Source: Candidatus Dormiibacterota bacterium
GTDB lineage: Bacteria > Acidobacteriota > Polarisedimenticolia > Gp22-AA2
Length of the DNA stretch: 64,000 nucleotides
Direction of reading: 5' to 3'
NCBI GenBank assembly: GCA_035635555.1
Contig: DASQAT010000046.1
Location: 1-64,000 of the forward strand
In this document: positions 1 to 64,000 of the stretch, piece after piece
How the letters are laid out: each line of letters starts with the position of its first letter
How positions within the stretch are numbered: position 1 is the stretch's first letter
The notes under the pieces: generated by a model
Seen by the model: only the letters and a program-made list of their open reading frames with translations
The model's database searches: none
Told to the model about the DNA's origin: nothing
Made by a program: the position numbers and the translations under genes

Positions 1-1
1 C

Positions 2-202
2 TACTGGCACGCGTGGGGGATCACGCTCGCCGCCCTGGCGATCTCCTTTGTCGGACTCCTCGGCCTGGGGCTGGGGTTCCTGGTGACGAGCGTCTGGTTC
101 TGGCAGGTCGCCGGGTACAGCTTCGCCACGGTGTTCTCGCAGCGCTTCGACCTGTTCGGCACACACCCGACGTCCGGCGATGAGCCGGTCCGCCGGCGGT
201 GA
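2..202 (+). CDS. C-terminal fragment of an integral membrane protein (5' end outside window)
   Basis: The frame is open from the window edge to a TGA at 200-202 and encodes 66 residues. Most of the fragment is two hydrophobic stretches (ITLAALAISFVGLLGLGLGF and the region around VWFWQVAGYSF), followed by a polar, arginine-rich tail ending in RRR. This fits a protein whose last membrane segments are followed by a short cytoplasmic tail. No catalytic motif is visible and the family cannot be named from this piece. It converges on the antitoxin gene, with only 8 bases between the two stops. Confidence 0.55.
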   Translation, partial: YWHAWGITLAALAISFVGLLGLGLGFLVTSVWFWQVAGYSFATVFSQRFDLFGTHPTSGDEPVRRR

Positions 203-210
203 CAGGTGCC

Positions 211-525
211 TTATGCGACTTTCAGGTTCCGACGGCCTGGCTTGACGCTCAGGTGAACCCGCGCTCCGAGGCGAGCCAACATGTCGATGAGAGCGTCGGT
301 GCTGAAGAGATCGATCCGACCGCGGAGAAGGTCACTGACGCGCGGCTGGGACACGCGCAGCACCTTCGCTGCCTCCCGCTGCTTGAGGCGGCGAGTCGTG
401 ATGAGCTTCTGGACCTGGATCATCAGATCCGCGCGGACAAGAAGATGCTCGGCCTCCTCGCGACGGAAGCCGAGATCCCGGAACACGTTGCCGGTCGAGG
501 GCGTTACCTTGAGCTTCGTGGTCAC
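211..525 (-). CDS. HigA-type antitoxin, XRE-family helix-turn-helix protein
   Basis: A 104-residue protein with a helix-turn-helix in its middle: residues about 45-75 include QREAAKVLRVSQPRVSDLL, where 'SQPRVSDLLRGR' is the recognition helix. It is expected to bind and neutralise the toxin encoded just upstream and to repress the shared promoter. The start is a GTG at 523-525. The purine-rich GGGAGGA that serves as its ribosome-binding site lies inside the last codons of the toxin gene, and one base separates the toxin stop from this start, so translation is probably coupled. Toxin-first gene order is typical of higBA modules. The family call is strong; the symbol is left blank because many related XRE antitoxins exist. 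Confidence 0.88.
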   Translation of the reverse strand: MTTKLKVTPSTGNVFRDLGFRREEAEHLLVRADLMIQVQKLITTRRLKQREAAKVLRVSQPRVSDLLRGRIDLFSTDALIDMLARLGARVHLSVKPGRRNLKVA

Positions 526-526
526 T

Positions 527-877
527 CTATCCTCCCGTCAAATGCCCAGTACGCCGCTGAGCGAGCAGAGCTCGGAATCGTTCGCTGGCGAGTTCTACGT
601 CGACTTTAGGTGTCTTTCTCGTGCGCTTCTCGAACGCATGGAGCACATAGACGGCCTCCACGAACTTGGCGACATACAGGACGCGGTGCTCGAGCGCCGT
701 GTGGATCCGAATCTCCCGGACTCCCGGCCCGATGGTTGGCATGTGTTTCGAATCCAGCGGCTCCAAGCCTTGCTGGACACGGCGAAGCTGAAACCCTCCC
801 AGTCGCCTGGCAGCCCTGGGAAAAGCGCGAATGTCCCTGCGCGAGCTGCCGAGCCACTGGAGCCGCTTGTCGGACAC
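527..877 (-). CDS. HigB/RelE-like toxin, phage-derived Gp49-like family
   Basis: A 116-residue protein matching the Gp49-like HigB family: the N-terminal 'WLGSSRRDIRAFP', then 'RRVQQGLEPLDSKHMP', 'GPGVREIRIHTALEHRVLYVAKF' and 'VYVLHAFEKRTRKTP'. Members are RelE-fold mRNA interferases that cut mRNA on the ribosome. The pattern is complete, so the toxin looks intact. The start is a GTG at 875-877. A near-consensus promoter (883-911) would begin transcription within a base or two of that GTG, so the message is likely leaderless. It is the first gene of the operon, followed by the antitoxin after a single base. Function is inferred from family; the residues needed for RNA cleavage cannot be tested here. 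Confidence 0.88.
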   Translation of the reverse strand: MSDKRLQWLGSSRRDIRAFPRAARRLGGFQLRRVQQGLEPLDSKHMPTIGPGVREIRIHTALEHRVLYVAKFVEAVYVLHAFEKRTRKTPKVDVELASERFRALLAQRRTGHLTGG

Positions 878-882
878 GGCTC

Positions 883-911
883 AATATATAAGTACTTGTA
901 TGTACGGTCAA
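883..911 (-). promoter_or_regulatory. Promoter of the toxin-antitoxin operon with a palindromic operator candidate in the spacer
   Basis: On the minus strand, TTGACC (906-911), a 17-base spacer and TATATT (883-888) form a near-consensus sigma70-type promoter. The spacer holds the imperfect palindrome GTACATACAAGTAC (892-905), well placed for antitoxin autorepression. Transcription would start near 876, essentially on the toxin GTG. The same 77-base gap feeds the divergent dnaE2 gene. Confidence 0.72.
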
Positions 912-954
912 GCGCAAAGTGGAGATGCCTGTTGGGGACGACGGAGTTGATGCC

Positions 955-3900
955 GTGAACGATCCCGGGTTTGTCCACCTCCAAGTCCGTTCGCACTACA
1001 GCCTGATGCGCGGTGCTTCGAGCCTGGAGGCGCTGTGCGATGCCGCGGCCGGGCGCGGCATGCGGGCGATCGCCTGCACCGACGTCGACGGATTGTACGG
1101 GGTCGTCCGTTTCCGGGAGATCGCCCTGGAGTGCGGACTGCGGCCGATCCTCGGGGCCGAGGTGACGTCGCCCGAGGCGGGGCGCGCGCGGGCGGGGGAG
1201 AGGGCGACGCTCCTGGTGAAGACGGCTGAGGGGTACGCCAACCTCTGCCGCATCCTGACGCGGCGGCACCTCGACCCCGGCTTCTCGGTCCAGGACGCGC
1301 TGCGGGATGATTCGGCGGGGCTTCTCGTTCTGTCGCCGTCGCTCGCCGTCCTGCGGGCGGCGCTCGAGGCGAAAGGACCGCGCGACCTCTACCTGGCGCT
1401 GAGGTCGTCGGCCGCCCCGTCGGCCGCGGAGGGGACATTCGAAAGGCTGCGCGCGGTGCGGCGGCTCGGGATCGAGCCGGTCGCGGTCAACGACGTGCAC
1501 TTCGTGGACGCGGGCGGCTTCGACCTGCACCGGCTTTTGCGCGCCATCGCCCTCAACACGACGCTCGACCGCGTCCCGCCTGAAGAGCTGGCCTCGTCCC
1601 AGGCGTGGCTGAAGCCGCCCGCCGAGATGGAGCGCGCCTACCCGCACTGCCCGGAGGCGCTCGCGGCGACGGCGCGCATCGCCGAGGAGTGCGTCCTCGA
1701 TAAGCCGCCCTGGGGCGCGCTCGTCTTCCCGCGCTTCGCCGATCTGTCGATCGACGGCGCACCGGCGGACCCGGGGGGCGACTCGTTTACCCTGCTGAAG
1801 ACGCGCTGCGAGGAGGGGGCGCGCCGGCGTTACGGTGCCATCACCCCCGCCGTGCGCGCCCGGCTCGACCACGAGCTGGGGATCATCCGCGACAAGCGGT
1901 TCGCCGACTACTTCCTCGTCGTGCAGGAGATCGTGAAGCGCTCGCCTCGTACCTGTGGCCGGGGCTCGGCGGCGGCGTCGATCGTCTCCTACGTCCTCGG
2001 CATCACGCACGTCGAGCCGATCAGGCACGACCTGTACTTCGAGCGCTTCCTGAACCGCGGCCGCGTCGATCCCCCCGACATCGACGTGGACTTCTGCTGG
2101 GACGAGCGCGACGACCTGCTCGACTGGGTGTTCAAGACGATCGGCGAGGAGCGCACCGCGATGATCGCCAACCACGTCACCTTCAGGGCGCGCGCCGCGG
2201 TGCGCGAGGTGGCGAAGGTGTACGGCCTGCCCGACGCCGAGATCGCCCGGGTTGCGACCGGCCTGTCGCGCTACTGGGGGGCCGAGACGGCGCTCGAGGC
2301 GACGGCGCGCAGTCCGTTGTTCCGCGGCGGGGAGTTCGACCCGAAGCAGGGGGGCATGCTGGCGCGGCCGCCGTGGCCGGAGATCCTGCGCGCGGCCGCG
2401 CGTCTCGACGGCTTCCCGCGCCACCTGTCGGTGCACTGCGGCGGCGTGGTCATCGCCCCGGAGGGCGTCGAACGCCACGTGCCGGTCGAGCGCGCCGCCA
2501 AGGGGGTGCGGGTCATCCAGTGGGAGAAGGACCAGGCGGAGGAGGCCGGCCTGGTGAAGATCGATCTCCTGGGGAACAGGTCGCTGTCGGTCATCCGCGA
2601 CGCCTGCGCCGCGGTGCGCGCGGCGGGCGGGCCGGACCTGCCGTACGGCTCGTTCGATCCGATCGACGATCCGCGCACACAGGAGAAGATGCGCGACGGC
2701 GACACGATGGGGGTGTTCTACGTCGAGTCGCCCGCCATGCGGCAGCTGCAGCAGAAGACGCGCCGCGGCGACTTCGAGCACCTGGTCATCCACTCGTCGA
2801 TGATCCGGCCGGCGGCCAACGACTACATCCGCGAGTACGTGAGGCGGCTGCGCGGCGGCGCCTGGACGTCGCTCCACCCGATCCTGGACGAGGTGCTGCA
2901 CGAGACCTACGGGATCATGTGCTACCAGGAGGACGTGGCGCGCACGGCTATCCGCATGGCCGGGTTCACCGACGCCGAGGCGGACGGGCTGCGCAAGGTC
3001 CTGTCGAAGAAATGGGCGGGGAAGAAGGTCGAGGACTACCGGCAGCAGTTCACCCGGGGCGCGCTCGCGCGCGGCGTGGCGCCGCACGTCGTCGAGGAAG
3101 TCTGGCGGATGATCCTGTCGTTCTCCGGCTACTCGTTCTGCAAGCCGCACTCGGCGTCGTACGCGCTCGTGTCGTTCAAGTCCTGCTACCTGAAAGCGCA
3201 CCACCCGGCGGAATTCATGGCGGCGGTCATCAGCAACGGCGGCGGCTACTACTCGACCTTCGCCTACGTCTCCGAGTGCCGGCGGATGGGGCTCGAGGTC
3301 CTGCCGCCCGACGTCAACGACAGCGACAAGGCGTACACCGGGCGGGACCGGCGGGTGCGCGTCGGATTGATGCAGATCAAGGGGCTGCGCGACGAGGCGG
3401 TCGAGGCGGTCGTCGGAGAGCGGAAGGGGGGCGGGCCGTTCGCCTCGTTCGACGAGTTCCTCAGGCGCGTGCCGATCGATCCCTCCGACGCGCGGCTCCT
3501 CATCCGCGCCGGTGTGTTCGACGCCGTCGGCTTCGGCGCGAACGGCCGTCCGGCCCGAGCCGCCCCGGACCTGGCGATCCGGCCGCGCCTGCACTGGCGC
3601 CTCGCCGAGTGGGAGGTGAAGACGGGGGGGCGGTGCTCGGCGGCGCGCTCGCTGTTTCCTCCCGATCTCGGCCCTTTGCCCGAGCCGCGGTCGTACGACG
3701 AGAAGCATCTCCTGCGGGACGAGGCGGACACGCTCGGTTTTCTGGTGAGCCGCCATCCGCTGACGCTGTACCGCGGGCACCTCCTGGCGCTGCGGCGATC
3801 CGGCACGATACCGGTGCGCGCCACCGCCCTGAAGGAGCACGTCGGCCGGCGCGTGACCACGATCGGCTGGCTGATCACGGGCAAGGTCGTGACCACGAAA

Positions 3901-4170
3901 GACGACGAGCCGATGGAGTTCATCTCCTTCGAGGACACCACGGCGATCTACGAGACGACCTTCTTCCCGCGCGTCTACGAGCGCTTCTGCCGGATGCTGA
4001 CGACGGCGCGGCCGTACGTGCTGAGGGGGAGGATCGAGGAGGACTTCGGCGCGCTGGCGATGACGGTCGAGGACGTGGAGTTTCTCGACCGCGCGGCGCC
4101 GGGTCGCGGCGCGCAGCGCCCGGCGCCGCCCGATCGCGATTACAATGACGCGGTCGCGGGTCCTTCATGA
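955..4170 (+). CDS. dnaE2: Error-prone DNA polymerase DnaE2 (C-family alpha subunit)
   Basis: A 1071-residue replicative-type C-family polymerase used in translesion synthesis. In order it shows an N-terminal PHP domain (RSHYSLMRGAS..., ACTDVDGLYG), the palm with catalytic aspartates in PDIDVDF (about residue 375), the polymerase core including GRGSAAASIVSYVLGI, a helix-hairpin-helix region, and a C-terminal OB fold (VTTIGWLITGKVVTTKDDEPMEF). The length and the short C-terminus match DnaE2 rather than replicative DnaE1. GTG at 955 was chosen because GGAG lies 8 bases upstream and the PHP domain begins directly after it; GTG 919 and ATG 925 are in-frame alternatives. DnaE2 usually acts with ImuA and ImuB, but neither is adjacent. 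The upstream neighbour is instead a divergent toxin-antitoxin operon. Confidence 0.93.
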   Translation: MNDPGFVHLQVRSHYSLMRGASSLEALCDAAAGRGMRAIACTDVDGLYGVVRFREIALECGLRPILGAEVTSPEAGRARAGERATLLVKTAEGYANLCRILTRRHLDPGFSVQDALRDDSAGLLVLSPSLAVLRAALEAKGPRDLYLALRSSAAPSAAEGTFERLRAVRRLGIEPVAVNDVHFVDAGGFDLHRLLRAIALNTTLDRVPPEELASSQAWLKPPAEMERAYPHCPEALAATARIAEECVLDKPPWGALVFPRFADLSIDGAPADPGGDSFTLLKTRCEEGARRRYGAITPAVRARLDHELGIIRDKRFADYFLVVQEIVKRSPRTCGRGSAAASIVSYVLGITHVEPIRHDLYFERFLNRGRVDPPDIDVDFCWDERDDLLDWVFKTIGEERTAMIANHVTFRARAAVREVAKVYGLPDAEIARVATGLSRYWGAETALEATARSPLFRGGEFDPKQGGMLARPPWPEILRAAARLDGFPRHLSVHCGGVVIAPEGVERHVPVERAAKGVRVIQWEKDQAEEAGLVKIDLLGNRSLSVIRDACAAVRAAGGPDLPYGSFDPIDDPRTQEKMRDGDTMGVFYVESPAMRQLQQKTRRGDFEHLVIHSSMIRPAANDYIREYVRRLRGGAWTSLHPILDEVLHETYGIMCYQEDVARTAIRMAGFTDAEADGLRKVLSKKWAGKKVEDYRQQFTRGALARGVAPHVVEEVWRMILSFSGYSFCKPHSASYALVSFKSCYLKAHHPAEFMAAVISNGGGYYSTFAYVSECRRMGLEVLPPDVNDSDKAYTGRDRRVRVGLMQIKGLRDEAVEAVVGERKGGGPFASFDEFLRRVPIDPSDARLLIRAGVFDAVGFGANGRPARAAPDLAIRPRLHWRLAEWEVKTGGRCSAARSLFPPDLGPLPEPRSYDEKHLLRDEADTLGFLVSRHPLTLYRGHLLALRRSGTIPVRATALKEHVGRRVTTIGWLITGKVVTTKDDEPMEFISFEDTTAIYETTFFPRVYERFCRMLTTARPYVLRGRIEEDFGALAMTVEDVEFLDRAAPGRGAQRPAPPDRDYNDAVAGPS

Positions 4171-4201
4171 TGCAGAGAGAACCGCGGAATCGCGCCCGGC
4201 C

Positions 4202-5386
4202 TCAGCCCCGGCGCCGGCGCTGCGCCGGCTCGGCCGGCGGCTCGGACAGGACCATCGTCACCTCCCGGCGGTGGCCGTCCCGCACGATCTCCAGGACGGC
4301 CCGCTCACCCGGCTTGAGACGCGACAGCTGGGTGCGCACGTCGTTGTCCGAGACGACCGGGCGGCCGCGGAACGAGACGATCACGTCGCCGCGCCTCAGA
4401 CCGGCCTCGGCCGCCGGCCCGTCCGGATCGACGCCCGCCACGACGGCGCCGCGCGCGTCGTCCAGTCCGAAGGCGCGCGCCAGCTCCGGCGTCAGCCCCT
4501 GGATCGCGAGGCCGGTGTAGCCGCGCACCACCCGGCCGGTCTTCACGATGCTGTCCAGGACGTCACGCGCCATGTTGGACGGGATGGCGAAGCCGATCCC
4601 CTGGTAGCCGCCGGAGCGCGAGTAGATCGCGGTGTTGATGCCGATCACCTCGCCACGGGTGTTCACCAAAGCACCGCCGGAGTTGCCCGGGTTGATCGCT
4701 GCGTCGGTCTGGATGAAGTCCTCGTAGTCGGCCAGGCCCAGGCTGCCGCGGCCGATGGCGCTGATGATCCCCATGGTGACCGTCTCGCCCAGGCCGAACG
4801 GATTGCCGACCGCCAGGACGACGTCGCCCACCTCCATCTTTTCCGAGTCGCCCATGGCGGCGTGCGGCAGGGAATCCTTCTCGACCCGCAGGACGGCGAG
4901 ATCGGTGCGCTGATCGGCCCCCAGGATGCGCGCCTTGGTCTCACGTCCGTCCGACAGGGCCACCTTGACTTCCTGGGCCTGCTCGACGACGTGATAGTTG
5001 GTGAGGATGGTCCCGCGCTCGTCGACGAACACGCCGGAGCCCAGACTCATCTCGCGCTTCTCGCGCGGCACGACGAGACCCGGGAACTGCTGCCCGAAGA
5101 AGTCGCGGAAGAACGGATCGACCAGAAACGGCGAGTACTCGTAGGTGCGGATCACCTTGAGGGACGAGATGTTCACGACCGCCGGCATGACGGCGCGGGC
5201 CACGGCGGCGTAGCCGTCCTGAGACGGCACCGCCGGGACGACGGGGGAAGCCGGCGCGGCCCCCGCAGCCGGACCGCTGTCCATCGCAGCCGCCGGGACG
5301 GCGCGGCCGGCCGGGACCACGGCGGACAGCGCCGCCCCCAGAAATGCGCCCGTAGCGAGAAGAGCGAGCGCGGTCGCGGGCTTCAT
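4202..5386 (-). CDS. Do/HtrA-family serine protease with one PDZ domain
   Basis: A 394-residue periplasmic protease of the HtrA/Deg group, which degrades or senses misfolded envelope proteins. Residues 1-33 form a signal peptide or anchor (ALALLATGAFLGAALSAVV), followed by an alanine/proline-rich linker. The trypsin-like domain carries the triad His132 (TNYHVV), Asp162 (RTDLAV) and Ser236 (NPGNSGG). One PDZ domain follows from about 286 to 385 (GYTGLAIQGLTPELARAFGL ... GLRRGDVIVSFRGRPV). A single PDZ resembles DegS or HhoA rather than two-PDZ DegP. The start ATG is at 5384-5386, and a TATAAT box lies upstream on the minus strand. It converges on dnaE2, with 31 bases between the stops and no clear terminator. 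Confidence 0.93.
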   Translation of the reverse strand: MKPATALALLATGAFLGAALSAVVPAGRAVPAAAMDSGPAAGAAPASPVVPAVPSQDGYAAVARAVMPAVVNISSLKVIRTYEYSPFLVDPFFRDFFGQQFPGLVVPREKREMSLGSGVFVDERGTILTNYHVVEQAQEVKVALSDGRETKARILGADQRTDLAVLRVEKDSLPHAAMGDSEKMEVGDVVLAVGNPFGLGETVTMGIISAIGRGSLGLADYEDFIQTDAAINPGNSGGALVNTRGEVIGINTAIYSRSGGYQGIGFAIPSNMARDVLDSIVKTGRVVRGYTGLAIQGLTPELARAFGLDDARGAVVAGVDPDGPAAEAGLRRGDVIVSFRGRPVVSDNDVRTQLSRLKPGERAVLEIVRDGHRREVTMVLSEPPAEPAQRRRRG

Positions 5387-5433
5387 GCGGTGCGAGGACG
5401 CCGGTTCATTGCATCCCTCTGAAAAAGGATGTA

Positions 5434-5439
5434 ATTATA
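5434..5439 (-). promoter_or_regulatory. -10 box upstream of the HtrA gene
   Basis: A perfect TATAAT on the minus strand, about 48 bases before the htrA-like ATG. No convincing -35 box is visible at 16-18 bases. It sits in the 90-base gap between this gene and the divergent MgtC-like gene. Confidence 0.4.
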
Positions 5440-5476
5440 CCCGCGGTCCGATCGGTCTTCGAGGAGGAGAACGAAC

Positions 5477-6163
5477 GTGCTCGAGTCCTGGCAGACGATG
5501 AGTCCCCTGGTGATCGATTTCCTGCCGAAGGCGCTCCTGGCGATCGCCTGCGGCGGTCTCATCGGGGTCGAGCGCGAGATCAAGAACAAGCCGGCCGGCT
5601 TCCGCACCAACATCCTCATCTGTCTCGGGTCGATGCTGTTCATGTGGCTGTCGGCGCAGGTCGCCATGGTCGTCGCGGTCGGGCGACCGGCCGATCCCGG
5701 CCGCATCGCGGCGCAGGTGGTGGCGGGGATCGGCTTCCTCGGCGCCGGCACGATCATCCAGTCGCGGGGACGGATCACCGGCCTGACGTCGGCGGCGATG
5801 ATCTGGGTGGTGTCGGCGGTCGGCATGACCATCGGCGCGGGGTACAGCATCATCGGGGTCATCACCACGGGTCTGGTGCTCCTGGTGCTGGTGGGGCTGG
5901 GACTGCTGGAGCGGCGGGTGTTCCGGCGCTGTATCTTCTACGATCTGCAGATCGCCTTCGACGACGACCAGGGGCGGACACGGCGCGAAATCGAGCACGC
6001 CCTGCGTTCCCTCGGACGACCCCTCGAGGCGTTCAACCTCAGGCGGGCGGGGGACCACCTCGTCCTGACCGTCCCGTACTGCGACGCCCACCCCCACCAC
6101 AAGAAGTTCCTGGGGGAGCTGTGGAAGATCGAGGGCGTGCGTGAAGTCCGGCCCCTGCGCTGA
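5477..6163 (+). CDS. MgtC/SapB-family inner-membrane protein
   Basis: A 228-residue protein with four to five membrane helices in the first 150 residues and a soluble C-terminal domain. Family hallmarks are ALLAIACGGLIGVERE near the N-terminus, FRTNILICLGSMLFM, and the stretch GIGFLGAGTII followed by ITGLTSAAMIWV. Relatives are linked to growth at low magnesium, inhibition of F-type ATP synthase and intracellular survival, but the role in free-living bacteria is unclear. The C-terminal 70 residues (LQIAFDDDQ..., KKFLGELWKIEGVREV) resemble the ACT-like tail of MgtC proteins. The start is GTG 5477 with GAGGAGGAG about 8 bases upstream. It stands alone, divergent from the HtrA gene. Confidence 0.88.
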   Translation: MLESWQTMSPLVIDFLPKALLAIACGGLIGVEREIKNKPAGFRTNILICLGSMLFMWLSAQVAMVVAVGRPADPGRIAAQVVAGIGFLGAGTIIQSRGRITGLTSAAMIWVVSAVGMTIGAGYSIIGVITTGLVLLVLVGLGLLERRVFRRCIFYDLQIAFDDDQGRTRREIEHALRSLGRPLEAFNLRRAGDHLVLTVPYCDAHPHHKKFLGELWKIEGVREVRPLR

Positions 6164-6198
6164 CCCTCGACTGCGGAGGGGACGACCCCGCTCCCCGC

Positions 6199-7383
6199 TC
6201 AGTAGGTCGTCTCGACCTGCAGCCCGCTCGGGATCTCGAGGCCCAGAAGCTTCGCCGTGGACCCGTTCACGGCCAGCTCGAACTCCCTGGAGCGCAGGAT
6301 CTTGAAGTCGGACGGCTGAAAAACGCCGCGCAGGATCTCCTGGGCCACGCGTGAGGTCTCCTCTCCCAGCCTCTCGTACGACGCGCCGTACGAGAACAGC
6401 GCGCCGCGCTCCACCCATTCCGGCGTCGGGACGGCCAGCGGCACGTGGTTCTTCAGGGACCAGGAGGTGATGATGTCCTGCGCGCGACGCGTGGAGGTGA
6501 GGTCGTCGTTGGGCGCGATGAGAACGTCGATCCTTCCCCGCAATCCGTTGAGGGCCGGCAGCAGCTCGCCGGTCGTGCGGCAGAGTCGGAGCTCCACCGT
6601 CAGCCCGCGGTGCTGCGCGCTGTCCTTCAGGTCGCGCGCCAGGAGCGAGGAGGTGTCGGCCTGGTACACCAGCCCGACGCGGCGCAGGTGGGGCAGGACC
6701 GAGGCGACACGCTCGAACAGGCGGTCGGAGTCCGGCTGGTTGATCAGAAAACCGATCGTCTCGGCCTCGAGGTCGTAACGACGCGGGTCGGTGATCAGGG
6801 TCAGGATCGAGGGGATGTCCGGGACGTCCCGCCGGATCAGACGGGCCGCGCGAAGACCGGCGCCGACGATGAGGTCCGGGTGCTCGGCTCGGACGCGCCT
6901 GACCGTCTCGGCGGCATCCCGTTCGCGGTCGAGCTCGACGACACGCACCGGGACACCGACATGCGTCTCGAAGCCGCGGATGAACTCCTCGTACGGGAAC
7001 GGGTCGCGGGTGACGAGCGCCACGATGTCGCGGTCCCCCGGGTGCTTCAGACGGAAATTGACCGTGCGGGTGCGGCCCGCCTCGGAGAACATCCCCGAAT
7101 AGGCCAGGGAACGGAACCCCGTCCCCTCGGCGCTCACCGAGCAGGTGTGATTCGGAGGAATCGCGGGGAAGCGGTAGCGTCCGCGCGCGTCCGTGGTCGC
7201 CCGGCTGGTCGTGATACCGTCGCCGCTCATCGTCACGATGGCGCCTGGGATGGGCGTTCCGGAAGCGTCGGCCACGACACCGGAGATCGTCGCGACCTCC
7301 TGCGAGGCCTGCAGTGTGATGGACAGGAAGAGGCAGGCGAGGGGTGCCGCCGCCAGAAAGAGCGATCGGCGTCTTCTGATCAT
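6199..7383 (-). CDS. Exported ABC-type substrate-binding protein with N-terminal carboxypeptidase-regulatory-like domain
   Basis: A 394-residue exported protein. Residues 1-27 form a signal peptide (RRRRSLFLAAAPLACLFLSITLQASQ). Residues about 30-113 are a carboxypeptidase-regulatory-like beta-sandwich (ISGVVADASGTPIPGAIVTM ... TDARGRYRFPAIPPN). The remainder resembles the ABC_sub_bind family of two-lobed periplasmic binding proteins (HPDLIVGAGLRAARLI, VPDIPSILTLITDPRRYDLE, RRVGLVYQADTSSLL, RIDVLIAPNDDLTSTRRAQDIITSWSLKNHVPLAVPTPEWVERGALFSYGASYERLGEETS). No permease or ATPase gene is adjacent, so it may be a sensor or orphan receptor rather than a transporter part. The domain pairing is unusual. 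Its ligand cannot be predicted. Confidence 0.8.
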   Translation of the reverse strand: MIRRRRSLFLAAAPLACLFLSITLQASQEVATISGVVADASGTPIPGAIVTMSGDGITTSRATTDARGRYRFPAIPPNHTCSVSAEGTGFRSLAYSGMFSEAGRTRTVNFRLKHPGDRDIVALVTRDPFPYEEFIRGFETHVGVPVRVVELDRERDAAETVRRVRAEHPDLIVGAGLRAARLIRRDVPDIPSILTLITDPRRYDLEAETIGFLINQPDSDRLFERVASVLPHLRRVGLVYQADTSSLLARDLKDSAQHRGLTVELRLCRTTGELLPALNGLRGRIDVLIAPNDDLTSTRRAQDIITSWSLKNHVPLAVPTPEWVERGALFSYGASYERLGEETSRVAQEILRGVFQPSDFKILRSREFELAVNGSTAKLLGLEIPSGLQVETTY

Positions 7384-7514
7384 CGGGACCTCCAGGGCGC
7401 CCGGGACGGCGACCCGACTTCGCTGGACCCCCGAACCAAGGTGGCAGCGTTCTTATCCCCACTTATAGGCCTCTGCGGCCGGCAGGTCAATGGGCGAGGG
7501 GCCCCCGCGCGGCA

Positions 7515-7544
7515 TTGACACAGCGTCCGAAGACGTCCTAGGAT
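7515..7544 (+). promoter_or_regulatory. Promoter of purC
   Basis: TTGACA (7515-7520), an 18-base spacer and TAGGAT (7539-7544). Transcription would start about 45 bases before the purC ATG. The same TAGGAT -10 appears at 57423. Confidence 0.65.
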
Positions 7545-7594
7545 GCGCCCCTTCAGCCCAGGCCCATGCGCGGGCATCGAGAAGGCGCCGGACG

Positions 7595-8482
7595 ATGAAG
7601 GCTCTCCTGAAGACCGAGTTCCCCGGATTGAAGCTGCTGGGTAGCGGCAAGGTGCGGGACAACTACGACCTGGGAGACTCCCTGCTGATCGTCTCGACCG
7701 ATCGGATCTCCGCCTTCGATCACATCCTCCCGAACGGCATCCCGGACAAGGGGAAGGTCCTGAACCAGATCTCGATCTTCTGGTTCGAGATGACGGCCGG
7801 GCTGGTCCGAAATCATCTGAAGGAGCACAGGGTGGAGCGGTTTCCCGGACCCCTGGCGCCGCACGCCGAGGTCCTTGGCGGTCGCTCGGTCGTCGTGAAA
7901 CGTCTCGAGATGCTGCCGATCGAGTGCGTGGTGCGCGGTTACCTGGCCGGGTCGGGGTTCAAGGATTACCGGAAGACGGGGACGGTCTGCGGCGTGCGGC
8001 TTCCGGAGGGACTCCAGGAGTCGTCGAGGCTTCCGGAACCGATCTTCACTCCGTCCACGAAGGCGGTCACGGGGCACGACGAGAACATCCCCTTCGCCAA
8101 GGTCGTCGACCTGGTGGGCCGCGCGGACGCGGAGAGGGTGCGCGATCTCAGCCTGGCGATCTACAAGAGCGCCTGCGAGCACGCCGAGTCACGCGGCATT
8201 CTGATCGCCGACACGAAGTTCGAGTTCGGCCGCGATCGGGAGGGTCTGGTCCTGGCCGACGAAGTCCTCACTCCAGACTCCTCGCGTTTCTGGCCCCGGG
8301 AGAGCTACAGACCCGGCGGACCGCAGCCGTCCCTCGACAAGCAGTACGTGCGCGATCACCTCGAGTCGGTCGGCTGGGACAAGAACCCACCGGCGCCGCG
8401 TCTCCCGGACGAGATCGTCGAAGGGACTCGGAAACGCTACCTGGACATCTTCAAGAGACTGACAGGCAGGACACTCGAGTAG
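7595..8482 (+). CDS. purC: Phosphoribosylaminoimidazole-succinocarboxamide synthase (SAICAR synthetase)
   Basis: A 295-residue enzyme of de novo purine synthesis that joins CAIR and aspartate with ATP to give SAICAR in the cytoplasm. Family signatures are GSGKVRDNYDLGDSLLIVSTDRISAFD at the N-terminus, IECVVRGYLAGSGFKDY, and LIADTKFEFG ... LADEVLTPDSSRFW. Its length and the long C-terminal helix region resemble the approximately 300-residue yeast Ade1-like type rather than the approximately 240-residue E. coli type. The frame is open further upstream, but ATG 7595 begins exactly at the family N-terminus (MKALLKTEFPGLKLLG) and sits about 45 bases after a good promoter. No other purine gene is adjacent; guaB lies about 5 kb away. 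Confidence 0.96.
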   Translation: MKALLKTEFPGLKLLGSGKVRDNYDLGDSLLIVSTDRISAFDHILPNGIPDKGKVLNQISIFWFEMTAGLVRNHLKEHRVERFPGPLAPHAEVLGGRSVVVKRLEMLPIECVVRGYLAGSGFKDYRKTGTVCGVRLPEGLQESSRLPEPIFTPSTKAVTGHDENIPFAKVVDLVGRADAERVRDLSLAIYKSACEHAESRGILIADTKFEFGRDREGLVLADEVLTPDSSRFWPRESYRPGGPQPSLDKQYVRDHLESVGWDKNPPAPRLPDEIVEGTRKRYLDIFKRLTGRTLE

Positions 8483-8483
8483 G

Positions 8484-8508
8484 GACGCTCCCGCGCCGCC
8501 GCAGCGTC
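8484..8508. terminator. Hairpin between convergent purC and nagZ
   Basis: Inverted repeat GACGCT (8484-8489) and AGCGTC (8503-8508) around a GC-rich loop, overlapping the nagZ stop. There is no T-run on either side, so it may be only a weak or factor-dependent terminator. Confidence 0.3.
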
Positions 8509-9619
8509 AGGATCGGGCGGTAGGGTCGAAGCCCGCGATGTCGTCCGCCCCGAGGGCCGCGATGGCCCGGCGCGAACGCTCCAGCGCGGCGGCCGGGTCG
8601 CGGGGGGCGCGGCGCTTCTTGAGGTAGGCGGTCCTGACCGCCCCGATCCTGTCGAGCGAAAGGATGAGGCGCTTCGCGTTGATTTCCCCCCGGCGCGCCG
8701 CCGCGAGGACCCCCTCGTAGGCCGCGAGGATCTTCTCCTCCGAGCCACAGAACATCAGCCCGTCGTTGCCCGCCGAGAGGGCGGCGAGGGCCTGGGCGGC
8801 CGCCCCTTGCTTCTGCTCCACGGCTCCCATCTCGAGATCGTCCGTGACGATCACCCCCCGGTAGCGCAGCCGACGGCGAAGGAGGCCATCGATGACGGCT
8901 CTCGACAGGGTCGCCGGGCCGGTCGAGCGCCCCTGCAGGGCCGGGTAGGAGGCGTGCCCCGCCATGACGATCGGGAGAAGCCGCTTGAGCCGGCGGTAGG
9001 GGAGCAGGTCCTCGTCGTACAACCGGGCCCGAGTCTTCGAGATGATCGGCAGGGTCAGATGGGTGTCCCCCCCGGCCGACCCCAGTCCCGGAAAATGCTT
9101 GCCCACCGGGACGACGCCCCTCTTCAGATGGGCCTCCAGGAAGAGCCGGCCCAGCCGGCAGACCGTCCCGGGGTCCTTTCCGAAGGCTCGATCGCCGATG
9201 CCGTTCCGCCCGTCCGGTCCCGACAGGTCGAGGACCGGGGCCAGGTTGACGTTGAAGCCGAGCGTCCTGAGCGCCGTGGCCATGGCGCCGGCCTGCCGCC
9301 TGACCGCGTCGGCCGGGTCCTCCCGGGTGGCGAGGAGGAAATTCGCCGGGATCGGTCCGAGGATCGGCTTGAGCCTGTTGACCCGTCCACCCTCCTGATC
9401 GAGCGCCACGAAGGGGGGGATCTTCAGCATGCCGTTCACGTCCTGGATGAGAGAGCGAACCTGGGGAGCATTCTCGATGTTCCGGGCAAAAAGGATGATG
9501 GCCGCCGGCTGCACGCGGCCCAGGAGCGACCGGAGCGGGGCTCCCAGAGTCGTCCCCTGGAATCCGATCCAGAAGAGCTGCCCGACCTGTTCCTCGAGGG
9601 AAAGAGCGCCGACCGGCAT
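8507..9619 (-). CDS. nagZ: Beta-N-acetylhexosaminidase, glycoside hydrolase family 3
   Basis: A 370-residue GH3 enzyme that removes N-acetylglucosamine from muropeptides during peptidoglycan recycling. Visible signatures are the substrate/catalytic loop KHFPGLGSAGGDTHLTLP, in which the Asp-His pair is typical of NagZ, and VIVTDDLEMGAV, which holds the nucleophilic aspartate. PPFVALDQEGGRVNRL and NVNLAPVLDLSG complete the TIM barrel. There is no clear lipobox or signal peptide, so it is probably cytoplasmic. ATG 9617-9619 was chosen because MPVGALSLEEQVGQLFWIGF matches the family start; an in-frame TTG at 9661 would add 14 unremarkable residues. It is a single gene converging on purC. The large gap upstream may hold a small RNA on the other strand. 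Confidence 0.9.
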   Translation of the reverse strand: MPVGALSLEEQVGQLFWIGFQGTTLGAPLRSLLGRVQPAAIILFARNIENAPQVRSLIQDVNGMLKIPPFVALDQEGGRVNRLKPILGPIPANFLLATREDPADAVRRQAGAMATALRTLGFNVNLAPVLDLSGPDGRNGIGDRAFGKDPGTVCRLGRLFLEAHLKRGVVPVGKHFPGLGSAGGDTHLTLPIISKTRARLYDEDLLPYRRLKRLLPIVMAGHASYPALQGRSTGPATLSRAVIDGLLRRRLRYRGVIVTDDLEMGAVEQKQGAAAQALAALSAGNDGLMFCGSEEKILAAYEGVLAAARRGEINAKRLILSLDRIGAVRTAYLKKRRAPRDPAAALERSRRAIAALGADDIAGFDPTARS

Positions 9620-9706
9620 CGAGTCGTACTGTAATCGATGGTGGCGGACCCTGCAAGGCAAGGGGGCGTCCCACTGGGCATTCCTCTAACGATTTTGTTA
9701 CGGCGC

Positions 9707-9735
9707 TTGACCCGCGCCCCTCGCGAAGCTAAATT
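9707..9735 (+). promoter_or_regulatory. Promoter with no protein gene directly downstream (possible sRNA promoter)
   Basis: TTGACC (9707-9712), a 17-base spacer and TAAATT (9730-9735). The next coding start is 227 bases away and has its own promoter at 9897-9925, so this one probably drives an untranslated RNA. Confidence 0.55.
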
Positions 9736-9741
9736 GGCCTC

Positions 9742-9895
9742 GTAGATATGCGAAATAAGTGATTTATAGTTCAGTCACCCGATAATGCATACTTAGATGG
9801 ACAGGCAGGAGGATGGATTCAAGGAGGAAGGCCAGATCTGGTAGCGAGAAGCACTGTCACCACTGTATCTTGTGGTGACATTCGGGCCCCGTTTT
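9742..9895 (+). ncRNA. Candidate small RNA with clustered GGA motifs
   Basis: This is an AT-richer stretch in a GC-rich genome. It has no credible reading frame, a near-consensus promoter just upstream and a perfect 9-bp hairpin near its end. Between about 9798 and 9830 there are six GGA triplets (GATGGACAGG, GGAGGATGGA, GGAGGAAGG). Clustered GGA is the binding signature of RNAs that sequester CsrA/RsmA-type regulators. No known riboswitch or SRP/6S/tmRNA consensus could be matched by eye. The ends are estimates: start about 7 bases after the -10 box, end at the T-rich segment after the hairpin. It could instead be an unusual leader region for the M23 gene. Confidence 0.3.
9855..9880. terminator. 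Perfect 9-bp hairpin, possible terminator of the candidate sRNA
   Basis: TGTCACCAC (9855-9863), loop TGTATCTT, GTGGTGACA (9872-9880). A weak T-tract (GTTTTCTT) follows only after 10 more bases. It could alternatively be a protein-binding operator just upstream of the M23 promoter. Confidence 0.4.
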
Positions 9896-9896
9896 C

Positions 9897-9925
9897 TTGA
9901 CTTGCCCGAAATCCGATGGTAGCAT
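9897..9925 (+). promoter_or_regulatory. Promoter of the M23 peptidase gene
   Basis: TTGACT (9897-9902), a 17-base spacer and TAGCAT (9920-9925), about 37 bases before the ATG. Confidence 0.6.
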
Positions 9926-9961
9926 CGGCAGCTTTTCAGCAACCAAATCAGGGGGCAGGTG

Positions 9962-10861
9962 ATGAACAAGAAGTTCTACACCATCATGATTGTCCCGCAT
10001 GCCGCCGCGAAGTTCCGGCGCATCAAGATTTCCCGGAACTTCCTCATCGCGGCAGGCTCTTTCCTCGGTCTGGTCTTTACCGCCGGCCTCATGTTTCCTC
10101 ATTATCTCCTCCGCTCCAGCCAGCTGTCCGCGAACCTCCAGAGGATGTCCCAGGAGAACCAGGAGCTGCGGAAGGCGAACGAGAAGTTCGACGAGTCCCT
10201 GGCTGACCTGCGCTCGCGGCTGGCTGAGTTCGAGACCAAGGCGACCAAGTTCGCGATGCTGGCCGGGGTGGAGGATCCCCAGTCCCAGCAGCTCGCCGCG
10301 GGGGGGAGCTCCTTCGATCTCAAGGGGCTGTCGCCGAAGGCGTCGCAGGCCGTCATCGAGTCCGAAATCAACACCTTGAAGGAGCGCTCCGGCGTCCTCC
10401 AGGACACCTTCCGGGTGCTCGACGTGGCGTTCCAGAAGCAGTCGCTCCTGCTGTCGTCGACCCCCAGCATCTACCCGGTGCACGGGCTCCTGGGGAACGG
10501 CTATGGCTGGCGGCGTGACCCGTTCACGGGGATGCGCGACTTCCACCAGGGCCTCGACCTGGTGGCACCGATCGGGACCAAGGTGGTGGCCCCGGCCGAC
10601 GGCATCGTGACCCGGGTCGGCCAGAGCGGCGGATTCGGCAACTCGATCTTCGTCTCCCACGGCTACGGGATCATCACACGGTACGGCCACCTCTCCGCCT
10701 ACAACGTCAAGGTGGGGCAGCGGGTCAAGCGCGGCGATGTCATCGGGATGGTCGGCACCACCGGGCGCAGCACCGGGCCGCACCTGCACTACGAGCTCCT
10801 GGTGCACCAGCGCAACGTCGACCCCATCAAGTACATCCTGGAAGAGTACAGGTCGTTCTAA
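9962..10861 (+). CDS. M23-family (LytM-type) peptidoglycan metallopeptidase, membrane-anchored
   Basis: A 299-residue envelope protein. Residues about 21-48 form one membrane anchor (NFLIAAGSFLGLVFTAGLMF). Residues about 50-90 form a coiled coil rich in Leu, Glu and Lys (LSANLQRMSQENQELRKANEKFDESLADLRSRL would be its start). The C-terminal lysostaphin-type domain has the zinc-site motifs HQGLDLVAP and GPHLHYEL. Both HxxxD and HxH elements are present, so it is probably an active endopeptidase rather than a degenerate EnvC/NlpD activator, though activity is inferred. ATG 9962 was preferred over the GTG directly before it. A GGGGGCAGG ribosome-binding site precedes it. secA follows after 15 bases plus its own promoter. 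Confidence 0.9.
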   Translation: MNKKFYTIMIVPHAAAKFRRIKISRNFLIAAGSFLGLVFTAGLMFPHYLLRSSQLSANLQRMSQENQELRKANEKFDESLADLRSRLAEFETKATKFAMLAGVEDPQSQQLAAGGSSFDLKGLSPKASQAVIESEINTLKERSGVLQDTFRVLDVAFQKQSLLLSSTPSIYPVHGLLGNGYGWRRDPFTGMRDFHQGLDLVAPIGTKVVAPADGIVTRVGQSGGFGNSIFVSHGYGIITRYGHLSAYNVKVGQRVKRGDVIGMVGTTGRSTGPHLHYELLVHQRNVDPIKYILEEYRSF

Positions 10862-10875
10862 ATCTCCGTCCGGCT

Positions 10876-10903
10876 TTGACTTCGCGCTCCATTCTGCTAT
10901 AGT
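10876..10903 (+). promoter_or_regulatory. Promoter of secA
   Basis: TTGACT (10876-10881), a 16-base spacer and TATAGT (10898-10903), preceded by TGC, giving an extended -10. It implies a leader of about 145 bases before the secA ATG. Confidence 0.6.
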
Positions 10904-11017
10904 TTCGCGCAGGCGATCTGGGCCGTGCTGCGGCGTTCCAATCCGGTCCCGGTGAAGCCGCGTCGGGCTTGGCAGTCCCTGGATCCGATCCCTCCACAGC
11001 GCGCTCCCAGGGTCGAG

Positions 11018-11033
11018 GCCCCCCGCGGGGGGC
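11018..11033 (+). repeat. Perfect 16-base GC palindrome in the secA leader
   Basis: GCCCCCCGCGGGGGGC is its own reverse complement and would fold into a very stable hairpin in the mRNA, 22 bases before the secA ATG. No T-run follows. It may limit ribosome access or be a protein-binding site. Confidence 0.45.
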
Positions 11034-11055
11034 GGAGGTCGAAACCTACACCCCG

Positions 11056-15693
<4,638 letters not shown>

Positions 15694-15701
15694 CCGGTCG
15701 T

Positions 15702-16361
15702 TCAGACGAGCGACAGTTCCATGAGCACCGGTTGCGGCATGAGGTCGCGGTGCTGCCGGAACAGCCGGGGGAGTGTGCGGACGACCTCGAGACCGGCGCG
15801 CTCGTGGAGCGGACGCGATCGGCTGTTACCGATCAGCCGCACCTGCTTCAGGTGGCGGCGGCGGCCCACCTCGATCGCCTCCTGGACGAGACGCAGACCG
15901 ATGCCGTGACCGCGGAGATTCGGCTCCACGCCCACCGAAGCGAGATACAGGACGTCCCCGCGCGGATTGTGGGATGCGGAAGGCAGGATCCGCTCGTAGT
16001 CGAGGTAGGATCGCGGAAAGTCACGCGTCCACAGGAGTCCGTTGGTCAGGCCGACGATCCGGGGCGCCTGGCCGGGGCGCTGCAGCTCGGCGAGCAGAAA
16101 CGCCTCGGGCAGCGCGAACAGGCGCCTCTGCAGCTCGTTCAACGAAGCGCCCAGCCGGCCCCACACCCTCCTTTCGACGAGCGTCGCCTCCTCCAGATCG
16201 CCGGGCCGGGCGGGACGGATGACCACCCGCAGGATGGCCGCGCGCGCGGCGACGGACGAGACCCCCCGGCCGGGCGCGCCCCGCGGCGCCCCGGCGATCA
16301 CCGAGCCCGATGGACCGGCCGCGCGCTGGCCCGAAGACGTCGTTCCCTGGTTGTCCTTCAT
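15702..16361 (-). CDS. GNAT-family acetyltransferase
   Basis: A 219-residue protein with a GNAT fold from about residue 45: VVIRPARPGDLEEATLVERRVWG, then the acetyl-CoA loop in LYLASVGVEPNLRGHGIGLRLVQEAIEVG, and a final LYHERAGLEVVRT-like strand (actual SRPLHERAGLEVVRTLPRLF). The first 40 residues are low-complexity Gly/Ala/Ser and may be an extension or a mis-chosen start, since a GTG near residue 46 would start right at the domain. The upstream ATG is favoured because it overlaps the nnr stop as ATGA (16358-16361), a coupling signal. Given the tsaE neighbour a RimI-like role is tempting, but the sequence does not look like RimI and the substrate is unknown. Confidence 0.85.
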   Translation of the reverse strand: MKDNQGTTSSGQRAAGPSGSVIAGAPRGAPGRGVSSVAARAAILRVVIRPARPGDLEEATLVERRVWGRLGASLNELQRRLFALPEAFLLAELQRPGQAPRIVGLTNGLLWTRDFPRSYLDYERILPSASHNPRGDVLYLASVGVEPNLRGHGIGLRLVQEAIEVGRRRHLKQVRLIGNSRSRPLHERAGLEVVRTLPRLFRQHRDLMPQPVLMELSLV

Positions 16362-17956
16362 CCGGTCCTCCGGGCGCCGCGAGCCTCGGCTCGTTCGTTG
16401 CTCCGCGGCGGGCGGAGACTCAGGAGCGCCGCGGGGAAGTGCTGCAGGATGTCGCGCGCGATGAGCGGCGCCTCGCCCACCTCGGCCGCTGCGAGGTCGC
16501 CGGCCAGCCCGTGCAGGTAGACACCCAGCCTGACCGCGTCGGTGGTCTCGATCCCCTGGGCCAGAAGACCCAGGAGGAGGCCGGTGAGGACGTCCCCGGA
16601 CCCGCCGGTGGCCATGCCAGGATTGCCGGTGGGATTCACGTGCACCCGGCCCTCGGGTGTCGCGACCAGCGTCCGGTGTCCCTTGAGGACCAGATGGCAG
16701 CGATGGCGACGCGCGAACTCGCGCGCCAGCTGTAATCTGCGGGACTGCACGTCCTTGCCGGACATCCCCAGGAGACGCCCCATCTCTCCCGGGTGGGGGG
16801 TCAGGACGAGCGGGCGGAGCCGTCCGGAAAGGGCCGTCTCGTTCCCCGCGAAGGCGTTCACGCCGTCGGCATCCAGGACGACCGGCACGCGCGCCCGGCG
16901 CACCACATCGCGGACGATCCTGCACGTCTCCGGATGGGTGGTCAATCCCGGGCCGATGCCGATCGCCTGCTTCCCCTCGAGAAGGGCCAGGATCCGATTG
17001 AGCCCGGATTCGGCCAGGGTCCCCTCCGGGGTCTCGGGCAGTCCCTCGGTCATCACTTCCATCGCCCGCGAGACGAAGCCGGACTGCAGACCGCTCGGCA
17101 CGGCAGCGGTCACCAGGCCGCAGCCCGCGCGCAGCGCGCCGAGAGCCGACATCCGCGCGGCCCCGCCCTTGCCGCGCGACCCGGCGACCACCAGGGCGTG
17201 ACCGTAGTCCCCCTTGTGACTGTCGGCCCGGCGCTTCGGCAGGAGGGATGAGAGCTCCTCCGCGCGCAGCAGGTCCAGGTCGGCCCGCTCGGCGACGACC
17301 GCCTCGTTCGGCAGCCCGATGTCGACCACGTGCAGTCGCCCGCACATCGACTCGGCGGGAGGGAACACGTGAGGGAGCTTCGGCCGGACGAAAGCGACCG
17401 TGTGGTCCGCCCGCAGGCAGGGCCCCGGGATCTCGAAGGAATCGCCCGACAGACCGCTCGGGACATCGACGGCCAGCACCAGGGCACGCGCCGCGTTCAC
17501 GTCTTCGATGACCGTCGCGAGGAACCCCTGCACGGGCCTCGACAGCCCGGTGCCGAGGATCCCGTCCACGATCAGATCGCTCGTGTCGAGAAGGGCGCGG
17601 GCGGTCCTCCATTCGCCCCGCCCGGTCACTTCGCGCGGCGGCGCGCCGAGCCGCGTGAGGGCCTTGAGGTTGACGAGGGCGCTGCCGCGCACGTCGCGGC
17701 GCCGGCCGAACAGGAGGGCGGCGAACGGAATCCCCTGGTTGTGGAGGTGCCGCGCCAGGACGAAGGTGTCTCCCCCATTGTTTCCACGCCCGCACAGAAG
17801 CAGGATGCGCCGCGTCCTGAGATCCCCCTCGATGCGCTGCAGGACCTCGAGCAGCCTCAGACCGGCATTCTCCATCAGGACGATTTCGGGCACACCGAAC
17901 CGGGAGACGGCGCGCCTGTCGATATGGCGCATCTGTTGCGAGGTCAGTATTTCCAC
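16358..17956 (-). CDS. nnr: Bifunctional NAD(P)H-hydrate repair enzyme (epimerase plus ADP-dependent dehydratase)
   Basis: A 532-residue fusion that repairs damaged nicotinamide cofactors. Residues about 1-215 are the YjeF_N epimerase (EILTSQQMRHIDRRA, LLCGRGNNGGDTFVLARHL, VDGILGTGLSRPVQG). Residues about 225-515 are the ribokinase-like dehydratase (HKGDYGHALVVAGSRGKGGAA, GIGPGLTTHPE, VLDADGVNAF, LTPHPGEMGRLLG, GNPGMATGGSGDVLTG). GTG 17954-17956 was chosen over GTG 17996-17998 because the family begins at 'xEILTxxQM', and because the promoter at 17983-18011 would start transcription downstream of 17996. It heads the nnr-GNAT-tsaE operon and is divergent from aroC. Confidence 0.95.
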   Translation of the reverse strand: MEILTSQQMRHIDRRAVSRFGVPEIVLMENAGLRLLEVLQRIEGDLRTRRILLLCGRGNNGGDTFVLARHLHNQGIPFAALLFGRRRDVRGSALVNLKALTRLGAPPREVTGRGEWRTARALLDTSDLIVDGILGTGLSRPVQGFLATVIEDVNAARALVLAVDVPSGLSGDSFEIPGPCLRADHTVAFVRPKLPHVFPPAESMCGRLHVVDIGLPNEAVVAERADLDLLRAEELSSLLPKRRADSHKGDYGHALVVAGSRGKGGAARMSALGALRAGCGLVTAAVPSGLQSGFVSRAMEVMTEGLPETPEGTLAESGLNRILALLEGKQAIGIGPGLTTHPETCRIVRDVVRRARVPVVLDADGVNAFAGNETALSGRLRPLVLTPHPGEMGRLLGMSGKDVQSRRLQLAREFARRHRCHLVLKGHRTLVATPEGRVHVNPTGNPGMATGGSGDVLTGLLLGLLAQGIETTDAVRLGVYLHGLAGDLAAAEVGEAPLIARDILQHFPAALLSLRPPRSNERAEARGARRTG

Positions 17957-17982
17957 TACGGCGGCCCCCCGGGAAGTGGCCC

Positions 17983-18011
17983 ACTTTACACAGGTCACCG
18001 GTCGGAATCAA
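17983..18011 (-). promoter_or_regulatory. Promoter of the nnr-GNAT-tsaE operon
   Basis: On the minus strand, TTGATT (18006-18011), a 17-base spacer and TAAAGT (17983-17988). The start point near 17976 leaves a leader of about 20 bases before the chosen GTG and excludes the upstream GTG. Confidence 0.55.
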
Positions 18012-18083
18012 GCGAAGCCCTCCCGTCTCGGCGACGCCCCTCACGGACGAGCGCGGTGACCGTTTTCCGCGCCGGACGGCGCG

Positions 18084-18113
18084 TTGACAGGGTCGCGAAG
18101 GGTCAAGGATAAT
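18084..18113 (+). promoter_or_regulatory. Promoter of aroC
   Basis: TTGACA (18084-18089), an 18-base spacer and GATAAT (18108-18113), about 58 bases before the aroC GTG. Confidence 0.65.
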
Positions 18114-18171
18114 CGCCGCTCCGCTCGATCTGTCGCGAAATTGCGACGAGCGGCACACTTGCGGAGCCGAC

Positions 18172-19341
18172 GTGCTGCGTTTTCTGACGGCAGGGGAATC
18201 GCACGGTCCGGCCCTGGTCGCCATCCTGGACGGGATGCCGGCGGGGCTCGGGCTCCTGGCCGCCGACATCGACGTCGAGCTCAAGCGCCGGCAGCACGGC
18301 TACGGGCGCGGCGGGCGGATGAAGATCGAGCAGGACCGGGTCGCGATCCTTTCCGGCGTGCGGCACGGGCGCACCCTCGCCAGCCCGATCGCGCTCCAGA
18401 TCGCCAACCGCGACTGGGCGAACTGGCAGAAGGCGATGGCGATCGAACCGGTCGACGTCGAGGACGTCGAGCGCAAGCGGGTCACGCGCCCGCGGCCCGG
18501 GCACGCCGATCTGGCCGGGGCCTTGAAGCACGACGTGGAGGACGCTCGCGACATCCTCGAGCGGGCCTCGGCGCGCGAGACGACGGCGCGCGTGGCCGTG
18601 GGGGCGGTGTGCAAGAAGTTCCTGCGGGAGTTCGACGTGGAGGTGGCGAGCCACACGGTGTCGCTGGGAGCGGCCGCGCTCCCTCCCCTGACCGAGGTGC
18701 CGTGGGATCGGATCGTGGCGGCGGAAGGGTCGCCGCTGCGCTGCGCGGACGCCGGAGTCGAGCAGAGGATGGTCGAGGAGATCGATCGCGCCATGCAGGC
18801 GCGCGACTCCGTGGGCGGCGCGTTCCAGGTCGTGGCGCGCGGCGTTCCCCCCGGTCTGGGGAGCCACAGGCACTGGGACCTGCGCCTGAACGCCCGGCTG
18901 GCGGCCGCGATCTGCTCGATCCAGTCGATCAAGGCGATCGCGATCGGGGACGGCGTCGAAGCCGCGGGAAGGATGGGGTCGGAGTTCCACGACGAGATTC
19001 ACTACGACCGGCCGGCGCGGCGCTTCTACCGCACCTCGAATCACGCCGGCGGCCTGGAGGGGGGCATCACCAACGGCGAGGAGATCCGTGTGCGGGTCTA
19101 CGTCAAGCCGCTGTCCACGCTGCCCAAGGCCCTGCACAGCGTCGATCTCAAATCGAAGGACGAGTTCCAGGCGCAGGTGGAGCGCACCGACGTATCGGCC
19201 ATCGCCGCCGCGGGTGTCGTGGGCGAGGCGATGACCGCATTCGTCCTGGCCGAGGCGTTCCTGGAGAAGTTCGGCGGCGACTCGCTCAAGGAGATCACCC
19301 GGAACCACCGGGGATATCTCGAGCAGCTCCGGGAATTCTAG
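18172..19341 (+). CDS. aroC: Chorismate synthase
   Basis: A 389-residue enzyme that converts EPSP to chorismate, the last shikimate step, using reduced FMN. Signature stretches are LRFLTAGESHGPALVAILDG at the N-terminus with the catalytic His, RRQHGYGRGGRMKIEQD, ERASARETTARVAVGAV, SGFCSHRHWDL-like RVPPGLGSHRHWD, and NHAGGLEGGITNGEEI near the end, where both FMN-contact regions are present. The length is that of the longer Gram-positive/Thermus-type forms. The GTG start at 18172 follows a near-consensus promoter by about 58 bases. No other aro gene is adjacent. Its stop overlaps the end of the convergent P1 peptidase by 4 bases. Confidence 0.97.
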   Translation: MLRFLTAGESHGPALVAILDGMPAGLGLLAADIDVELKRRQHGYGRGGRMKIEQDRVAILSGVRHGRTLASPIALQIANRDWANWQKAMAIEPVDVEDVERKRVTRPRPGHADLAGALKHDVEDARDILERASARETTARVAVGAVCKKFLREFDVEVASHTVSLGAAALPPLTEVPWDRIVAAEGSPLRCADAGVEQRMVEEIDRAMQARDSVGGAFQVVARGVPPGLGSHRHWDLRLNARLAAAICSIQSIKAIAIGDGVEAAGRMGSEFHDEIHYDRPARRFYRTSNHAGGLEGGITNGEEIRVRVYVKPLSTLPKALHSVDLKSKDEFQAQVERTDVSAIAAAGVVGEAMTAFVLAEAFLEKFGGDSLKEITRNHRGYLEQLREF

Positions 19342-20378
19342 AGATCGGCGCGGCGATCGAGATCGCGCGCCGCCGGCAGTCCCGCCACGGCGCGGGCCAG
19401 AAGCGCCGCCCGCAGGATCGCCTCCTGCATCGCCTCGGTCGCCAGGGCCCCCACCACGAGAGGGTCGGCCCGGACCCTGCCGCGCGACAGGCAGAACACG
19501 ACGTCCCCGTCGAAGCGCGTCCAGACGGGAGCGATGCAGCGCGCGCAGGCGACCTGGGCCGCTCTCGCCACGGAGGTGGCCTCGACCTTGGTCAGCCGGG
19601 CGTTCGTCGCCACCACGCCCAGCGTCGTGGAGGGAGGAGGCGGAGCGTCCCCCGTCGCGGCCGGGCGCCCGCGGGCGCGGGCACCCGCTCCGGCACGGAA
19701 CGGGAGCCCGGCACGCAGAAGCTCCCGCGTCGTGCCGGGGAGAGCGGAGCCGTCCGGGCGGTCCCTCAGACCCGCGACGATCGAGCCGGTGCGCGGGTCG
19801 ATGACGTCGCCCCAGGCGTTCACCACGGTCAGGGCGCCCACGACGAGCGCGCCCTTACGACGCGACGCCGAGCCGAGGCCCGATTTCATGGCGCGCCGGA
19901 TGCCATGCATCTTGCCCACGCTGGCCCCCGTCCCCGCGCCCACGTTCCCCTGGAGAACCGGCCGCGAGGAGGCCGCCCGGCAGGCGCGCCGGGCCATGGC
20001 GGGGGTGGGGCGGGCGCGCGGGCTCCCCGCCGACAGATCGAAGAGAATCGCAGCCGGGACGATCGGCACGATGGCGTCGCGCACGCGGAAGCCGATCCCC
20101 CGTCGCTCGAGGAACGACATCACACCGGCCGCGGCATCGAGGCCGTAGGCACTGCCGCCGGACAGGAGGAGCGCGTGCACGACGGGGACCAGGTGCGCGG
20201 GCTCGCAGGGACCGGTGTCGCGCAGACCGGCCGCGAGACCGCGGACATCGAGGCCGGGGACGGCGCCGTCGCCGCACAGCACGACCGTGCAGCCGGTGAG
20301 GCCGCGGCTGTCCGTCGCGTGCCCGACGCGAAACCCCGGGACGTCGGTGAGGCTCGAGGCGGGACGGGCGCCGGGCAT
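19338..20378 (-). CDS. P1-family (DmpA-like, S58) aminopeptidase/amidohydrolase
   Basis: A 346-residue member of the P1 family of N-terminal-nucleophile-like hydrolases (L-aminopeptidase/D-esterase). It shows SSLTDVPGFRVGHATD at the start, ALLLSGGSAYGLDAAAGVMSFLERRGIGF, GNVGAGTGASVGK, and the autoproteolysis/catalytic region around STTLGVVATNARLTK, where the Ser/Thr before TTLG is the expected nucleophile. There is no signal peptide. ATG 20376-20378 was preferred over an upstream start at 20396 because the likely -10 box spans 20387-20392. The substrate range is unknown; relatives act on peptides with D- or beta-amino acids. It is divergent from the ATL gene and convergent with aroC. Confidence 0.9.
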   Translation of the reverse strand: MPGARPASSLTDVPGFRVGHATDSRGLTGCTVVLCGDGAVPGLDVRGLAAGLRDTGPCEPAHLVPVVHALLLSGGSAYGLDAAAGVMSFLERRGIGFRVRDAIVPIVPAAILFDLSAGSPRARPTPAMARRACRAASSRPVLQGNVGAGTGASVGKMHGIRRAMKSGLGSASRRKGALVVGALTVVNAWGDVIDPRTGSIVAGLRDRPDGSALPGTTRELLRAGLPFRAGAGARARGRPAATGDAPPPPSTTLGVVATNARLTKVEATSVARAAQVACARCIAPVWTRFDGDVVFCLSRGRVRADPLVVGALATEAMQEAILRAALLARAVAGLPAARDLDRRADL

Positions 20379-20386
20379 GCGACCGT

Positions 20387-20396
20387 ATGCTAGCAT
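20387..20396. promoter_or_regulatory. Palindromic divergent -10 element
   Basis: ATGCTAGCAT is its own reverse complement, so both strands read TGC-TAGCAT, an extended -10 box. It would serve the P1 peptidase gene to the left and the ATL gene to the right. Confidence 0.4.
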
Positions 20397-20442
20397 GCGC
20401 CGGCCGAGCCTCCCTCGGCCCGGCGTTCATCAGGCGAGTGTC

Positions 20443-20790
20443 GTGAAGGACATCCCCGCGTTCGAGAGGATCTGGCGGCTCGTGGCCAGGGTGCCGCGCG
20501 GCCGGGTCGCGACCTACGGGCAGATCGCCCGCATGGCGGGGCTGGTCCATGGGGCGCGCACGGTCGGCTGGGCGCTCCGTGCCCTTCCGTCCGGTCACCG
20601 CGTGAAGGGCCGGCCGGTGCCCTGGCATCGCGTGATCAACGCGCAGGGATCGATCAGCCTGCGCGGCTGGGACGGCGGGGGAGCGTCGCGCCAGGCCGCG
20701 GCGCTGCGGCGCGAGGGAATCGTGCTACTGACCGGAGGCCGGATCGACCTGCGTCGTTACCGGTGGGCCGGCCCAGGGCGCTCCTCCTGA
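20443..20790 (+). CDS. Alkyltransferase-like (ATL) DNA repair protein
   Basis: A 115-residue protein with the C-terminal DNA-binding fold of O6-alkylguanine-DNA alkyltransferase: GRVATYGQIARMAG, RTVGWALRALPSG, then VPWHRVINAQGSIS. The alkyl-accepting cysteine of the PCHRV motif is replaced by tryptophan (PWHRV), the hallmark of ATL proteins, which bind O6-alkylguanine and hand it to nucleotide excision repair instead of repairing it. The start is GTG 20443 (VKDIPAFERIW matches the family N-terminus). Unusually, its last 66 bases overlap the end of the convergent ABC exporter gene. Confidence 0.93.
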   Translation: MKDIPAFERIWRLVARVPRGRVATYGQIARMAGLVHGARTVGWALRALPSGHRVKGRPVPWHRVINAQGSISLRGWDGGGASRQAAALRREGIVLLTGGRIDLRRYRWAGPGRSS

Positions 20791-22574
20791 GGGGTCGCTC
20801 TCCAGCCCGAACTGCAGCTGGTACAGTCTGTGGTAGATGCCGCGCAGGAGGAGCAGGGCGCGGTGCGTCCCTTCCTCGACAATCCGGCCGTGGTGCATCA
20901 CCAGGATGCGATCGGCCCCCACGATCGTCGAGAGACGGTGGGCGATGACGATCGACGTGCGCCCCTCGAGCAGGAGACGCAGGGCGTCCTGGATCAGGAT
21001 CTCGGTCTCCGTGTCGACACTCGATGTCGCCTCGTCCAGAACCAGCACGGCCGGGTCGTAGGCCAGGGCCCTGGCGAACGACAGCAGCTGCTTCTGACCC
21101 ACCGACAGGTTGCTGCCGCGCTCCCGCACCTCGTCCCCGAACCCCTTCGGGAGGCGCCGGATGAATCGGTCGGCGTGGACGAGACGCGCCGCCTCCTCGA
21201 TGCGCTCCGGCGGCAGGCCGGGCCGGCCGAAGGCGATGTTCGAGGCGACGGTCCCCGTGAACAGGAAATGGTCCTGCTGGACGACACCGACCTGGCGCCT
21301 CAGGGAGGCGAGGGGAAAGGAGCGGATGTCCCGTCCGTCGATGCGGATCGTTCCGGAGCCGGGGTCGTAGAGGCGGATGAGAAGCTTGATGAGAGTCGTC
21401 TTTCCGGATCCGGTCGCGCCCACGATGGCCACCCTCTCCCCCGGCTCGACGCGCAGCCGGATGTCGTGCAGCACGTCCCCTCCATCCCGGTAGGCGAAGC
21501 GCACGTTCTCGAACTCGATCCTCCCCGCGACCCGATCCGGCAGCGCCACGGGCGTCGCGGGCGAGGTGATCGCCGGGCGCTCGTCCAGCAGGGAGAAGAT
21601 CCGCTCCAGGGACGCCATGGCCGCCTGCAGGACGGCGTAGAACCCCGACAGGTCCTGGATGGGGCCGAAGAAGCGGGAGGTGTAGTTCAGGAAGGCGGCG
21701 AGGGTCCCGATCGTCACCGCGCCGCGCACGATGCTTCCTCCTCCGTACCAGAGGATGAGCGCGGTCGCCACGTTGCTCACCATCTCGATGATCGCGGAGA
21801 AGCCCGATTCGTAGACCACCGAGCGCAGCTCGGCGTCCCGGTGGTCGCGGTTGATCGCGTCGAACTCCCCCCGATTCACGTCCTCGCGCCGGAACAGCTG
21901 CACCAGGAGCATCCCGGAGATCGATTCCTGCAGGTAGGCGTTGATGCGCGCGATGCGCCGGCGCACGTCCCGGTATGACTGGCGGATGCGGCCGCGGAGC
22001 ATGGCCGACAGGAGAAACAGGACGGGGGTGATGGCGAAGGTGACCAGGGCGAGCCGCCAGTCGAGCCACAGGAGGATGCCGACGATGGCGAGGAGCTTGA
22101 CGCTGTCTCCCAGGAGCGACACCACCCCGGAGGAGAACAGGTCGGCGAGAGCCTCGATGTCGGTCGTGACGCGGGTCATCAGGCGACCGACGGGATAACG
22201 ATCGAAGAAGGCCGAATCGAGCGACAGAAGGTGGCGGAACACCCGGTCACGCAGGTGCAGAATGACGTTCTGCCCCGTCAGCTCCATGGAATAGAGCTGG
22301 CCGTAACGCGCCAGGAGCTCGACGGTGACCGTGACCAGGTAAATCAGGACGAGTGCGGCGAGGCCGTGCCGGTCGCCCCGCGTCACATGCTCGTCGAAGA
22401 AAATCTTCAGCAGATAGGGCTGGAGAAGGTTCGCCCCCATGACCACGAACATCAGGGCGACCGACAGGGCGATCAAACGTGCCTGAGGCCGGACGAATTC
22501 CAGGAGCCGCCGCATCAGGCGGGCGTCGTAGGCCTTGCCGAGGACTTCGTCGTCGTGCGCCGTTCCGGTGCCGC

Positions 22575-22578
<4 letters not shown>
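20725..22578 (-). CDS. ABC exporter half-transporter (permease-ATPase fusion), catalytic-glutamate subunit
   Basis: A 617-residue inner-membrane exporter half. Six membrane helices fill about residues 30-320. The ATPase domain has Walker A GATGSGKTTL, Q-loop VVQQDHF, signature LSVGQKQL, Walker B VLVLDEATSSVDTETE with the catalytic Glu, and H-loop IAHRLSTI. It is encoded immediately after the 580-residue partner, with a 4-base stop/start overlap, and the two probably form a heterodimer of the LmrCD/BmrCD/TM287-288 type. Its signature motif deviates (LSVGQ for LSGGQ). The substrate is unknown; multidrug or lipid export is usual in this family. The C-terminal tail of about 25 residues past LQFGLE is encoded in the segment shared with the ATL gene. 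Confidence 0.93.
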
Positions 22579-24317
<1,739 letters not shown>

Positions 24318-24325
24318 GCGCGGGG

Positions 24326-25477
24326 TCAGCCGCGCGGGGCGACCAGGCTCCCCGACTGCGGCGTCGCGGTGGCCGGTCGGTCCGGCAGAAGGTCCATGAG
24401 GAAGTTTTCGATGAGGAGCTGCCGGTTCCCCTTGTGGCGAATGGACTCCAGGGTCGATTCCAGCGCCTCCAGGGCGGTCCCCGCCCTGGCTTGGAGGCCG
24501 CCCGCAACCTCGCGCAGCCTCGGCACGATGTCCACGTTGACGAGGACGGCCTCGCTGCCGGGGGACGCCCCCACGATCAGGGCGTCGCGCAGCAGGGTCA
24601 GGAGGATTTGAAGGTCCTCCTCAACCGATTCCCCGCCGTGCACCATCGCCTCGGCGCGCGCCACGGCCAGGCCGGGGTCGCCGCGCCCCGCCATCTCGAG
24701 CAGAAGCGCCACGAGGACTTCGCGCCGCCTCCGGAATTCCTCGACGTCGAGGTCGAGGGCCGCGCCGATGCGGCCGCCGGACAGGCCGGCGCGCAGCACC
24801 GACTCCTCGGCCCCCATGTCGCGCCGCTCGACGAGGTACGACACGATCCCGGTGCGCGGCACGAGCTGGAACGGAACGGCCTGGCAGCGCGATCGCAGGG
24901 TGGGAAGAAGCGCGTGCCACGACGGCGTGACGAGGATCAGGATGGCGTATGGAGGGGGCTCCTCCAGGGTCTTCAGGAGGGCGTTCGCGGCCGCGGCCTC
25001 CATGCGGTGCGCCTGGTCCACGATCAGGATCGAGTGACGCCCTTCCGAGGGCCGGCGTTGAAGGAAGCCGATTCCCTGACGCACGCGGTCGATCAGGACG
25101 GACCACACCGGATTCCGGAGCGCGTCCGCCTGCGCCGCCTGCGGATCGACACCGGCGGTCGTCTCCTCATCGGGCGCCGGCCGATCGAAGTCGGACTTCT
25201 TCTCGGGGAGAACAAGACGGACGTCGGGATGCACCAGGACCGTCCCGGTGATTCGCCGGCAGGAGCGGCACGCGTCGCACGGCCGCCCTTGATCGGCGCC
25301 GCAGAGCAGCGTCCGGCAGACGAGCAGCGCCGCCGAGAGCTTCCCGACACCCGGAGGACCGTGGAACACGAGAGACGGGAAGAGCCTGTCCTCCTCCAGG
25401 GCCCGCTGCAGCGCGGAGGTGGCGCGCGGCTGACCCACGATGATCTCGTCCAGAGGACGCACCCGCCGCGGGCTCAC
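24326..25477 (-). CDS. holB: DNA polymerase III subunit delta' (clamp loader)
   Basis: A 383-residue AAA+ protein of the clamp-loader complex. It begins EIIVGQPRATSALQRALEEDRL, followed by FHGPPGVGKLSAALLV. This P-loop lacks the usual Thr/Ser after Lys, as expected of delta', which does not hydrolyse ATP. A zinc module CDACRSC follows, then ILIVDQAHRMEAAAANALLKTLEEPP and the sensor-like SRCQAVPF. The C-terminal collar extends to about residue 360. The start is the GTG at 25475-25477, which overlaps the tmk stop (GTGA), a coupling arrangement. tmk-holB order is very common in bacteria. The first 16 residues before the AAA+ core are basic. Confidence 0.92.
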   Translation of the reverse strand: MSPRRVRPLDEIIVGQPRATSALQRALEEDRLFPSLVFHGPPGVGKLSAALLVCRTLLCGADQGRPCDACRSCRRITGTVLVHPDVRLVLPEKKSDFDRPAPDEETTAGVDPQAAQADALRNPVWSVLIDRVRQGIGFLQRRPSEGRHSILIVDQAHRMEAAAANALLKTLEEPPPYAILILVTPSWHALLPTLRSRCQAVPFQLVPRTGIVSYLVERRDMGAEESVLRAGLSGGRIGAALDLDVEEFRRRREVLVALLLEMAGRGDPGLAVARAEAMVHGGESVEEDLQILLTLLRDALIVGASPGSEAVLVNVDIVPRLREVAGGLQARAGTALEALESTLESIRHKGNRQLLIENFLMDLLPDRPATATPQSGSLVAPRG

Positions 25478-26142
25478 CCGCGGGCGCTCCGGACGGGCAG
25501 ATGCTTCGCGATCGTCTCGATGACCCGGAGATGGACTTCGTCGACCGAGCCGCGGGCGTCCAGGACGGCGAAACGCTCCGGTTCGTGCCCGGACATTTCG
25601 AGGTAACCCGATCGGACGCGCTCGTGGAACGCCAGGTCCTCCTGCTCGAAGCGCGTCTGGTCCTGGGAGCCGCCGTGCTCGCGCTCGCGGGCGCGCTTGA
25701 GCGCCAGACCCGCGTCGATGTCGAACAGGAGTGTCAGGTCGGGGCGGAGCGCCAGGGTCTTGAGATCGTGCAGGGCGTCGATCAGGTCGAGCGGGATGCC
25801 GCGGCCGTACCCCTGGTATGCGAACGTCGCGTCCTTGAAGCGATCGCACAGCACGAGGCGGCCGGCGTCGAGGGCCGGACGGATGACCTGGTCGACGTGC
25901 TGGGCGCGGGCCGCGGCGTACAGAAGGAGCTCGCAGACCGGCGTCATGACGGAGTTCCGGGGGTCGAGGACGAGCCTGCGGATCTGGTCGCCTATCGGCG
26001 TGCCGCCCGGCTCCCGGGTCAGGACGTGATCGATCCCTCGGTCCTCGAAGGAGTTCGACAGAAGCTGGATCTGCGTCGTCTTGCCGGATCCTTCGATTCC
26101 CTCGAAGGTGATGAAGTGGATCGGACGGGGGCTCGCTGTCAT
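25474..26142 (-). CDS. tmk: Thymidylate kinase
   Basis: A 222-residue kinase that phosphorylates dTMP to dTDP. It has the P-loop FEGIEGSGKTTQIQLL, the DRF/R motif LTREPGGTPIGDQIR, the CDRFKDATFAYQGYGRG substrate region, and the lid in ALKRAREREHGG. In the usual DR(Y/F)xxSxxAYQ motif, an Asp-Ala pair stands where Ser is common, a minor variation. It leads the tmk-holB-ABC-ABC unit. A TGC-TAGGAT extended -10 box lies 22 bases upstream (26164-26172), back-to-back with the promoter of the zinc-ribbon gene. Confidence 0.95.
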   Translation of the reverse strand: MTASPRPIHFITFEGIEGSGKTTQIQLLSNSFEDRGIDHVLTREPGGTPIGDQIRRLVLDPRNSVMTPVCELLLYAAARAQHVDQVIRPALDAGRLVLCDRFKDATFAYQGYGRGIPLDLIDALHDLKTLALRPDLTLLFDIDAGLALKRAREREHGGSQDQTRFEQEDLAFHERVRSGYLEMSGHEPERFAVLDARGSVDEVHLRVIETIAKHLPVRSARG

Positions 26143-26163
26143 AGGCTCCGCGGACGGGCGGAC

Positions 26164-26186
26164 ATCCTAGCACACTCTGCTATACT
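26164..26186. promoter_or_regulatory. Divergent extended -10 promoters for tmk and the zinc-ribbon gene
   Basis: On the minus strand TG-C-TAGGAT (26164-26172), on the plus strand TG-C-TATACT (26178-26186). No good -35 boxes are visible, which is normal for extended -10 promoters. The two start points would be only about 35 bases apart and face away from each other. Confidence 0.5.
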
Positions 26187-26202
26187 CGGCGGCGGAGGAA
26201 GG

Positions 26203-26490
26203 ATGCGCCTCTGCTTTCAGTGCGGCCAGGAGATTCCGGCCGGCCGCACTGTTCCGCGCGACGCGGAATGTCCGCACTGCTCTTCGGATCTGCACTGCTG
26301 CCGCAACTGCCGGTTCTACGACCCCGCCGTGAGCAACCAGTGCCGTGAGCCACAGGCCGACTGGGTGACGGAGAAGATCAAGGGGAATTTCTGCGAGTTC
26401 TTCAGCTTCCTCGAGGGGGCTCGACCGCGTGCCGCGCCGGGAGACGCCTCATCGGCGCGCGACCGCTTCAACAAGCTGTTCCGCGGTTAG
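26203..26490 (+). CDS. Small zinc-ribbon protein of unknown function
   Basis: A 95-residue protein with four cysteine pairs: CFQCGQEI (residues 4-7), CPHCSSDLHCC (about 24-33), CRNCRFYDPAVSNQC (about 34-48), and a later lone Cys in NFCEFF. The pattern CxxC...CxxC suggests one or two zinc ribbons, followed by CREPQADWVTEKIKGNFCEFF, which recurs in small acidobacterial/deltaproteobacterial-type proteins as far as I can recall. The C-terminal half is polar with no fold evident. GGCGGAGGAAGG is a good ribosome-binding site for ATG 26203. It stands alone between tmk and ribF. Function is unknown. Confidence 0.75.
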   Translation: MRLCFQCGQEIPAGRTVPRDAECPHCSSDLHCCRNCRFYDPAVSNQCREPQADWVTEKIKGNFCEFFSFLEGARPRAAPGDASSARDRFNKLFRG

Positions 26491-26530
26491 AGCCCGGTCC
26501 GGAGCCGCGGGCCACGCGCGCGGCCCGCGG

Positions 26531-27478
26531 TCAGGCGGCGGACGTCGTGCCGCCGCGCCCCCCGAAGTAGTCACGCGCCCGCTGAACGTCCTTGCGGACC
26601 TGAGCGACGAGGGCCTCGGCGGAATCGAACTTGAGCTCCGGGCGCAGCCGCGCCAGGAAGCGGACCTCGATCGGCTGGCCGTAGAGATCGCCGGGGGCAT
26701 CCAGGATGTGCGTTTCGACCGCGTAGGACGCCGCCACGAACGTCGGGCGGGACCCGATGTTGGTGACGGCGGGGTGTGGCACGCCGTCGAGCGCGGCTTC
26801 CGTGACGTACACGCCGTCCTGCGGCATGAGCTCGTTCGGGCTCTCGAGATTGGCCGTGGGGAACCCCAGCCGGGCACCGCGCGACTCACCATGGATCACC
26901 GTCCCCTCGATCACGTAGGGACGACCGAGCAGCTCGCGCGCGAGCTCGACTTCCCCCGACTGGATCGCGCGCCGGATGCGACTGCTGCTGATCGGACTGT
27001 CGAGGGATCGCACTTCCTCGACCTGTGCCGCCCGGATGCCCACCTCACCGCAGAGACGGATCAGCATCTCCGCATTGCCGGCCCGGTCCCGCCCGAAATT
27101 GAAGTTCGCGCCGACGTGGACCTCCTTCACGCCCAGGCCCTCGGCCAGGTACTGCCTGACGAACTGCTCCGCGGTCACCTCGGCGAGCTCCACCGTGAAC
27201 GGCAGGATCAGCAGGAACTCGAGACCGGTGGAGTCGATGAGCGCGAGCTTCTGCCGGCGGGTGGTCAGCATGCGTGGCGCGCGCTCCGGGGCGAGGATCT
27301 TCAAGGGGTGCGGGTCGAAGGTGATGAGCAGGCTGCTGCCGCCGGTCTCACGGCTGCGGGACAGGACGGTCCTGACGATCGCCTGGTGTCCGCGGTGCAG
27401 ACCGTCGAAATTTCCGATGGTGGCGATCGGCGCACGCAGGTGCGCGCGCAGGAGCTCGATGTCGTCGAAAATCTTCAT
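26531..27478 (-). CDS. ribF: Bifunctional riboflavin kinase / FMN adenylyltransferase
   Basis: A 315-residue enzyme that makes FMN and then FAD. The N-terminal adenylyltransferase has TIGNFDGLHRGHQAIV (the nucleotidyltransferase G-x-FDG-x-H-x-GH signature), ITFDPHPLKIL and GANFNFGRDRAGN with SPISSSRIRRAI. The C-terminal riboflavin kinase has EGTVIHGESRGARLGFPTANLE with the conserved PTAN, then GVYVTE and NIGSRPTF. The start ATG overlaps the pgpA stop (ATGA, 27475-27478). It is the last gene of the apparent asnS-rimO-pgpA-ribF operon. Confidence 0.95.
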   Translation of the reverse strand: MKIFDDIELLRAHLRAPIATIGNFDGLHRGHQAIVRTVLSRSRETGGSSLLITFDPHPLKILAPERAPRMLTTRRQKLALIDSTGLEFLLILPFTVELAEVTAEQFVRQYLAEGLGVKEVHVGANFNFGRDRAGNAEMLIRLCGEVGIRAAQVEEVRSLDSPISSSRIRRAIQSGEVELARELLGRPYVIEGTVIHGESRGARLGFPTANLESPNELMPQDGVYVTEAALDGVPHPAVTNIGSRPTFVAASYAVETHILDAPGDLYGQPIEVRFLARLRPELKFDSAEALVAQVRKDVQRARDYFGGRGGTTSAA

Positions 27479-27957
27479 GCTCCGGACCGCAGAAGCGACA
27501 GGGTGGCGAGGATCCGCAGCGCGAGGTTGGCGTAGGCGCCGGCGATGAGATCGTCGACGACGATCCCCCAGCCGCCGGGGAGGCCCTCGGCGGCCCGCGC
27601 AGGGGGCGGCTTCAGAATGTCCATCACCCGGAACAGCACGAACCCCAGGACGACCGTGAGAGGGCCGGCGGGAAGATACAGGAGCGTCACGAACATCCCG
27701 GCGGCTTCGTCGATCACGACCGGCGACGGATCCTTCAGCCCCATGGCCCGGGCCGCCGGTCCGGAGGTCCCGATGGCGATGGCGGACAGGACGCCGGTCG
27801 CGAGCGCGAAACCCCAGGGCGGCAGCCACAGCGACAGAAGGACCGCGGGGGGAATGGCGGCCAGGGTGCCGAAGGTTCCGGGGACGACGGGGGCACGCCC
27901 CGCGCCGAACAGGGTGGCGACCAGCACGGCGGCTCTCGTTCCTGGACCCCGCTCCAT
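27475..27957 (-). CDS. pgpA: Phosphatidylglycerophosphatase A
   Basis: A 160-residue membrane phosphatase that converts phosphatidylglycerophosphate to phosphatidylglycerol. It has the PgpA signatures GTFGTLAAIPPAVLL near the N-terminus, the catalytic acidic motif VIDEAAGMFVTLL, FVLFRVMDILKPPPA, and GWGIVVDDLIAGAYANL with paired aspartates. Four hydrophobic segments fit the family topology. ATG 27955-27957 shares one base with the rimO stop (TGATG), and its own stop overlaps the ribF start, so three genes are tightly coupled. Confidence 0.95.
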   Translation of the reverse strand: MERGPGTRAAVLVATLFGAGRAPVVPGTFGTLAAIPPAVLLSLWLPPWGFALATGVLSAIAIGTSGPAARAMGLKDPSPVVIDEAAGMFVTLLYLPAGPLTVVLGFVLFRVMDILKPPPARAAEGLPGGWGIVVDDLIAGAYANLALRILATLSLLRSGA

Positions 27958-29315
27958 CACGGTCGGCGGCCGTCGGGGCCGGGGCCGATCGCCGCGCCCA
28001 CGAGGTCGTACGGGTGCGCCTCGTCGATGCGCACCTGGACGAACGCTCCCGGATTCAGCGGGCCCGGAGCGTCGGTGAGGATGACCCGGCCGTCGATCTC
28101 GGGCGCCTGCCCCTCCGTCCGGCCGCACAGAAGCAGGTCGCTGTCCTCGGGCGGTCCGTCGATCAGCACCTCCACGACCCGGCCCACGAGTGCCTGGGCA
28201 CGGCGCGCGGCGATGTCCTCCTGGATGGCCATCAGCGCGGCGCGGCGCTCCTCCTTCACCTCCGCGGGAACGTCGTCCGGGAGGTCGGCGGCGGACGTCC
28301 CCTTCTCCTCCGAGTAGGTGAAGACACCGACGTGATCGAACTCGGCGCCCCGCACGAACGAGCAGAGCGTCTGGAACTGCCTATCGCTCTCGCCCGGGAA
28401 GCCGACGATGAAGGTCGTGCGCAGGGCGATCCCCGGCACGCTCGCGCGCAGCGTCTCCAGGAGCCTCGTATGCGTCGCCGCGCTGCCGCCGCGCCGCATG
28501 GCCTTCAGAAGCGACGCGTCGGCGTGCTGCAGCGGCAGGTCCAGATAGCGCGCCACGCGACGGCACGACGCGAGCGCTCCGACGAACTCGGGTGTGATCC
28601 GGTTGGGATAGGCGTAGAGGACCCGGATCCAGCGGAGACCTTCGACGTCGTCGAGCGCCCGCAGGAGACCCGAGGCGTCGGTGCCGTCCTTGAGGTCGGA
28701 CCCGTAGTCGGTCGTGTCCTGGGCAATCAGGTTGATCTCGACCACGCCCTGCGCCGCCAGGCGCCGGGCTTCTTCGACGATCGATGCGATCGACCGCGAG
28801 CGCTGCAGACCGCGGAAGGACGGAATGGCGCAGAACGAGCAGGTGTGGTCGCACCCCTCCGAGATCTTGAGATACGCGGAATGTCCGGGCGTCGCCAGCA
28901 GCCGCGGCGAGGCTTCGCTGTACAGATAGGTCGCGCGTTCCCGGCTCGGCTCGAAGCGCGCCCCGGTCTCCAGGACGCAGGCCTCCGCGATGCGCTCGAT
29001 GTCGTTCAGACCGACCAGGGCGTCGATCTCGGGGATCGCCGCCCGGAGCTCGTCGTGGTTGCGCTGCACCATGCAGCCCGCGACGACCAGCCTGCGGCAG
29101 CGGCCGGTCTTCTTGAACTCGGCCATCTCCAGGATCGTCTCGATCGACTCCCGCCGGGCGGGCTCGATGAAGGTGCAGGTATTGACGACGATCACGTCCG
29201 CCTCGGACGGATCGCGCGTCAGATCGTACCCTCCGCGCCGAAGCGTGCCGAGCATGACCTCGGTGTCCACCAGGTTCTTCGGGCAACCGAGACTGACCAT
29301 CCCGACCTTGATCAA
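27957..29315 (-). CDS. rimO: Ribosomal protein S12 methylthiotransferase RimO
   Basis: A 452-residue radical-SAM enzyme that methylthiolates an aspartate of ribosomal protein S12. The N-terminal UPF0004 domain carries the three auxiliary-cluster cysteines (SLGCPKN, VVNTCTF, VAGCM). The radical-SAM motif is CDHTCSFCAIP (Cx3Cx2C), and a TRAM domain closes the protein (ALVGRVVEVLIDGPPEDSDLLLCGRTEGQAPEIDG). SLGCPKNLVDTEVMLG is characteristic of RimO as against MiaB. It lies 13 bases after asnS and shares one base with pgpA. Confidence 0.95.
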   Translation of the reverse strand: MIKVGMVSLGCPKNLVDTEVMLGTLRRGGYDLTRDPSEADVIVVNTCTFIEPARRESIETILEMAEFKKTGRCRRLVVAGCMVQRNHDELRAAIPEIDALVGLNDIERIAEACVLETGARFEPSRERATYLYSEASPRLLATPGHSAYLKISEGCDHTCSFCAIPSFRGLQRSRSIASIVEEARRLAAQGVVEINLIAQDTTDYGSDLKDGTDASGLLRALDDVEGLRWIRVLYAYPNRITPEFVGALASCRRVARYLDLPLQHADASLLKAMRRGGSAATHTRLLETLRASVPGIALRTTFIVGFPGESDRQFQTLCSFVRGAEFDHVGVFTYSEEKGTSAADLPDDVPAEVKEERRAALMAIQEDIAARRAQALVGRVVEVLIDGPPEDSDLLLCGRTEGQAPEIDGRVILTDAPGPLNPGAFVQVRIDEAHPYDLVGAAIGPGPDGRRP

Positions 29316-29328
29316 CAGGGCGTCCTTC

Positions 29329-30651
29329 TCAAGGATAAAGCCGGTTGAGAGTGCGCGGGTAGGGGATCGCCTCGCGCAGGTGGTGGATGCCGGCCACCCA
29401 GGAGACGAAACGCTCGATCCCCATCCCGAAGCCGGCGTGCGGCACCGAGCCGTACTTGCGGATGTCGAGGTACCAGCGGAACGCCTCGAGCGGCAGCCCC
29501 TGCTCCTGGATACGCCGCAGGAGGAGGTCGTGATCGTGGATGCGCTGGCTGCCGCCGATGATCTCGCCGTACCCCTCGGGCGCCAGGACGTCGACGCACA
29601 GCGCGCGCTCCGGTGTCTGCGGATCGGGCTGCATGTAGAAGGCCTTGATGGCCGCCGGGTAGTGCGTGATCATCACCGGACGCTCCAGCTTTTCGGTGAG
29701 GACGGTCTCGTCGAATCCTCCGAAATCGTCGCCCCGGACGAACGGCGGCGCGTCCTGCTCCCTCGCGCGCGCCTGCACATCCGGCCGCAGCAGGAGGGCC
29801 GCCGCCTCGTCATAGGTCATCCGGGGGAACGGCTTCCTCACGGTCTCGAGCCTTGCGGTGTCGCGCTCGAGGGTCTTCAGCTCGGCGCGGCAGCGATCCA
29901 GGGCCCGCGCCACCAGGGCGACGATGAAGTCCTCGGCCAGGTCGAGAAGATCCGGGAGCTCGGCGTACGCCACCTCCGGCTCCACCATCCAGAACTCGGT
30001 GAGGTGCCGGCGTGTCTTCGACTTCTCGGCGCGGAAGGTCGGCCCGAAGCAGTACACGCGGCCGAACGCCATCGCCGCGGGCTCCAGGTAGAGCTGGCCG
30101 GACTGGCTCAGGTACGCCTTCTGGTCGAAGTAATCGGTCTGGAACAAAGTGGACGTGCCCTCGCACGCGGCCGGCGTCAGGATGGGCGAGTCGATCAGCA
30201 CGAAGTCGCGCTCGTAGAAGAAATCGCGGATCGCCTGCGAGATCTCGCTCCTGAGCCTCAGGAGGGCGTGCTGCCTGGAGGAGCGCAGCCAGAGGTGGCG
30301 GTGGTCGAGGAGAAAGTCGGGCCCGTGCTCCTTCGGGCTGATCGGATAGTCGTGCGCCAGCTGGTGAACGACGATCGACCGGAGCTGCATCTCGTGGCCC
30401 CCTGGGGCGCGATCGTCCTTGCGGATGACTCCGGTCACATCCAGAGACGATTCCTGCGTCACTCTCTGGCAGGTCTCGAAGACCGAGGGGCCGACCTCCG
30501 GCTGGAAGGCCACCGCCTGCAGGTACCCGGTCCCGTCACGGATGATCAGGAAGGCCAGCTTCCCCTTCTCCCGCTTGTTGTACAGCCAGCCGCGGACCCG
30601 GACCTCCTGTCCGTCGTGGGCGCCGATGGTCCTGATGGTCGTCGTGTGCAT
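29329..30651 (-). CDS. asnS: Asparagine--tRNA ligase
   Basis: A 440-residue class IIb synthetase. The N-terminal OB-fold anticodon domain is at about 15-105 ([26 protein letters not shown]). Class II motif 2 is [26 protein letters not shown], and motif 3 is [26 protein letters not shown], where AspRS has a different sequence, marks AsnRS. A dedicated AsnRS means asparaginyl-tRNA need not come from transamidation, and it fits a genome that also makes asparagine with AsnB. It leads the asnS-rimO-pgpA-ribF unit behind a near-consensus promoter with a leader of about 17 bases. Confidence 0.95.
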
Positions 30652-30674
30652 GAACGCTCCGGTGAGAGGCGGGA

Positions 30675-30704
30675 ATTATAGGGGTCGCGTGAGAACGGGG
30701 TCAA
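30675..30704 (-). promoter_or_regulatory. Promoter of the asnS-rimO-pgpA-ribF operon
   Basis: On the minus strand, TTGACC (30699-30704), an 18-base spacer and a perfect TATAAT (30675-30680), about 24 bases before the asnS ATG. Confidence 0.7.
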
Positions 30705-30810
30705 GGAACGGACCGGAGGGCCCGCGGCGGGCGGGTGATATAACTAGCGCGTGCGCGAGGCTTCCCGGTCGGCTCCGGAGTCGTCGGTCGTCGGCAGGAG
30801 AGACGCGATC

Positions 30811-31704
30811 ATGCCGCCTCCCGACCCGATCGTGCTGCGCGTCTGCGGCGCCGGCGACCGCGCCTCCGTCGAGCGCCTCGGACACCCGCCTGCTGTGGCG
30901 GCCATCCTCTGCCCGTCGCTGCCGCGCCGGATGGCGTGGCGTGTCTCCGGTACGCGCGCCGTCTCGGTCGCCGCCGTGGAGAGGCGCACCGGCACCGTGC
31001 TGGGCTGCGTGCAATTCCTGCGATCGCGCCGATCGCCTCACACCTGGATGTTCGGACACTGGCGCGTGGCCCCTGCCGTACGGAAGCGAGGCATCGGCCG
31101 GAGCCTCCTCCTCGAAGGGGCCCGGGGGCTGACCGGGGCGCGGCGACTCTATTCCTACGTCGAGTGGGACAACGAAGGTTCGAAGGAGGCGCACGCCCGG
31201 CTCGGCTTCGAGTCCGGAAGCACGCTGCGCGGCAGCGCGACCCTGGGAGCCCTCTCCACGATCGGGGCTGCCACCCCCGCCCTCAGGCTGGACGCGGTAC
31301 GGACGCGCGACTGGGACGTCCTGTTCGCGATCTACGCCCGGGCGATGGGAAGTCTGTGGCTGAGGCTCCATCCCGGGCTCGGCCCGCGCAACTTCCTGGA
31401 TGGGGCCCCCGGCGGGCTGCGCGCGATCGCGGTCGCCGTGGCGCGCGGGGGTCCGGCGGGGAAGGGAGCCGCCGCGGGGCTCGTGATCTGGGCGGGGACG
31501 GGCCCGGTGCTCTTCGCCGATCCCGCCGCCTGCGACGCCGGGCTCCTGGCGCGCTCGGCCCTCCAGATCCTCGCGACGAGATCGCGCCGCGACGACGAGA
31601 TCCGACTCCGCGGACTGCCCCGATCCCTGGCGGATCGCCCGGGGCCGATCCGGTTCCAGGAGCTGATGGGAATGCCGGATGTCCGCACGCAGTGGCGAGG
31701 TTGA
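30811..31704 (+). CDS. GNAT-family N-acetyltransferase, two-domain
   Basis: A 297-residue protein. The first half is a GNAT domain, with the acetyl-CoA loop in GHWRVAPAVRKRGIGRSLLLEGARGL and the closing strand RLYSYVEWDNEGSKEAHARLGFESG. The second half (about 165-295) is a degenerate repeat-like extension (RLDAVRTRDWDVLFAIYARAMGSLWLRLHPGLGPRNFLD) with no recognisable second active site. ATG 30811 was chosen because GGCAGGAGAG precedes it; a GTG 60 bases upstream is in frame. The substrate is unknown. It is a single gene divergent from asnS, with a TATAAC box at 30739-30744 as a possible -10. Confidence 0.8.
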   Translation: MPPPDPIVLRVCGAGDRASVERLGHPPAVAAILCPSLPRRMAWRVSGTRAVSVAAVERRTGTVLGCVQFLRSRRSPHTWMFGHWRVAPAVRKRGIGRSLLLEGARGLTGARRLYSYVEWDNEGSKEAHARLGFESGSTLRGSATLGALSTIGAATPALRLDAVRTRDWDVLFAIYARAMGSLWLRLHPGLGPRNFLDGAPGGLRAIAVAVARGGPAGKGAAAGLVIWAGTGPVLFADPAACDAGLLARSALQILATRSRRDDEIRLRGLPRSLADRPGPIRFQELMGMPDVRTQWRG

Positions 31705-31724
31705 GACGCCCCCGGCGGCGAGGC

Positions 31725-33830
31725 TCAGTGCGGGGCGTGCGCTCCGGAGCCTTCCTTGGCGGCCTTGTGCGCGGCGATGATCTTCGTCTGCAGATGGGCG
31801 GGGACTTCTTCGTAGTGGGCCATCTTCATGTGGTACGAGCCGCGGCCGCCGGTGATCGACTTGAGGATCGACGCGTAGGAGAGCATTTCCGACATCGGCA
31901 CGTGCGCCTTGATGACCTCGTTGTGGCCGTTCGCCTCGACGCCGAGGACGCGGCCGCGCCGCGAGTTCAGGTCACCCATCAGATCCCCCATGAACTGCCC
32001 CGGAGAGGTCACCTCGACCTCCATGATCGGCTCCAGCAGCGTGGGGGAGGCTTCCTCCATCGCCTTCTTGAACCCCATCGAGCCGGCGATCTTGAAGGCC
32101 ATGTCCGACGAATCGACGTCGTGGTACGAGCCGTCGAAGAGCACGACGCGAAAGTCGACGACCGGATACCCGGCGAGGAACCCCAGCATGCGGGCGTCCT
32201 GGATGCCCTTCTCGACGGAGGGGATGAAGTTCTTGGGAATGGCGCCGCCGAAGACATCGTCCTGGAACTCGAAGCCGGCGCCGCGCGGCAGCGGCTCGAG
32301 GCGGATCCAGCAGTCGCCGTACTGGCCGTGTCCCCCGGTCTGCTTCTTGTGCTTCCCCTGGGCCTCCGCCTTCTTCTTGATGGTCTCGAAATAGGGCACC
32401 TTCGGGGCGTGCAGGATCGCCTCGACGCCGAATTTCTTCTTCATGCGGGCCAGGGTGACCTCGACGTGCTGGTCGCTGTTCCCGGCGATGAGAAGCTCGT
32501 GCGTCTGCAGGTCGCGGCGGAACTGGATGGTCGGGTCCTCCTCGACCAGTCGCGGCAGGACGGAGGAGATCTTCTCCTCGTCGGCGCGCGACTTCGGCTG
32601 GAGGGAGAACGCTATGGACGGCTCGGGAAAGGTCACCTTGGGATAGACGATCGGATGCGCCTTGTCGGCGAGCGTATCGCCGGTCGAGGTCTCCTTCAGC
32701 TTCGGCACGGCGGCGATGTCCCCCGCCCGCACCTCCGTCACGGCCTGCGACTCCTTCCCCTGCAGGGTCAGGATCGAGCCGAAGCGCTCCTGCACGTCCC
32801 GCGTGACGTTGTAAACGGTCGAGTCCGACTTGAGGACCCCCGAGTAGACGCGGAACAGCGAGACCTTGCCGGCGTAGGGGTCGGCGAACGTCTTGAAGAC
32901 GAACGCCGAGGAGGGCTCGTCGATCGTCCCCCGTCGCTCGGCCGGCGTGTGATCCTTCGGGTTCTCTCCCCGAAAGGGGCCGCGCTCCCCCGGATGGGGC
33001 AGGTAGGCGACGCAGGCGTCCAGGAGCGGGTGCGCTCCGATGTTCGCCAGCGCGGAGACGCACAGCACGGGGAAGATCTTCCTCTGCCTGACACCGCGGG
33101 CGAGGCCCGCGGCAAGGTCCTCCTGGGAGAGCGTGCCGCTCTCGAAGAACTTCTCCATGAGGGCGTCGTCCACCTCGGCGACCATCTCCATGAGCGTGTC
33201 GCGCGCGTCCTTGACCGCGGCCGCCATGTCGGCGGGAACGTCGGTGACCTTGTGCCGGCCGCTGTCGTCCTTCTCGTAGACGAAGGCCTTGTTCGAGACC
33301 AGGTCCACCACGCCCGAGAAGGACTTCTCGGATCCGATCGGGACCTGCACCGGCACCGCCTGGCGGCCGAAGGATCGGCCGATGGATTCCAGGGCGCGCG
33401 CGAAGGAGGCGTTCTCGCGATCGATCTTGTTGATCACGAACAGGCGCGGGAGCTCGAACTCCTCGGCGTACCCCCACGCCTCTTCGGTCTGCACCTCGAC
33501 GCCCGCCACCCCGTCCACGACGACGAGGGCGCCGTCCAGGACCCGCAGGGCGCCCTTGGCGTCCGCGATGAAGGCGCCGTAGCCGGGAGTGTCGATGATG
33601 TTCAGCTTGATCTTCTTCCACTCCAGGTAGCAGAGGGCGGACGAAATCGACACCTTGCGGGCGATCTCCTCCTCGTCGAAGTCGGTGACCGTGTTCCCCT
33701 GGTCGACCCGGCCGAGCCGGTTGACGGTGCCGGAGGAGAACAGGAGGGCGGATGTGAGGGAGGTCTTTCCGGAGGAGCCGTGACCGATGATGCCGACATT
33801 GCGGATTTCGGAAATCTCATACAGCTTCAT
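31725..33830 (-). CDS. Elongation factor G paralog (EF-G2-type translational GTPase)
   Basis: A 701-residue five-domain EF-G-like GTPase. The P-loop is GHGSSGKT (residues 16-23) instead of GH(V/I)D(A/H)GKT. Switch II reads DTPGYGAF (80-87), so tyrosine 84 stands where EF-G has its catalytic histidine; INKID gives guanine specificity. Domains II to V are present (FRVYSGVLKSDSTVYNV, GGHGQYGDCWIRLEPL, GRVLGVEANGHNEVIKAHVPMSEML). The pattern matches the EF-G2 group known from Thermus and mycobacteria, whose role is unclear and which supplements rather than replaces canonical FusA. It follows the cysteine-rich lipoprotein gene by 26 bases and shares its promoter. The last residues GSGAHAPH are His-rich. 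Confidence 0.9.
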   Translation of the reverse strand: MKLYEISEIRNVGIIGHGSSGKTSLTSALLFSSGTVNRLGRVDQGNTVTDFDEEEIARKVSISSALCYLEWKKIKLNIIDTPGYGAFIADAKGALRVLDGALVVVDGVAGVEVQTEEAWGYAEEFELPRLFVINKIDRENASFARALESIGRSFGRQAVPVQVPIGSEKSFSGVVDLVSNKAFVYEKDDSGRHKVTDVPADMAAAVKDARDTLMEMVAEVDDALMEKFFESGTLSQEDLAAGLARGVRQRKIFPVLCVSALANIGAHPLLDACVAYLPHPGERGPFRGENPKDHTPAERRGTIDEPSSAFVFKTFADPYAGKVSLFRVYSGVLKSDSTVYNVTRDVQERFGSILTLQGKESQAVTEVRAGDIAAVPKLKETSTGDTLADKAHPIVYPKVTFPEPSIAFSLQPKSRADEEKISSVLPRLVEEDPTIQFRRDLQTHELLIAGNSDQHVEVTLARMKKKFGVEAILHAPKVPYFETIKKKAEAQGKHKKQTGGHGQYGDCWIRLEPLPRGAGFEFQDDVFGGAIPKNFIPSVEKGIQDARMLGFLAGYPVVDFRVVLFDGSYHDVDSSDMAFKIAGSMGFKKAMEEASPTLLEPIMEVEVTSPGQFMGDLMGDLNSRRGRVLGVEANGHNEVIKAHVPMSEMLSYASILKSITGGRGSYHMKMAHYEEVPAHLQTKIIAAHKAAKEGSGAHAPH

Positions 33831-33856
33831 GCGAGGATTCCCTCAACCCGCGCACG

Positions 33857-34354
33857 TCACTTCCCGGCCTTCACCTCGTCGTAGACTTTCTGCACCAGCG
33901 TCTTCACGAGGGGGCAGCGTGGATCGTTGACGTAGCAGCGGGCCAGCGTGTCGTTCTTGCAGCCGCAGGAGCAGATCTCGCTGTTGACGCGCTGCAGAAA
34001 CTTTTCCTTCTGCCCGCGCTTCAGCCCCGCGACGTCGATGCCCGGGAGCTCGGTGAAATAGTTGGCAACCGCCACGATCGGCACGGTGTTCGTCGGGGCC
34101 GGCACGCCTCGCACCGCGCCCGCGGCGTTTTCCGGCTTGAGCTCGGGCGCGTCGGCGGCGGGGTCCGTGGCGGATGTCTCCGCGTTCCTGGCCTCCGTCG
34201 CGGGGGCCGCCGGGGAAGGGGCAGGCGTCGTCTGGGCTGCCGGGGCCGCGCCGGCAGACGGGCCCGTACCCCCCGAGCGGGAGCAGGACAGAACGGCCGA
34301 ACAGCAGGCCAGGAGCATGAGGATGAGTAACATGCGTCCGCGGGCGGTGTACAC
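33857..34354 (-). CDS. Lipoprotein with a cysteine-rich CSCGC motif
   Basis: A 165-residue exported lipoprotein. The GTG start at 34352-34354 has GAAGGAG 7-8 bases upstream and gives a short basic n-region, a hydrophobic core (MLLILMLLACC) and the lipobox AVLSC with Cys24 as the lipidated residue. A long Ala/Pro/Thr linker follows. The C-terminal 70 residues hold VNSEICSCGCKNDTLARCYVNDPRCPLVKTLVQ, whose five cysteines suggest metal binding or a redox role. It resembles PCYCGC-type motif proteins only loosely. It is transcribed ahead of the EF-G paralog from a good promoter. Its function, and any link to EF-G2, are unknown. Confidence 0.75.
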   Translation of the reverse strand: MYTARGRMLLILMLLACCSAVLSCSRSGGTGPSAGAAPAAQTTPAPSPAAPATEARNAETSATDPAADAPELKPENAAGAVRGVPAPTNTVPIVAVANYFTELPGIDVAGLKRGQKEKFLQRVNSEICSCGCKNDTLARCYVNDPRCPLVKTLVQKVYDEVKAGK

Positions 34355-34396
34355 TGTGCTTCTCCTTCTCGAACCGGAAACCTGAGAGAAGCCGGG

Positions 34397-34425
34397 AGTG
34401 TACCGCCGGCCCCGCATCAAGTCAA
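34397..34425 (-). promoter_or_regulatory. Promoter of the lipoprotein / EF-G paralog operon
   Basis: On the minus strand, TTGACT (34420-34425), a 17-base spacer and TACACT (34397-34402), about 43 bases before the chosen GTG. Confidence 0.65.
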
Positions 34426-34493
34426 GAAACCGGCTGTCGTCGAGGCCACGGGAGCAACCGCAGGGAGTGCCCGTGGAGCGCGGATTGCGGGGC

Positions 34494-34499
34494 TATAAT
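34494..34499 (+). promoter_or_regulatory. -10 box of the nucleotidyltransferase-like gene
   Basis: A perfect TATAAT 45 bases before the ATG at 34544. No consensus -35 is seen. A 7-bp inverted repeat (CCACGGG 34446-34452, CCCGTGG 34470-34476) has its right arm about where the -35 should be, so it could be an operator. Confidence 0.4.
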
Positions 34500-34543
34500 G
34501 ATCAGGCAGTGCTCCGGACACGCCGACGGAGCCTTCTGGAGAG

Positions 34544-35629
34544 ATGCCGATTTCGCCGACTCGCCCGGTCCTCCCCTCCCGGATCTTGAGCGACTCGATC
34601 GCCTCCCTCCTGCGGCTGGAGCCGCCCGCGAACGATGGGTCCCCGGATGCGCTCGATGCCTCGCTGAAGAGGTACGAGTGCGGGGGGTACCTCCACCGTC
34701 TCTGGCGCTCGACGCGCCGGCTCGAAACGCTGCCGTCCGTATGGGCGCAGGCCCTGACCCGGGCGCACCGCAAGACCGCCCTGGACAACCTCGAGGCGCT
34801 GGCCGAGTTCCGGGCGGTCGGACGGAATCTCGTCGACGAACGCGTGCCGTTCATCCTCTTGAAGGGGGGCGCCTACCTGATCGATCTCTACGACGATCCG
34901 GGGGAGAGGCTGCTCACGGACATCGATCTCCTGGTCCAACGGGAGGATATCAAGCGCCTCGCGCGACGTCTTTCGCGCGTCGGGTATGACATCGTCGTCA
35001 GCGACCGGGAGTTTCGGCGGTTCGAGGTGAAAGCGCGCGGGCGGCCGAGCTGTCACTTCGAGTTCCACTGGTTTCTGGGTCGTCCTCTCCGCTCCCGAAT
35101 CTCCCAGGAGGAAATCTGGACGCGCGCCACTCCCGCCCTTCTCGAGGGAGTCTCCTGCCTCCGCCTGTCACCCGAGGATGCGCTGCTCTACCACGTGGCT
35201 CATCAGGCCGATCATCTGTTCGGCCCCTCGCTCAAATGGACCATCGATCTGCGAGAGATGTTCATTCGCTGGCGCCTGGACCTGGAACGATTGCAGCTGC
35301 GGGCAGCCGAGTGGCGCCTGCGCGTCGCCCTCGGTCTCGCCCTGCGCCACCTCAACAAGCTCTTTCCCGGTGCGGCGCCATCCGGCCTGCGGAACGGAGG
35401 CGCTATCGGTTCCATCCGCAGTCGTCTTCTCGTTCCCTTCCTGACTTCCGATTCCACGCAGATGCTCACGCCGCCAGACGGATTCCTGTCGCGTGTTGCG
35501 ATGCAGGGGCTTCTGATCGACCGACCGATCGATGTCGTGCGTCAGTCCCTGCGGGTTCTGGTCCGGCCGATCGCGCAGGCTCTTGGAATGGGGACGAGCT
35601 TCGCTCCCCCTTGGGATTCGCTCGATTGA
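34544..35629 (+). CDS. Nucleotidyltransferase-fold protein (NTP_transf_5-like)
   Basis: A 361-residue protein of the uncharacterised nucleotidyltransferase family often found near polysaccharide and peptide-modification genes. The key region is VPFILLKGGAYLIDLYDDPGERLLTDIDLLVQREDIKRLARRL: the Gly-rich LKGG and the TDIDLLV acidic pair are the nucleotidyltransferase active-site elements. Later come HFEFHWFLGRPL and DALLYHVAHQADHLF, typical of the family's helical second half. Here it has no obvious glycan neighbours; nfo and the queuosine genes follow. Its substrate and product are unknown. Confidence 0.82.
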   Translation: MPISPTRPVLPSRILSDSIASLLRLEPPANDGSPDALDASLKRYECGGYLHRLWRSTRRLETLPSVWAQALTRAHRKTALDNLEALAEFRAVGRNLVDERVPFILLKGGAYLIDLYDDPGERLLTDIDLLVQREDIKRLARRLSRVGYDIVVSDREFRRFEVKARGRPSCHFEFHWFLGRPLRSRISQEEIWTRATPALLEGVSCLRLSPEDALLYHVAHQADHLFGPSLKWTIDLREMFIRWRLDLERLQLRAAEWRLRVALGLALRHLNKLFPGAAPSGLRNGGAIGSIRSRLLVPFLTSDSTQMLTPPDGFLSRVAMQGLLIDRPIDVVRQSLRVLVRPIAQALGMGTSFAPPWDSLD

Positions 35630-35662
35630 CCCTGTGAATTGGCGGATGGTACGCTAGCGTCC

Positions 35663-36607
35663 GTGGTGAAACTCCCTGTGAAGCCCATTGCATGGACCAT
35701 TGCGAGGCGACCTCTCGGCGCCCACATGTCGATCGCGGGGGGGCTGGATCTCGCCATCGAGCGGGGCTCGGCCATCGGCTGCACGGCCATCCAGATCTTC
35801 GACAAGAGCAACACTCAGTGGGCCGCCCGCCCCCTGGGAGACGCCGAGGTGGAGCGCTTCCGGACGGCGCGGACGAGAGCGGGCATCGACCCGGTCGTGG
35901 CGCACGACTCCTACCTGATCAATCTGTGCTCGCCCGACGACGCGCTGTACGCGCGTTCGATCGGCGCGGTCGTCGAAGAGCTGCAGCGCTGCAGGCGGCT
36001 GGGGGTGGACTGGCTCGTGGTGCACCCGGGCGGTCACATGGGACAGGGGGAGGAATTCGGGGTGCGCCGCATGGCCAGTGCCATCGACGAAATCCACGGG
36101 CGCCTGCCGGGCGAACGGACGGAAATCGCCATCGAGACCATGGCGGGGCAGGGGACGATCATCGGTCACCGGTTCGAGCAGATCGCGGCGATCCTGCGGG
36201 GCGTGAAGCGGCCGGAGCGTCTCGGCGTCTGCCTGGACACCTGCCATGTGTTCGCCGCGGGCTACGATCTGCGCACACCGAAGGCCTACGCGGAAACGAT
36301 GCAACGATTCGACGGAGAGATCGGCCTCGAGCGCCTGCGGGTCGTGCACGTCAACGATTCCAAGAAAGAGCTGGGGAGCCGGGTGGATCGCCACGAGCAC
36401 GTCGGCAAGGGATTCCTCGGGCTGGACGCGTTCCGCCTTCTCATGAACGACGCGCGATTCCTGAAGGTGCCCCTCCTTCTGGAGACGCCCAAGGACGAGG
36501 CCACGTGCAGGGAGGATGTGCAGAATCTGACCACGCTCATCGGTCTGGTCGAGGCCGGCGCCCGCCGATCGGAGCCGCGCGCCGCGGCGGCCGGGAGGAA
36601 CGCGTGA
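35663..36607 (+). CDS. nfo: Endonuclease IV (AP endonuclease)
   Basis: A 314-residue base-excision-repair enzyme that cuts 5' of abasic sites, with a TIM barrel and three zinc ions. Metal ligands lie in VVHPGGHMGQG, IAIETMAGQG, CLDTCHVFAAGYDL, VHVNDSKKELGSRVDRHEHVGKGFLG and LLLETPKDE. PLGAHMSIAGGLDLAIERGSAIGCTAIQIF is the family N-terminus. GTG 35663 was chosen among several in-frame starts (TTG 35639, GTG 35666, GTG 35678); none has a good ribosome-binding site, so the exact start is uncertain. Its stop overlaps the queE start (GTGA), linking DNA repair to the queuosine block. Confidence 0.95.
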   Translation: MVKLPVKPIAWTIARRPLGAHMSIAGGLDLAIERGSAIGCTAIQIFDKSNTQWAARPLGDAEVERFRTARTRAGIDPVVAHDSYLINLCSPDDALYARSIGAVVEELQRCRRLGVDWLVVHPGGHMGQGEEFGVRRMASAIDEIHGRLPGERTEIAIETMAGQGTIIGHRFEQIAAILRGVKRPERLGVCLDTCHVFAAGYDLRTPKAYAETMQRFDGEIGLERLRVVHVNDSKKELGSRVDRHEHVGKGFLGLDAFRLLMNDARFLKVPLLLETPKDEATCREDVQNLTTLIGLVEAGARRSEPRAAAAGRNA

Positions 36608-37281
36608 GCACGGCGGTCCTGGAGAGGGAGCGCGCGGCGACCGTCCTGAAGGTCAACGAGATCTTCCACTCCATCCAGGGGGAGTCCAGACACGCCGGCC
36701 GGCCGTGCGTGTTCGTCCGCCTGACCTTCTGCAACCTGCGCTGCGCGTGGTGCGACACGGCGTACGCCTTCGAGGGGGGGATCGATCTGCCGGTCGGCGC
36801 GATCCTGTCGCGCGTGGCTGCGTACGGAACCGGGTACGTCCTGATCACCGGCGGCGAGCCGCTGGTCCAGGAGGGCGTCCACGACCTGATCGGCGAGCTG
36901 TGCGACCGCGGCTACGAGGTCGCCGTGGAGACCGGCGGCAGCCTGGACGTCTCGTCCCTCGACCGGCGCGCCATGGTGGTGATGGATCTCAAGTGTCCGG
37001 GCAGCGGCATGAGCGACAGGAACCGCTTCGAGAATCTCGATCTCCTGAAGCCGACGGACGAGGTTAAGTTCGTCCTCACCGATCGCGCCGACTACGAGTG
37101 GGCCCGCGAGGTCATCGCCCGCCGGGGGCTCACCGGGCGGTTCGGCGTGCTCCTCTCGCCGGCGCACGGCGTCCTCCATCCGCAAACGCTCTCCGAGTGG
37201 ATCCTGTCGGACCGCCTGCCGGTCCGCCTGCAGCTGCAGATCCACAAATACATCTGGTCCCCCGATGCGCGGGGGGTCTGA
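36604..37281 (+). CDS. queE: 7-carboxy-7-deazaguanine synthase
   Basis: A 225-residue radical-SAM enzyme that rearranges 6-carboxytetrahydropterin to 7-carboxy-7-deazaguanine in the preQ0/queuosine pathway. It has VNEIFHSIQGESRHAGRPCVFVRL, the cluster motif CNLRCAWCDT (Cx3Cx2C), and ITGGEPLVQEGV for SAM binding. DLKCPGSGMSDRNRFENLDLLKPTDEVKFVL continues the barrel. GTG 36604 overlaps the nfo stop by 4 bases. queC follows after 15 bases. The upstream enzymes FolE/QueD are not in this window. Confidence 0.95.
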   Translation: MSTAVLERERAATVLKVNEIFHSIQGESRHAGRPCVFVRLTFCNLRCAWCDTAYAFEGGIDLPVGAILSRVAAYGTGYVLITGGEPLVQEGVHDLIGELCDRGYEVAVETGGSLDVSSLDRRAMVVMDLKCPGSGMSDRNRFENLDLLKPTDEVKFVLTDRADYEWAREVIARRGLTGRFGVLLSPAHGVLHPQTLSEWILSDRLPVRLQLQIHKYIWSPDARGV

Positions 37282-37296
37282 GACGCGCCCCCGCCC

Positions 37297-37983
37297 ATGC
37301 GGCCGTCACCCGGAGACACACCGATCGCGGTCGTCCTCGTCAGCGGAGGCATGGACTCGTGCGTCACCGCGGCCATCGCGCGCCGTTCGTGCGAGACGGC
37401 CTTCCTGCACATCAGCTACGGCCAGAGGACGGAGGAACGGGAGCGACGCGCCTTCTTCGATATCGCGCGGCACTACGGCGTGAAGCGCACGCTCGTGGCG
37501 CGGCTCGATCACCTGGGAGCGGTCGGCGGCTCGGCCCTGACCGACCCGTCGCGCGATGCCGTCCGGGCCCGCGGGCCGGTCTCGGCCATCCCGGATACCT
37601 ACGTGCCGTTCCGCAACACCCAGCTCCTGTCGATTGCGGTCTCCTGGGCGGAAGTCCTGGGCGCTCGTTCCGTCTATATCGGCGCGGTCCAGGAGGACAG
37701 CAGCGGCTATCCGGACTGCCGGGAGGAGTACTACGCGGCCTTCAACCGGCTCGTGGAGCTCGGCACCCGCCCCGAGACCCGCATCGAGGTGATCACACCT
37801 CTCATCCACCTGGGCAAGGACGAGATCGTCCGGGAGGGACTGCGTCTCGGGGCACCGCTGCACCTTACCTGGTCCTGCTACACGGGGCAGGAGGTCGCCT
37901 GCGGGCGGTGCGAGTCCTGTCTGCTCCGCCTGAAGGGGTTCGACGCGGCGGGGGCGCGCGACCCGATTCCCTACGCGACATGA
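37297..37983 (+). CDS. queC: 7-cyano-7-deazaguanine (preQ0) synthase
   Basis: A 228-residue ATP-dependent enzyme that turns 7-carboxy-7-deazaguanine and ammonia into preQ0. It has the PP-loop VVLVSGGMDSCVTAAIA, YVPFRNTQLLSIAVSWAE, IGAVQEDSSGYPDCREEYYAAFN, and the zinc-binding cluster SCYTGQEVACGRCESCLLR. The length is typical. The queA ATG overlaps its stop (ATGA, 37980-37983). Confidence 0.95.
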   Translation: MRPSPGDTPIAVVLVSGGMDSCVTAAIARRSCETAFLHISYGQRTEERERRAFFDIARHYGVKRTLVARLDHLGAVGGSALTDPSRDAVRARGPVSAIPDTYVPFRNTQLLSIAVSWAEVLGARSVYIGAVQEDSSGYPDCREEYYAAFNRLVELGTRPETRIEVITPLIHLGKDEIVREGLRLGAPLHLTWSCYTGQEVACGRCESCLLRLKGFDAAGARDPIPYAT

Positions 37984-39032
37984 GACTGGAAGAGTTCGAC
38001 TACCGCCTGCCGGAGGGGCGCGTGGCGCAGGAGCCGTGCGCGGCGCGCGACGGGTCGCGCCTGATGGTCCTCGAGCGCGCGGCCGATCGGATCGTGGAGA
38101 CCACGTTCAGGCGCATCGGCGATCACCTGAGCGCGGGGGATCTGCTGGTGCTCAACGATACGCGCGTCCTGCCGGCGCGCCTGAACACGCACAAGATCAC
38201 AGGAGGTCGGGTCGAGCTCCTGCTTCTGGGTCGCGAGACGGCGGACCCCTCCGGCGCCACATGGCGCTGCCTCGCCTCGACCGCACGCGGTCTCCGGCCC
38301 GGGAGCCGCCTGAAGGTGGCGCCGGGGTTCGAAGCGGAGTTCCTGGGTGAGGCGGAGGGCGGCCGGGTGCGGGTGCGTCTCGTGAGCGAGGACGGCGACG
38401 CGGACGGCGCCGTCCGCCGGCACGGTTCCGTGCCGCTGCCCCCCTACATCCTCCGGGACGACCCTGACCCGCGCGCGGTGATCGATCAGGAGCGCTACCA
38501 GACGGTGTACGCCCGCGAGGAGGGGGCAATCGCCGCCCCGACGGCCGGTCTGCACTTCACCGAAGAGCTCCTGGACCTGTTGCGAGGCGGGGGCATCGCC
38601 ACAGCGACCCTGACGCTCCACGTCGGGCCGGGAACGTTCCGGCCGGTCCGCACGAAGGAGATCGAGGACCACCGGCTGGAGGCGGAAGCATTCCGCGTGC
38701 CGGAGGAGACGTCGCTCGCGATCGCGTCCTGCCGGGCCCGAGGGGGGCGCGTGGTGGCGGTGGGAACGACGGTCGTCCGCGTCCTGGAAGACCGCGCGCG
38801 TGACGACGGCCGGGTCGAGCCCGGCGAGGGTCTGTGCGGGGCCTACATCACTCCCGGGCACCGCTTCCGCATCGTGGACGCGCTCCTGACGAATTTCCAT
38901 CTCCCCCGGACGTCCCTGCTGATTCTGGTGTCCGCCTTCGCCGGCCGCGAGCGGGTCCTGGCGGCGTACCGGAGGGCGGTCGAGACGGGATATCGCTTCT
39001 ACTCGTACGGCGACGCGATGCTGATCCAGTGA
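37980..39032 (+). CDS. queA: S-adenosylmethionine:tRNA ribosyltransferase-isomerase
   Basis: A 350-residue enzyme that transfers and isomerises the ribose of SAM onto preQ1-modified tRNA, giving epoxyqueuosine. Family signatures are FDYRLPEGRVAQEPCAARDGSRLMVL, LLVLNDTRVLPARL, YQTVYAREEGAIAAPTAGLHFT, TLHVGPGTFRPVR and TNFHLPRTSLLILVSAFAGRE. The length is normal. Both ends overlap neighbours: ATGA with queC and GTGA with tgt, so translation is probably coupled along the block. The epoxyqueuosine reductase (QueG or QueH) is not seen here. Confidence 0.96.
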   Translation: MRLEEFDYRLPEGRVAQEPCAARDGSRLMVLERAADRIVETTFRRIGDHLSAGDLLVLNDTRVLPARLNTHKITGGRVELLLLGRETADPSGATWRCLASTARGLRPGSRLKVAPGFEAEFLGEAEGGRVRVRLVSEDGDADGAVRRHGSVPLPPYILRDDPDPRAVIDQERYQTVYAREEGAIAAPTAGLHFTEELLDLLRGGGIATATLTLHVGPGTFRPVRTKEIEDHRLEAEAFRVPEETSLAIASCRARGGRVVAVGTTVVRVLEDRARDDGRVEPGEGLCGAYITPGHRFRIVDALLTNFHLPRTSLLILVSAFAGRERVLAAYRRAVETGYRFYSYGDAMLIQ

Positions 39033-40261
39033 GCGGCCGTTTCGCGTTCGACGTGCTCAGGCGCGACCCCGGGACGCGGGCGCGCCGCGGGCTGATCGTC
39101 ACGCCCCACGGGAGCATCGACACCCCCGCCTTCATGCCGGTCGGCACCGCCGGCACGGTCAAGGCGATGACCCCCGAGGACCTCGTCTCGCTCGGGTTCG
39201 AGATGGTTCTCGGCAACACCTACCACCTGGCGCTGCGTCCGGGCGAGGAGATCGTGCGAAGGCTCGGAGGCCTGCATCGCTTCATGGGCTGGGACGGCTC
39301 TATCCTCACCGACAGCGGCGGCTTCCAGGTCCTCAGTCTCGCGGACCTGCGTTCGATCTCGGACGAGGGTGTCGCGTTCCGCTCCCACCTGGACGGGTCC
39401 CTTCTCGATATGACTCCGGAGCGCAGCATGGCGATCCAGGAGGCCCTGGGGAGCGACATCGCCATGGCGTTCGACGACTGCCCGCCCCTTCCCTCCGGGC
39501 GCGACCGGATCCTCCAGGCGGTGCGCCGGACGACTCTGTGGGCGCGGCGCAGCCGCGCCGTGTTTCCGGCGGACGGTCGGGCGCTGTTCGGCATCGTGCA
39601 GGGAGGTGACGATCGCGGGCTCAGGGAGCAGAGCGTCGCGGAGATCACCGCGATCGGTTTCGAGGGGTACGCCATCGGAGGGGTATCGGTGGGGGAGTCG
39701 GCGGAGCTCAGCCGTTCGATCGTGGCGATGACGGCCGGGCATCTGCCCGAGGACCGGCCGCGTTATCTCATGGGGATGGGAACGCCCGCCGATCTGGTGG
39801 AGATGATCGCCCTGGGATGCGACCTGTTCGACTGCGTGCTGCCGACGCGCAACGCCAGGAACGGGACACTGTTCACCTCGACCGGCCGCCTGCAGATCAA
39901 GAGACGGGAGTTCGCGGCCGACCCTCGGCCCGTGGACGAGACCTGCGGCTGCCCGGTCTGCCGCCGCTTCACCCGCGCCTACCTCCGTCACCTGTATGTG
40001 GCCGGCGAGATCCTGTCGATGCGGCTGAACACCCTGCACAACCTGCACCACTACGCCGACCTCATGCGGCGGGCCCGGTCGGCAATCGACGCGGGTCAGT
40101 ACCTCCGCTTTCTCGAGGAGTTCCGAACGCGGCTCCCGGGCGCCGGTGCGGAGCAGGAGAGCGCGCAGGGACGCGAGGTCCCGGAGCGGAACGGCGCTCA
40201 AGGCCGTACGGATGTACGATCCAGGCGACCGCGTACGATTGCGGGGCGGCAGATCGAGTGA
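39029..40261 (+). CDS. tgt: tRNA-guanine transglycosylase (queuine/preQ1 insertion)
   Basis: A 410-residue enzyme that swaps guanine-34 of GUN-anticodon tRNAs for preQ1. It has TPAFMPVGTAGTVKAM, the general-base Asp in TDSGGFQVLSL, IVQGGDDRGLRE, RYLMGMGTPADLVE, and the nucleophilic Asp in LFDCVLPTRNARNGTLFT. The zinc site follows: CGCPVCRRFTRAYLRHL. The normal family length is about 375; the last 35 residues here (after LEEFRTRLPG) are a polar, low-complexity tail. GTG 39029 overlaps the queA stop. The following lipoprotein gene starts 14 bases later. Confidence 0.96.
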   Translation: MSGRFAFDVLRRDPGTRARRGLIVTPHGSIDTPAFMPVGTAGTVKAMTPEDLVSLGFEMVLGNTYHLALRPGEEIVRRLGGLHRFMGWDGSILTDSGGFQVLSLADLRSISDEGVAFRSHLDGSLLDMTPERSMAIQEALGSDIAMAFDDCPPLPSGRDRILQAVRRTTLWARRSRAVFPADGRALFGIVQGGDDRGLREQSVAEITAIGFEGYAIGGVSVGESAELSRSIVAMTAGHLPEDRPRYLMGMGTPADLVEMIALGCDLFDCVLPTRNARNGTLFTSTGRLQIKRREFAADPRPVDETCGCPVCRRFTRAYLRHLYVAGEILSMRLNTLHNLHHYADLMRRARSAIDAGQYLRFLEEFRTRLPGAGAEQESAQGREVPERNGAQGRTDVRSRRPRTIAGRQIE

Positions 40262-40275
40262 TATCATCGCGCGCC

Positions 40276-41367
40276 ATGTCCGGCGCCCGCTCCAGACACT
40301 CGATCCCCCGGTCCTTCTCCCTGTTCGGCGCGGCCCTGGTACTCGCGTGCTCCGGCTGCTCGAAAGAGGAACCGGCGCGCCGAACGCACCGCGACGCGAC
40401 GGCTCTCTACGACCAGGGAAAGTACGCCGAGGCCCTGCGCCTCCTCCGCAAGGCCCAGGGGGACGGTCTGAAGGACGGGACCCTCCTTTACCAGATCGGG
40501 TATTGCCGCGAGGTCGTCGAGGGAAAGCCGGACGGCCGGAGGGAGACCTGGAACGAGGCGGAAGCGCTCCTCGCCCAGGAAGTCGCGCAGAGGGGCGGGT
40601 CGTCGCTGGAAAAGCTGTACGACCTGTCGGTCATCCACTCGGATCGCAAGGAATGGGACACGATGAAACAGTATGCCCGCCAGGCGATCGAACAGTTCGA
40701 GAAGGGATCGAACCCCAACGCTCTTTCCGGGGAGGACTGGTTCCGCCTGGGCCGGCTGCACGACCTGGTGGTCGAGCCGTCCGAGGCCGAGGCGGCCTAC
40801 CGACGGTCGGTCTCCGCGTTCACGAAGGAGAAGTCGGGCAGCGCCATCTATCGGTCGCTGGCGCTGGCCAAAGTGGGCGAATACGATGTGCACATGGTGC
40901 GGTACCGCGCGGCGGCGGAGGAGTTCGATCAGGCCCTGAAGCTGTTTCCGGCGAACAGCCAGGTCCGGCCGTTCACGCACGGACTGGCTCTCCTGGCGGA
41001 TCATCGCTTCGAGGAGGCCGCCGCGCGCTTCGCCGCGGACACGTCCGACACGAACAGTGAATCCCAGTACGCCGCGGACCTGGCGCGCAAATCGAGGGAC
41101 GTGGCTCCTCTCGACGAGAAGGACACGGACGGAGCGCCCTTCCGCGCCCTGCCGGAAGGCGCTCTTCAGGCGCGGGTGCTGGAAGCGGCCAAGGCGTTCC
41201 GGGCCGCCCGTGAGAAGAATTCCTACCGCCCCGGGGATCCGCTGGCGCCCGAAGTGGCGCTGCACCAGAAGCGATTCTGCGCTTTGATCGGGGAGTACTT
41301 CGTCCGGACGCAGGCGATCCAGGAATTCTGTCTGCACGAGGGTATCGCAGACCTGGTGCGCCGATGA
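40276..41367 (+). CDS. TPR-type lipoprotein of unknown function
   Basis: A 363-residue predicted lipoprotein. The signal region (PRSFSLFGAALVLACSGC) ends in a lipobox whose acylated cysteine is that of ACSGC, about residue 28. The mature part is made of TPR-like helical pairs (ATALYDQGKYAEALRLLRKAQ, EDWFRLGRLHDLVVEPSEAEAAYRRSV, EYDVHMVRYRAAAEEFDQALKLFPANSQ, FTHGLALLADHRFEEAAARFA). Such proteins commonly scaffold envelope complexes, but no partner is evident. The stop overlaps the next gene's ATG (ATGA, 41364-41367), so the two are likely made together. Confidence 0.8.
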   Translation: MSGARSRHSIPRSFSLFGAALVLACSGCSKEEPARRTHRDATALYDQGKYAEALRLLRKAQGDGLKDGTLLYQIGYCREVVEGKPDGRRETWNEAEALLAQEVAQRGGSSLEKLYDLSVIHSDRKEWDTMKQYARQAIEQFEKGSNPNALSGEDWFRLGRLHDLVVEPSEAEAAYRRSVSAFTKEKSGSAIYRSLALAKVGEYDVHMVRYRAAAEEFDQALKLFPANSQVRPFTHGLALLADHRFEEAAARFAADTSDTNSESQYAADLARKSRDVAPLDEKDTDGAPFRALPEGALQARVLEAAKAFRAAREKNSYRPGDPLAPEVALHQKRFCALIGEYFVRTQAIQEFCLHEGIADLVRR

Positions 41368-41819
41368 AGGCCGCCTGGACCGCGTGTCGGGTCGGAGGTC
41401 TCCTGGTCCTCGGCGCGGTGGCGGCGTTCGCGATCGCCGGCTGCCGGGCCGGCGACGACGCGCCCCTCTCCGCGGGCGCCCCCGCCGCCGACGCCGCGCG
41501 GGCCGCGTCCCGGAAGGCGGCCGCTCTCCAGCGCGCCTTCGAGGAGAAGGCCGCCGAGGCGCGCAACGACCTCGATGCGGCGCGGCGGTCCGCCGAGGCC
41601 TTCCTGTCCTCCCGTGCCGCTCCGACCAGCCGCCAGGCGGCGAAGGCGCGCAAAGAGGCGCGCCGCGCGCTCGAGCGCGGCGAGGACGTGCTGGGTCGGG
41701 CGGCGGAGGACGGCAGCCGCACCGCCGAGACCTGGGCCCGGGTCATCCAGGACCGGATGATGCGCTTGGAGGAGACTCTGAACCGTCTGACCGGCGCCAC
41801 GGGGCATGCCGACTCCTGA
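41364..41819 (+). CDS. Small helical lipoprotein of unknown function
   Basis: A 151-residue protein with a signal peptide and lipobox (VGGLLVLGAVAAFAIAGC, lipidated cysteine about residue 27). The mature part is a long Ala/Arg/Glu-rich helix, probably a coiled coil (KAAALQRAFEEKAAEARNDLDAARR, ARKEARRALERGEDVLG). There is no recognised domain. It overlaps the TPR lipoprotein by 4 bases and the lpxH gene by 14 bases, suggesting co-expression. Function is unknown. Confidence 0.7.
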   Translation: MKAAWTACRVGGLLVLGAVAAFAIAGCRAGDDAPLSAGAPAADAARAASRKAAALQRAFEEKAAEARNDLDAARRSAEAFLSSRAAPTSRQAAKARKEARRALERGEDVLGRAAEDGSRTAETWARVIQDRMMRLEETLNRLTGATGHADS

Positions 41820-42540
41820 CGCGCCGATCGCGCTCCTGGGCGACGCCCACCTGCGCGAAGGCGATGCGGAGGTCCCGGAATTCGTCCGCTTCGTCGATGC
41901 CCTGCCGCGCGACATCCGCACCCTCGCCATCCTGGGGGACCTGTTTTCCGTCTGGATCGGATCGGCGGACCTCGTGAAGCCCCACCACCGAAGCGTGATC
42001 GAGGCGTTGGCGCGGCTGCGCGCGCGTGGCTGCGCCCTCCTGTACGTCGAGGGGAACCACGACTACTTCCTCGATCGCCTCTACGCGCGCACGCTGTTCG
42101 ATCGGTTCTCGGCCGATGTCCTGGACCTGGACCTGGCCGGCCGCCGCGCGCACCTGGCGCACGGCGATCTGGTGAACGGACGCGATCGCCAGTACCTTGC
42201 CTGGAGGGCCGTGTCGAAGAGCCGGCCGTTCTACTCCGTCTTCAATCTGCTTCCCGCGCGGACACGAGTCTCGATCGCGGACGGTCTCGAGGCGCGTATG
42301 GCCCGGACCAATCTGGAGTTCCGGACCGGCTTCCCGTTCGCAGAGTGCGAGGCGTACGCCCGCCGGCGAATCGGGGAGGGGGCCCGGATTCTGGTGTTCG
42401 GGCACTTCCACGAGGAGCGCCGCCTCGATTTCAAGGAAGGGAAGGGGAGCGGATCGGTGTTCGTGCTGCCGGCCTGGCGCGCCGGCCACCGCTATCTGAG
42501 AATCGACCCGGGTGCGGAGCCGGTCTTCGTCTCGACCTGA
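41806..42540 (+). CDS. lpxH: UDP-2,3-diacylglucosamine diphosphatase (LpxH-like metallophosphoesterase)
   Basis: A 244-residue calcineurin-fold phosphoesterase. The metal-binding motifs are in the order of LpxH: GDAHL (D-x-H), LGDLFSVWIG, EGNHDYFLDRLYA, LAHGDLVN and GHFHEERRL. LpxH hydrolyses UDP-2,3-diacylglucosamine in lipid A synthesis, so this supports an outer membrane with lipopolysaccharide. Assignment between LpxH and other close phosphoesterases rests on motif order and size only. It overlaps the upstream lipoprotein by 14 bases, and its last 49 bases overlap the end of the convergent aminotransferase gene. Confidence 0.82.
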   Translation: MPTPDAPIALLGDAHLREGDAEVPEFVRFVDALPRDIRTLAILGDLFSVWIGSADLVKPHHRSVIEALARLRARGCALLYVEGNHDYFLDRLYARTLFDRFSADVLDLDLAGRRAHLAHGDLVNGRDRQYLAWRAVSKSRPFYSVFNLLPARTRVSIADGLEARMARTNLEFRTGFPFAECEAYARRRIGEGARILVFGHFHEERRLDFKEGKGSGSVFVLPAWRAGHRYLRIDPGAEPVFVST

Positions 42541-43388
42541 ACGCGTTCATGGAACAGATCCATCACGCGGCGGGTGATCGGTCCGGGCCGGCCGTGCCGG
42601 ATGGGCCAGCCGTCGCAACGGCGGATCGGGAGGACTCCCTTCAGGGTCGAGGTCAGGAAGGCTTCGTCGGCCGTGCGCAGGTCGTCCGGTCCGAGAGACT
42701 CTTCGAGCGCTCCGAGACCCGCCCCGCCCGCCAGGCCGAGCACGAGCCCGCGCGTGATTCCCTCGAGGAGTCCGTCTTCAAGAGGGGGCGTCAGGAGTCT
42801 CTCCGAGCGGACCACGAACAGGTTGCTCGTCGCTCCCTCGGTCAGCCGTTCCGCGGCGTTCAGCAGGATCGGCTCGTAGGCGCCGAGACGCTGCGCCGCG
42901 CGCCAGGCGAGGAAGTTGTTCAGGAGATTGCTGGACTTGATGGCCGGGTCGAGGGAGGTCCGGGCGTTGCGGGTCACGTCGACGATCGCCACGTCGACAC
43001 CCTCGCGCAGGAGGGCTTCGGGGATGCCGGGGCAAGGGCGACCGTGAACGACCAGGGTGGGGGGGCCGCAGTCTTCCGGCGCGTAGCCGAGCGGTCCCCG
43101 GCCGCGGGTCAGGACGACGCGGATCGCCGTCTCGGGCAGACCGGCCGCGGCGATCGTGCGGTGGATCTCGGTCTCGATGTCGACGACCGTCCGCTCGTGG
43201 GGGATCTCCAGCCGTTCGGCCGAGCGGCGCAGCCGCAGGAGGTGCTCGCGCAGCAGGAAGGGACGGCCGCCGTAGGTGCGGATCGTCTCGTAGACGCTGT
43301 CCCCGAACAGGAAGCCGCGGTCCAGAGGCGACACCACCGCGGCCTCGGCCGGAGTGATCGTCCCGTTGACGTTGATCGTCTCGGACAC
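42492..43388 (-). CDS. Class IV (branched-chain-type) PLP aminotransferase
   Basis: A 298-residue fold-type IV PLP enzyme. It has PLDRGFLFGDSVYETIRTYGG at the start, the Schiff-base lysine in SLDPAIKSSNLLNNFLA, EPILLNAAERLTEGATSNLFVV, and the final EAFLTSTLKGVLPIRRCDG. The family covers branched-chain aminotransferase (IlvE), D-alanine aminotransferase and aminodeoxychorismate lyase (PabC). The TEGATSNLF and STLKGVLP motifs fit IlvE or PabC, and the sequence alone does not decide. No branched-chain or folate gene is adjacent. Its 3' end overlaps lpxH by 49 bases. Confidence 0.87.
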   Translation of the reverse strand: MSETINVNGTITPAEAAVVSPLDRGFLFGDSVYETIRTYGGRPFLLREHLLRLRRSAERLEIPHERTVVDIETEIHRTIAAAGLPETAIRVVLTRGRGPLGYAPEDCGPPTLVVHGRPCPGIPEALLREGVDVAIVDVTRNARTSLDPAIKSSNLLNNFLAWRAAQRLGAYEPILLNAAERLTEGATSNLFVVRSERLLTPPLEDGLLEGITRGLVLGLAGGAGLGALEESLGPDDLRTADEAFLTSTLKGVLPIRRCDGWPIRHGRPGPITRRVMDLFHERVQVETKTGSAPGSILR

Positions 43389-43429
43389 GGTGGTATCATA
43401 CTGTCTCCCGCGAAGGTGCCGGTCATCCC

Positions 43430-44326
43430 ATGAGCCACGAATCCAGGACCGCCGACGCGCGCCGCCTGCAGACGCGCCAGCTCAGGCTCGCCATCCTGCT
43501 CGCGGCGGGGACGCTCCTGATCGAGGTGGCGGGGGGCATCCTGTCCGGCAGCCTGGCCCTCCTGTCGGACGCCGGTCACGTGCTGACCGACGTCCTCGCC
43601 CTGGTCCTCAGCCTGATGGCGGTGCGGTTCGCGTCGCTCCCCGCGACGTCCGCGAAGACCTTCGGGTACCACCGGCTGGAGATCCTGACGGCCCTGCTCA
43701 ACGGATCCCTGCTCGTCGTGATCTCGGCCGGCATCCTGTACAAGGCGGTCCGGCGCTTCCTCGCGCCGGAGCCGATCGAGAGCTCGGTGATGATCGGCGT
43801 GGCGCTCCTCGGCCTCGTGGCCAACCTGGCCGGGGTCTTCCTCCTGTCGCGTGCGCCGCAGAACCTGAATCTGCGCTGCGCCCGCATGCACGTCATCGGA
43901 GACACAGTCTCCTCGGTCGGGGTCCTCGCGGCCGGGGGGATCATCGCCCTCACCGGATGGGAGCGCCTCGATGCGATCACGGGCGGTGTCATCGCCGTGA
44001 TCATCGCTGTGGGTTCGATCCGTCTGGTGCGCGAGGCGGTGGACGTGCTCCTCGAGGCCACGCCCGAAGGGATCGATCCCGATGAGGTCAGCCGCGCCAT
44101 CGCCACGGTGCCCGGAGTCATCGAAGTGCACGACCTGCACATCTGGAGCATCACGACCGGTCTGCCGGCCCTCAGCGGCCACGTGCGCCTGGACGGCGCG
44201 CCGACCGGCGCCGGCGATGACATGCTGAACCGGATCAAGGAGACCGTGCGAGACCGCTTCGGGATCGTCCACACGACGATCCAGATCGAGTCGCGGGGCT
44301 ACGAGGAGCTGGGGGACGTGCACTGA
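43430..44326 (+). CDS. Cation diffusion facilitator transporter (ZitB/CzcD type)
   Basis: A 298-residue inner-membrane antiporter, probably exporting Zn2+ or a related divalent ion. It has six membrane helices, with metal-site motifs SLALLSDAGHVLTDVLALVL (HxxxD, helix 2) and ARMHVIGDTVSSVGVLAAG (HxxxD, helix 5), which favour zinc. The C-terminal cytoplasmic domain is LHIWSITTGLPALSGHVRL. There is no His-rich loop. ATG 43430 follows a 41-base gap divergent from the aminotransferase. It ends 15 bases from the end of the convergent asnB. Confidence 0.93.
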   Translation: MSHESRTADARRLQTRQLRLAILLAAGTLLIEVAGGILSGSLALLSDAGHVLTDVLALVLSLMAVRFASLPATSAKTFGYHRLEILTALLNGSLLVVISAGILYKAVRRFLAPEPIESSVMIGVALLGLVANLAGVFLLSRAPQNLNLRCARMHVIGDTVSSVGVLAAGGIIALTGWERLDAITGGVIAVIIAVGSIRLVREAVDVLLEATPEGIDPDEVSRAIATVPGVIEVHDLHIWSITTGLPALSGHVRLDGAPTGAGDDMLNRIKETVRDRFGIVHTTIQIESRGYEELGDVH

Positions 44327-44341
44327 ATTCCCGGACCCGCT

Positions 44342-46207
44342 TCAGGCCCGGCGCGCGGTGGCGGGGGCCGGCCGCAGGCAGGCCTCGGCCCATGCCGTCA
44401 TCATCACCAGCCCCCAGATGAGCGCCTCGTGCCGTCCATCCCCGCCCAGGAACGAGGCGATCTGCCGCCGCAGGGCAGCGCCGTCGAACGGACCGCCCCG
44501 GATCGGCTCGAGCTCCGGCAGCGCCGCGACGCGCTCGCGCAGTCGAGGGGTCTCCCGGAGGTAGCGGCCCCAGGGGACACCGAATCCCCATTTTCGGTGC
44601 CTGCGGACTGGAGGCGGCAGGCGGGAGCCGATGGCCCGGCGCAGCAACGCCTTGCCGCGCAGTCCCGACACCAGGTCACGGGTCGGCAGCGCCGCGAGTC
44701 CTTCGACCAGGCGGAAGTCGAGGAACGGGACGCGGCACTCGATCGAGGCGCCCATGGTCATGCGGTCATTGCGGTCGAGGATCGAGCACAGGAACGTGTG
44801 CTGGTCGCTGTACATCGCCTGGCGCACGCGATCGCCGGGATACAGGGCCACGGCCTCCGAGAGGACACGCCTGCGATATTCGAAGTCCGCCGCGATATGC
44901 ATGCCGAAGTCGCACAGATCGTCCGGCAGCACGTTGCAGGCGTTGAACAGCACGCGGTCCTCCGGCGACCCGAGGGACGCGAGACGGGCGAGCTTCCCGA
45001 GACGTCCGCGGACCCCCCGTCCCAGTCGGAGGAGCGGGCGTGTCCTGTCGAGCAAGCCCGCGAGACGCAGGGGCCGATACCGGACGTAGCCACCCATGGT
45101 CTCGTCCGCTCCTTCGCCCGAGAGGAGCACGGTGACGCGCGGTTTGGCGTATTGGGAGATGGCCCAGATATGCAGGTCGCTCGCGTGCCCCAGGGGCTCG
45201 TCCCGGAACCACGAACCCTCGAGCAGCCGGTCGCCCAGGGTTTCCGGTGACAGGCTCAGCTCGTGGTGCTCCAGGCCGCAGGCCTGGGCGACCCGGAGGG
45301 CGAGGGGCCCCTCGTCGAACTCTTTCTCGGGAAACCGGACCGTGAAGCTCGCGATCCCTCCGGCGCCCTGCGCCGCCAGGGACGCCGCCACGCTCGATGA
45401 GTCCACGCCACCACTGAGGAGCACTCCGACCGGGACGTCGCTGATCCGACGCAGACTCACCGAATCATCGAACACCTCCCGGAACCATGAAACGGCGTTG
45501 GATGGGGGAGAACTCCTCCGGGCACGGGTCCTCTCCGAGAGGTTCCACCAGCGGCGCGTGGTGATCGTCCCGTCGGCCCAGAGCAGGTAGTGCCCCGGCA
45601 GAAGACGGCGGACGCCCCGGTAAGGCGTCCCCTCGCCCGCCACGTATCGGAAGCAGACGATCTCCTCCCAGGTCGACGGATCGAACGAAGGCGACAGGCC
45701 GGCGGCGAACAGGGCCTTCTCCTCCGAGGCGAATCTCAACACGCGCCTGTCGATCGCGTAGTAGAGGGGCTTCACCCCGAGACGATCGCGGGCCAGGAAG
45801 AGGACCTTCAGAGCGGTATCCCAGATCGCCACGGCGAACATGCCATTCAGGCGATCGAGCATCGCGGGCCCTTCGTCGGCGTACAGGCTGAGAAGGACCT
45901 CCGTGTCCGTGTTCGACCGGAAGCCATATCCCCGTCCCTCGAGCCGTCCACGCAGCTCGCGGTAGTTGTAGATCTCCCCGTTGTAGACGATCCAGTACCG
46001 GCCATCGTGCGTGCTCATCGGCATGTGGCCGCGCTCGGATAGATCGAGGATGGCCAGGCGCCTCGCTCCAAGGCCCACACCCGGGGCCCGGAATGCGCCT
46101 GCGTCGTCGGGCCCGCGATGAACGAGCGAGTCGCGCATCGCCACGATCTGGTGCTCGTGGACGGGTTCGTCGGTTTCGAATGAGACGATGCCGCAGATGC
46201 CGCACAT
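44342..46207 (-). CDS. asnB: Glutamine-hydrolysing asparagine synthetase B
   Basis: A 621-residue two-domain enzyme. The glutaminase domain begins MCGICGIVSF, with Cys2 as the nucleophile after Met removal, and has HRGPDDAG, YNGEIYNYRELR and NTDTEVLLSLY. The synthetase domain has the PPi loop VGVLLSGGVDSSSVAASL, LLSGEGADETMGGYVRY, and CRVPFLDFRLVEG. It makes asparagine from aspartate and glutamine, but members in surface-glycan loci often amidate sugars or other acids instead, and which applies is open. The ATG overlaps the stop of a glycosyltransferase remnant (TGATG). Confidence 0.92.
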   Translation of the reverse strand: MCGICGIVSFETDEPVHEHQIVAMRDSLVHRGPDDAGAFRAPGVGLGARRLAILDLSERGHMPMSTHDGRYWIVYNGEIYNYRELRGRLEGRGYGFRSNTDTEVLLSLYADEGPAMLDRLNGMFAVAIWDTALKVLFLARDRLGVKPLYYAIDRRVLRFASEEKALFAAGLSPSFDPSTWEEIVCFRYVAGEGTPYRGVRRLLPGHYLLWADGTITTRRWWNLSERTRARRSSPPSNAVSWFREVFDDSVSLRRISDVPVGVLLSGGVDSSSVAASLAAQGAGGIASFTVRFPEKEFDEGPLALRVAQACGLEHHELSLSPETLGDRLLEGSWFRDEPLGHASDLHIWAISQYAKPRVTVLLSGEGADETMGGYVRYRPLRLAGLLDRTRPLLRLGRGVRGRLGKLARLASLGSPEDRVLFNACNVLPDDLCDFGMHIAADFEYRRRVLSEAVALYPGDRVRQAMYSDQHTFLCSILDRNDRMTMGASIECRVPFLDFRLVEGLAALPTRDLVSGLRGKALLRRAIGSRLPPPVRRHRKWGFGVPWGRYLRETPRLRERVAALPELEPIRGGPFDGAALRRQIASFLGGDGRHEALIWGLVMMTAWAEACLRPAPATARRA

Positions 46208-46512
46208 CAGGGCCTCGCTCCGGCGGGCGACCAGGGCGGAAGAACCCGCGCTAACAGGCCCTCCCACTGAACACGGACCCGTTCCCACTCCGAGCGCTCG
46301 GCGAGGTGTCGCGCATTGGACGAGAGGCGCTCGGCCAGGGACGCGTCCTGGAGGAGACGTCGGATCGCGGCCAGCATCGCCTCCACGTCGTCGTCCGGGA
46401 CGAGCAGGCCCGTCTTCTCGTGGCTCAGCAGATCGGGGATCCCTCCCACGTCGACGCTGATCACGGGCAGGCCCATGGCGCACGCCTCGACCACGGTGAC
46501 CGGCATGTTGTC
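46207..46512 (-). pseudogene. C-terminal remnant of a family 4 glycosyltransferase
   Basis: About 101 codons encode a clean GT4 C-terminal lobe: DNMPVTVVEACAMGLPVISV, DVGGIPDLLSHEKTGLLVPD, then EAMLAAIRRLLQDASLAERL. The E-x7-E-like donor-binding motif region is present, but the N-terminal lobe and most of the second lobe are missing. Upstream of about 46512 the frame continues into unrelated low-complexity sequence, and the neighbouring exported-protein gene ends at 46622. It looks like the product of a deletion or recombination that removed the 5' part of the gene. An ATG near 46506 could still let a fragment be made. The stop overlaps the asnB start (TGATG). Confidence 0.75.
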
Positions 46513-46621
46513 GATTGCGTCACCACGAACCCGGCGTTCCTCCCGACCATCGGTCCGAGAAAGCACAATCGCGGGCGCACGGAGGGGTGAACGGACGGGT
46601 CCATCTTCTGATTCGGCGCGC

Positions 46622-47326
46622 TTATGGCGAGGGAGACCGCGTTCCTCGCGGATGGCCGGCTCCCGTGACGCGGGCGTGACCCGAGGCCCGGGCATATCTG
46701 TCCGTCGAGCTGAGGCCGAGTCCACCGAAAAAGACCGGGGTGTCGTTGCCGGGGCCGTAGCCGAGAAAGTAGAGATGGTCCGGATAATGGAACGGCCCCA
46801 CCAGGCCGCCGTAGGGGACCAGGGGGTAGGACTGCGCCGGGACGAACGTCGTCCCACCGGCCGGCGCAGCCGGGAGGTTGATGTTGATGACGACCGTCGT
46901 CGCCCCCGCGCCGTCGGATTGGACCTCGACATCCCGTTCGTCGACGGCGACCGCATCACCACCCTGGTGGACCAGAACGCTCACGCCGGAAGCGCCTGGA
47001 ATCGCGGGCCGCGGGGAAAGCGGTGGGGGAGCGGCCTCCGCGTCTTCGGCAGCCGGGACCCGGGGTGGCGGCATGGCCGCTTCGCCGGCTCCATCATGAC
47101 CGGCAAGGACATTGCCGTCGTCGTCGAGGTTGGTCAGAACCACGACCGGTGTTCCCAGTCGCGAGGTGGTGCGGTAGATCCTCAGCCCAACCGATTGGTA
47201 GATGCAGTCCTGGGACGCCGGCTCCGCCAGGCTCGCGCTCCCCCCGAGCCCGGCCAGCACCACGGCCAGTGCCGCGACCTCGGGGCCGAGGTGGAAGAAG
47301 CGGAGAGTCTGTCGCAGGGCACGCAT
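46622..47326 (-). CDS. Exported protein of unknown function
   Basis: A 234-residue protein with a signal peptide (PEVAALAVVLAGLGGSASLAEP, cleavage near residue 35). No family is recognised. The mature part holds a strand-rich segment (IYQSVGLRIYRTTSRLGTPVVVLTNLD), a Pro/Ala-rich linker, and VSVLVHQGGDAVAVDERDVEVQSDGAGATTVVININLP, followed by YGGLVGPFHYPDHLYFLGYGPGNDTPVFFGG. Four glycines and aromatic residues per turn in the last part suggest a beta-rich surface-exposed domain. ATG 47324-47326 has a good site (AAGGAGAACAGC) and a TGC-TAGAAT extended -10 (47344-47352). It is upstream of the glycosyltransferase remnant and asnB. Function is unknown. Confidence 0.65.
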   Translation of the reverse strand: MRALRQTLRFFHLGPEVAALAVVLAGLGGSASLAEPASQDCIYQSVGLRIYRTTSRLGTPVVVLTNLDDDGNVLAGHDGAGEAAMPPPRVPAAEDAEAAPPPLSPRPAIPGASGVSVLVHQGGDAVAVDERDVEVQSDGAGATTVVININLPAAPAGGTTFVPAQSYPLVPYGGLVGPFHYPDHLYFLGYGPGNDTPVFFGGLGLSSTDRYARASGHARVTGAGHPRGTRSPSP

Positions 47327-47343
47327 GCTGTTCTCCTTCAGGC

Positions 47344-47384
47344 ATTCTAGCACCGTCCCCACGTTTCGACCGCTGTGCTATTCT
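47344..47384. promoter_or_regulatory. Divergent extended -10 boxes for the exported-protein gene and carA
   Basis: On the minus strand, TG-C-TAGAAT (47344-47352). On the plus strand, TG-C-TATTCT (47376-47384). Neither has a clear -35 box. Confidence 0.4.
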
Positions 47385-47467
47385 GCGCGGCGACGGACCG
47401 GAACGGAATGTCGCCGCGTGAGAGAGAGGTCCGCCGCGTCGGGTCCGCAAGGACGGCCGGGAGGGGG

Positions 47468-48598
47468 ATGCGGGTCACGGGTCCGGATGAACTGCGCCGG
47501 AGACGCAGGGGCAGGCTGGTCCTCCAGGATGGCGCGGTGTTCCCCGGCGCCGTCTTCGGCGCACCCCGCCCCGCGGCGGGTGAAGTCGTCTTCACCACGG
47601 GGATGGTCGGGTACCCCGAGGCCCTGACCGATCCCTCCTACCGCGGTCAGATCCTGGTGTTCACCTACCCCTCGCAGGGAAATTACGGGGTGCCCCGGCC
47701 GCCCCTGAGCGACCCGGCAACGTCCGGGCGGGCGGACGACCTGCCGGATAGGCCGTTCGAGTCGAGCCGTGTCCATCTCTCCGGCGTGGTCTGCGCCTCC
47801 TACTCCGAGACCTACTCGCACCGCACCGCCGCCGTCAGCCTGGGAGACTGGCTCGCCGGGCAAGGCGTTCCGGCGCTCACCGGGATCGACACGCGGGCCC
47901 TGACCAAGAAAATCCGCATGCACGGAGCGCTGCTGGGGCGCATCGAGATCGACGGCCGGCCCTCGCCCGAGTTCGACGATCCGAACCGGCGCAACCTGGT
48001 GGAGGAGGTCTCGACGCGGGGGGTCGAGCGTCACGGCAAGGGGGGAGTACCCGTCGTCCTGATCGACTGCGGGCGCAAGAGCAACCAGGTCCGCATGCTC
48101 GTCCGCCTCGGGGCCGAGGTCACGGTCGCGCCATGGAATCACGACCTCCGGCGTCTCGCACGGGAGTGCGCGGGTGTTGTGATCAGCAATGGTCCGGGCG
48201 ATCCGCAACTCGCCGCCGCGACCGTCGCGACGGCGCGTGTCCTGATGCGCCGCGAGGTCCCCATCCTGGGGATCTGCCTCGGTCACCAGATCCTGGCGCT
48301 GGCGGCGGGCGCGCGCACGTACAAGATGAAGTTCGGCCACCGGGCGCACAACCAGCCGTGCGTGGACTCGAAGACGGGGCGCTGCTATCAGACCAGCCAG
48401 AACCACGGATACGCCGTGGACGGCCGGAGTCTGCCCCGTGGCTGGGAGACGTGGTTCAGCAATGCGAACGACGGAACGAACGAGGGGTTGAGACACAAGA
48501 GCGGACCGTGGCGTTCGGTCCAGTTCCATCCCGAGGCGGCGCCGGGGCCGACGGGCACCGAGTGGATCCTCGAAGAGTTCCTGGCGGAAATCCGCTGA
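47468..48598 (+). CDS. carA: Carbamoyl-phosphate synthase small (glutaminase) subunit, CAD-like
   Basis: A 376-residue glutamine amidotransferase that supplies ammonia to CarB for pyrimidine and arginine synthesis. The N-terminal small-chain domain has VFTTGMVGYPEALTDPSYRGQ and GIDTRALTKKIRMHGALLGR. The class I glutaminase has the nucleophile in GICLGHQILALAAGARTYKM, and the His/Glu pair in VQFHPEA. These motifs read much more like the glutaminase part of animal CAD than like E. coli CarA. ATG 47468 lies right after GGGAGGGGG; ATG 47408 and a start at 47375 are in-frame alternatives. carB starts 19 bases after its stop. Confidence 0.93.
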   Translation: MRVTGPDELRRRRRGRLVLQDGAVFPGAVFGAPRPAAGEVVFTTGMVGYPEALTDPSYRGQILVFTYPSQGNYGVPRPPLSDPATSGRADDLPDRPFESSRVHLSGVVCASYSETYSHRTAAVSLGDWLAGQGVPALTGIDTRALTKKIRMHGALLGRIEIDGRPSPEFDDPNRRNLVEEVSTRGVERHGKGGVPVVLIDCGRKSNQVRMLVRLGAEVTVAPWNHDLRRLARECAGVVISNGPGDPQLAAATVATARVLMRREVPILGICLGHQILALAAGARTYKMKFGHRAHNQPCVDSKTGRCYQTSQNHGYAVDGRSLPRGWETWFSNANDGTNEGLRHKSGPWRSVQFHPEAAPGPTGTEWILEEFLAEIR

Positions 48599-48617
48599 TC
48601 CAGGAGAGGTCGTCCAG

Positions 48618-51600
48618 GTGGAGAGCATGAAGGCGGGGCGTGGCAGGCCTGACGGTCCCATGCGTGTGCTTGTCCTGGGCTCGGGCGCGCTCAAGATCGG
48701 AGAGGCGGGGGAGTTCGACTACTCCGGGTCGCAGGCGATCAAGGCGCTCAAGGAGGAAGGGGTCGAAGTCTGGCTGATCAATCCGAACATCGCCACCATC
48801 CAGACCTCACCGGGTCTCGCGGATCGCATCTTCCTCCTGCCGGTCACGCCGCACTTCGTGGCCCGCGTCATCGCGCTCGGCAAACCCGACGGCATCCTGC
48901 TGTCGTTCGGCGGACAGACGGCCCTGAACTGCGGACTGGCGCTGCACCGCCAGGGCGTCCTGCGCCGCCATCGCGTCAAGGTCCTCGGCACGCCGATCGA
49001 CGCGATCGAGCGGACGGAGGACCGGGAGCGGTTCGCGCGCGAGCTGCGCTCGATCGGCGTGGACGTGCCGAGGAGCGAGGCGGCGCGCGACGTCTCATCG
49101 GCGCTGCGCGTGGCGCGCGGCATCGGCTATCCGGTCATGATGCGCACCGCGTTCACCCTGGGCGGCCGCGGCTCCGGCATCGCCCGGAGCGAGTCGGATC
49201 TGAGGCGCATGGCGACGGAAGCGTTCACCGGCTCTCCCCAGGTCTTGATCGAGGAGGACCTGACCGGATGGAAGGAGCTCGAGTACGAGGTCGTGCGTGA
49301 CGCCGCGGACAACTGCATCACCGTGTGCAACATGGAGAACATCGATGCGCTCGGTGTGCACACCGGCGAGTCGATCGTCGTGGCTCCGTCGCAGACACTC
49401 AACGACGAGGAGTATTTTTTCCTGAGGTCCCTGTCCTTCAAGGTGATCAGGCACTTCGGGATCGTCGGCGAGTGCAACATCCAGTTCGCCCTGGATCCGC
49501 GCTCCGAGCGGTACCGCGTCATCGAGGTGAACGCTCGGCTGTCGCGCTCCTCCGCGCTGGCCAGCAAGGCGACCGGATATCCCCTGGCACGCATCGCCGC
49601 CAAGATCGCGCTCGGGCACCTCCTGCCGGAGCTGAAGAACTCCATGAACGACACCACGACGGCCTGTTTCGAGCCGGCCCTGGACTACCTCGTGGTGAAG
49701 ATGCCGAAGTGGGATCTCGACAAGTTCCAGGGCGCCTCGCACTTCATCGGCAGCGAGATGAAGTCGGTCGGGGAGGTCATGGCCATCGGCCGCTCCTTCG
49801 AGGAGGCGCTGCAGAAGGGTTGCCGCATGCTGGGGGACGGCGCCCGCGGACTGGTCGGCAACGACTTCAACATCCGCCAGTCGCTCCAGGATGTGTCGCG
49901 GCCCACGCCGCGCCGGGTCTTTGCGCTGGCGGAGGCGCTCGCTCGAGGGAGCGCGGTCGCCGATCTGGCCCGCAGGACCGGCATCGATCCGTGGTTCCTG
50001 GACAAGATGAAGAGAATCGTCGGCCTGCGCGATGCGATCGTGGCCGCGGGACGCCGGGGCGGTGGACGGGCGGCGCTCCCGGCCGATCTTCTCAGGACCG
50101 CCAAGCAGGGCGGGTTCTCCGACGAGCAGATCGCCTTGTTCTCCCGCCGCTCCATTTCGCAGGTGACTCGCCGGCGCCTGGCCTGCGGCGTCGTCCCCGT
50201 CGTGAAGCAGATCGATACGCTGGCCGCGGAGTGGCCGGTGCGGACCAACTACCTCTACCTCACGTATCACGGCACGGAGGAGGACCTCGTGCCGGGGGAC
50301 TCGGAGAGGAAGGTCCTCGTGATGGGCTCCGGGGCCTACCGGATCGGGTCGTCGGTGGAATTCGACTGGTGCTGCGTATCCGCCACCGCCGCATTGCGGC
50401 GACTCGGCTACTCTCCTCTCGTGGTCAACTGCAACCCGGAGACCGTGTCGACCGATTACGACATGGGACACACTCTGTATTTCGAGGAGCTGACGTTCGA
50501 GCGCATCCACGACATCTGGAGGAAGGAGCGGCCGCTCGGCATCCTGCTCGCCTTCGGCGGGCAGATCCCGAACAACCACGCGCTGGCCTGCGCGAAGGCC
50601 GGCATCCCGGTGTTCGGAACCCAGCCGCAGGACATCGATCGTGCGGAGGACCGGCACAAGTTCTCGACGCTCCTCGACCGTCTGGGTGTGCCCCAGCCGG
50701 AGTGGGCGGAAGTGACGTCGCGGCGCGAAGCGGTGCGATTTGCCGCGCGCGTCCGGTACCCGGTGCTGGTCCGACCCTCCTACGTGCTGTCCGGCGCGGC
50801 GATGCGCATCGCATCGGACGGGTCAGGCCTCCAGGCCGCCCTGAAGGGGGCGGCGGAGGTGTCGCGCCAGCACCCGGTGGTGATCTCCAAGTTCGTCGAG
50901 GGGGCGAAGGAGCTCGAGGCGGACGCCGTGGCCGCCCAGGGGAGGGTTCTGGCCGTGGCCGTGACCGAGCACGTCGAAAACGCCGGGGTCCACTCCGGCG
51001 ACGCCACGGTCGTCCTGCCGCCGCAGAAGCTCTATCTCGAGACCGTGAGACGCATCCGCGCGATCACGGCCGAGCTGGCGCGGGCCCTTCGTATCACCGG
51101 ACCGTTCAATGTGCAGTTCCTGGCGATGGACAACGAGGTCATGGTCATCGAGTGCAACCTGCGCGCCTCCCGATCGTTTCCGTTCATCTCCAAGGTCACG
51201 GGCGTCGATTTCGTGGACCTCGCTACGCGGGCCATGATGGGGGCGGAGGCGCGACCGGTGCCGGAGTCGCTCCTCGACCTGGGCCACGTAGGCGTGAAGG
51301 CGCCGCAGTTCTCCTTCTCGCGCATCAGGGGGGCCGACCCGGCCCTGCGTGTGGAGATGGCGTCCACGGGCGAGGTCGCCTGCCTGGGCGAGGATCTGCC
51401 TGAGGCGTTCCTGAAGGCGATCCTGGCGGCCGGGTTCAGGCTGCCCGAGCGCCGGCAGGTCCTGCTGACCATCGGTTCGCTGCGCGACAAGACCCGCTTC
51501 CTGCCCTCCGCCCGCCTGCTGCGCGACCTGGGTTTCACTCTCTACGCCACGCGGAACACGTCGCGCTTCCTGGAGGACCAGGGCGTGCCGAACGTCCGCC

Positions 51601-52043
51601 TGTACAAGATCCACGAGCGTCGCAAGCCGTCGCTTCTCGAGTACATCAGCCCGGATCGCCTCGACCTGATCATCAACGTCCCATCCGGGTACGACCGGAA
51701 GGAGCTGACCGACGGATATATCATCCGGAGGCGCGCCACCGATGTCGGGATCCCCCTCATCACCAATCTGCAGCTGGCCGAGCTGTTCGTGAAGTCGATC
51801 GCCGCGAAGAGCCTGGATGATCTGCAGGTCGAACCCTACGATCATTACCTCGGCAACCGCGGAGCGGCCGTTCATTCAGGCTCGGCCCCAACGGAGGGTC
51901 TGCCGTTTCCTGTCCGCAAGAACGGGGCGGCGCAGGGACACGGGAGCGGAGAGGAGAAGACGGGCGGCCGCCGACCGGAGAGGCGTGGAGGAAGGCGAAG
52001 CACCTCCGGTAGGCGGTCGATGTCTCAGGCGGTCTTCGCCTGA
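48618..52043 (+). CDS. carB: Carbamoyl-phosphate synthase large subunit, eukaryote/CAD-like
   Basis: A 1141-residue two-site synthetase that makes carbamoyl phosphate from ammonia, bicarbonate and 2 ATP. Each half has an ATP-grasp module: VLVLGSGALKIGEAGEFDYSG, then VLVMGSGAYRIGSSVEFDWCC. The first half has NARLSRSSALASKATGYPLA and WDLDKFQGASHFIGSEMKSVGEVMAIGR, the second ECNLRASRSFPFISKVTGVDF. LVLGSGALKIGEAGEF is like CPSase I/CAD; E. coli reads ILGAGPIVIGQACEF. The C-terminal MGS-like regulatory domain follows, then an unusual basic, Gly/Arg-rich tail of about 70 residues. GTG 48618 has AGGAGAGG 8 bases upstream; ATG 48627 and 48660 are alternatives. Its last 19 bases overlap the end of the DUF4388 gene. 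Confidence 0.95.
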   Translation: MESMKAGRGRPDGPMRVLVLGSGALKIGEAGEFDYSGSQAIKALKEEGVEVWLINPNIATIQTSPGLADRIFLLPVTPHFVARVIALGKPDGILLSFGGQTALNCGLALHRQGVLRRHRVKVLGTPIDAIERTEDRERFARELRSIGVDVPRSEAARDVSSALRVARGIGYPVMMRTAFTLGGRGSGIARSESDLRRMATEAFTGSPQVLIEEDLTGWKELEYEVVRDAADNCITVCNMENIDALGVHTGESIVVAPSQTLNDEEYFFLRSLSFKVIRHFGIVGECNIQFALDPRSERYRVIEVNARLSRSSALASKATGYPLARIAAKIALGHLLPELKNSMNDTTTACFEPALDYLVVKMPKWDLDKFQGASHFIGSEMKSVGEVMAIGRSFEEALQKGCRMLGDGARGLVGNDFNIRQSLQDVSRPTPRRVFALAEALARGSAVADLARRTGIDPWFLDKMKRIVGLRDAIVAAGRRGGGRAALPADLLRTAKQGGFSDEQIALFSRRSISQVTRRRLACGVVPVVKQIDTLAAEWPVRTNYLYLTYHGTEEDLVPGDSERKVLVMGSGAYRIGSSVEFDWCCVSATAALRRLGYSPLVVNCNPETVSTDYDMGHTLYFEELTFERIHDIWRKERPLGILLAFGGQIPNNHALACAKAGIPVFGTQPQDIDRAEDRHKFSTLLDRLGVPQPEWAEVTSRREAVRFAARVRYPVLVRPSYVLSGAAMRIASDGSGLQAALKGAAEVSRQHPVVISKFVEGAKELEADAVAAQGRVLAVAVTEHVENAGVHSGDATVVLPPQKLYLETVRRIRAITAELARALRITGPFNVQFLAMDNEVMVIECNLRASRSFPFISKVTGVDFVDLATRAMMGAEARPVPESLLDLGHVGVKAPQFSFSRIRGADPALRVEMASTGEVACLGEDLPEAFLKAILAAGFRLPERRQVLLTIGSLRDKTRFLPSARLLRDLGFTLYATRNTSRFLEDQGVPNVRLYKIHERRKPSLLEYISPDRLDLIINVPSGYDRKELTDGYIIRRRATDVGIPLITNLQLAELFVKSIAAKSLDDLQVEPYDHYLGNRGAAVHSGSAPTEGLPFPVRKNGAAQGHGSGEEKTGGRRPERRGGRRSTSGRRSMSQAVFA

Positions 52044-53167
52044 GCCTCGACGAGATCGATGATGCCGCGCTCACGAAGCTTCTTGAAGGCGCGCAGGGCG
52101 TCCACCTCGCGCAGAGGTGAAATGGTGATGATGGAGCGCAGATCCCAGGACCCGTTGACGCGGCTGACGAGAAATCCCTCCTCCGGGCTCAGGTCCTGGT
52201 TCACCAGCGATTCCAGCGGTTTCTTCAGGACAGGGATCTTCTTCGGCGGCAGGTAGTGCCGGTAGGCTTTGTCGATGAAATGCTCCTCCGCCACCTGGAT
52301 CAGGGCGTTCATCTCCGGGTTCTTTCCGGTGCTTCGCCGGGCCTTCTCGAGGATCACCAGCGCTCCTTCCGAGTCGCCGCTCTTGATCAGCTCCTTCGCC
52401 GCCTCCATGAGAGCCTGCGGGCTGTCCGCCGGCTGACGCGCCGCTGTCTGCGCCGTGCCCTTGCCGACCTCCAGATACCCCTTCTGGACCATCACGTAGA
52501 GCACCTGGCAGACGTTGTACTCCGAGGCGTGCGTCTCGAGCGTGATGTCCCCCAGCGATCGCCGGCTGTCCACCATGTCGTAGATCCTTTTCGGGAACGC
52601 CTTGGAGGCGATGTCGGGTGGCAGCGGTGTGGCGGTCCTCCGGAGGATGACGCCATTGTGCGGCAGCACCTGCCGGATCTTCTTGGAGGTGTCGTAGCGC
52701 CGCAGCCCCTCCATCAGGACGTCCTCGACCCGGATGGAGATCAGGACCTGGTCCCCCGGGGGGAGCTCGCTTTCGAGGAACACAAAATCGGAGTCCGCCC
52801 ACAGAAACAGGGAGTAGATCGTCTCCTCCGCCTTCAATCGAAGAATCTCGCTGACCTTCGCCTCGGACACGAGCCCCTTCTTGACCAGGATCCGACCCAG
52901 CATCACCTTCGTCTGGGCCTGCAGATCGAAGGCGTCCTTGAGCTGCTGCTCGGTGATGATCCCTTCGCTGAGCATGAACTGCCCGAGATATTCGCGGGTG
53001 TCGTTGCTGGAGGACCCGATGATGGCGCCGTCCTTGAAATAAATTCTCTTGTGCAGGGGACCGCTCTTGAGGGAGAGGGTGCCGGTCTTCCGCCCCGACC
53101 CGGCCCACTGAAGAAGGTCAGGGAGGGACATGGTCTTCAGACTGCCGGTGAGCCCGGTGCTGGGCAT
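52025..53167 (-). CDS. DUF4388 (PATAN-type) regulatory-like protein
   Basis: A 380-residue cytoplasmic protein. Residues about 1-75 form a DUF4388 domain (LTGSLKTMSLPDLLQWAGSGRKTGTLSLKSG, IYFKDGAIIGSSSNDTREYLGQFML). The next segment (GIITEQQLKDAFDLQAQTKVMLGRILVKKGLVSEAKVSEILRLKAEETIYSLFLW) resembles the N-terminal MshEN-type helices found with such domains. A helical, TPR-like part lies at about 245-300. DUF4388 proteins are frequent in deltaproteobacteria and acidobacteria and often pair with response regulators, though none is adjacent. ATG 53165-53167 follows GAGGA by 4 bases; the frame is open upstream to 53245. Its end overlaps carB by 19 bases. Confidence 0.85.
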   Translation of the reverse strand: MPSTGLTGSLKTMSLPDLLQWAGSGRKTGTLSLKSGPLHKRIYFKDGAIIGSSSNDTREYLGQFMLSEGIITEQQLKDAFDLQAQTKVMLGRILVKKGLVSEAKVSEILRLKAEETIYSLFLWADSDFVFLESELPPGDQVLISIRVEDVLMEGLRRYDTSKKIRQVLPHNGVILRRTATPLPPDIASKAFPKRIYDMVDSRRSLGDITLETHASEYNVCQVLYVMVQKGYLEVGKGTAQTAARQPADSPQALMEAAKELIKSGDSEGALVILEKARRSTGKNPEMNALIQVAEEHFIDKAYRHYLPPKKIPVLKKPLESLVNQDLSPEEGFLVSRVNGSWDLRSIITISPLREVDALRAFKKLRERGIIDLVEAQAKTA

Positions 53168-53801
53168 CTGTCCTCGGAAGCGCGGCGTGCTTTGGGTCGC
53201 GCTCTGACCACGACGCGGGGCTCTAGACTGTCGGAATCTTGACAATCTACCTGACGACTCCGCTGCCGGTCCCCCTCAATATAGGGACCTCGTCGATAGC
53301 CCGGCAACCGACCGGGAGGAATGAGGAGATACACATTACAAAGCGGGCGTTGCGGGACGCCTGCGCGCCCGGCGCCTGGAGGAACGACGGCCCTCGCTGC
53401 GCGTTCGGCGAAAACTGCGGGCGATGGGGGAGATGGGCTATCCGAGGTACCTGCGCCTCTTCCGCGGCGAGCAATCCGTGGAGAAACTTGTTGCCAAGTA
53501 CCTTACAGGCGACGACAATGTCGGCTCAGGGGGCGACAGCCCTGGCGCGGGAGCGCCTCGGCAGATCGGGCACGGCGCGTCGTCGGTGGGCGCCTGGAAC
53601 CCGGAATGCTGGCGTGGGTGCGCGGAGCAAGATAGAATTCCCGGCACTTTCGTGACGAGAGAGCGCGGCGCCATCCTCGACGGGGGATCGCTGCGCAAGC
53701 ATCCACTCGAACAGCTGCCTTGCGTTGCGCACGTTGCGCTGGCGGCCGCGCCGCAGGGTCTGCTCTCTGCGCGGAAGCCGGTGGCCGAGGGGACGAAGCA
53801 A
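53168..53801. other. Long gap between the DUF4388 gene and the asparagine-synthase-like gene
   Basis: No supported gene in 634 bases. Leftward, TTGCCG (53302-53307), an 18-base spacer and TATATT (53278-53283) could be the promoter of the DUF4388 gene. Rightward, the frame of the asparagine-synthase-like gene is open from 53424, but the added 126 residues are Gly/Arg-rich and match nothing known, except that YLRLFRGEQSVEKLVAKYLTG looks protein-like. It may be a decayed gene or a long leader. Confidence 0.45.
53278..53307 (-). promoter_or_regulatory. Candidate promoter of the DUF4388 gene
   Basis: On the minus strand, TTGCCG, an 18-base spacer and TATATT, about 110 bases before the chosen ATG. 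The -10 is good and the -35 weaker. Confidence 0.4.
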
Positions 53802-55352
53802 ATGCAGGAAATCGAATCAAACCTTCACCTCTTTCAGCCACCCCGCTATCGCGCCTCGGACGGCAGCTGGCACGCCACCTACGGAAATGCGCTCGCGCAG
53901 AGCGCTCCTGAGCTTACGCTCGATGGCGCCGCGGTGCTCTCCCTTTTGTCTTTCAACTTTGTTTGTGGTGATCGTACCCTGCTCCACGAGATCCGGCGGC
54001 GGCCATGGCTCTCGTCAATCGATCCCAAGGGGTTGCCCGTTCTCTCGTCGATTCCGGAACACGACCTCCACTGGCAATCCTACGAGAGGATCGCCGAGGA
54101 GCTTGGCCGCCTGCTCTGCGACGAGGCGTTCCGCGTCTGCCGGGGCCGCCGGGAAATCTACGTGCTCCTTTCGGGCGGGATCGACAGTCGGATCGTGGCG
54201 GCGACGCTCTCCAGATTGGTCGACGACGGGAGGTTGCCCAACAAGCCCATCGCCTTGACCTGGGGGCTCCCGGATTCCCGCGACTACCAGTACGGACGCG
54301 AGACGGCCCGAATCCTCGGTCTCGAGTGGGTGCACGCAGATCTCGGCCCCGAGCACCTCCGGCAGAACCTGCCAGACACCGCGGAGCTCCTCGGCGCGTT
54401 GGTGTCGCCGATCCACCTGCATCGGATGACGTGGTTTCGGACGCTGCCGAGGGACGCCCTCGTGCTCGCGGGTAACTACGGCGACATGGTCGGACGCGCC
54501 GAATTCAGCGGCAGGCGACTTCTCGAGCTTCGCCCGCTCGTGCCGACGAATCCTTTCGGGCTGTTGCGTCGCGAGATCCTGGAGGCCGCCGCGGATGGCT
54601 TGCGCTCCGAGCTCAACGCCCTGCACGCGCGCTCGCCCGGCAAACCCACCTACGTCCTGTGCGAGCACGAGATGCACGGTCACTACACGCGTTCTCTGAT
54701 CGCTCATGCAATGAGTGTCATCGATCACTTCTGCAGCGTTTACCAGATGTTCACCGACCCGCGCGTGTACTCCTACATGTGGTCGCTGCACCCGTCTCTC
54801 CGCGCCGACGAGGTGTACGCGGTCCTGATTCGACGCCTGCATCCAAACCTGGCCAGACTGCCCTGGGCCCGCACCAACCGCGCTCTCCGCGGCCGCACTG
54901 TGGGTGCACGGGCCGGGTTGCGCCGCGACTTCCACGACTACGCCGGATGGATCTCCGGACCGCTCTACGAGGAGTTCGCGCGACGCGTCGACCCCGATTG
55001 GTGCGCCGGTACGGGTCTGTTTGATGCAGATCGCGTGCGCGAGCTGTCGCGCTTGGCTCGCGAGGATCCGGACGGCGCGGCCCGGCCGTACGCGGTGAGC
55101 CCCTTCAAAATCTTTGCGTGGTTAGCCTGCTTCCGGCACTTCGTGGAGTGGGCGGAGGCGCAAGGGAAGCGCCTCCGTCTCGACCCCGGTGGGGTGCGAC
55201 CGGCGACGTACGAGGTTCGCGTCCCCTACGATCCCGTCGGCAAGCTGGGTCGACTGCTGCAAAACCTTCCCGCGGTCCGCGGTGCAGTGCGCGCGGCGCG
55301 CCTGGGCCTGCTCCGCTATGAGGCTCGCCTCCGATATCGTCCGAGGAGTTAG
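53802..55352 (+). CDS. Asparagine-synthase-like protein without a glutaminase nucleophile
   Basis: A 516-residue protein. The synthetase domain is clear: IYVLLSGGIDSRIVAATLSRL (PPi loop), LTWGLPDSRDYQYGRETARILGLEWVHADLG, and LVLAGNYGDMVGRAEFSGRRLLELR. Only a short, degenerate N-terminal region precedes it (FNFVCGDRTLLHEIRRRPWLSS), without the Cys2 and HRGPDD of true AsnB. It may take ammonia from elsewhere or amidate or ligate an unusual substrate. ATG 53802 follows GAGGGG by 8 bases; the frame extends upstream to 53424. It directly precedes a full AsnB (36 bases), and the two may act together on a surface glycan. Lasso-peptide cyclases look similar, but no partner genes are present. Confidence 0.78.
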   Translation: MQEIESNLHLFQPPRYRASDGSWHATYGNALAQSAPELTLDGAAVLSLLSFNFVCGDRTLLHEIRRRPWLSSIDPKGLPVLSSIPEHDLHWQSYERIAEELGRLLCDEAFRVCRGRREIYVLLSGGIDSRIVAATLSRLVDDGRLPNKPIALTWGLPDSRDYQYGRETARILGLEWVHADLGPEHLRQNLPDTAELLGALVSPIHLHRMTWFRTLPRDALVLAGNYGDMVGRAEFSGRRLLELRPLVPTNPFGLLRREILEAAADGLRSELNALHARSPGKPTYVLCEHEMHGHYTRSLIAHAMSVIDHFCSVYQMFTDPRVYSYMWSLHPSLRADEVYAVLIRRLHPNLARLPWARTNRALRGRTVGARAGLRRDFHDYAGWISGPLYEEFARRVDPDWCAGTGLFDADRVRELSRLAREDPDGAARPYAVSPFKIFAWLACFRHFVEWAEAQGKRLRLDPGGVRPATYEVRVPYDPVGKLGRLLQNLPAVRGAVRAARLGLLRYEARLRYRPRS

Positions 55353-55388
55353 CACGATGATGCTCCCTTGTCTGCGAAGGGTCCCCTC

Positions 55389-57248
55389 GTGTGCGGCATA
55401 GCAGGCATCTTCCGCTTCGACGGCAGACCCATCGACGCGAGCGCGCTCGAGCGCATGAGGATCTCGACGCGGCACCGCGGTCCCGACGACGAGGGTCTTT
55501 GGTCTGAGGGTCCGGTCGGGTTCGCCCATAACCGATTGGCGATCATCGACCTTTCACCGGCCGGGCACCAGCCCATGCGCGACGCCGAGACTGGCAATAT
55601 CGTGGTGTACAACGGCGAAATCTACAACTTCCGCGAGCTCCGCCGCGACCTGGAGTCGGAGGGATATGCCTTCCGCTCGCAGTGCGACACGGAGGTGCTT
55701 CTCCTCGCGTATCGTCGCTGGGGCGCGGCGTGCCTCGAGCGCTTCATCGGGATGTTCGCCTTCGCAATTTTCGACGTCAGCCGCCGCGAACTGTTTCTCG
55801 CCCGCGACCGGCTTGGCATCAAGCCGCTCTACTATTTTGCGGATGCCCGTCAGTTCGTGTTCGCGTCGGAGACAAAGGCGATCCTGCAGGCAGACGGAGT
55901 CGAACCCAGGATCGATCGACACGCACTTCCGGAGCTCGTCGCGTTCCGCTACCTGACCGCGGGCCGCACTCTGCTGCGCGACGTCCGTGAGCTGGAGCCC
56001 GGACACCAGCTCATCGTGAGCGCTACGGGTCTTCGTGCGCAGCGCTGGTGGGAGGTGCCCACCGCTGTCGCGGACCGGCAGCTCACGGCGATCCAATTCC
56101 AGGAGCGGCTGGAGGAGCATCTACAACAGAGCGTCCGTTACCGACTGATCGCCGACGTGCCGGTCGGTTGCGCCCTCTCGGGCGGCGTAGACTCCTCGCT
56201 CGTCACGGCGCTGGCCTGTGAGGCCGCCACATCGACCATGCGATCGTTCACGATTGGCTTTGCGGCAGCCGAGTTCGACGAGCGCCCCTGGGCCCGGACG
56301 GTTGCCCAGCGACTCGGCATCGAGAACTACAGCCAGGTGCTGGGTGAGGAGGAATTCCACGAGCGCCTTCCCCGCTTGACCTGGCATATGGACGAGCCGA
56401 TCAACCATCCGAACTCGGTCGGAATCTGGCTGCTCGCGAGGCTGGCCCGCGAGAAAGTGACGGTGCTGCTTTCCGGAGAGGGCGGCGACGAGCTGCTGGG
56501 CGGATATGATCGCTTCCGGAGACTGCTGCGGCTGCGCCACCTGCGCGCCCGCGTGCCCGGCCTCGCGTGGCTCGCGCCCGTCCTCGCGCGGGTCCTCCGC
56601 GGAAGGGTCGGACGCGCCGCCATCGACCTCTCCCGCGACCCCGACGGCATCATCATCTGGTCGTCCGCCTTTCTCCCGAACAGCTTCGTGCGGACGCTCT
56701 TCGGGAGCGACGGGATCGAGCGCGCGGAGGAGTACCGGCGACCGCTGCTGCGCGCGGCACCGAGCGACGACCCCATCAATCGCCACCTGTACTACGAGCT
56801 GAAGACGTACCTTGTGTCCCTCCTCATGCGCATCGACAAGATGTGCATGGCACACAGCCTCGAGAACCGCGTGCCGCTGCTGGACCACCGTGTGGTCGAG
56901 TACGTCTTCCGCGCTCCCGGTGCGCTCAAGCTGGATCCCAAGCGGGGCAAGATTCCGCTGATAGCGCTGGCGGAGAAGCGCCTCGGCACCGACCTCTTTC
57001 GGCGCCCCAAGATGGGCTTCGGCTTGCCGGCCCCGTTTTTTCGGGGAAGCGGGCAGCGCCACCTTCGCGAGCTCATCGCAAGCCGTTCCTTCCGCGAGCG
57101 CGAGTGGTTCGATCCCCGCGCGCTCGACACGATCCTGCGCGCCTATGAGACGAATCCGGAGCTTTCCGCCGACAGTGTGTGGATTCTGGGGGCGCTCGAA
57201 CTCTGGGCCCGCAATTTCATCGACAACCCGGGGGAGATCGCCGCTTGA
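55389..57248 (+). CDS. asnB: Asparagine synthetase, glutamine-hydrolysing, second copy
   Basis: A 619-residue enzyme with the full architecture. GTG 55389 gives Met-Cys2 (CGIAGIFRFDG), with HRGPDDEGLW, YNGEIYNFRELRRDLE, CDTEVLLLAY and LFLARDRLGIKPLYY in the glutaminase domain. The synthetase domain has VPVGCALSGGVDSSLVTAL, VLLSGEGGDELLGGYDRFRR, and MAHSLENRVPLLDHRVVEY. The in-frame start at 55368 would bury the catalytic Cys, so 55389 is required. It belongs to a glycan-type locus with an asparagine-synthase-like gene before it and glycosyltransferases beyond. It probably amidates a surface sugar or peptide, or supplies asparagine. Confidence 0.93.
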   Translation: MCGIAGIFRFDGRPIDASALERMRISTRHRGPDDEGLWSEGPVGFAHNRLAIIDLSPAGHQPMRDAETGNIVVYNGEIYNFRELRRDLESEGYAFRSQCDTEVLLLAYRRWGAACLERFIGMFAFAIFDVSRRELFLARDRLGIKPLYYFADARQFVFASETKAILQADGVEPRIDRHALPELVAFRYLTAGRTLLRDVRELEPGHQLIVSATGLRAQRWWEVPTAVADRQLTAIQFQERLEEHLQQSVRYRLIADVPVGCALSGGVDSSLVTALACEAATSTMRSFTIGFAAAEFDERPWARTVAQRLGIENYSQVLGEEEFHERLPRLTWHMDEPINHPNSVGIWLLARLAREKVTVLLSGEGGDELLGGYDRFRRLLRLRHLRARVPGLAWLAPVLARVLRGRVGRAAIDLSRDPDGIIIWSSAFLPNSFVRTLFGSDGIERAEEYRRPLLRAAPSDDPINRHLYYELKTYLVSLLMRIDKMCMAHSLENRVPLLDHRVVEYVFRAPGALKLDPKRGKIPLIALAEKRLGTDLFRRPKMGFGLPAPFFRGSGQRHLRELIASRSFREREWFDPRALDTILRAYETNPELSADSVWILGALELWARNFIDNPGEIAA

Positions 57249-57298
57249 GGCGCGGTCTGGCTGTACGCTGCTGAGCTCCACGATTGGCTCGCGTTGCG

Positions 57299-57375
57299 GC
57301 ACGAGTCTGCAAACCATCCCGGGACTGCTCACGACGTTCTTGGTCGGGGGAGTCTACACAAGCCTGCTCGTGGTG
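57299..57375 (+). pseudogene. Decayed fragment of a MurJ/MviN-type flippase gene
   Basis: The translation GTSLQTIPGLLTTFLVGGVY followed by TSLLVV matches the N-terminal region of the intact flippase downstream (GTSLQ, then after 8 residues TIPGLLTTLLGGGIYGSLLVV, encoded at about 62000-62100). At the DNA level the two share long identical runs, such as ATCCCGGGACTGCTCACGACG. Relative to the intact gene the fragment lacks 24 bases in frame and everything before and after, and it runs into a TGA at 57400-57402. It is a leftover of a duplicated or replaced flippase gene. It sits right after asnB and before the promoter of the next gene. Confidence 0.85.
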
Positions 57376-57398
57376 AGGATGGAGTCCCTGCGGCATTG

Positions 57399-57428
57399 TT
57401 GACGGTCCCTCGCAGGCCCTGCTAGGAT
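57399..57428 (+). promoter_or_regulatory. Promoter of the polytopic membrane protein gene
   Basis: TTGACG (57399-57404), an 18-base spacer and TAGGAT (57423-57428), about 115 bases before the ATG. The TAGGAT box and 18-base spacing are the same as for purC. Confidence 0.6.
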
Positions 57429-57541
57429 GCGCGTGAACAGACAAACCCAGCACGGCGCGCAACGATCCGGCGCGCCTTTCAGTCCCGGACGAACCGGCAC
57501 GGCACGGCCGCGACCTCCGGCAGGATCGGGAGGCCGCAAGT

Positions 57542-59338
57542 ATGCTGCCCTCGTGGGGCATCGATCGATTGAAGGTTGGTGCTCTTCCAGTCCTGCTCGC
57601 AGTTTCTTGCTCCGCCGTAATCGGCTTCGCCTTGACGCGGCCGACCATGCCAGCGGGCGTTCACGACAGCGATTCCGCTCTCTACATCGTCGAGGCGATC
57701 TCCCTGGAGCAAACCTCGCCCTGGGACGCGCGGCCGGAGTGGAACACGCTCGTGCGTCTGGCCGTCCTTCCCTGGGGCGGCCTGCATGTCGTCCTGCTCA
57801 AAATCGGCCTGTGGCTTTCCGGCCCGTCCCCCGATCCGTGCGAGTTTCGCGCCGGATCTCTGTACGGGTTCTGGTGCGCGGTTGGCGTGGCCTCGATACT
57901 TATCGCGGCCGTCCTCGGCGGCCTCTTGGCGGGTCGCTGGGGTGCCGTCATGGCCTCCGCGTTCGTCGCGGCGAGTGTTCCCCACGTAAGGATGTACACC
58001 CAATTCAACCAGATTGGTACGACCGCGTTCTTCTCGTTGCTGCTGTTGACGGCCGGCGCCTGGCGGGCGTCGTGTCCCGGTCGCACCAGCAGCGCCATCG
58101 GTCTTGGACTCATTGGCTTCCTCTATCCGTTCGCCGACAACATGGCGCTTGTGATGTGGCTCGCCTTCCCTGTGTACCTCTGGCTTGTCCTGCCGCATCC
58201 CGACCGGCGTGGCTTCGTGAGAGCGATCGCGCCATACGCGATCGGCTCATCCCTGGCGATCGCCGGGATGACCTGCCTGATCGGCCTGAGATGGGCGACG
58301 AGGGCGACCGTCTACGACTGTACGTTGATTCACCTCCTGGGGCGCGCAACGTCGATTGTGTCGCGTCCGACGCACGCACTCCTGGCCGGAGGGACCGCTG
58401 CGGTGACGCTCCGGACGGCGGCTTCGCTCCTCGGAACCGGAGGCGTCGTGGCCGTGGTGATGGCGGCGCTTTACGCCGCAGCACGGGTGCGCCGCCGGCG
58501 TGATCTATGCCTCGTGCCGGTGGCTCTGGCCTGCACTGTCCCGCTGCTGTTCGTGCCGCCCCACGCCACATTGGTCGGCGAGTATCTTCAGCCCGGACTG
58601 CAGCTCGTCCTTCTGGCGACCGGCGTGATCGCCGCCCATCTGTGGTCGACGACCGGGGGCGATGCGAAATGGATCCTGCCGGGCCGGATCGCAAGCGTGG
58701 CGTGTCTCGTTCTGATGCTCCTTTCGGCCCGCGGCGCGGCCCGTTCGGCGAGCCGTTCCGAGGCGGGCGAGACCTGGGCCACTTTGGGCCGGGAGCTGTC
58801 GACCTTGCCGGTCGACACGGTGATCGCCTCCACCACGGAGGAAGAGGTCGGCATCCTCTACACTGGCCGCCGCATCCTGACGCGAAACGACACCCTCCCG
58901 ACCGATCTGGTGCCGTTCTTCGAGGCCTGGCCAGGACGGATCGACTATCTCGTGATCCGACCATCCGATCAGAACCAGTTCGCGGACGTGATCGCGAGGC
59001 ACCGTCTCAGACTGATTGATACAGCCTCGGACGCCGGCCGGGACGAGTGGAGCGTGTTCGGCCTCCCCGCGGGAGGGCCGGGTGGAGGGCGTGCGGTCCT
59101 GTCGCGGGTGGACGCGAACTGCTGGCGACAGCCCTACATCCCCTACTCGTTCGACGCGGGCTGGCGCTACGCTCCCGGCAGCGTCCTGAGAACGTGGAGC
59201 ACGGCGGGCTTTCTCCTGGGTGATCCCCGGCTTTGGGTCGAGTGGTCGCAGGCGACACGACTTCCTTACGCCCGGTTCGCGAAAACGACACCCGTGACAC
59301 AGCCTCCCTCGCTCCCAGCGGCGCCGGGCCCGCCATGA
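57542..59338 (+). CDS. Large polytopic membrane protein, possible GT-C-type glycosyltransferase
   Basis: A 598-residue protein with about ten membrane helices in the first 410 residues and a soluble C-terminal domain of about 190 residues facing the periplasm or cytoplasm. A first-loop acidic cluster, MPAGVHDSDSALYIVEAISLEQTS, recalls the acidic DD/ED motif that GT-C glycosyltransferases carry after helix 1. No family is recognised with confidence. GGGAGG lies 8 bases before ATG 57542. The context (asparagine synthetases, GME-like epimerase, glycosyltransferase, flippase) suggests a polysaccharide role, possibly transfer of a lipid-linked sugar. This is inference; the ligand and topology need data. 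Confidence 0.7.
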   Translation: MLPSWGIDRLKVGALPVLLAVSCSAVIGFALTRPTMPAGVHDSDSALYIVEAISLEQTSPWDARPEWNTLVRLAVLPWGGLHVVLLKIGLWLSGPSPDPCEFRAGSLYGFWCAVGVASILIAAVLGGLLAGRWGAVMASAFVAASVPHVRMYTQFNQIGTTAFFSLLLLTAGAWRASCPGRTSSAIGLGLIGFLYPFADNMALVMWLAFPVYLWLVLPHPDRRGFVRAIAPYAIGSSLAIAGMTCLIGLRWATRATVYDCTLIHLLGRATSIVSRPTHALLAGGTAAVTLRTAASLLGTGGVVAVVMAALYAAARVRRRRDLCLVPVALACTVPLLFVPPHATLVGEYLQPGLQLVLLATGVIAAHLWSTTGGDAKWILPGRIASVACLVLMLLSARGAARSASRSEAGETWATLGRELSTLPVDTVIASTTEEEVGILYTGRRILTRNDTLPTDLVPFFEAWPGRIDYLVIRPSDQNQFADVIARHRLRLIDTASDAGRDEWSVFGLPAGGPGGGRAVLSRVDANCWRQPYIPYSFDAGWRYAPGSVLRTWSTAGFLLGDPRLWVEWSQATRLPYARFAKTTPVTQPPSLPAAPGPP

Positions 59339-59350
59339 GCTCAGCCCAGG

Positions 59351-59359
59351 TGATACAAT
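59351..59359 (+). promoter_or_regulatory. Extended -10 box upstream of the epimerase gene
   Basis: TG-A-TACAAT about 80 bases before ATG 59439, with no -35 box in view. It lies 13 bases after the previous stop, so the epimerase and following glycosyltransferase may have their own promoter. Confidence 0.35.
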
Positions 59360-59438
59360 TTCCTGGAGCATGCGGGGACTCCCCCTGCCGAAGGCCGATA
59401 CAGTACTGCGCGGAATGAGAACCAGGGAAGGGTCACTC

Positions 59439-60422
59439 ATGAAAGACGGACTCATCGTGATTGCGGGCGGGGGCGGGTTCATCGGCGGGCATCTGGTGGC
59501 GAGCCTTCGCAACCAGGGTTTTGCGCGGATCCGAGCCGTGGACATCAAACCCTTCGACGAATGGTACCAGGTGTTCCATGACGTGGAGAACCTTCGCCTG
59601 GACCTGCAGGACAAGGAGAACTGCTACACGGCCTGCAAGGACGCCGTCGAGGTCTATTGCCTGGCGGCCGACATGGGCGGCATGGGCTTCATCGAGAACA
59701 ACAAGGCCCTGTGCATGCTCTCGGTGCTCATCAGCACGCATATGCTCCTGGCGGCCAAGGACTGTGGCGTGAAGCGGTATTTCTACTCCTCGTCCGCCTG
59801 CGTGTACAACGCCGACAAGCAGAGATCCGAGGATGTCGTCCCGCTGAAGGAAGCCGACGCCTATCCGGCCATGCCCGAGGATGGTTACGGCTGGGAGAAG
59901 CTTTTCGCCGAGCGGATGTGCTCGCATTTCCGGGAGGATTTCGGCCTGGAGACACGCGTGGCGCGGTTCCACAACGTCTATGGTCCCTTCGGCACGTGGG
60001 AGGGCGGGCGTGAAAAAGCCCCCGCCGCGGCCTGCCGGAAGGTCATCGAGGCGAAGCGGTCCGGCCGGCACGAGATCGAGATCTGGGGGGACGGCCGCCA
60101 GACCCGGAGTTTCATGTGGATCGACGACTGCATCAAGGGTATCGACCTGATCATGCACAGCGACATCCACGAGCCGCTGAACCTGGGCAGCGACGAGCTG
60201 GTGACGATCAACGGCCTTTACGACCTTGTCGAAGAGATCGCGGGCACCAGACTCCGGCGGGAATACAACCTCAGTGCGCCCAAGGGGGTCAACGGTCGCA
60301 ACAGCGACAACACGCGGATCCAACGGCTCCTGGGGTGGGCGCCCGGCACGGCCCTGCGCGACGGCATGGAGAAGACCTACGCCTGGATTGACGAGCGATA
60401 CGTCCAGAAGTACGGCCATTGA
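59439..60422 (+). CDS. GDP-mannose 3,5-epimerase-like sugar epimerase
   Basis: A 327-residue extended short-chain dehydrogenase. It has the NAD motif IAGGGGFIGGHLVASL, LAADMGGMGFIENNKAL, YSSSACVYNADKQRSEDVVPLKEADAYPAMPEDGYGWEKL (YxxxK), and RFHNVYGPFGTWEGGREKAPAA followed by CRK. The order and wording match plant GDP-mannose 3,5-epimerase, including the catalytic Cys of SSACVY and the Lys of the CRK segment. That enzyme turns GDP-D-mannose into GDP-L-galactose, an unusual sugar donor here. Several bacteria have such enzymes for surface glycans. ATG 59439 has AGGGAAGG 8 bases upstream; an ATG 24 bases earlier is in frame. A glycosyltransferase follows after 38 bases. Confidence 0.88.
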   Translation: MKDGLIVIAGGGGFIGGHLVASLRNQGFARIRAVDIKPFDEWYQVFHDVENLRLDLQDKENCYTACKDAVEVYCLAADMGGMGFIENNKALCMLSVLISTHMLLAAKDCGVKRYFYSSSACVYNADKQRSEDVVPLKEADAYPAMPEDGYGWEKLFAERMCSHFREDFGLETRVARFHNVYGPFGTWEGGREKAPAAACRKVIEAKRSGRHEIEIWGDGRQTRSFMWIDDCIKGIDLIMHSDIHEPLNLGSDELVTINGLYDLVEEIAGTRLRREYNLSAPKGVNGRNSDNTRIQRLLGWAPGTALRDGMEKTYAWIDERYVQKYGH

Positions 60423-60460
60423 GTCGCGGGGCGGTCCGGCGGCCATAAGGAATCGCGTGG

Positions 60461-61624
60461 ATGGACGGGAAGATCATGTTCGTGTCCTGGGGCGTTCCGC
60501 AGGGATGGATGGGAATGTCCGTGGTCACCCGCAATCTCGGCCGGCAGTTCACGGCCGACCAGATGATCATCGTCGGCGAGGAGCCGGACAAAGTGACGCC
60601 GATCGAGTGGAAGGACCCGCTGCCGCAGGTCTTCACGGTCGCCTCCACGATTACCTGGTCCTGCCGGGCTTCCAACTGGTGGCGCAGGCTCATGCTGCCC
60701 GTGATCTGTCTGCGGATGCTGCGGCTTGCCCGGAAGCATGACTGCCGCGCCATCGTGGCGACCTATCCCAACAGCGACTATCTGGTGGCCGGTTACCTGG
60801 TGGCGAAGTGGACGGGGGCGAAGTTCTTTCCCTACTATCACAATTTGTGGGTGGAGAATTGCCGGGGTCCGTCGCGAAAATTCACGGCCTGTCTCCAGGC
60901 GCGCATTTTTGAGCGGTCCACCCACGTGTTTCTCATGAGCGAGGGGATGGCACGGTTCTTCCGCCGGCACTATGGCGGTGTGGAATGCTCGGCGCTGGTT
61001 CACTCCTTCAACGGACCGCTTCCGGCCGACTCGCCACCTCCTCCACCCCAGCGGCCGTTACAGCTGATCACCTGCGGCAACATCAACGATTCCTGCCTGG
61101 ATGCCACGCGCCGGATCTGCCAGGCCGTCGCCCAGACGCCGGACGTGCGGTATACGTTCCTGTCGGCCAGGCCGAGGGCCTATTACGAGTCGATGGGTCT
61201 GCTGACCGACAGGATCGGCTACGACACGGTCCCGGGCGACCAGGTCGTCCAGAGAATGAGTCAGGCGGACATCGCCATCCTCCCGCACGGATTCGTCGGC
61301 AACTATCCGCCGGCCGAATACGAGACGATGTTCCCGACCAAGACGATCGAATTCCTTTTGAGCGGCCGCCCGATCCTGGCGCACAGCCCTCCGGATTCTT
61401 ATCTGACGCATTTCCTCAAAGAGCACGAATGCGCTCTGGTCGTCGACACTCCGGATGTCTCCGCGGTGGCCGCAGCGATCGAGCGCCTGCGCGGCGATGT
61501 GGTCCTGCGACAGAAGCTGGTGCGCCGGGCCCTCCGCGCGGCCAGGCAATTCTCCGCCCCAATCGTGGCGGCGCACTTCCGACAGGTGGTTTGCGGCGAC
61601 TCGGCGCCGGCGGCGGGCGCGTAG
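60461..61624 (+). CDS. Family 4-type glycosyltransferase
   Basis: A 387-residue GT-B-type glycosyltransferase of the GT4 kind. It begins MFVSWGVPQGWMGMSVVTRN, with the acceptor lobe (IVATYPNSDYLVAGYLVAKW, PYYHNLWVENC), and continues into the donor lobe: LQLITCGNINDSC, then MSQADIAILPHGFVGNYPPA and EYETMFPTKTIEFLLSGRPI, whose E-x7-E-like arrangement contacts the nucleotide-sugar. No signal peptide or membrane helix is present. It follows the GME-like epimerase, so the donor may be GDP-L-galactose or a related sugar; that pairing is inference. Confidence 0.86.
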   Translation: MDGKIMFVSWGVPQGWMGMSVVTRNLGRQFTADQMIIVGEEPDKVTPIEWKDPLPQVFTVASTITWSCRASNWWRRLMLPVICLRMLRLARKHDCRAIVATYPNSDYLVAGYLVAKWTGAKFFPYYHNLWVENCRGPSRKFTACLQARIFERSTHVFLMSEGMARFFRRHYGGVECSALVHSFNGPLPADSPPPPPQRPLQLITCGNINDSCLDATRRICQAVAQTPDVRYTFLSARPRAYYESMGLLTDRIGYDTVPGDQVVQRMSQADIAILPHGFVGNYPPAEYETMFPTKTIEFLLSGRPILAHSPPDSYLTHFLKEHECALVVDTPDVSAVAAAIERLRGDVVLRQKLVRRALRAARQFSAPIVAAHFRQVVCGDSAPAAGA

Positions 61625-61712
61625 ATTCCACTCTGGCCGCGGTCCAATATCGCCGTAAAGGCCCCGCGTTTCACATGGACTGAACTAGGACAGCATCTGG
61701 ATTTGGCGGGAC

Positions 61713-61736
61713 GCCAGGCACTATAATCCGCCTGGC
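61713..61736. repeat. Inverted repeat around a TATAAT box upstream of the flippase
   Basis: GCCAGGC (61713-61719) and GCCTGGC (61730-61736), a perfect 7-bp inverted repeat. TATAAT (61722-61727) lies in the loop. The promoter would have its -10 inside the palindrome, so a repressor bound here would block it. There is no clear -35 box. The rest of the 264-base gap (61625-61888) shows nothing else. Confidence 0.45.
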
Positions 61737-61888
61737 TTGAGGCGGGACAGCGTATAGGAATGACGGGACCCGCGCGAGTCTCACGCACCGCCCACGAGGA
61801 TTCTCGACCCGGACATGGGGGTCCCCACGGTGTTTTCCCGACAGGGCCTCCGATCGCGATACCTTCCAACCCTATCCACCCGTAGAGA

Positions 61889-63469
61889 ATGATCCAGACT
61901 CCGAGTGCCTTGCGTTCCGCTCTGACGGTTTCGGCGGTGCGCGTCCTCAACATGCTGTTGTTTCTGGTGCTGGGCGTCATGTCGGCGGCCTACTTCGGCA
62001 CGAGCCTGCAGAAGGACTGCTATCTCATCGCGCAGACAATCCCGGGACTGCTCACGACGCTCTTGGGCGGAGGAATCTACGGCAGCCTACTCGTGGTGCT
62101 GAACGAGATAGGTGCCCGGCGCGGCTCGAACGGGCAGATAGCGTTCACCAGGACGACCCTGGCGCAACTCACCCTGGTCCTCCTGCCGTTCCTGCTCCTG
62201 ACCTTCGCCATCCCGGATGCAATCGTCGGGCTCCTGGCCCCCGGGTTGGGGGGCGAGCGGCTGCAGCTGAGCGGTCGGCTCCTGCAGCTCACGGCCGGTG
62301 GCGCGGTGCTTGCGACGTGCCTCACCGTCACCCGTTGCATGTACGAGACACGCCAGCAGTTCTTCGTCCCCTGCGTGCTCACCTTGCTCGTCCCGCTCGG
62401 CACCATCGTCGTCATGGTGACGTTGGTGGAAAGGGCGGGCATTTTTGTCCTGGCATTGGGGCCGCTGCTGGGGACAGCAGCGGCGGTGGGGCTCCTCCAG
62501 GTCCTGGCGCGGCGCGTCCTGAGGGACCCGACCGGATTCGTGCCGACGCCGGAACGCCCCGCCGAGCGGCGCGAGTGGCGACGCCGGTTCTGGATGTCCC
62601 TCATTCCGTTGAGCATCGGGGCAAACTTCGGGCAGATCAACCTCCTCGTCGACAACGCCTTCGCCTCGTTCCTGCCGGTGGGCAGCATCTCTGCGCTCGG
62701 GTTCGCGTTCGTCCTCGTCTCGAACCTGCGGCTCCTGACGGTCGGCTCCATCGACTTCATCGCGCTTCCGAGGATGGCCGGGGCCACCCTGCGGAGCCCG
62801 TCCGAGCTGCGGGAGACCGTCCGTTGGACCATGCGCCACATGGTCCTGATCACCGCACCCTTCACGGCCGGTGCTCTGGCCTTCGGCGTGCCGATTGTGC
62901 GCATGCTGTTCCAGCGCGGAAAGTTCACTCCGCAGGATACGGTGAGCGTCGCGGTGCTCCTGGCCTTCTACGCCCCCGAGCTGACGCTGACGGGGATGGT
63001 CGCGGCCCTGACGATGGTGCTCCTCGTCCGCAAGCGCTTCGCTCTGCTGGCCTGGACATCCGGCGGCGCGATCCTTGCCAACGCCCTTCTCGATTACATC
63101 CTCATGGGGCTCTTCGGCGTCAAGGGCATCGCACTAGCCACGTCCTGCACCAGCCTTTTGCACGTGCTGCTCCTCGTTCCGTTGATTCGCGGGGAAGTGT
63201 CGGGCCTCCTGGGTGCGGACGACCTGCGATTCCTGCTCAAGATCTTCGTCTGCGCGGCGAGCATGGCCCTGCTCACCCTGGGCTGGGCCTGGGTCTTCGA
63301 GCATCTGGTGGACCCCACGTGGGAGATGGGGCGTGCTCTCGAGGTCGGCGTCGGCCTGGCCCTGGGAGCCATCGCCTACGCCGTCCTGCTCTTCCTGGCC
63401 GATGTCGCGGAGGCGCGCGACCTTCTCATCAGAACCGTCGGTAGAATCCCCTTCCTGGTCCGGCGGTAA
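61889..63469 (+). CDS. MurJ/MviN-type lipid-linked oligosaccharide flippase
   Basis: A 526-residue multi-helix protein of the MOP flippase superfamily, with 13-14 membrane segments. Hallmarks are VRVLNMLLFLVLGVMSAAYFGTSLQKDCYLIAQTIPGLL at the start and the central SIGANFGQINLLVDNAFASFLPVGSISALGFAFVLVSNL, followed by the loop VPIVRMLFQRGKFTPQDT. True MurJ flips lipid II; this gene lies in a glycan cluster and may instead flip a lipid-linked repeat unit (Wzx-like role). A nearby decayed copy of part of the gene lies at 57299-57375. ATG 61889 follows a 264-base gap. It converges with the glycosyltransferase at the window end. Confidence 0.87.
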   Translation: MIQTPSALRSALTVSAVRVLNMLLFLVLGVMSAAYFGTSLQKDCYLIAQTIPGLLTTLLGGGIYGSLLVVLNEIGARRGSNGQIAFTRTTLAQLTLVLLPFLLLTFAIPDAIVGLLAPGLGGERLQLSGRLLQLTAGGAVLATCLTVTRCMYETRQQFFVPCVLTLLVPLGTIVVMVTLVERAGIFVLALGPLLGTAAAVGLLQVLARRVLRDPTGFVPTPERPAERREWRRRFWMSLIPLSIGANFGQINLLVDNAFASFLPVGSISALGFAFVLVSNLRLLTVGSIDFIALPRMAGATLRSPSELRETVRWTMRHMVLITAPFTAGALAFGVPIVRMLFQRGKFTPQDTVSVAVLLAFYAPELTLTGMVAALTMVLLVRKRFALLAWTSGGAILANALLDYILMGLFGVKGIALATSCTSLLHVLLLVPLIRGEVSGLLGADDLRFLLKIFVCAASMALLTLGWAWVFEHLVDPTWEMGRALEVGVGLALGAIAYAVLLFLADVAEARDLLIRTVGRIPFLVRR

Positions 63470-63598
63470 GGAGCTGTCCGGAGACTTGGTAGATGCAAGC
63501 CGCTGGCCCGCGCTCCTCTACCGCCTCGCGCTCCAGGGAATCGATGTCCCGGCCACGGTTCTCATGGGCTTGGTCAAGTCGGACCTCGGCGTGCGGCC

Positions 63599-64000
63599 TC
63601 AGTACGCCCGTGGCATCTGGACCTGGCGCCCGATGTGGCCGCTCGCCAATTCCTCGTAGATGGCCATGATTGCTCGCGCATGGCGCTCCGCCGCGAACCG
63701 ATCGACGACCGAGATACGTGCCGCCCGCCCCAAGGCCCCCCGACGGCTACGGTCATTGAGGAGAGAAACGATGGCAACGGCCAGATCCTCCGCCCGCGGG
63801 GGAGGCGGGATCAGGATTCCGTTCTCGTCGTGGCGGATGAGGTCGAGGATTCCCTCGACGGCGACGGACACGACCGGTCTGGCCATGGCCATCGCCTCGA
63901 TGATCGTCCTGCCGAACGACTCCGTGTGCGAAGGCAGCGCGACGACGTCCATGGCCGACAGGAGCGAGCGCACATCGTGGCGCGACCCGAGGAAACGGAT
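63599..64000 (-). CDS. Glycosyltransferase family 4, C-terminal part (5' end outside window)
   Basis: 133 residues of the donor-binding lobe: IRFLGSRHDVRSLLSAMDVV, then ALPSHTESFGRTIIEAMAMA and RPVVSVAVEGILDLIRHDEN, GILIPPPPRAEDLAVAIVSLL. ESFGRTIIEAMAMARP is the E-x7-E nucleotide-sugar motif. The frame is open to the right window edge. The in-frame GTG at 63973 is not a real start, because the residues before it (GSRHD) belong to the conserved glycosyltransferase strand. It converges on the flippase gene, with 129 bases between the stops and no clear terminator. Confidence 0.88.
   Translation of the reverse strand: MRFLGSRHDVRSLLSAMDVVALPSHTESFGRTIIEAMAMARPVVSVAVEGILDLIRHDENGILIPPPPRAEDLAVAIVSLLNDRSRRGALGRAARISVVDRFAAERHARAIMAIYEELASGHIGRQVQMPRAY

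Follow-up and report, generated by a model that had tools for sequence, protein, structure and literature searches.

The locus considered here raises the question of whether one short stretch of DNA controls two divergent transcription units. The window (the whole stretch of 64,000 nucleotides that was analysed) is the first 64 kb of C46, a 423-kb contig in a 4.28-Mb metagenome bin, and very probably belongs to Acidobacteriota. An earlier note had proposed that the 77 bp at 878–954, which indeed separate the minus-strand toxin GTG at 877 from the dnaE2 GTG at 955, form a single control region, in which an antitoxin bound to a palindrome could repress or activate the divergent dnaE2 promoter and thereby link toxin release to mutagenic repair. 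The account that we regard as probable is a different one: a mobile toxin-antitoxin unit would have inserted before dnaE2, with autorepression at 886–901, a leaderless toxin mRNA, and expression of dnaE2 by read-through.

Genes of the locus

From its left edge, the window carries the 3′ end of a gene for a DUF4013-like membrane protein (2–202, plus strand; at the nucleotide level 93% identical to the terminal part of contig C26, from the same bin), a higA-like antitoxin gene (211–525, minus strand), a higB-like toxin gene with a GTG start (527–877, minus strand), and dnaE2, also with a GTG start (955–4170, plus strand). Profile matches confirmed that the earlier gene calls were right in kind: the antitoxin belongs to HTH_37 (PF13744; E-value, 1.6e-24), the toxin to the Gp49 family of the RelE/ParE superfamily (PF05973; E-value, 3.1e-21), and the polymerase to the DnaE family. 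The toxin gene precedes the antitoxin gene, and its stop adjoins the antitoxin start, which places the HTH antitoxin second in the operon. The toxin weakly matches the solved HigB toxin 6af3 in sequence (6.4e-04), and scores 17.2 bits against the narrow NCBIfam family TIGR02683, below the curated cut-off of 62.85. Together, the two genes form a higBA-like type II toxin-antitoxin system (Gp49/HTH_37), with toxicity, neutralisation and autorepression predicted.

Relatives of the antitoxin were found in 75 of 396 genomes of the same phylum; in the named genomes, 148 related stretches were collected, of which 80 loci were kept. These 80 loci span Acidobacteriota, Nitrospirota, Rokubacteria, Methylomirabilota, Deltaproteobacteria, Gemmatimonadota, and others. 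In a Nitrospirae copy (L090, 1190–1620), the toxin gene is mostly deleted, while the promoter, operator and antitoxin are kept. Seven relatives of the module (L097, L108, L117, L143, L147, L151 and L153) have attC-like sites alongside (RYYYAAC...GTTRRRY, with paired arms) and probably lie in integron cassettes. An integron-cassette origin was also considered for the window copy and rejected, as no attC site lies within the window, unlike in several of these relatives.

The product of dnaE2, the second DnaE of the genome, is 1071 aa long, compared with an open frame of 1180 aa for the other DnaE, which passes the DnaE1 cut-offs. Against the error-prone DNA polymerase model PRK05672 it scores 588 bits (curated cut-off, 939), and the sole DnaE cut-off that it reaches is that of the superfamily model TIGR00594. 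The name DnaE2 thus rests on synteny and length, the error-prone activity being putative; by synteny, the gene is the native last member of a lexA-imuB-dnaE2 cassette. A Shine–Dalgarno-like GGAG can be read at 943–946, 8 nt before the GTG at 955.

The leftward promoter and its operator

The near-consensus leftward promoter described in the earlier note is real. On the minus strand, the −35 element TTGACC (911–906) and the −10 element TATATT (888–883) are separated by 17 nt and match the consensus at 10 of 12 positions (shuffle mean, 0.0); in 400 stretches drawn at random from the window, no equally good promoter occurs. A matrix built from the relatives only, with the window left out, gives the promoter site 43 bits, compared with 2.4 bits for the next unrelated match in the 64 kb. 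The −35 element is kept in the relatives. The DNA before the toxin gene was readable in 58 of the collected relatives, and 51 of these upstream regions, from Acidobacteriota, Nitrospirota, Rokubacteria, Deltaproteobacteria and others, align as TTGAC-N6-8-ATACnAnnACTTGYATAnT, with the operator lying over the −10 element. After dereplication to 41 sequences, this motif carries 23.2 bits, in comparison with 6.7 bits in shuffles (maximum, 7.3).

The position of the palindrome required correction. The imperfect palindrome that had been proposed as the promoter spacer, GTACATACAAGTAC (minus strand), is present at 892–905, but it pairs at 5 of 7 positions, which is reached in 50% of shuffled gaps (P, 0.50), and its symmetry is not conserved in the relatives (0.30); it was therefore rejected as the operator. 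Its right half on the minus strand falls inside a second, overlapping palindrome, ATACAAGTACTTATAT (886–901, minus strand), which pairs at 7 of 8 positions (P about 0.017 in the gap) and is kept in 51 of the 58 homologous upstream regions. In the family matrix, symmetry is centred exactly on 886–901 (0.58, the best of all centres tried). Since ATACAAGTACTTATAT overlaps the −10 element, it is not a spacer-only element. It is the sole site in the genome with up to two mismatches to the family consensus, and therefore looks like a private operator outside any regulon.

The operator varies together with the antitoxin. Antitoxins with the recognition-helix region QPRVSDLLRGRI are mostly paired with sites of the ATAC-N8-GTAT type, while those with DQPKVSAL have, in five of five cases, TATGCY-N6-RGCATA in the same place over the −10 element, either as TATGCC-N6-GGCATA or as the variant TATGCT-N6-AGCATA. 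The antitoxin is thus the likely ligand of 886–901. Because the operator covaries with the recognition helix, the predicted autorepression by HigA is well supported. The same holds, on grounds of conservation as well as covariation, for the part of the earlier proposal in which a palindrome within its own promoter is the antitoxin's target, with the site moved to 886–901. The antitoxin, alone or together with the toxin, would bind over the −10 element, block RNA polymerase, and switch its own operon off.

Between the end of the −10 element and the toxin start codon there are 5 nt, and the toxin mRNA is therefore probably leaderless, starting at or beside the start codon. The same layout is seen in most relatives, in 43 of 51 of which the −10 element and the nominal toxin start are 5–7 nt apart. 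The operator and the leaderless layout appear to be consistent traits of the Gp49/HTH_37 family. With the operator of this widespread family corrected, a specific, testable rule follows: the type of recognition helix predicts the type of operator, and the toxin start lies 5–7 nt from the −10 element across several phyla.

The window module resembles known HigBA systems (the solved HigB/HigA pair 6af3, and the antitoxins HigA2, 7ewc, and HigA3, 6lty) in having the toxin first and the HTH antitoxin second, a palindrome in the promoter, and a RelE/ParE-like toxin. It differs in that the pair consists of PF05973 Gp49 and PF13744 HTH_37 proteins with weak sequence matches to the solved HigB/HigA, and in that an ATAC-N8-GTAT operator overlaps the −10 element, with the start codon 5 nt downstream. 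Leaderless translation of a first operon gene from a short divergent region (97 bp) has been described for paaR2-paaA2-parE2 of E. coli O157:H7 (PMC8630535); there the leaderless gene encodes the regulator, whereas in the window it would be the toxin.

Comparison with the empty site

In the same bin, contig C26 terminates with lexA-imuB-DUF4013-dnaE2 and lacks the module there; its dnaE2 gene is incomplete but retains its start. In this contig, lexA matches TIGR00498, imuB belongs to the IMS family and is followed by a complete DUF4013 gene (PF13197; 2.3e-06), which overlaps dnaE2 at ATGA. The C26 imuB has ALGQT at the place of the SLDEA-type catalytic motif and is thus probably inactive. Positions 1–197 of the window match one side of the C26 DUF4013–dnaE2 junction at 93%, and the sequence from 966 onward matches the other side at 86%. 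Wherever the flanks could be read in relatives from the genus, family and order, imuB or DUF4013 directly precedes dnaE2 and the module is absent. In genome G242 (L055), a related module shares homology confined to window positions 192–916, indicating that the promoter travels with the module. None of the 80 module relatives adjoins dnaE2, imuB or lexA.

The simplest account of these comparisons is an insert of about 756 bp, carrying the Gp49/HTH_37 module, at the DUF4013–dnaE2 junction. Compared with the empty site, the module and its promoter appear as an insertion into the SOS operon in this lineage only. Being a self-contained and horizontally moving type II unit (Gp49 toxin first, HTH_37 antitoxin second), it would have entered the mutasome operon lexA-imuB-DUF4013-dnaE2 in the opposite orientation, bringing its promoter with it. 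The inferred insertion (199–958) is bounded by GTGA at 199–202 and 955–958, which may be a 4-bp duplication that preserves the DUF4013 stop and the dnaE2 start, as dnaE2 begins with GTGAAC in G005 and with ATGAGCGATCC in G001; the match could also be due to chance. The exact ends are uncertain by about 10 bp, and no terminal inverted repeats were seen by eye at the ends of the insert. As the window starts at a contig edge, the presence of lexA and imuB upstream of its dnaE2 copy is inferred.

The DUF4013–dnaE2 junction thus occurs in two versions, both at contig ends (the end of L010, C26:179000–185404, and window 1–1361). The two versions of the dnaE2 5′ end are about equally far from members of the genus and family (84–88% nucleotide identity), so that the bin either mixes two lineages or holds two dnaE2 copies; the C26 allele, about 86% identical to that of the window, would accordingly come from the other lineage or from a second copy in the same genome. 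If there were two true copies, arising for example by tandem duplication of DUF4013–dnaE2, SOS would go on controlling the C26 copy, and the window copy, which follows the module, would be a spare. The two versions of the 5′ end within one bin fit this reading, and some genomes, one of them from Acidobacteria, combine one DnaE1 with two DnaE2 (PMC3919608). It is nevertheless unlikely, because a single dnaE2 is present in each of the other four genus members, the two versions are as divergent as those of different species, and both run off contig ends in the manner of strain variants.

Still less likely is an artefact at the contig edge, by which the module and dnaE2 were misjoined, or a bin of two species in which the adjacency would mean nothing. 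Such an error could be suspected from the fact that the window begins at base 1 of C46 and C26 ends in the same locus, with 86–93% identity in the overlap, and from the contamination estimate of 2.23% for the bin. Mixing of two lineages is likely, yet the adjacency within C46 is unbroken: the sequence runs without interruption from DUF4013 through the module into dnaE2, in the order expected, which makes insertion the simple reading, and the contig continues for 423 kb and carries the replicative dnaE.

Control of dnaE2 and known precedents

For the region upstream of dnaE2 (780–955), the best rightward promoter score was 6.5, which is matched by 49% of random stretches, and no candidate LexA operator TTCACCTGATTTACACCTA was found within the 64-kb window at up to three mismatches. 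In the whole genome, TTCACCTGATTTACACCTA occurs once, before lexA, and in several relatives it sits in the spacer of the lexA promoter; its role as a LexA box is a candidate one, inferred from these lexA promoters. In this lineage, it takes the form of a direct repeat, TTYAC-N6-TTACRCCTA, between the −35 and −10 elements of lexA (L010, 3060–3270; L043, L044, L049 and L053).

Since neither a rightward promoter could be detected in the gap nor a LexA box in the window, the most likely source of dnaE2 expression is read-through from the SOS operon upstream. The gene keeps its GTG at 955 and a ribosome-binding site, and transcripts from the lexA SOS promoter would reach it by running antisense through the module. 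Rho might stop this read-through before dnaE2, because the transcript would run for about 750 nt without a known gene on the sense strand.

Against this background, joint control of the two operons from the gap is very improbable. The idea draws on the distance of 77 bp between the start codons, with the operator about 54–69 bp upstream of dnaE2, from where antitoxin on the operator might in principle affect a rightward promoter close by or stop read-through, and on Caulobacter higBA, in which a toxin-antitoxin promoter is tied to SOS via LexA (PMC13384398). It is unsupported because the gap shows no dnaE2 promoter above background and the arrangement does not recur: the pairing with dnaE2, seen in one lineage only, is found in 0 of 80 module relatives, and it was likewise not found in the other dnaE-bearing loci of the relatives examined, while the operator is conserved in modules unrelated to dnaE2. 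The repressor site is a feature of the toxin-antitoxin family, with no sign that it evolved to control the polymerase.

Another connection, which we consider unlikely, is that SOS couples to the module by transcriptional interference. Upon LexA cleavage, antisense read-through would lower the synthesis of antitoxin and toxin, and the bound antitoxin would act as a roadblock that tunes dnaE2. Were this true, the arrangement of the genes would by itself tie SOS to mutagenesis and to toxin release, without any LexA box in the module.

The nearest precedent for the proposed insertion appears to be Caulobacter crescentus, in which higBA, of foreign origin, lies beside the ancestral higX and is controlled by HigA and LexA (PMC13384398). 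Both loci would have a foreign module inserted beside an ancestral gene and a connection to SOS; in Caulobacter, however, LexA binds the higBA promoter and the neighbour is downstream and co-directional, whereas in the window no LexA box was seen and dnaE2 is divergent. LexA-regulated imuA-imuB-dnaE2 mutasome cassettes have been described (PMC3919608). The relatives, and C26 as far as the contig end, resemble them in that a single operon holds lexA, a gene of the Y family and dnaE2. Differences from these cassettes are the DUF4013 gene before dnaE2 in the window lineage and in G003, and the toxin-antitoxin insert of the window copy. Among the papers searched, none of relevance combined toxin-antitoxin, dnaE2, operon and insertion. 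The locus would offer a natural case in which a toxin-antitoxin unit landed in an SOS mutasome operon and parted dnaE2 from its promoter, and it lets one ask what becomes of induced mutagenesis after such an insertion.

Two plus-strand ORFs run antisense to the module, 199–609 and 281–958, and meet DUF4013 and dnaE2, respectively, at GTGA. The possibility that they carry translation to dnaE2 was rejected, as synonymous resampling leaves such frames open in 43% and 69% of cases, respectively; their openness is ordinary and explained by chance. In G003 (L016, 1500–1510; L049, 4090–4100; G003:C104), the DUF4013 frame enters dnaE2 at residue 27 and the dnaE2 N-terminus is missing; either a fusion, a deletion, or a join introduced by the assembly would account for this.

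Follow-up and report, generated by a model that had tools for sequence, protein, structure and literature searches.

A probable pseudogene relic of a second MurJ-family flippase gene in a polysaccharide locus of an uncultured member of the Acidobacteriota

Nucleotides 57297-57384 of the 64,000-nt stretch of DNA analysed here (the window, part of contig C46) were interpreted as a non-functional pseudogene relic that derives from a second MurJ-family flippase gene, a reading to which we assign a probability of about 0.87. The relic sits in a polysaccharide gene cluster of a soil acidobacterium, and close relatives differ in the genes that this cluster contains. Homology to the intact flippase gene, truncation, a breakpoint relative to one congener (G003) and further flippase relics in another (G001) were all observed, and turnover of flippase genes in this locus through gain, replacement and decay provided the best reading and the simplest account of them.

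Homology and decay of the relic

Alignment of the relic with the intact flippase gene (Table 1) showed 85% DNA identity over 67 nt (57/67 nt by blastn, E 1e-16), and a direct repeat search returned an ungapped match of 76 nt at 82% identity between 57309-57384 and 62032-62107. Gapped alignment lengthened the relic leftward to 57297 by adding CGGCACGAGTCT, approximately 12 nt that matched beyond a 24-nt in-frame gap. These pairwise alignments bore out a preliminary description of this DNA, in which a fragment sharing GTSLQ-TIPGLLTT with the intact flippase and carrying a 24-base in-frame deletion was regarded as the fossil of a second flippase gene. Of the limits given there (57299-57375), the right one coincided with the end of good similarity, whereas the start was found at 57297 or 57298 and weak similarity extended to 57384.

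Table 1. Features of the window at and around the flippase relic.
Feature	Position	Strand	Remarks
Asparagine-synthase-like gene	55368..57248	+	ends ~49 nt before relic
Relic of MurJ-family flippase gene (probable)	57297..57375	+	~codons 37-70 of intact copy less 8 codons
Junction	57376..57390	.	flippase similarity stops (57375/57384), similarity to G003 membrane-gene upstream region starts (57386/57391)
Upstream region of membrane-protein gene	57391..57541	+	first 140 nt 87% identical to G003:C131:501-640
Membrane-protein gene	57542..59338	+	598 aa, no Pfam match; G003 orthologue 78% aa identity, located elsewhere
NAD-dependent sugar epimerase/dehydratase gene	59370..60422	+	PF01370, 2.5e-37
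Glycosyltransferase gene	60461..61624	+	family 4-like, weak match
Conserved upstream element of flippase gene	61699..61729	+	also before G001 N-terminal flippase relic
Intact MurJ-family flippase gene	61889..63469	+	526 aa, Pfam MurJ PF03023, 2.8e-47
24 nt of intact gene absent from relic	62008..62031	+	bounded by short GCAG repeats
Relic of family-2 glycosyltransferase gene 3' end	63501..63635	+	68% aa identity to residues 260-312 of 312 in G001

Identity no better than chance, which the preliminary description had named as an outcome that would speak against it, was not what was found. The relic reached an alignment score of 84, as compared to at most 33 among 1000 shuffles and at most 35 among 78 stretches of 361 nt taken elsewhere in the window. 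In a search of the complete genome to which the window belongs (4,280,676 bases in 59 contigs), the 88-nt piece matched only itself and the intact flippase gene (E 2.5e-15). Similarity of membrane-protein codons through chance or convergence, refuted by the shuffles and the unrelated window stretches, was therefore given a negligible probability.

The 24-nt gap removes eight codons (QKDCYLIA or KDCYLIAQ) without shifting the reading frame. GCAG tetramers flank the corresponding stretch of the intact gene, an arrangement that would suit slippage. Both ends of the relic are cut, fewer than 30 of the 526 flippase codons are still aligned, and inspection of codons 57250-57402 revealed no in-frame start codon (ATG, GTG or TTG) between the stop codon of the preceding asparagine-synthase-like gene and the relic. 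The intervening 49 nt showed no similarity above shuffles to the flippase upstream region, to the window with L033 or to the G001 stretch. Significant homology to an intact gene thus coincided with lost integrity (truncated ends, deletion and lack of a start codon), the combination by which pseudogene relics are recognized. Whereas the intact parent gene is, by its Pfam score, a member of the MurJ/MVF family (PF03023), the fragment itself gave no Pfam match and cannot be a working flippase. Two observations that a long-dead gene need not show count against a relic: its frame remains open until a stop at 57400-57402, and the 10 differences from the intact gene in a conserved 63-nt patch fall 3/2/5 on codon positions, a number too small to assess relaxed selection or to date the end of selection.

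In the same patch, 53/63 nt of the relic were identical to the window flippase gene, 40/63 to that of G001 and 35/63 to that of G004. Judged by this comparison, the relic is clearly of the window's own flippase type.

A stray piece of flippase sequence, wrongly joined during assembly, might in principle produce the same picture in a draft genome of 59 contigs with an estimated contamination of 2.23%. This explanation is very unlikely: the relic diverges by 15% from the only other copy, it is internal to a contig of 423,612 bases, and G001, a different assembly, has similar relics. The divergence and the position inside this contig make a collapsed or duplicated assembly unlikely as well.

The junction and the relocated membrane-protein gene

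To the right of the relic, approximately 10 nt or fewer separate the end of flippase similarity from the point where the sequence begins to resemble the region upstream of a membrane-protein gene. This point was 57391 in comparison with G003 and 57386 in comparison with a second, more diverged copy of this region in the same genome (C46:70634-70805; L033:6634-6805). In G003, contig C131 (4,224 bases) has the membrane-protein gene and its upstream region between a thiolase gene and a GT2-methyltransferase gene. This contig matched window positions 57391-59338 (84%) and C46:71014-72947, and its thiolase-bearing end matched C46:70134-70794. The membrane-protein gene occurs only once in the window genome, and searches of G001, G002 and G004 gave zero matches to it. 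At the old site on C46, the coding part beyond the first codons scored 60.5, within the range of shuffled sequences (maximum 70.0 of 50).

Because the upstream similarity to G003 abuts the relic within approximately 10 nt, the relic marks a rearrangement breakpoint. The membrane-protein gene was probably located originally between the thiolase and GT2-methyltransferase genes, approximately 13 kb to the right in the locus, and was then relocated, since G003 has the gene at that site and the window genome keeps a decayed copy of its upstream region there. Movement in the opposite direction, with the thiolase site of G003 as the new location, is made less likely by this left-over copy. These positional claims are based on a single congener contig (G003:C131, 4,224 bases) and on draft assemblies. 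The 150-nt upstream region (57391-57541) is a possible leader element. Its direct junction with the relic was absent from the preliminary description, which had proposed that the 57.4-61.8 kb segment was inserted or rearranged between two flippase copies. Rearrangement was supported, but the membrane-protein gene was probably relocated within the locus. For the epimerase and glycosyltransferase genes of the same segment, the examined stretches of G001, G003 and G004 held no close counterpart, so that these genes may either have been gained in the lineage of the window or lost in the congeners.

The position of the relic directly before a conserved upstream region could suggest a present function, such as that of a regulatory leader, an antisense RNA or a recombination site. 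We consider such a function extremely improbable: in G003 the same upstream region and gene are present but the relic is not, the G001 relics derive from different portions of the flippase gene, and no Rfam family matched. Rfam searches yielded no match at E 1 for 57200-57700 and none at the gathering score for the window, L033, L036 and L047, and an RNA element in or next to the relic was rejected on this basis.

The locus is bounded on one side by a DUF4388 gene at 52025-53245, next to carB, and on the other by an acyl-CoA dehydrogenase/thiolase pair (C46 68,186-70,600). Four asparagine-synthase-like genes lie within 23 kb (window 44342-46483, 53424-55352 and 55368-57248; L033:909-2969), and at least four were also counted near the G001 locus. 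The gene at 44342-46483 has the 3' end of a GT4 gene (46243-46515) attached. G001 and G003 lack this asparagine-synthase-like gene at the corresponding spot but have a similar gene adjoining the GT4 gene of the right flank; judging from this arrangement, it seems, like the membrane-protein gene, to have moved by approximately 20 kb.

Flippase genes and relics in congeners

Five genomes of the genus were compared (G000, the window genome, to G004), four of which (G000, G001, G003 and G004) hold this type of flippase. The G003 gene is cut by a contig end and the G004 gene is apparently split over two contigs; in G002 (75% complete) only a distant MurJ was found. The window genome also encodes a distant MurJ (C46:293865, 25% identity), perhaps the housekeeping lipid II flippase. 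A search of genome contigs with the single flippase protein gave no match, and one with a flippase alignment gave one locus, apparently the G004 contig.

Identity to the window flippase was 47-52% for the intact congener flippases (48% for G001), as opposed to 69-87% for most flanking proteins and 77-87% for DUF4388, acyl-CoA dehydrogenase and thiolase where these were covered. Their place also varied. In G001 the flippase gene, although of another type, lies on the same side of the locus, adjoining DUF4388; in G003 it adjoins the GT4 gene on the other strand; in the window it lies just before the block of GT4 and asparagine-synthase-like genes. Because of this low identity relative to the flanks and these different places and strands, flippases appear to have been exchanged in the locus. 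Gene order, for which the preliminary description had suggested sister strains and which was compared here across congeners, indeed differed and revealed the breakpoint relative to G003, but not a simple inserted segment. In G003, carB was matched over only 218 of 1141 residues (L037:14670-18280, contig C16) and approximately 2.8 kb between carB and DUF4388 remained unmatched; a broken gene, an insertion or a mis-assembly are alternative explanations of the carB irregularity.

In addition to its intact flippase gene (C13:128324-129895, minus strand), G001 contains, within the same locus, one N-terminal and one C-terminal flippase relic. The former (C13:118059-118179, plus strand) matched the window flippase gene at 86/109 nt, whereas its best local alignment with the G001 flippase gene itself covered 31 nt (27/31). 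The C-terminal relic (approximately C13:125142-125390, minus strand) matched the G001 gene at 194/255 nt and contains an in-frame TGA. Since the window relic and the N-terminal relic of G001 overlap by only about 14 nt, they could not be placed relative to each other. The 31-nt element (window 61699-61729; L036:3035-3065) upstream of the window flippase gene and of the N-terminal relic occurred once in each of two of the six genomes searched and nowhere else in them. It reads GGATTTGGCGG..CGCCAGGCAC..TAATCC and shows inverted symmetry. A transposase-like remnant (L036:3219-3900; Pfam rve 1.2e-4, below the family cut-off) follows the N-terminal relic.

A scan of the locus proteins against the loci gave many rows, most of which were dismissed on visual inspection as paralogues or mis-called frames; the window flippase relic fell below its cut-off. 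Among the remaining rows were, in the window, the family-2 glycosyltransferase 3' end directly behind the intact flippase gene and the GT4 3' end beside another asparagine-synthase-like gene and, in G001, an asparagine-synthase-like 3' end (C13:127984-128109).

Exchange of flippases bears on the origin of the relic. Gene replacement, in which the relic would be the remnant of a flippase gene imported from a close relative, shares the interpretation as a relic and differs only on its origin. Besides the divergence and varying position of the congener flippase genes, the closer similarity of the N-terminal G001 relic to the flippase of the window than to that of G001 itself favours such an import. 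Yet the window relic is of the window's own type, and a divergence of 15% fits an old duplicate equally well. We regard import as a serious possibility, somewhat short of even odds. The preliminary description, which spoke of duplication or replacement, was right in kind; the matched stretch of 79-88 nt is too short to date the split or to separate the two.

For a decayed second copy, we infer the following order of events and origin. The lineage would once have carried a pair of flippase genes of one type in the polysaccharide locus, one of which was cut down by deletions, including one of 24 nt between short GCAG repeats. A rearrangement would then have joined the upstream region of the relocated membrane-protein gene to approximately codon 70 of this flippase gene, leaving 79-88 nt without start codon and without function, while the copy at 61889 stayed in service. 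More generally, flippase genes may be gained or duplicated in turn, with one serving and the others eroded and joined to the next arrivals.

A more speculative and rather unlikely extension is that cassette exchange in the genus preferentially breaks at the flippase gene, with copies in the same direction flanking new genes and one of them decaying. The window (relic on the left, intact gene on the right) and G001 (intact gene on the left, C-terminal relic on the right) would then be mirror outcomes. This mirror arrangement deserves a second look, two genomes being too few to support a claim.

Comparison with O-antigen gene clusters

If the proposed turnover is correct, a polysaccharide locus of uncultured Acidobacteriota has been remodelled in a way known from enterobacterial O-antigen clusters. 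Scraps of earlier flippase genes would record which transporters were formerly used, and otherwise represent ordinary genome decay. A literature search found no paper on an acidobacterial exopolysaccharide gene cluster with MurJ.

The sections of PMC3715488 that deal with the Salmonella O-antigen clusters of groups B1, D1, D2 and D3 describe differently truncated wzy remnants, ascribed to serial deletions after gain of another copy, and also a partial wzy duplication. Relative to what those sections report, the window relic is similar in being a short, truncated remnant of a polysaccharide-processing gene within its own cluster, and differs in stemming from a flippase rather than a polymerase gene and from Acidobacteriota rather than Enterobacteriaceae (PMC3715488). 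The Salmonella comparison concerned serogroups of one genus with known polymers (PMC3715488), whereas the present one concerns draft genomes of a genus without a known polymer. By analogy, the flippase relic would be of the same kind as the Salmonella wzy remnants, in another phylum and another gene.
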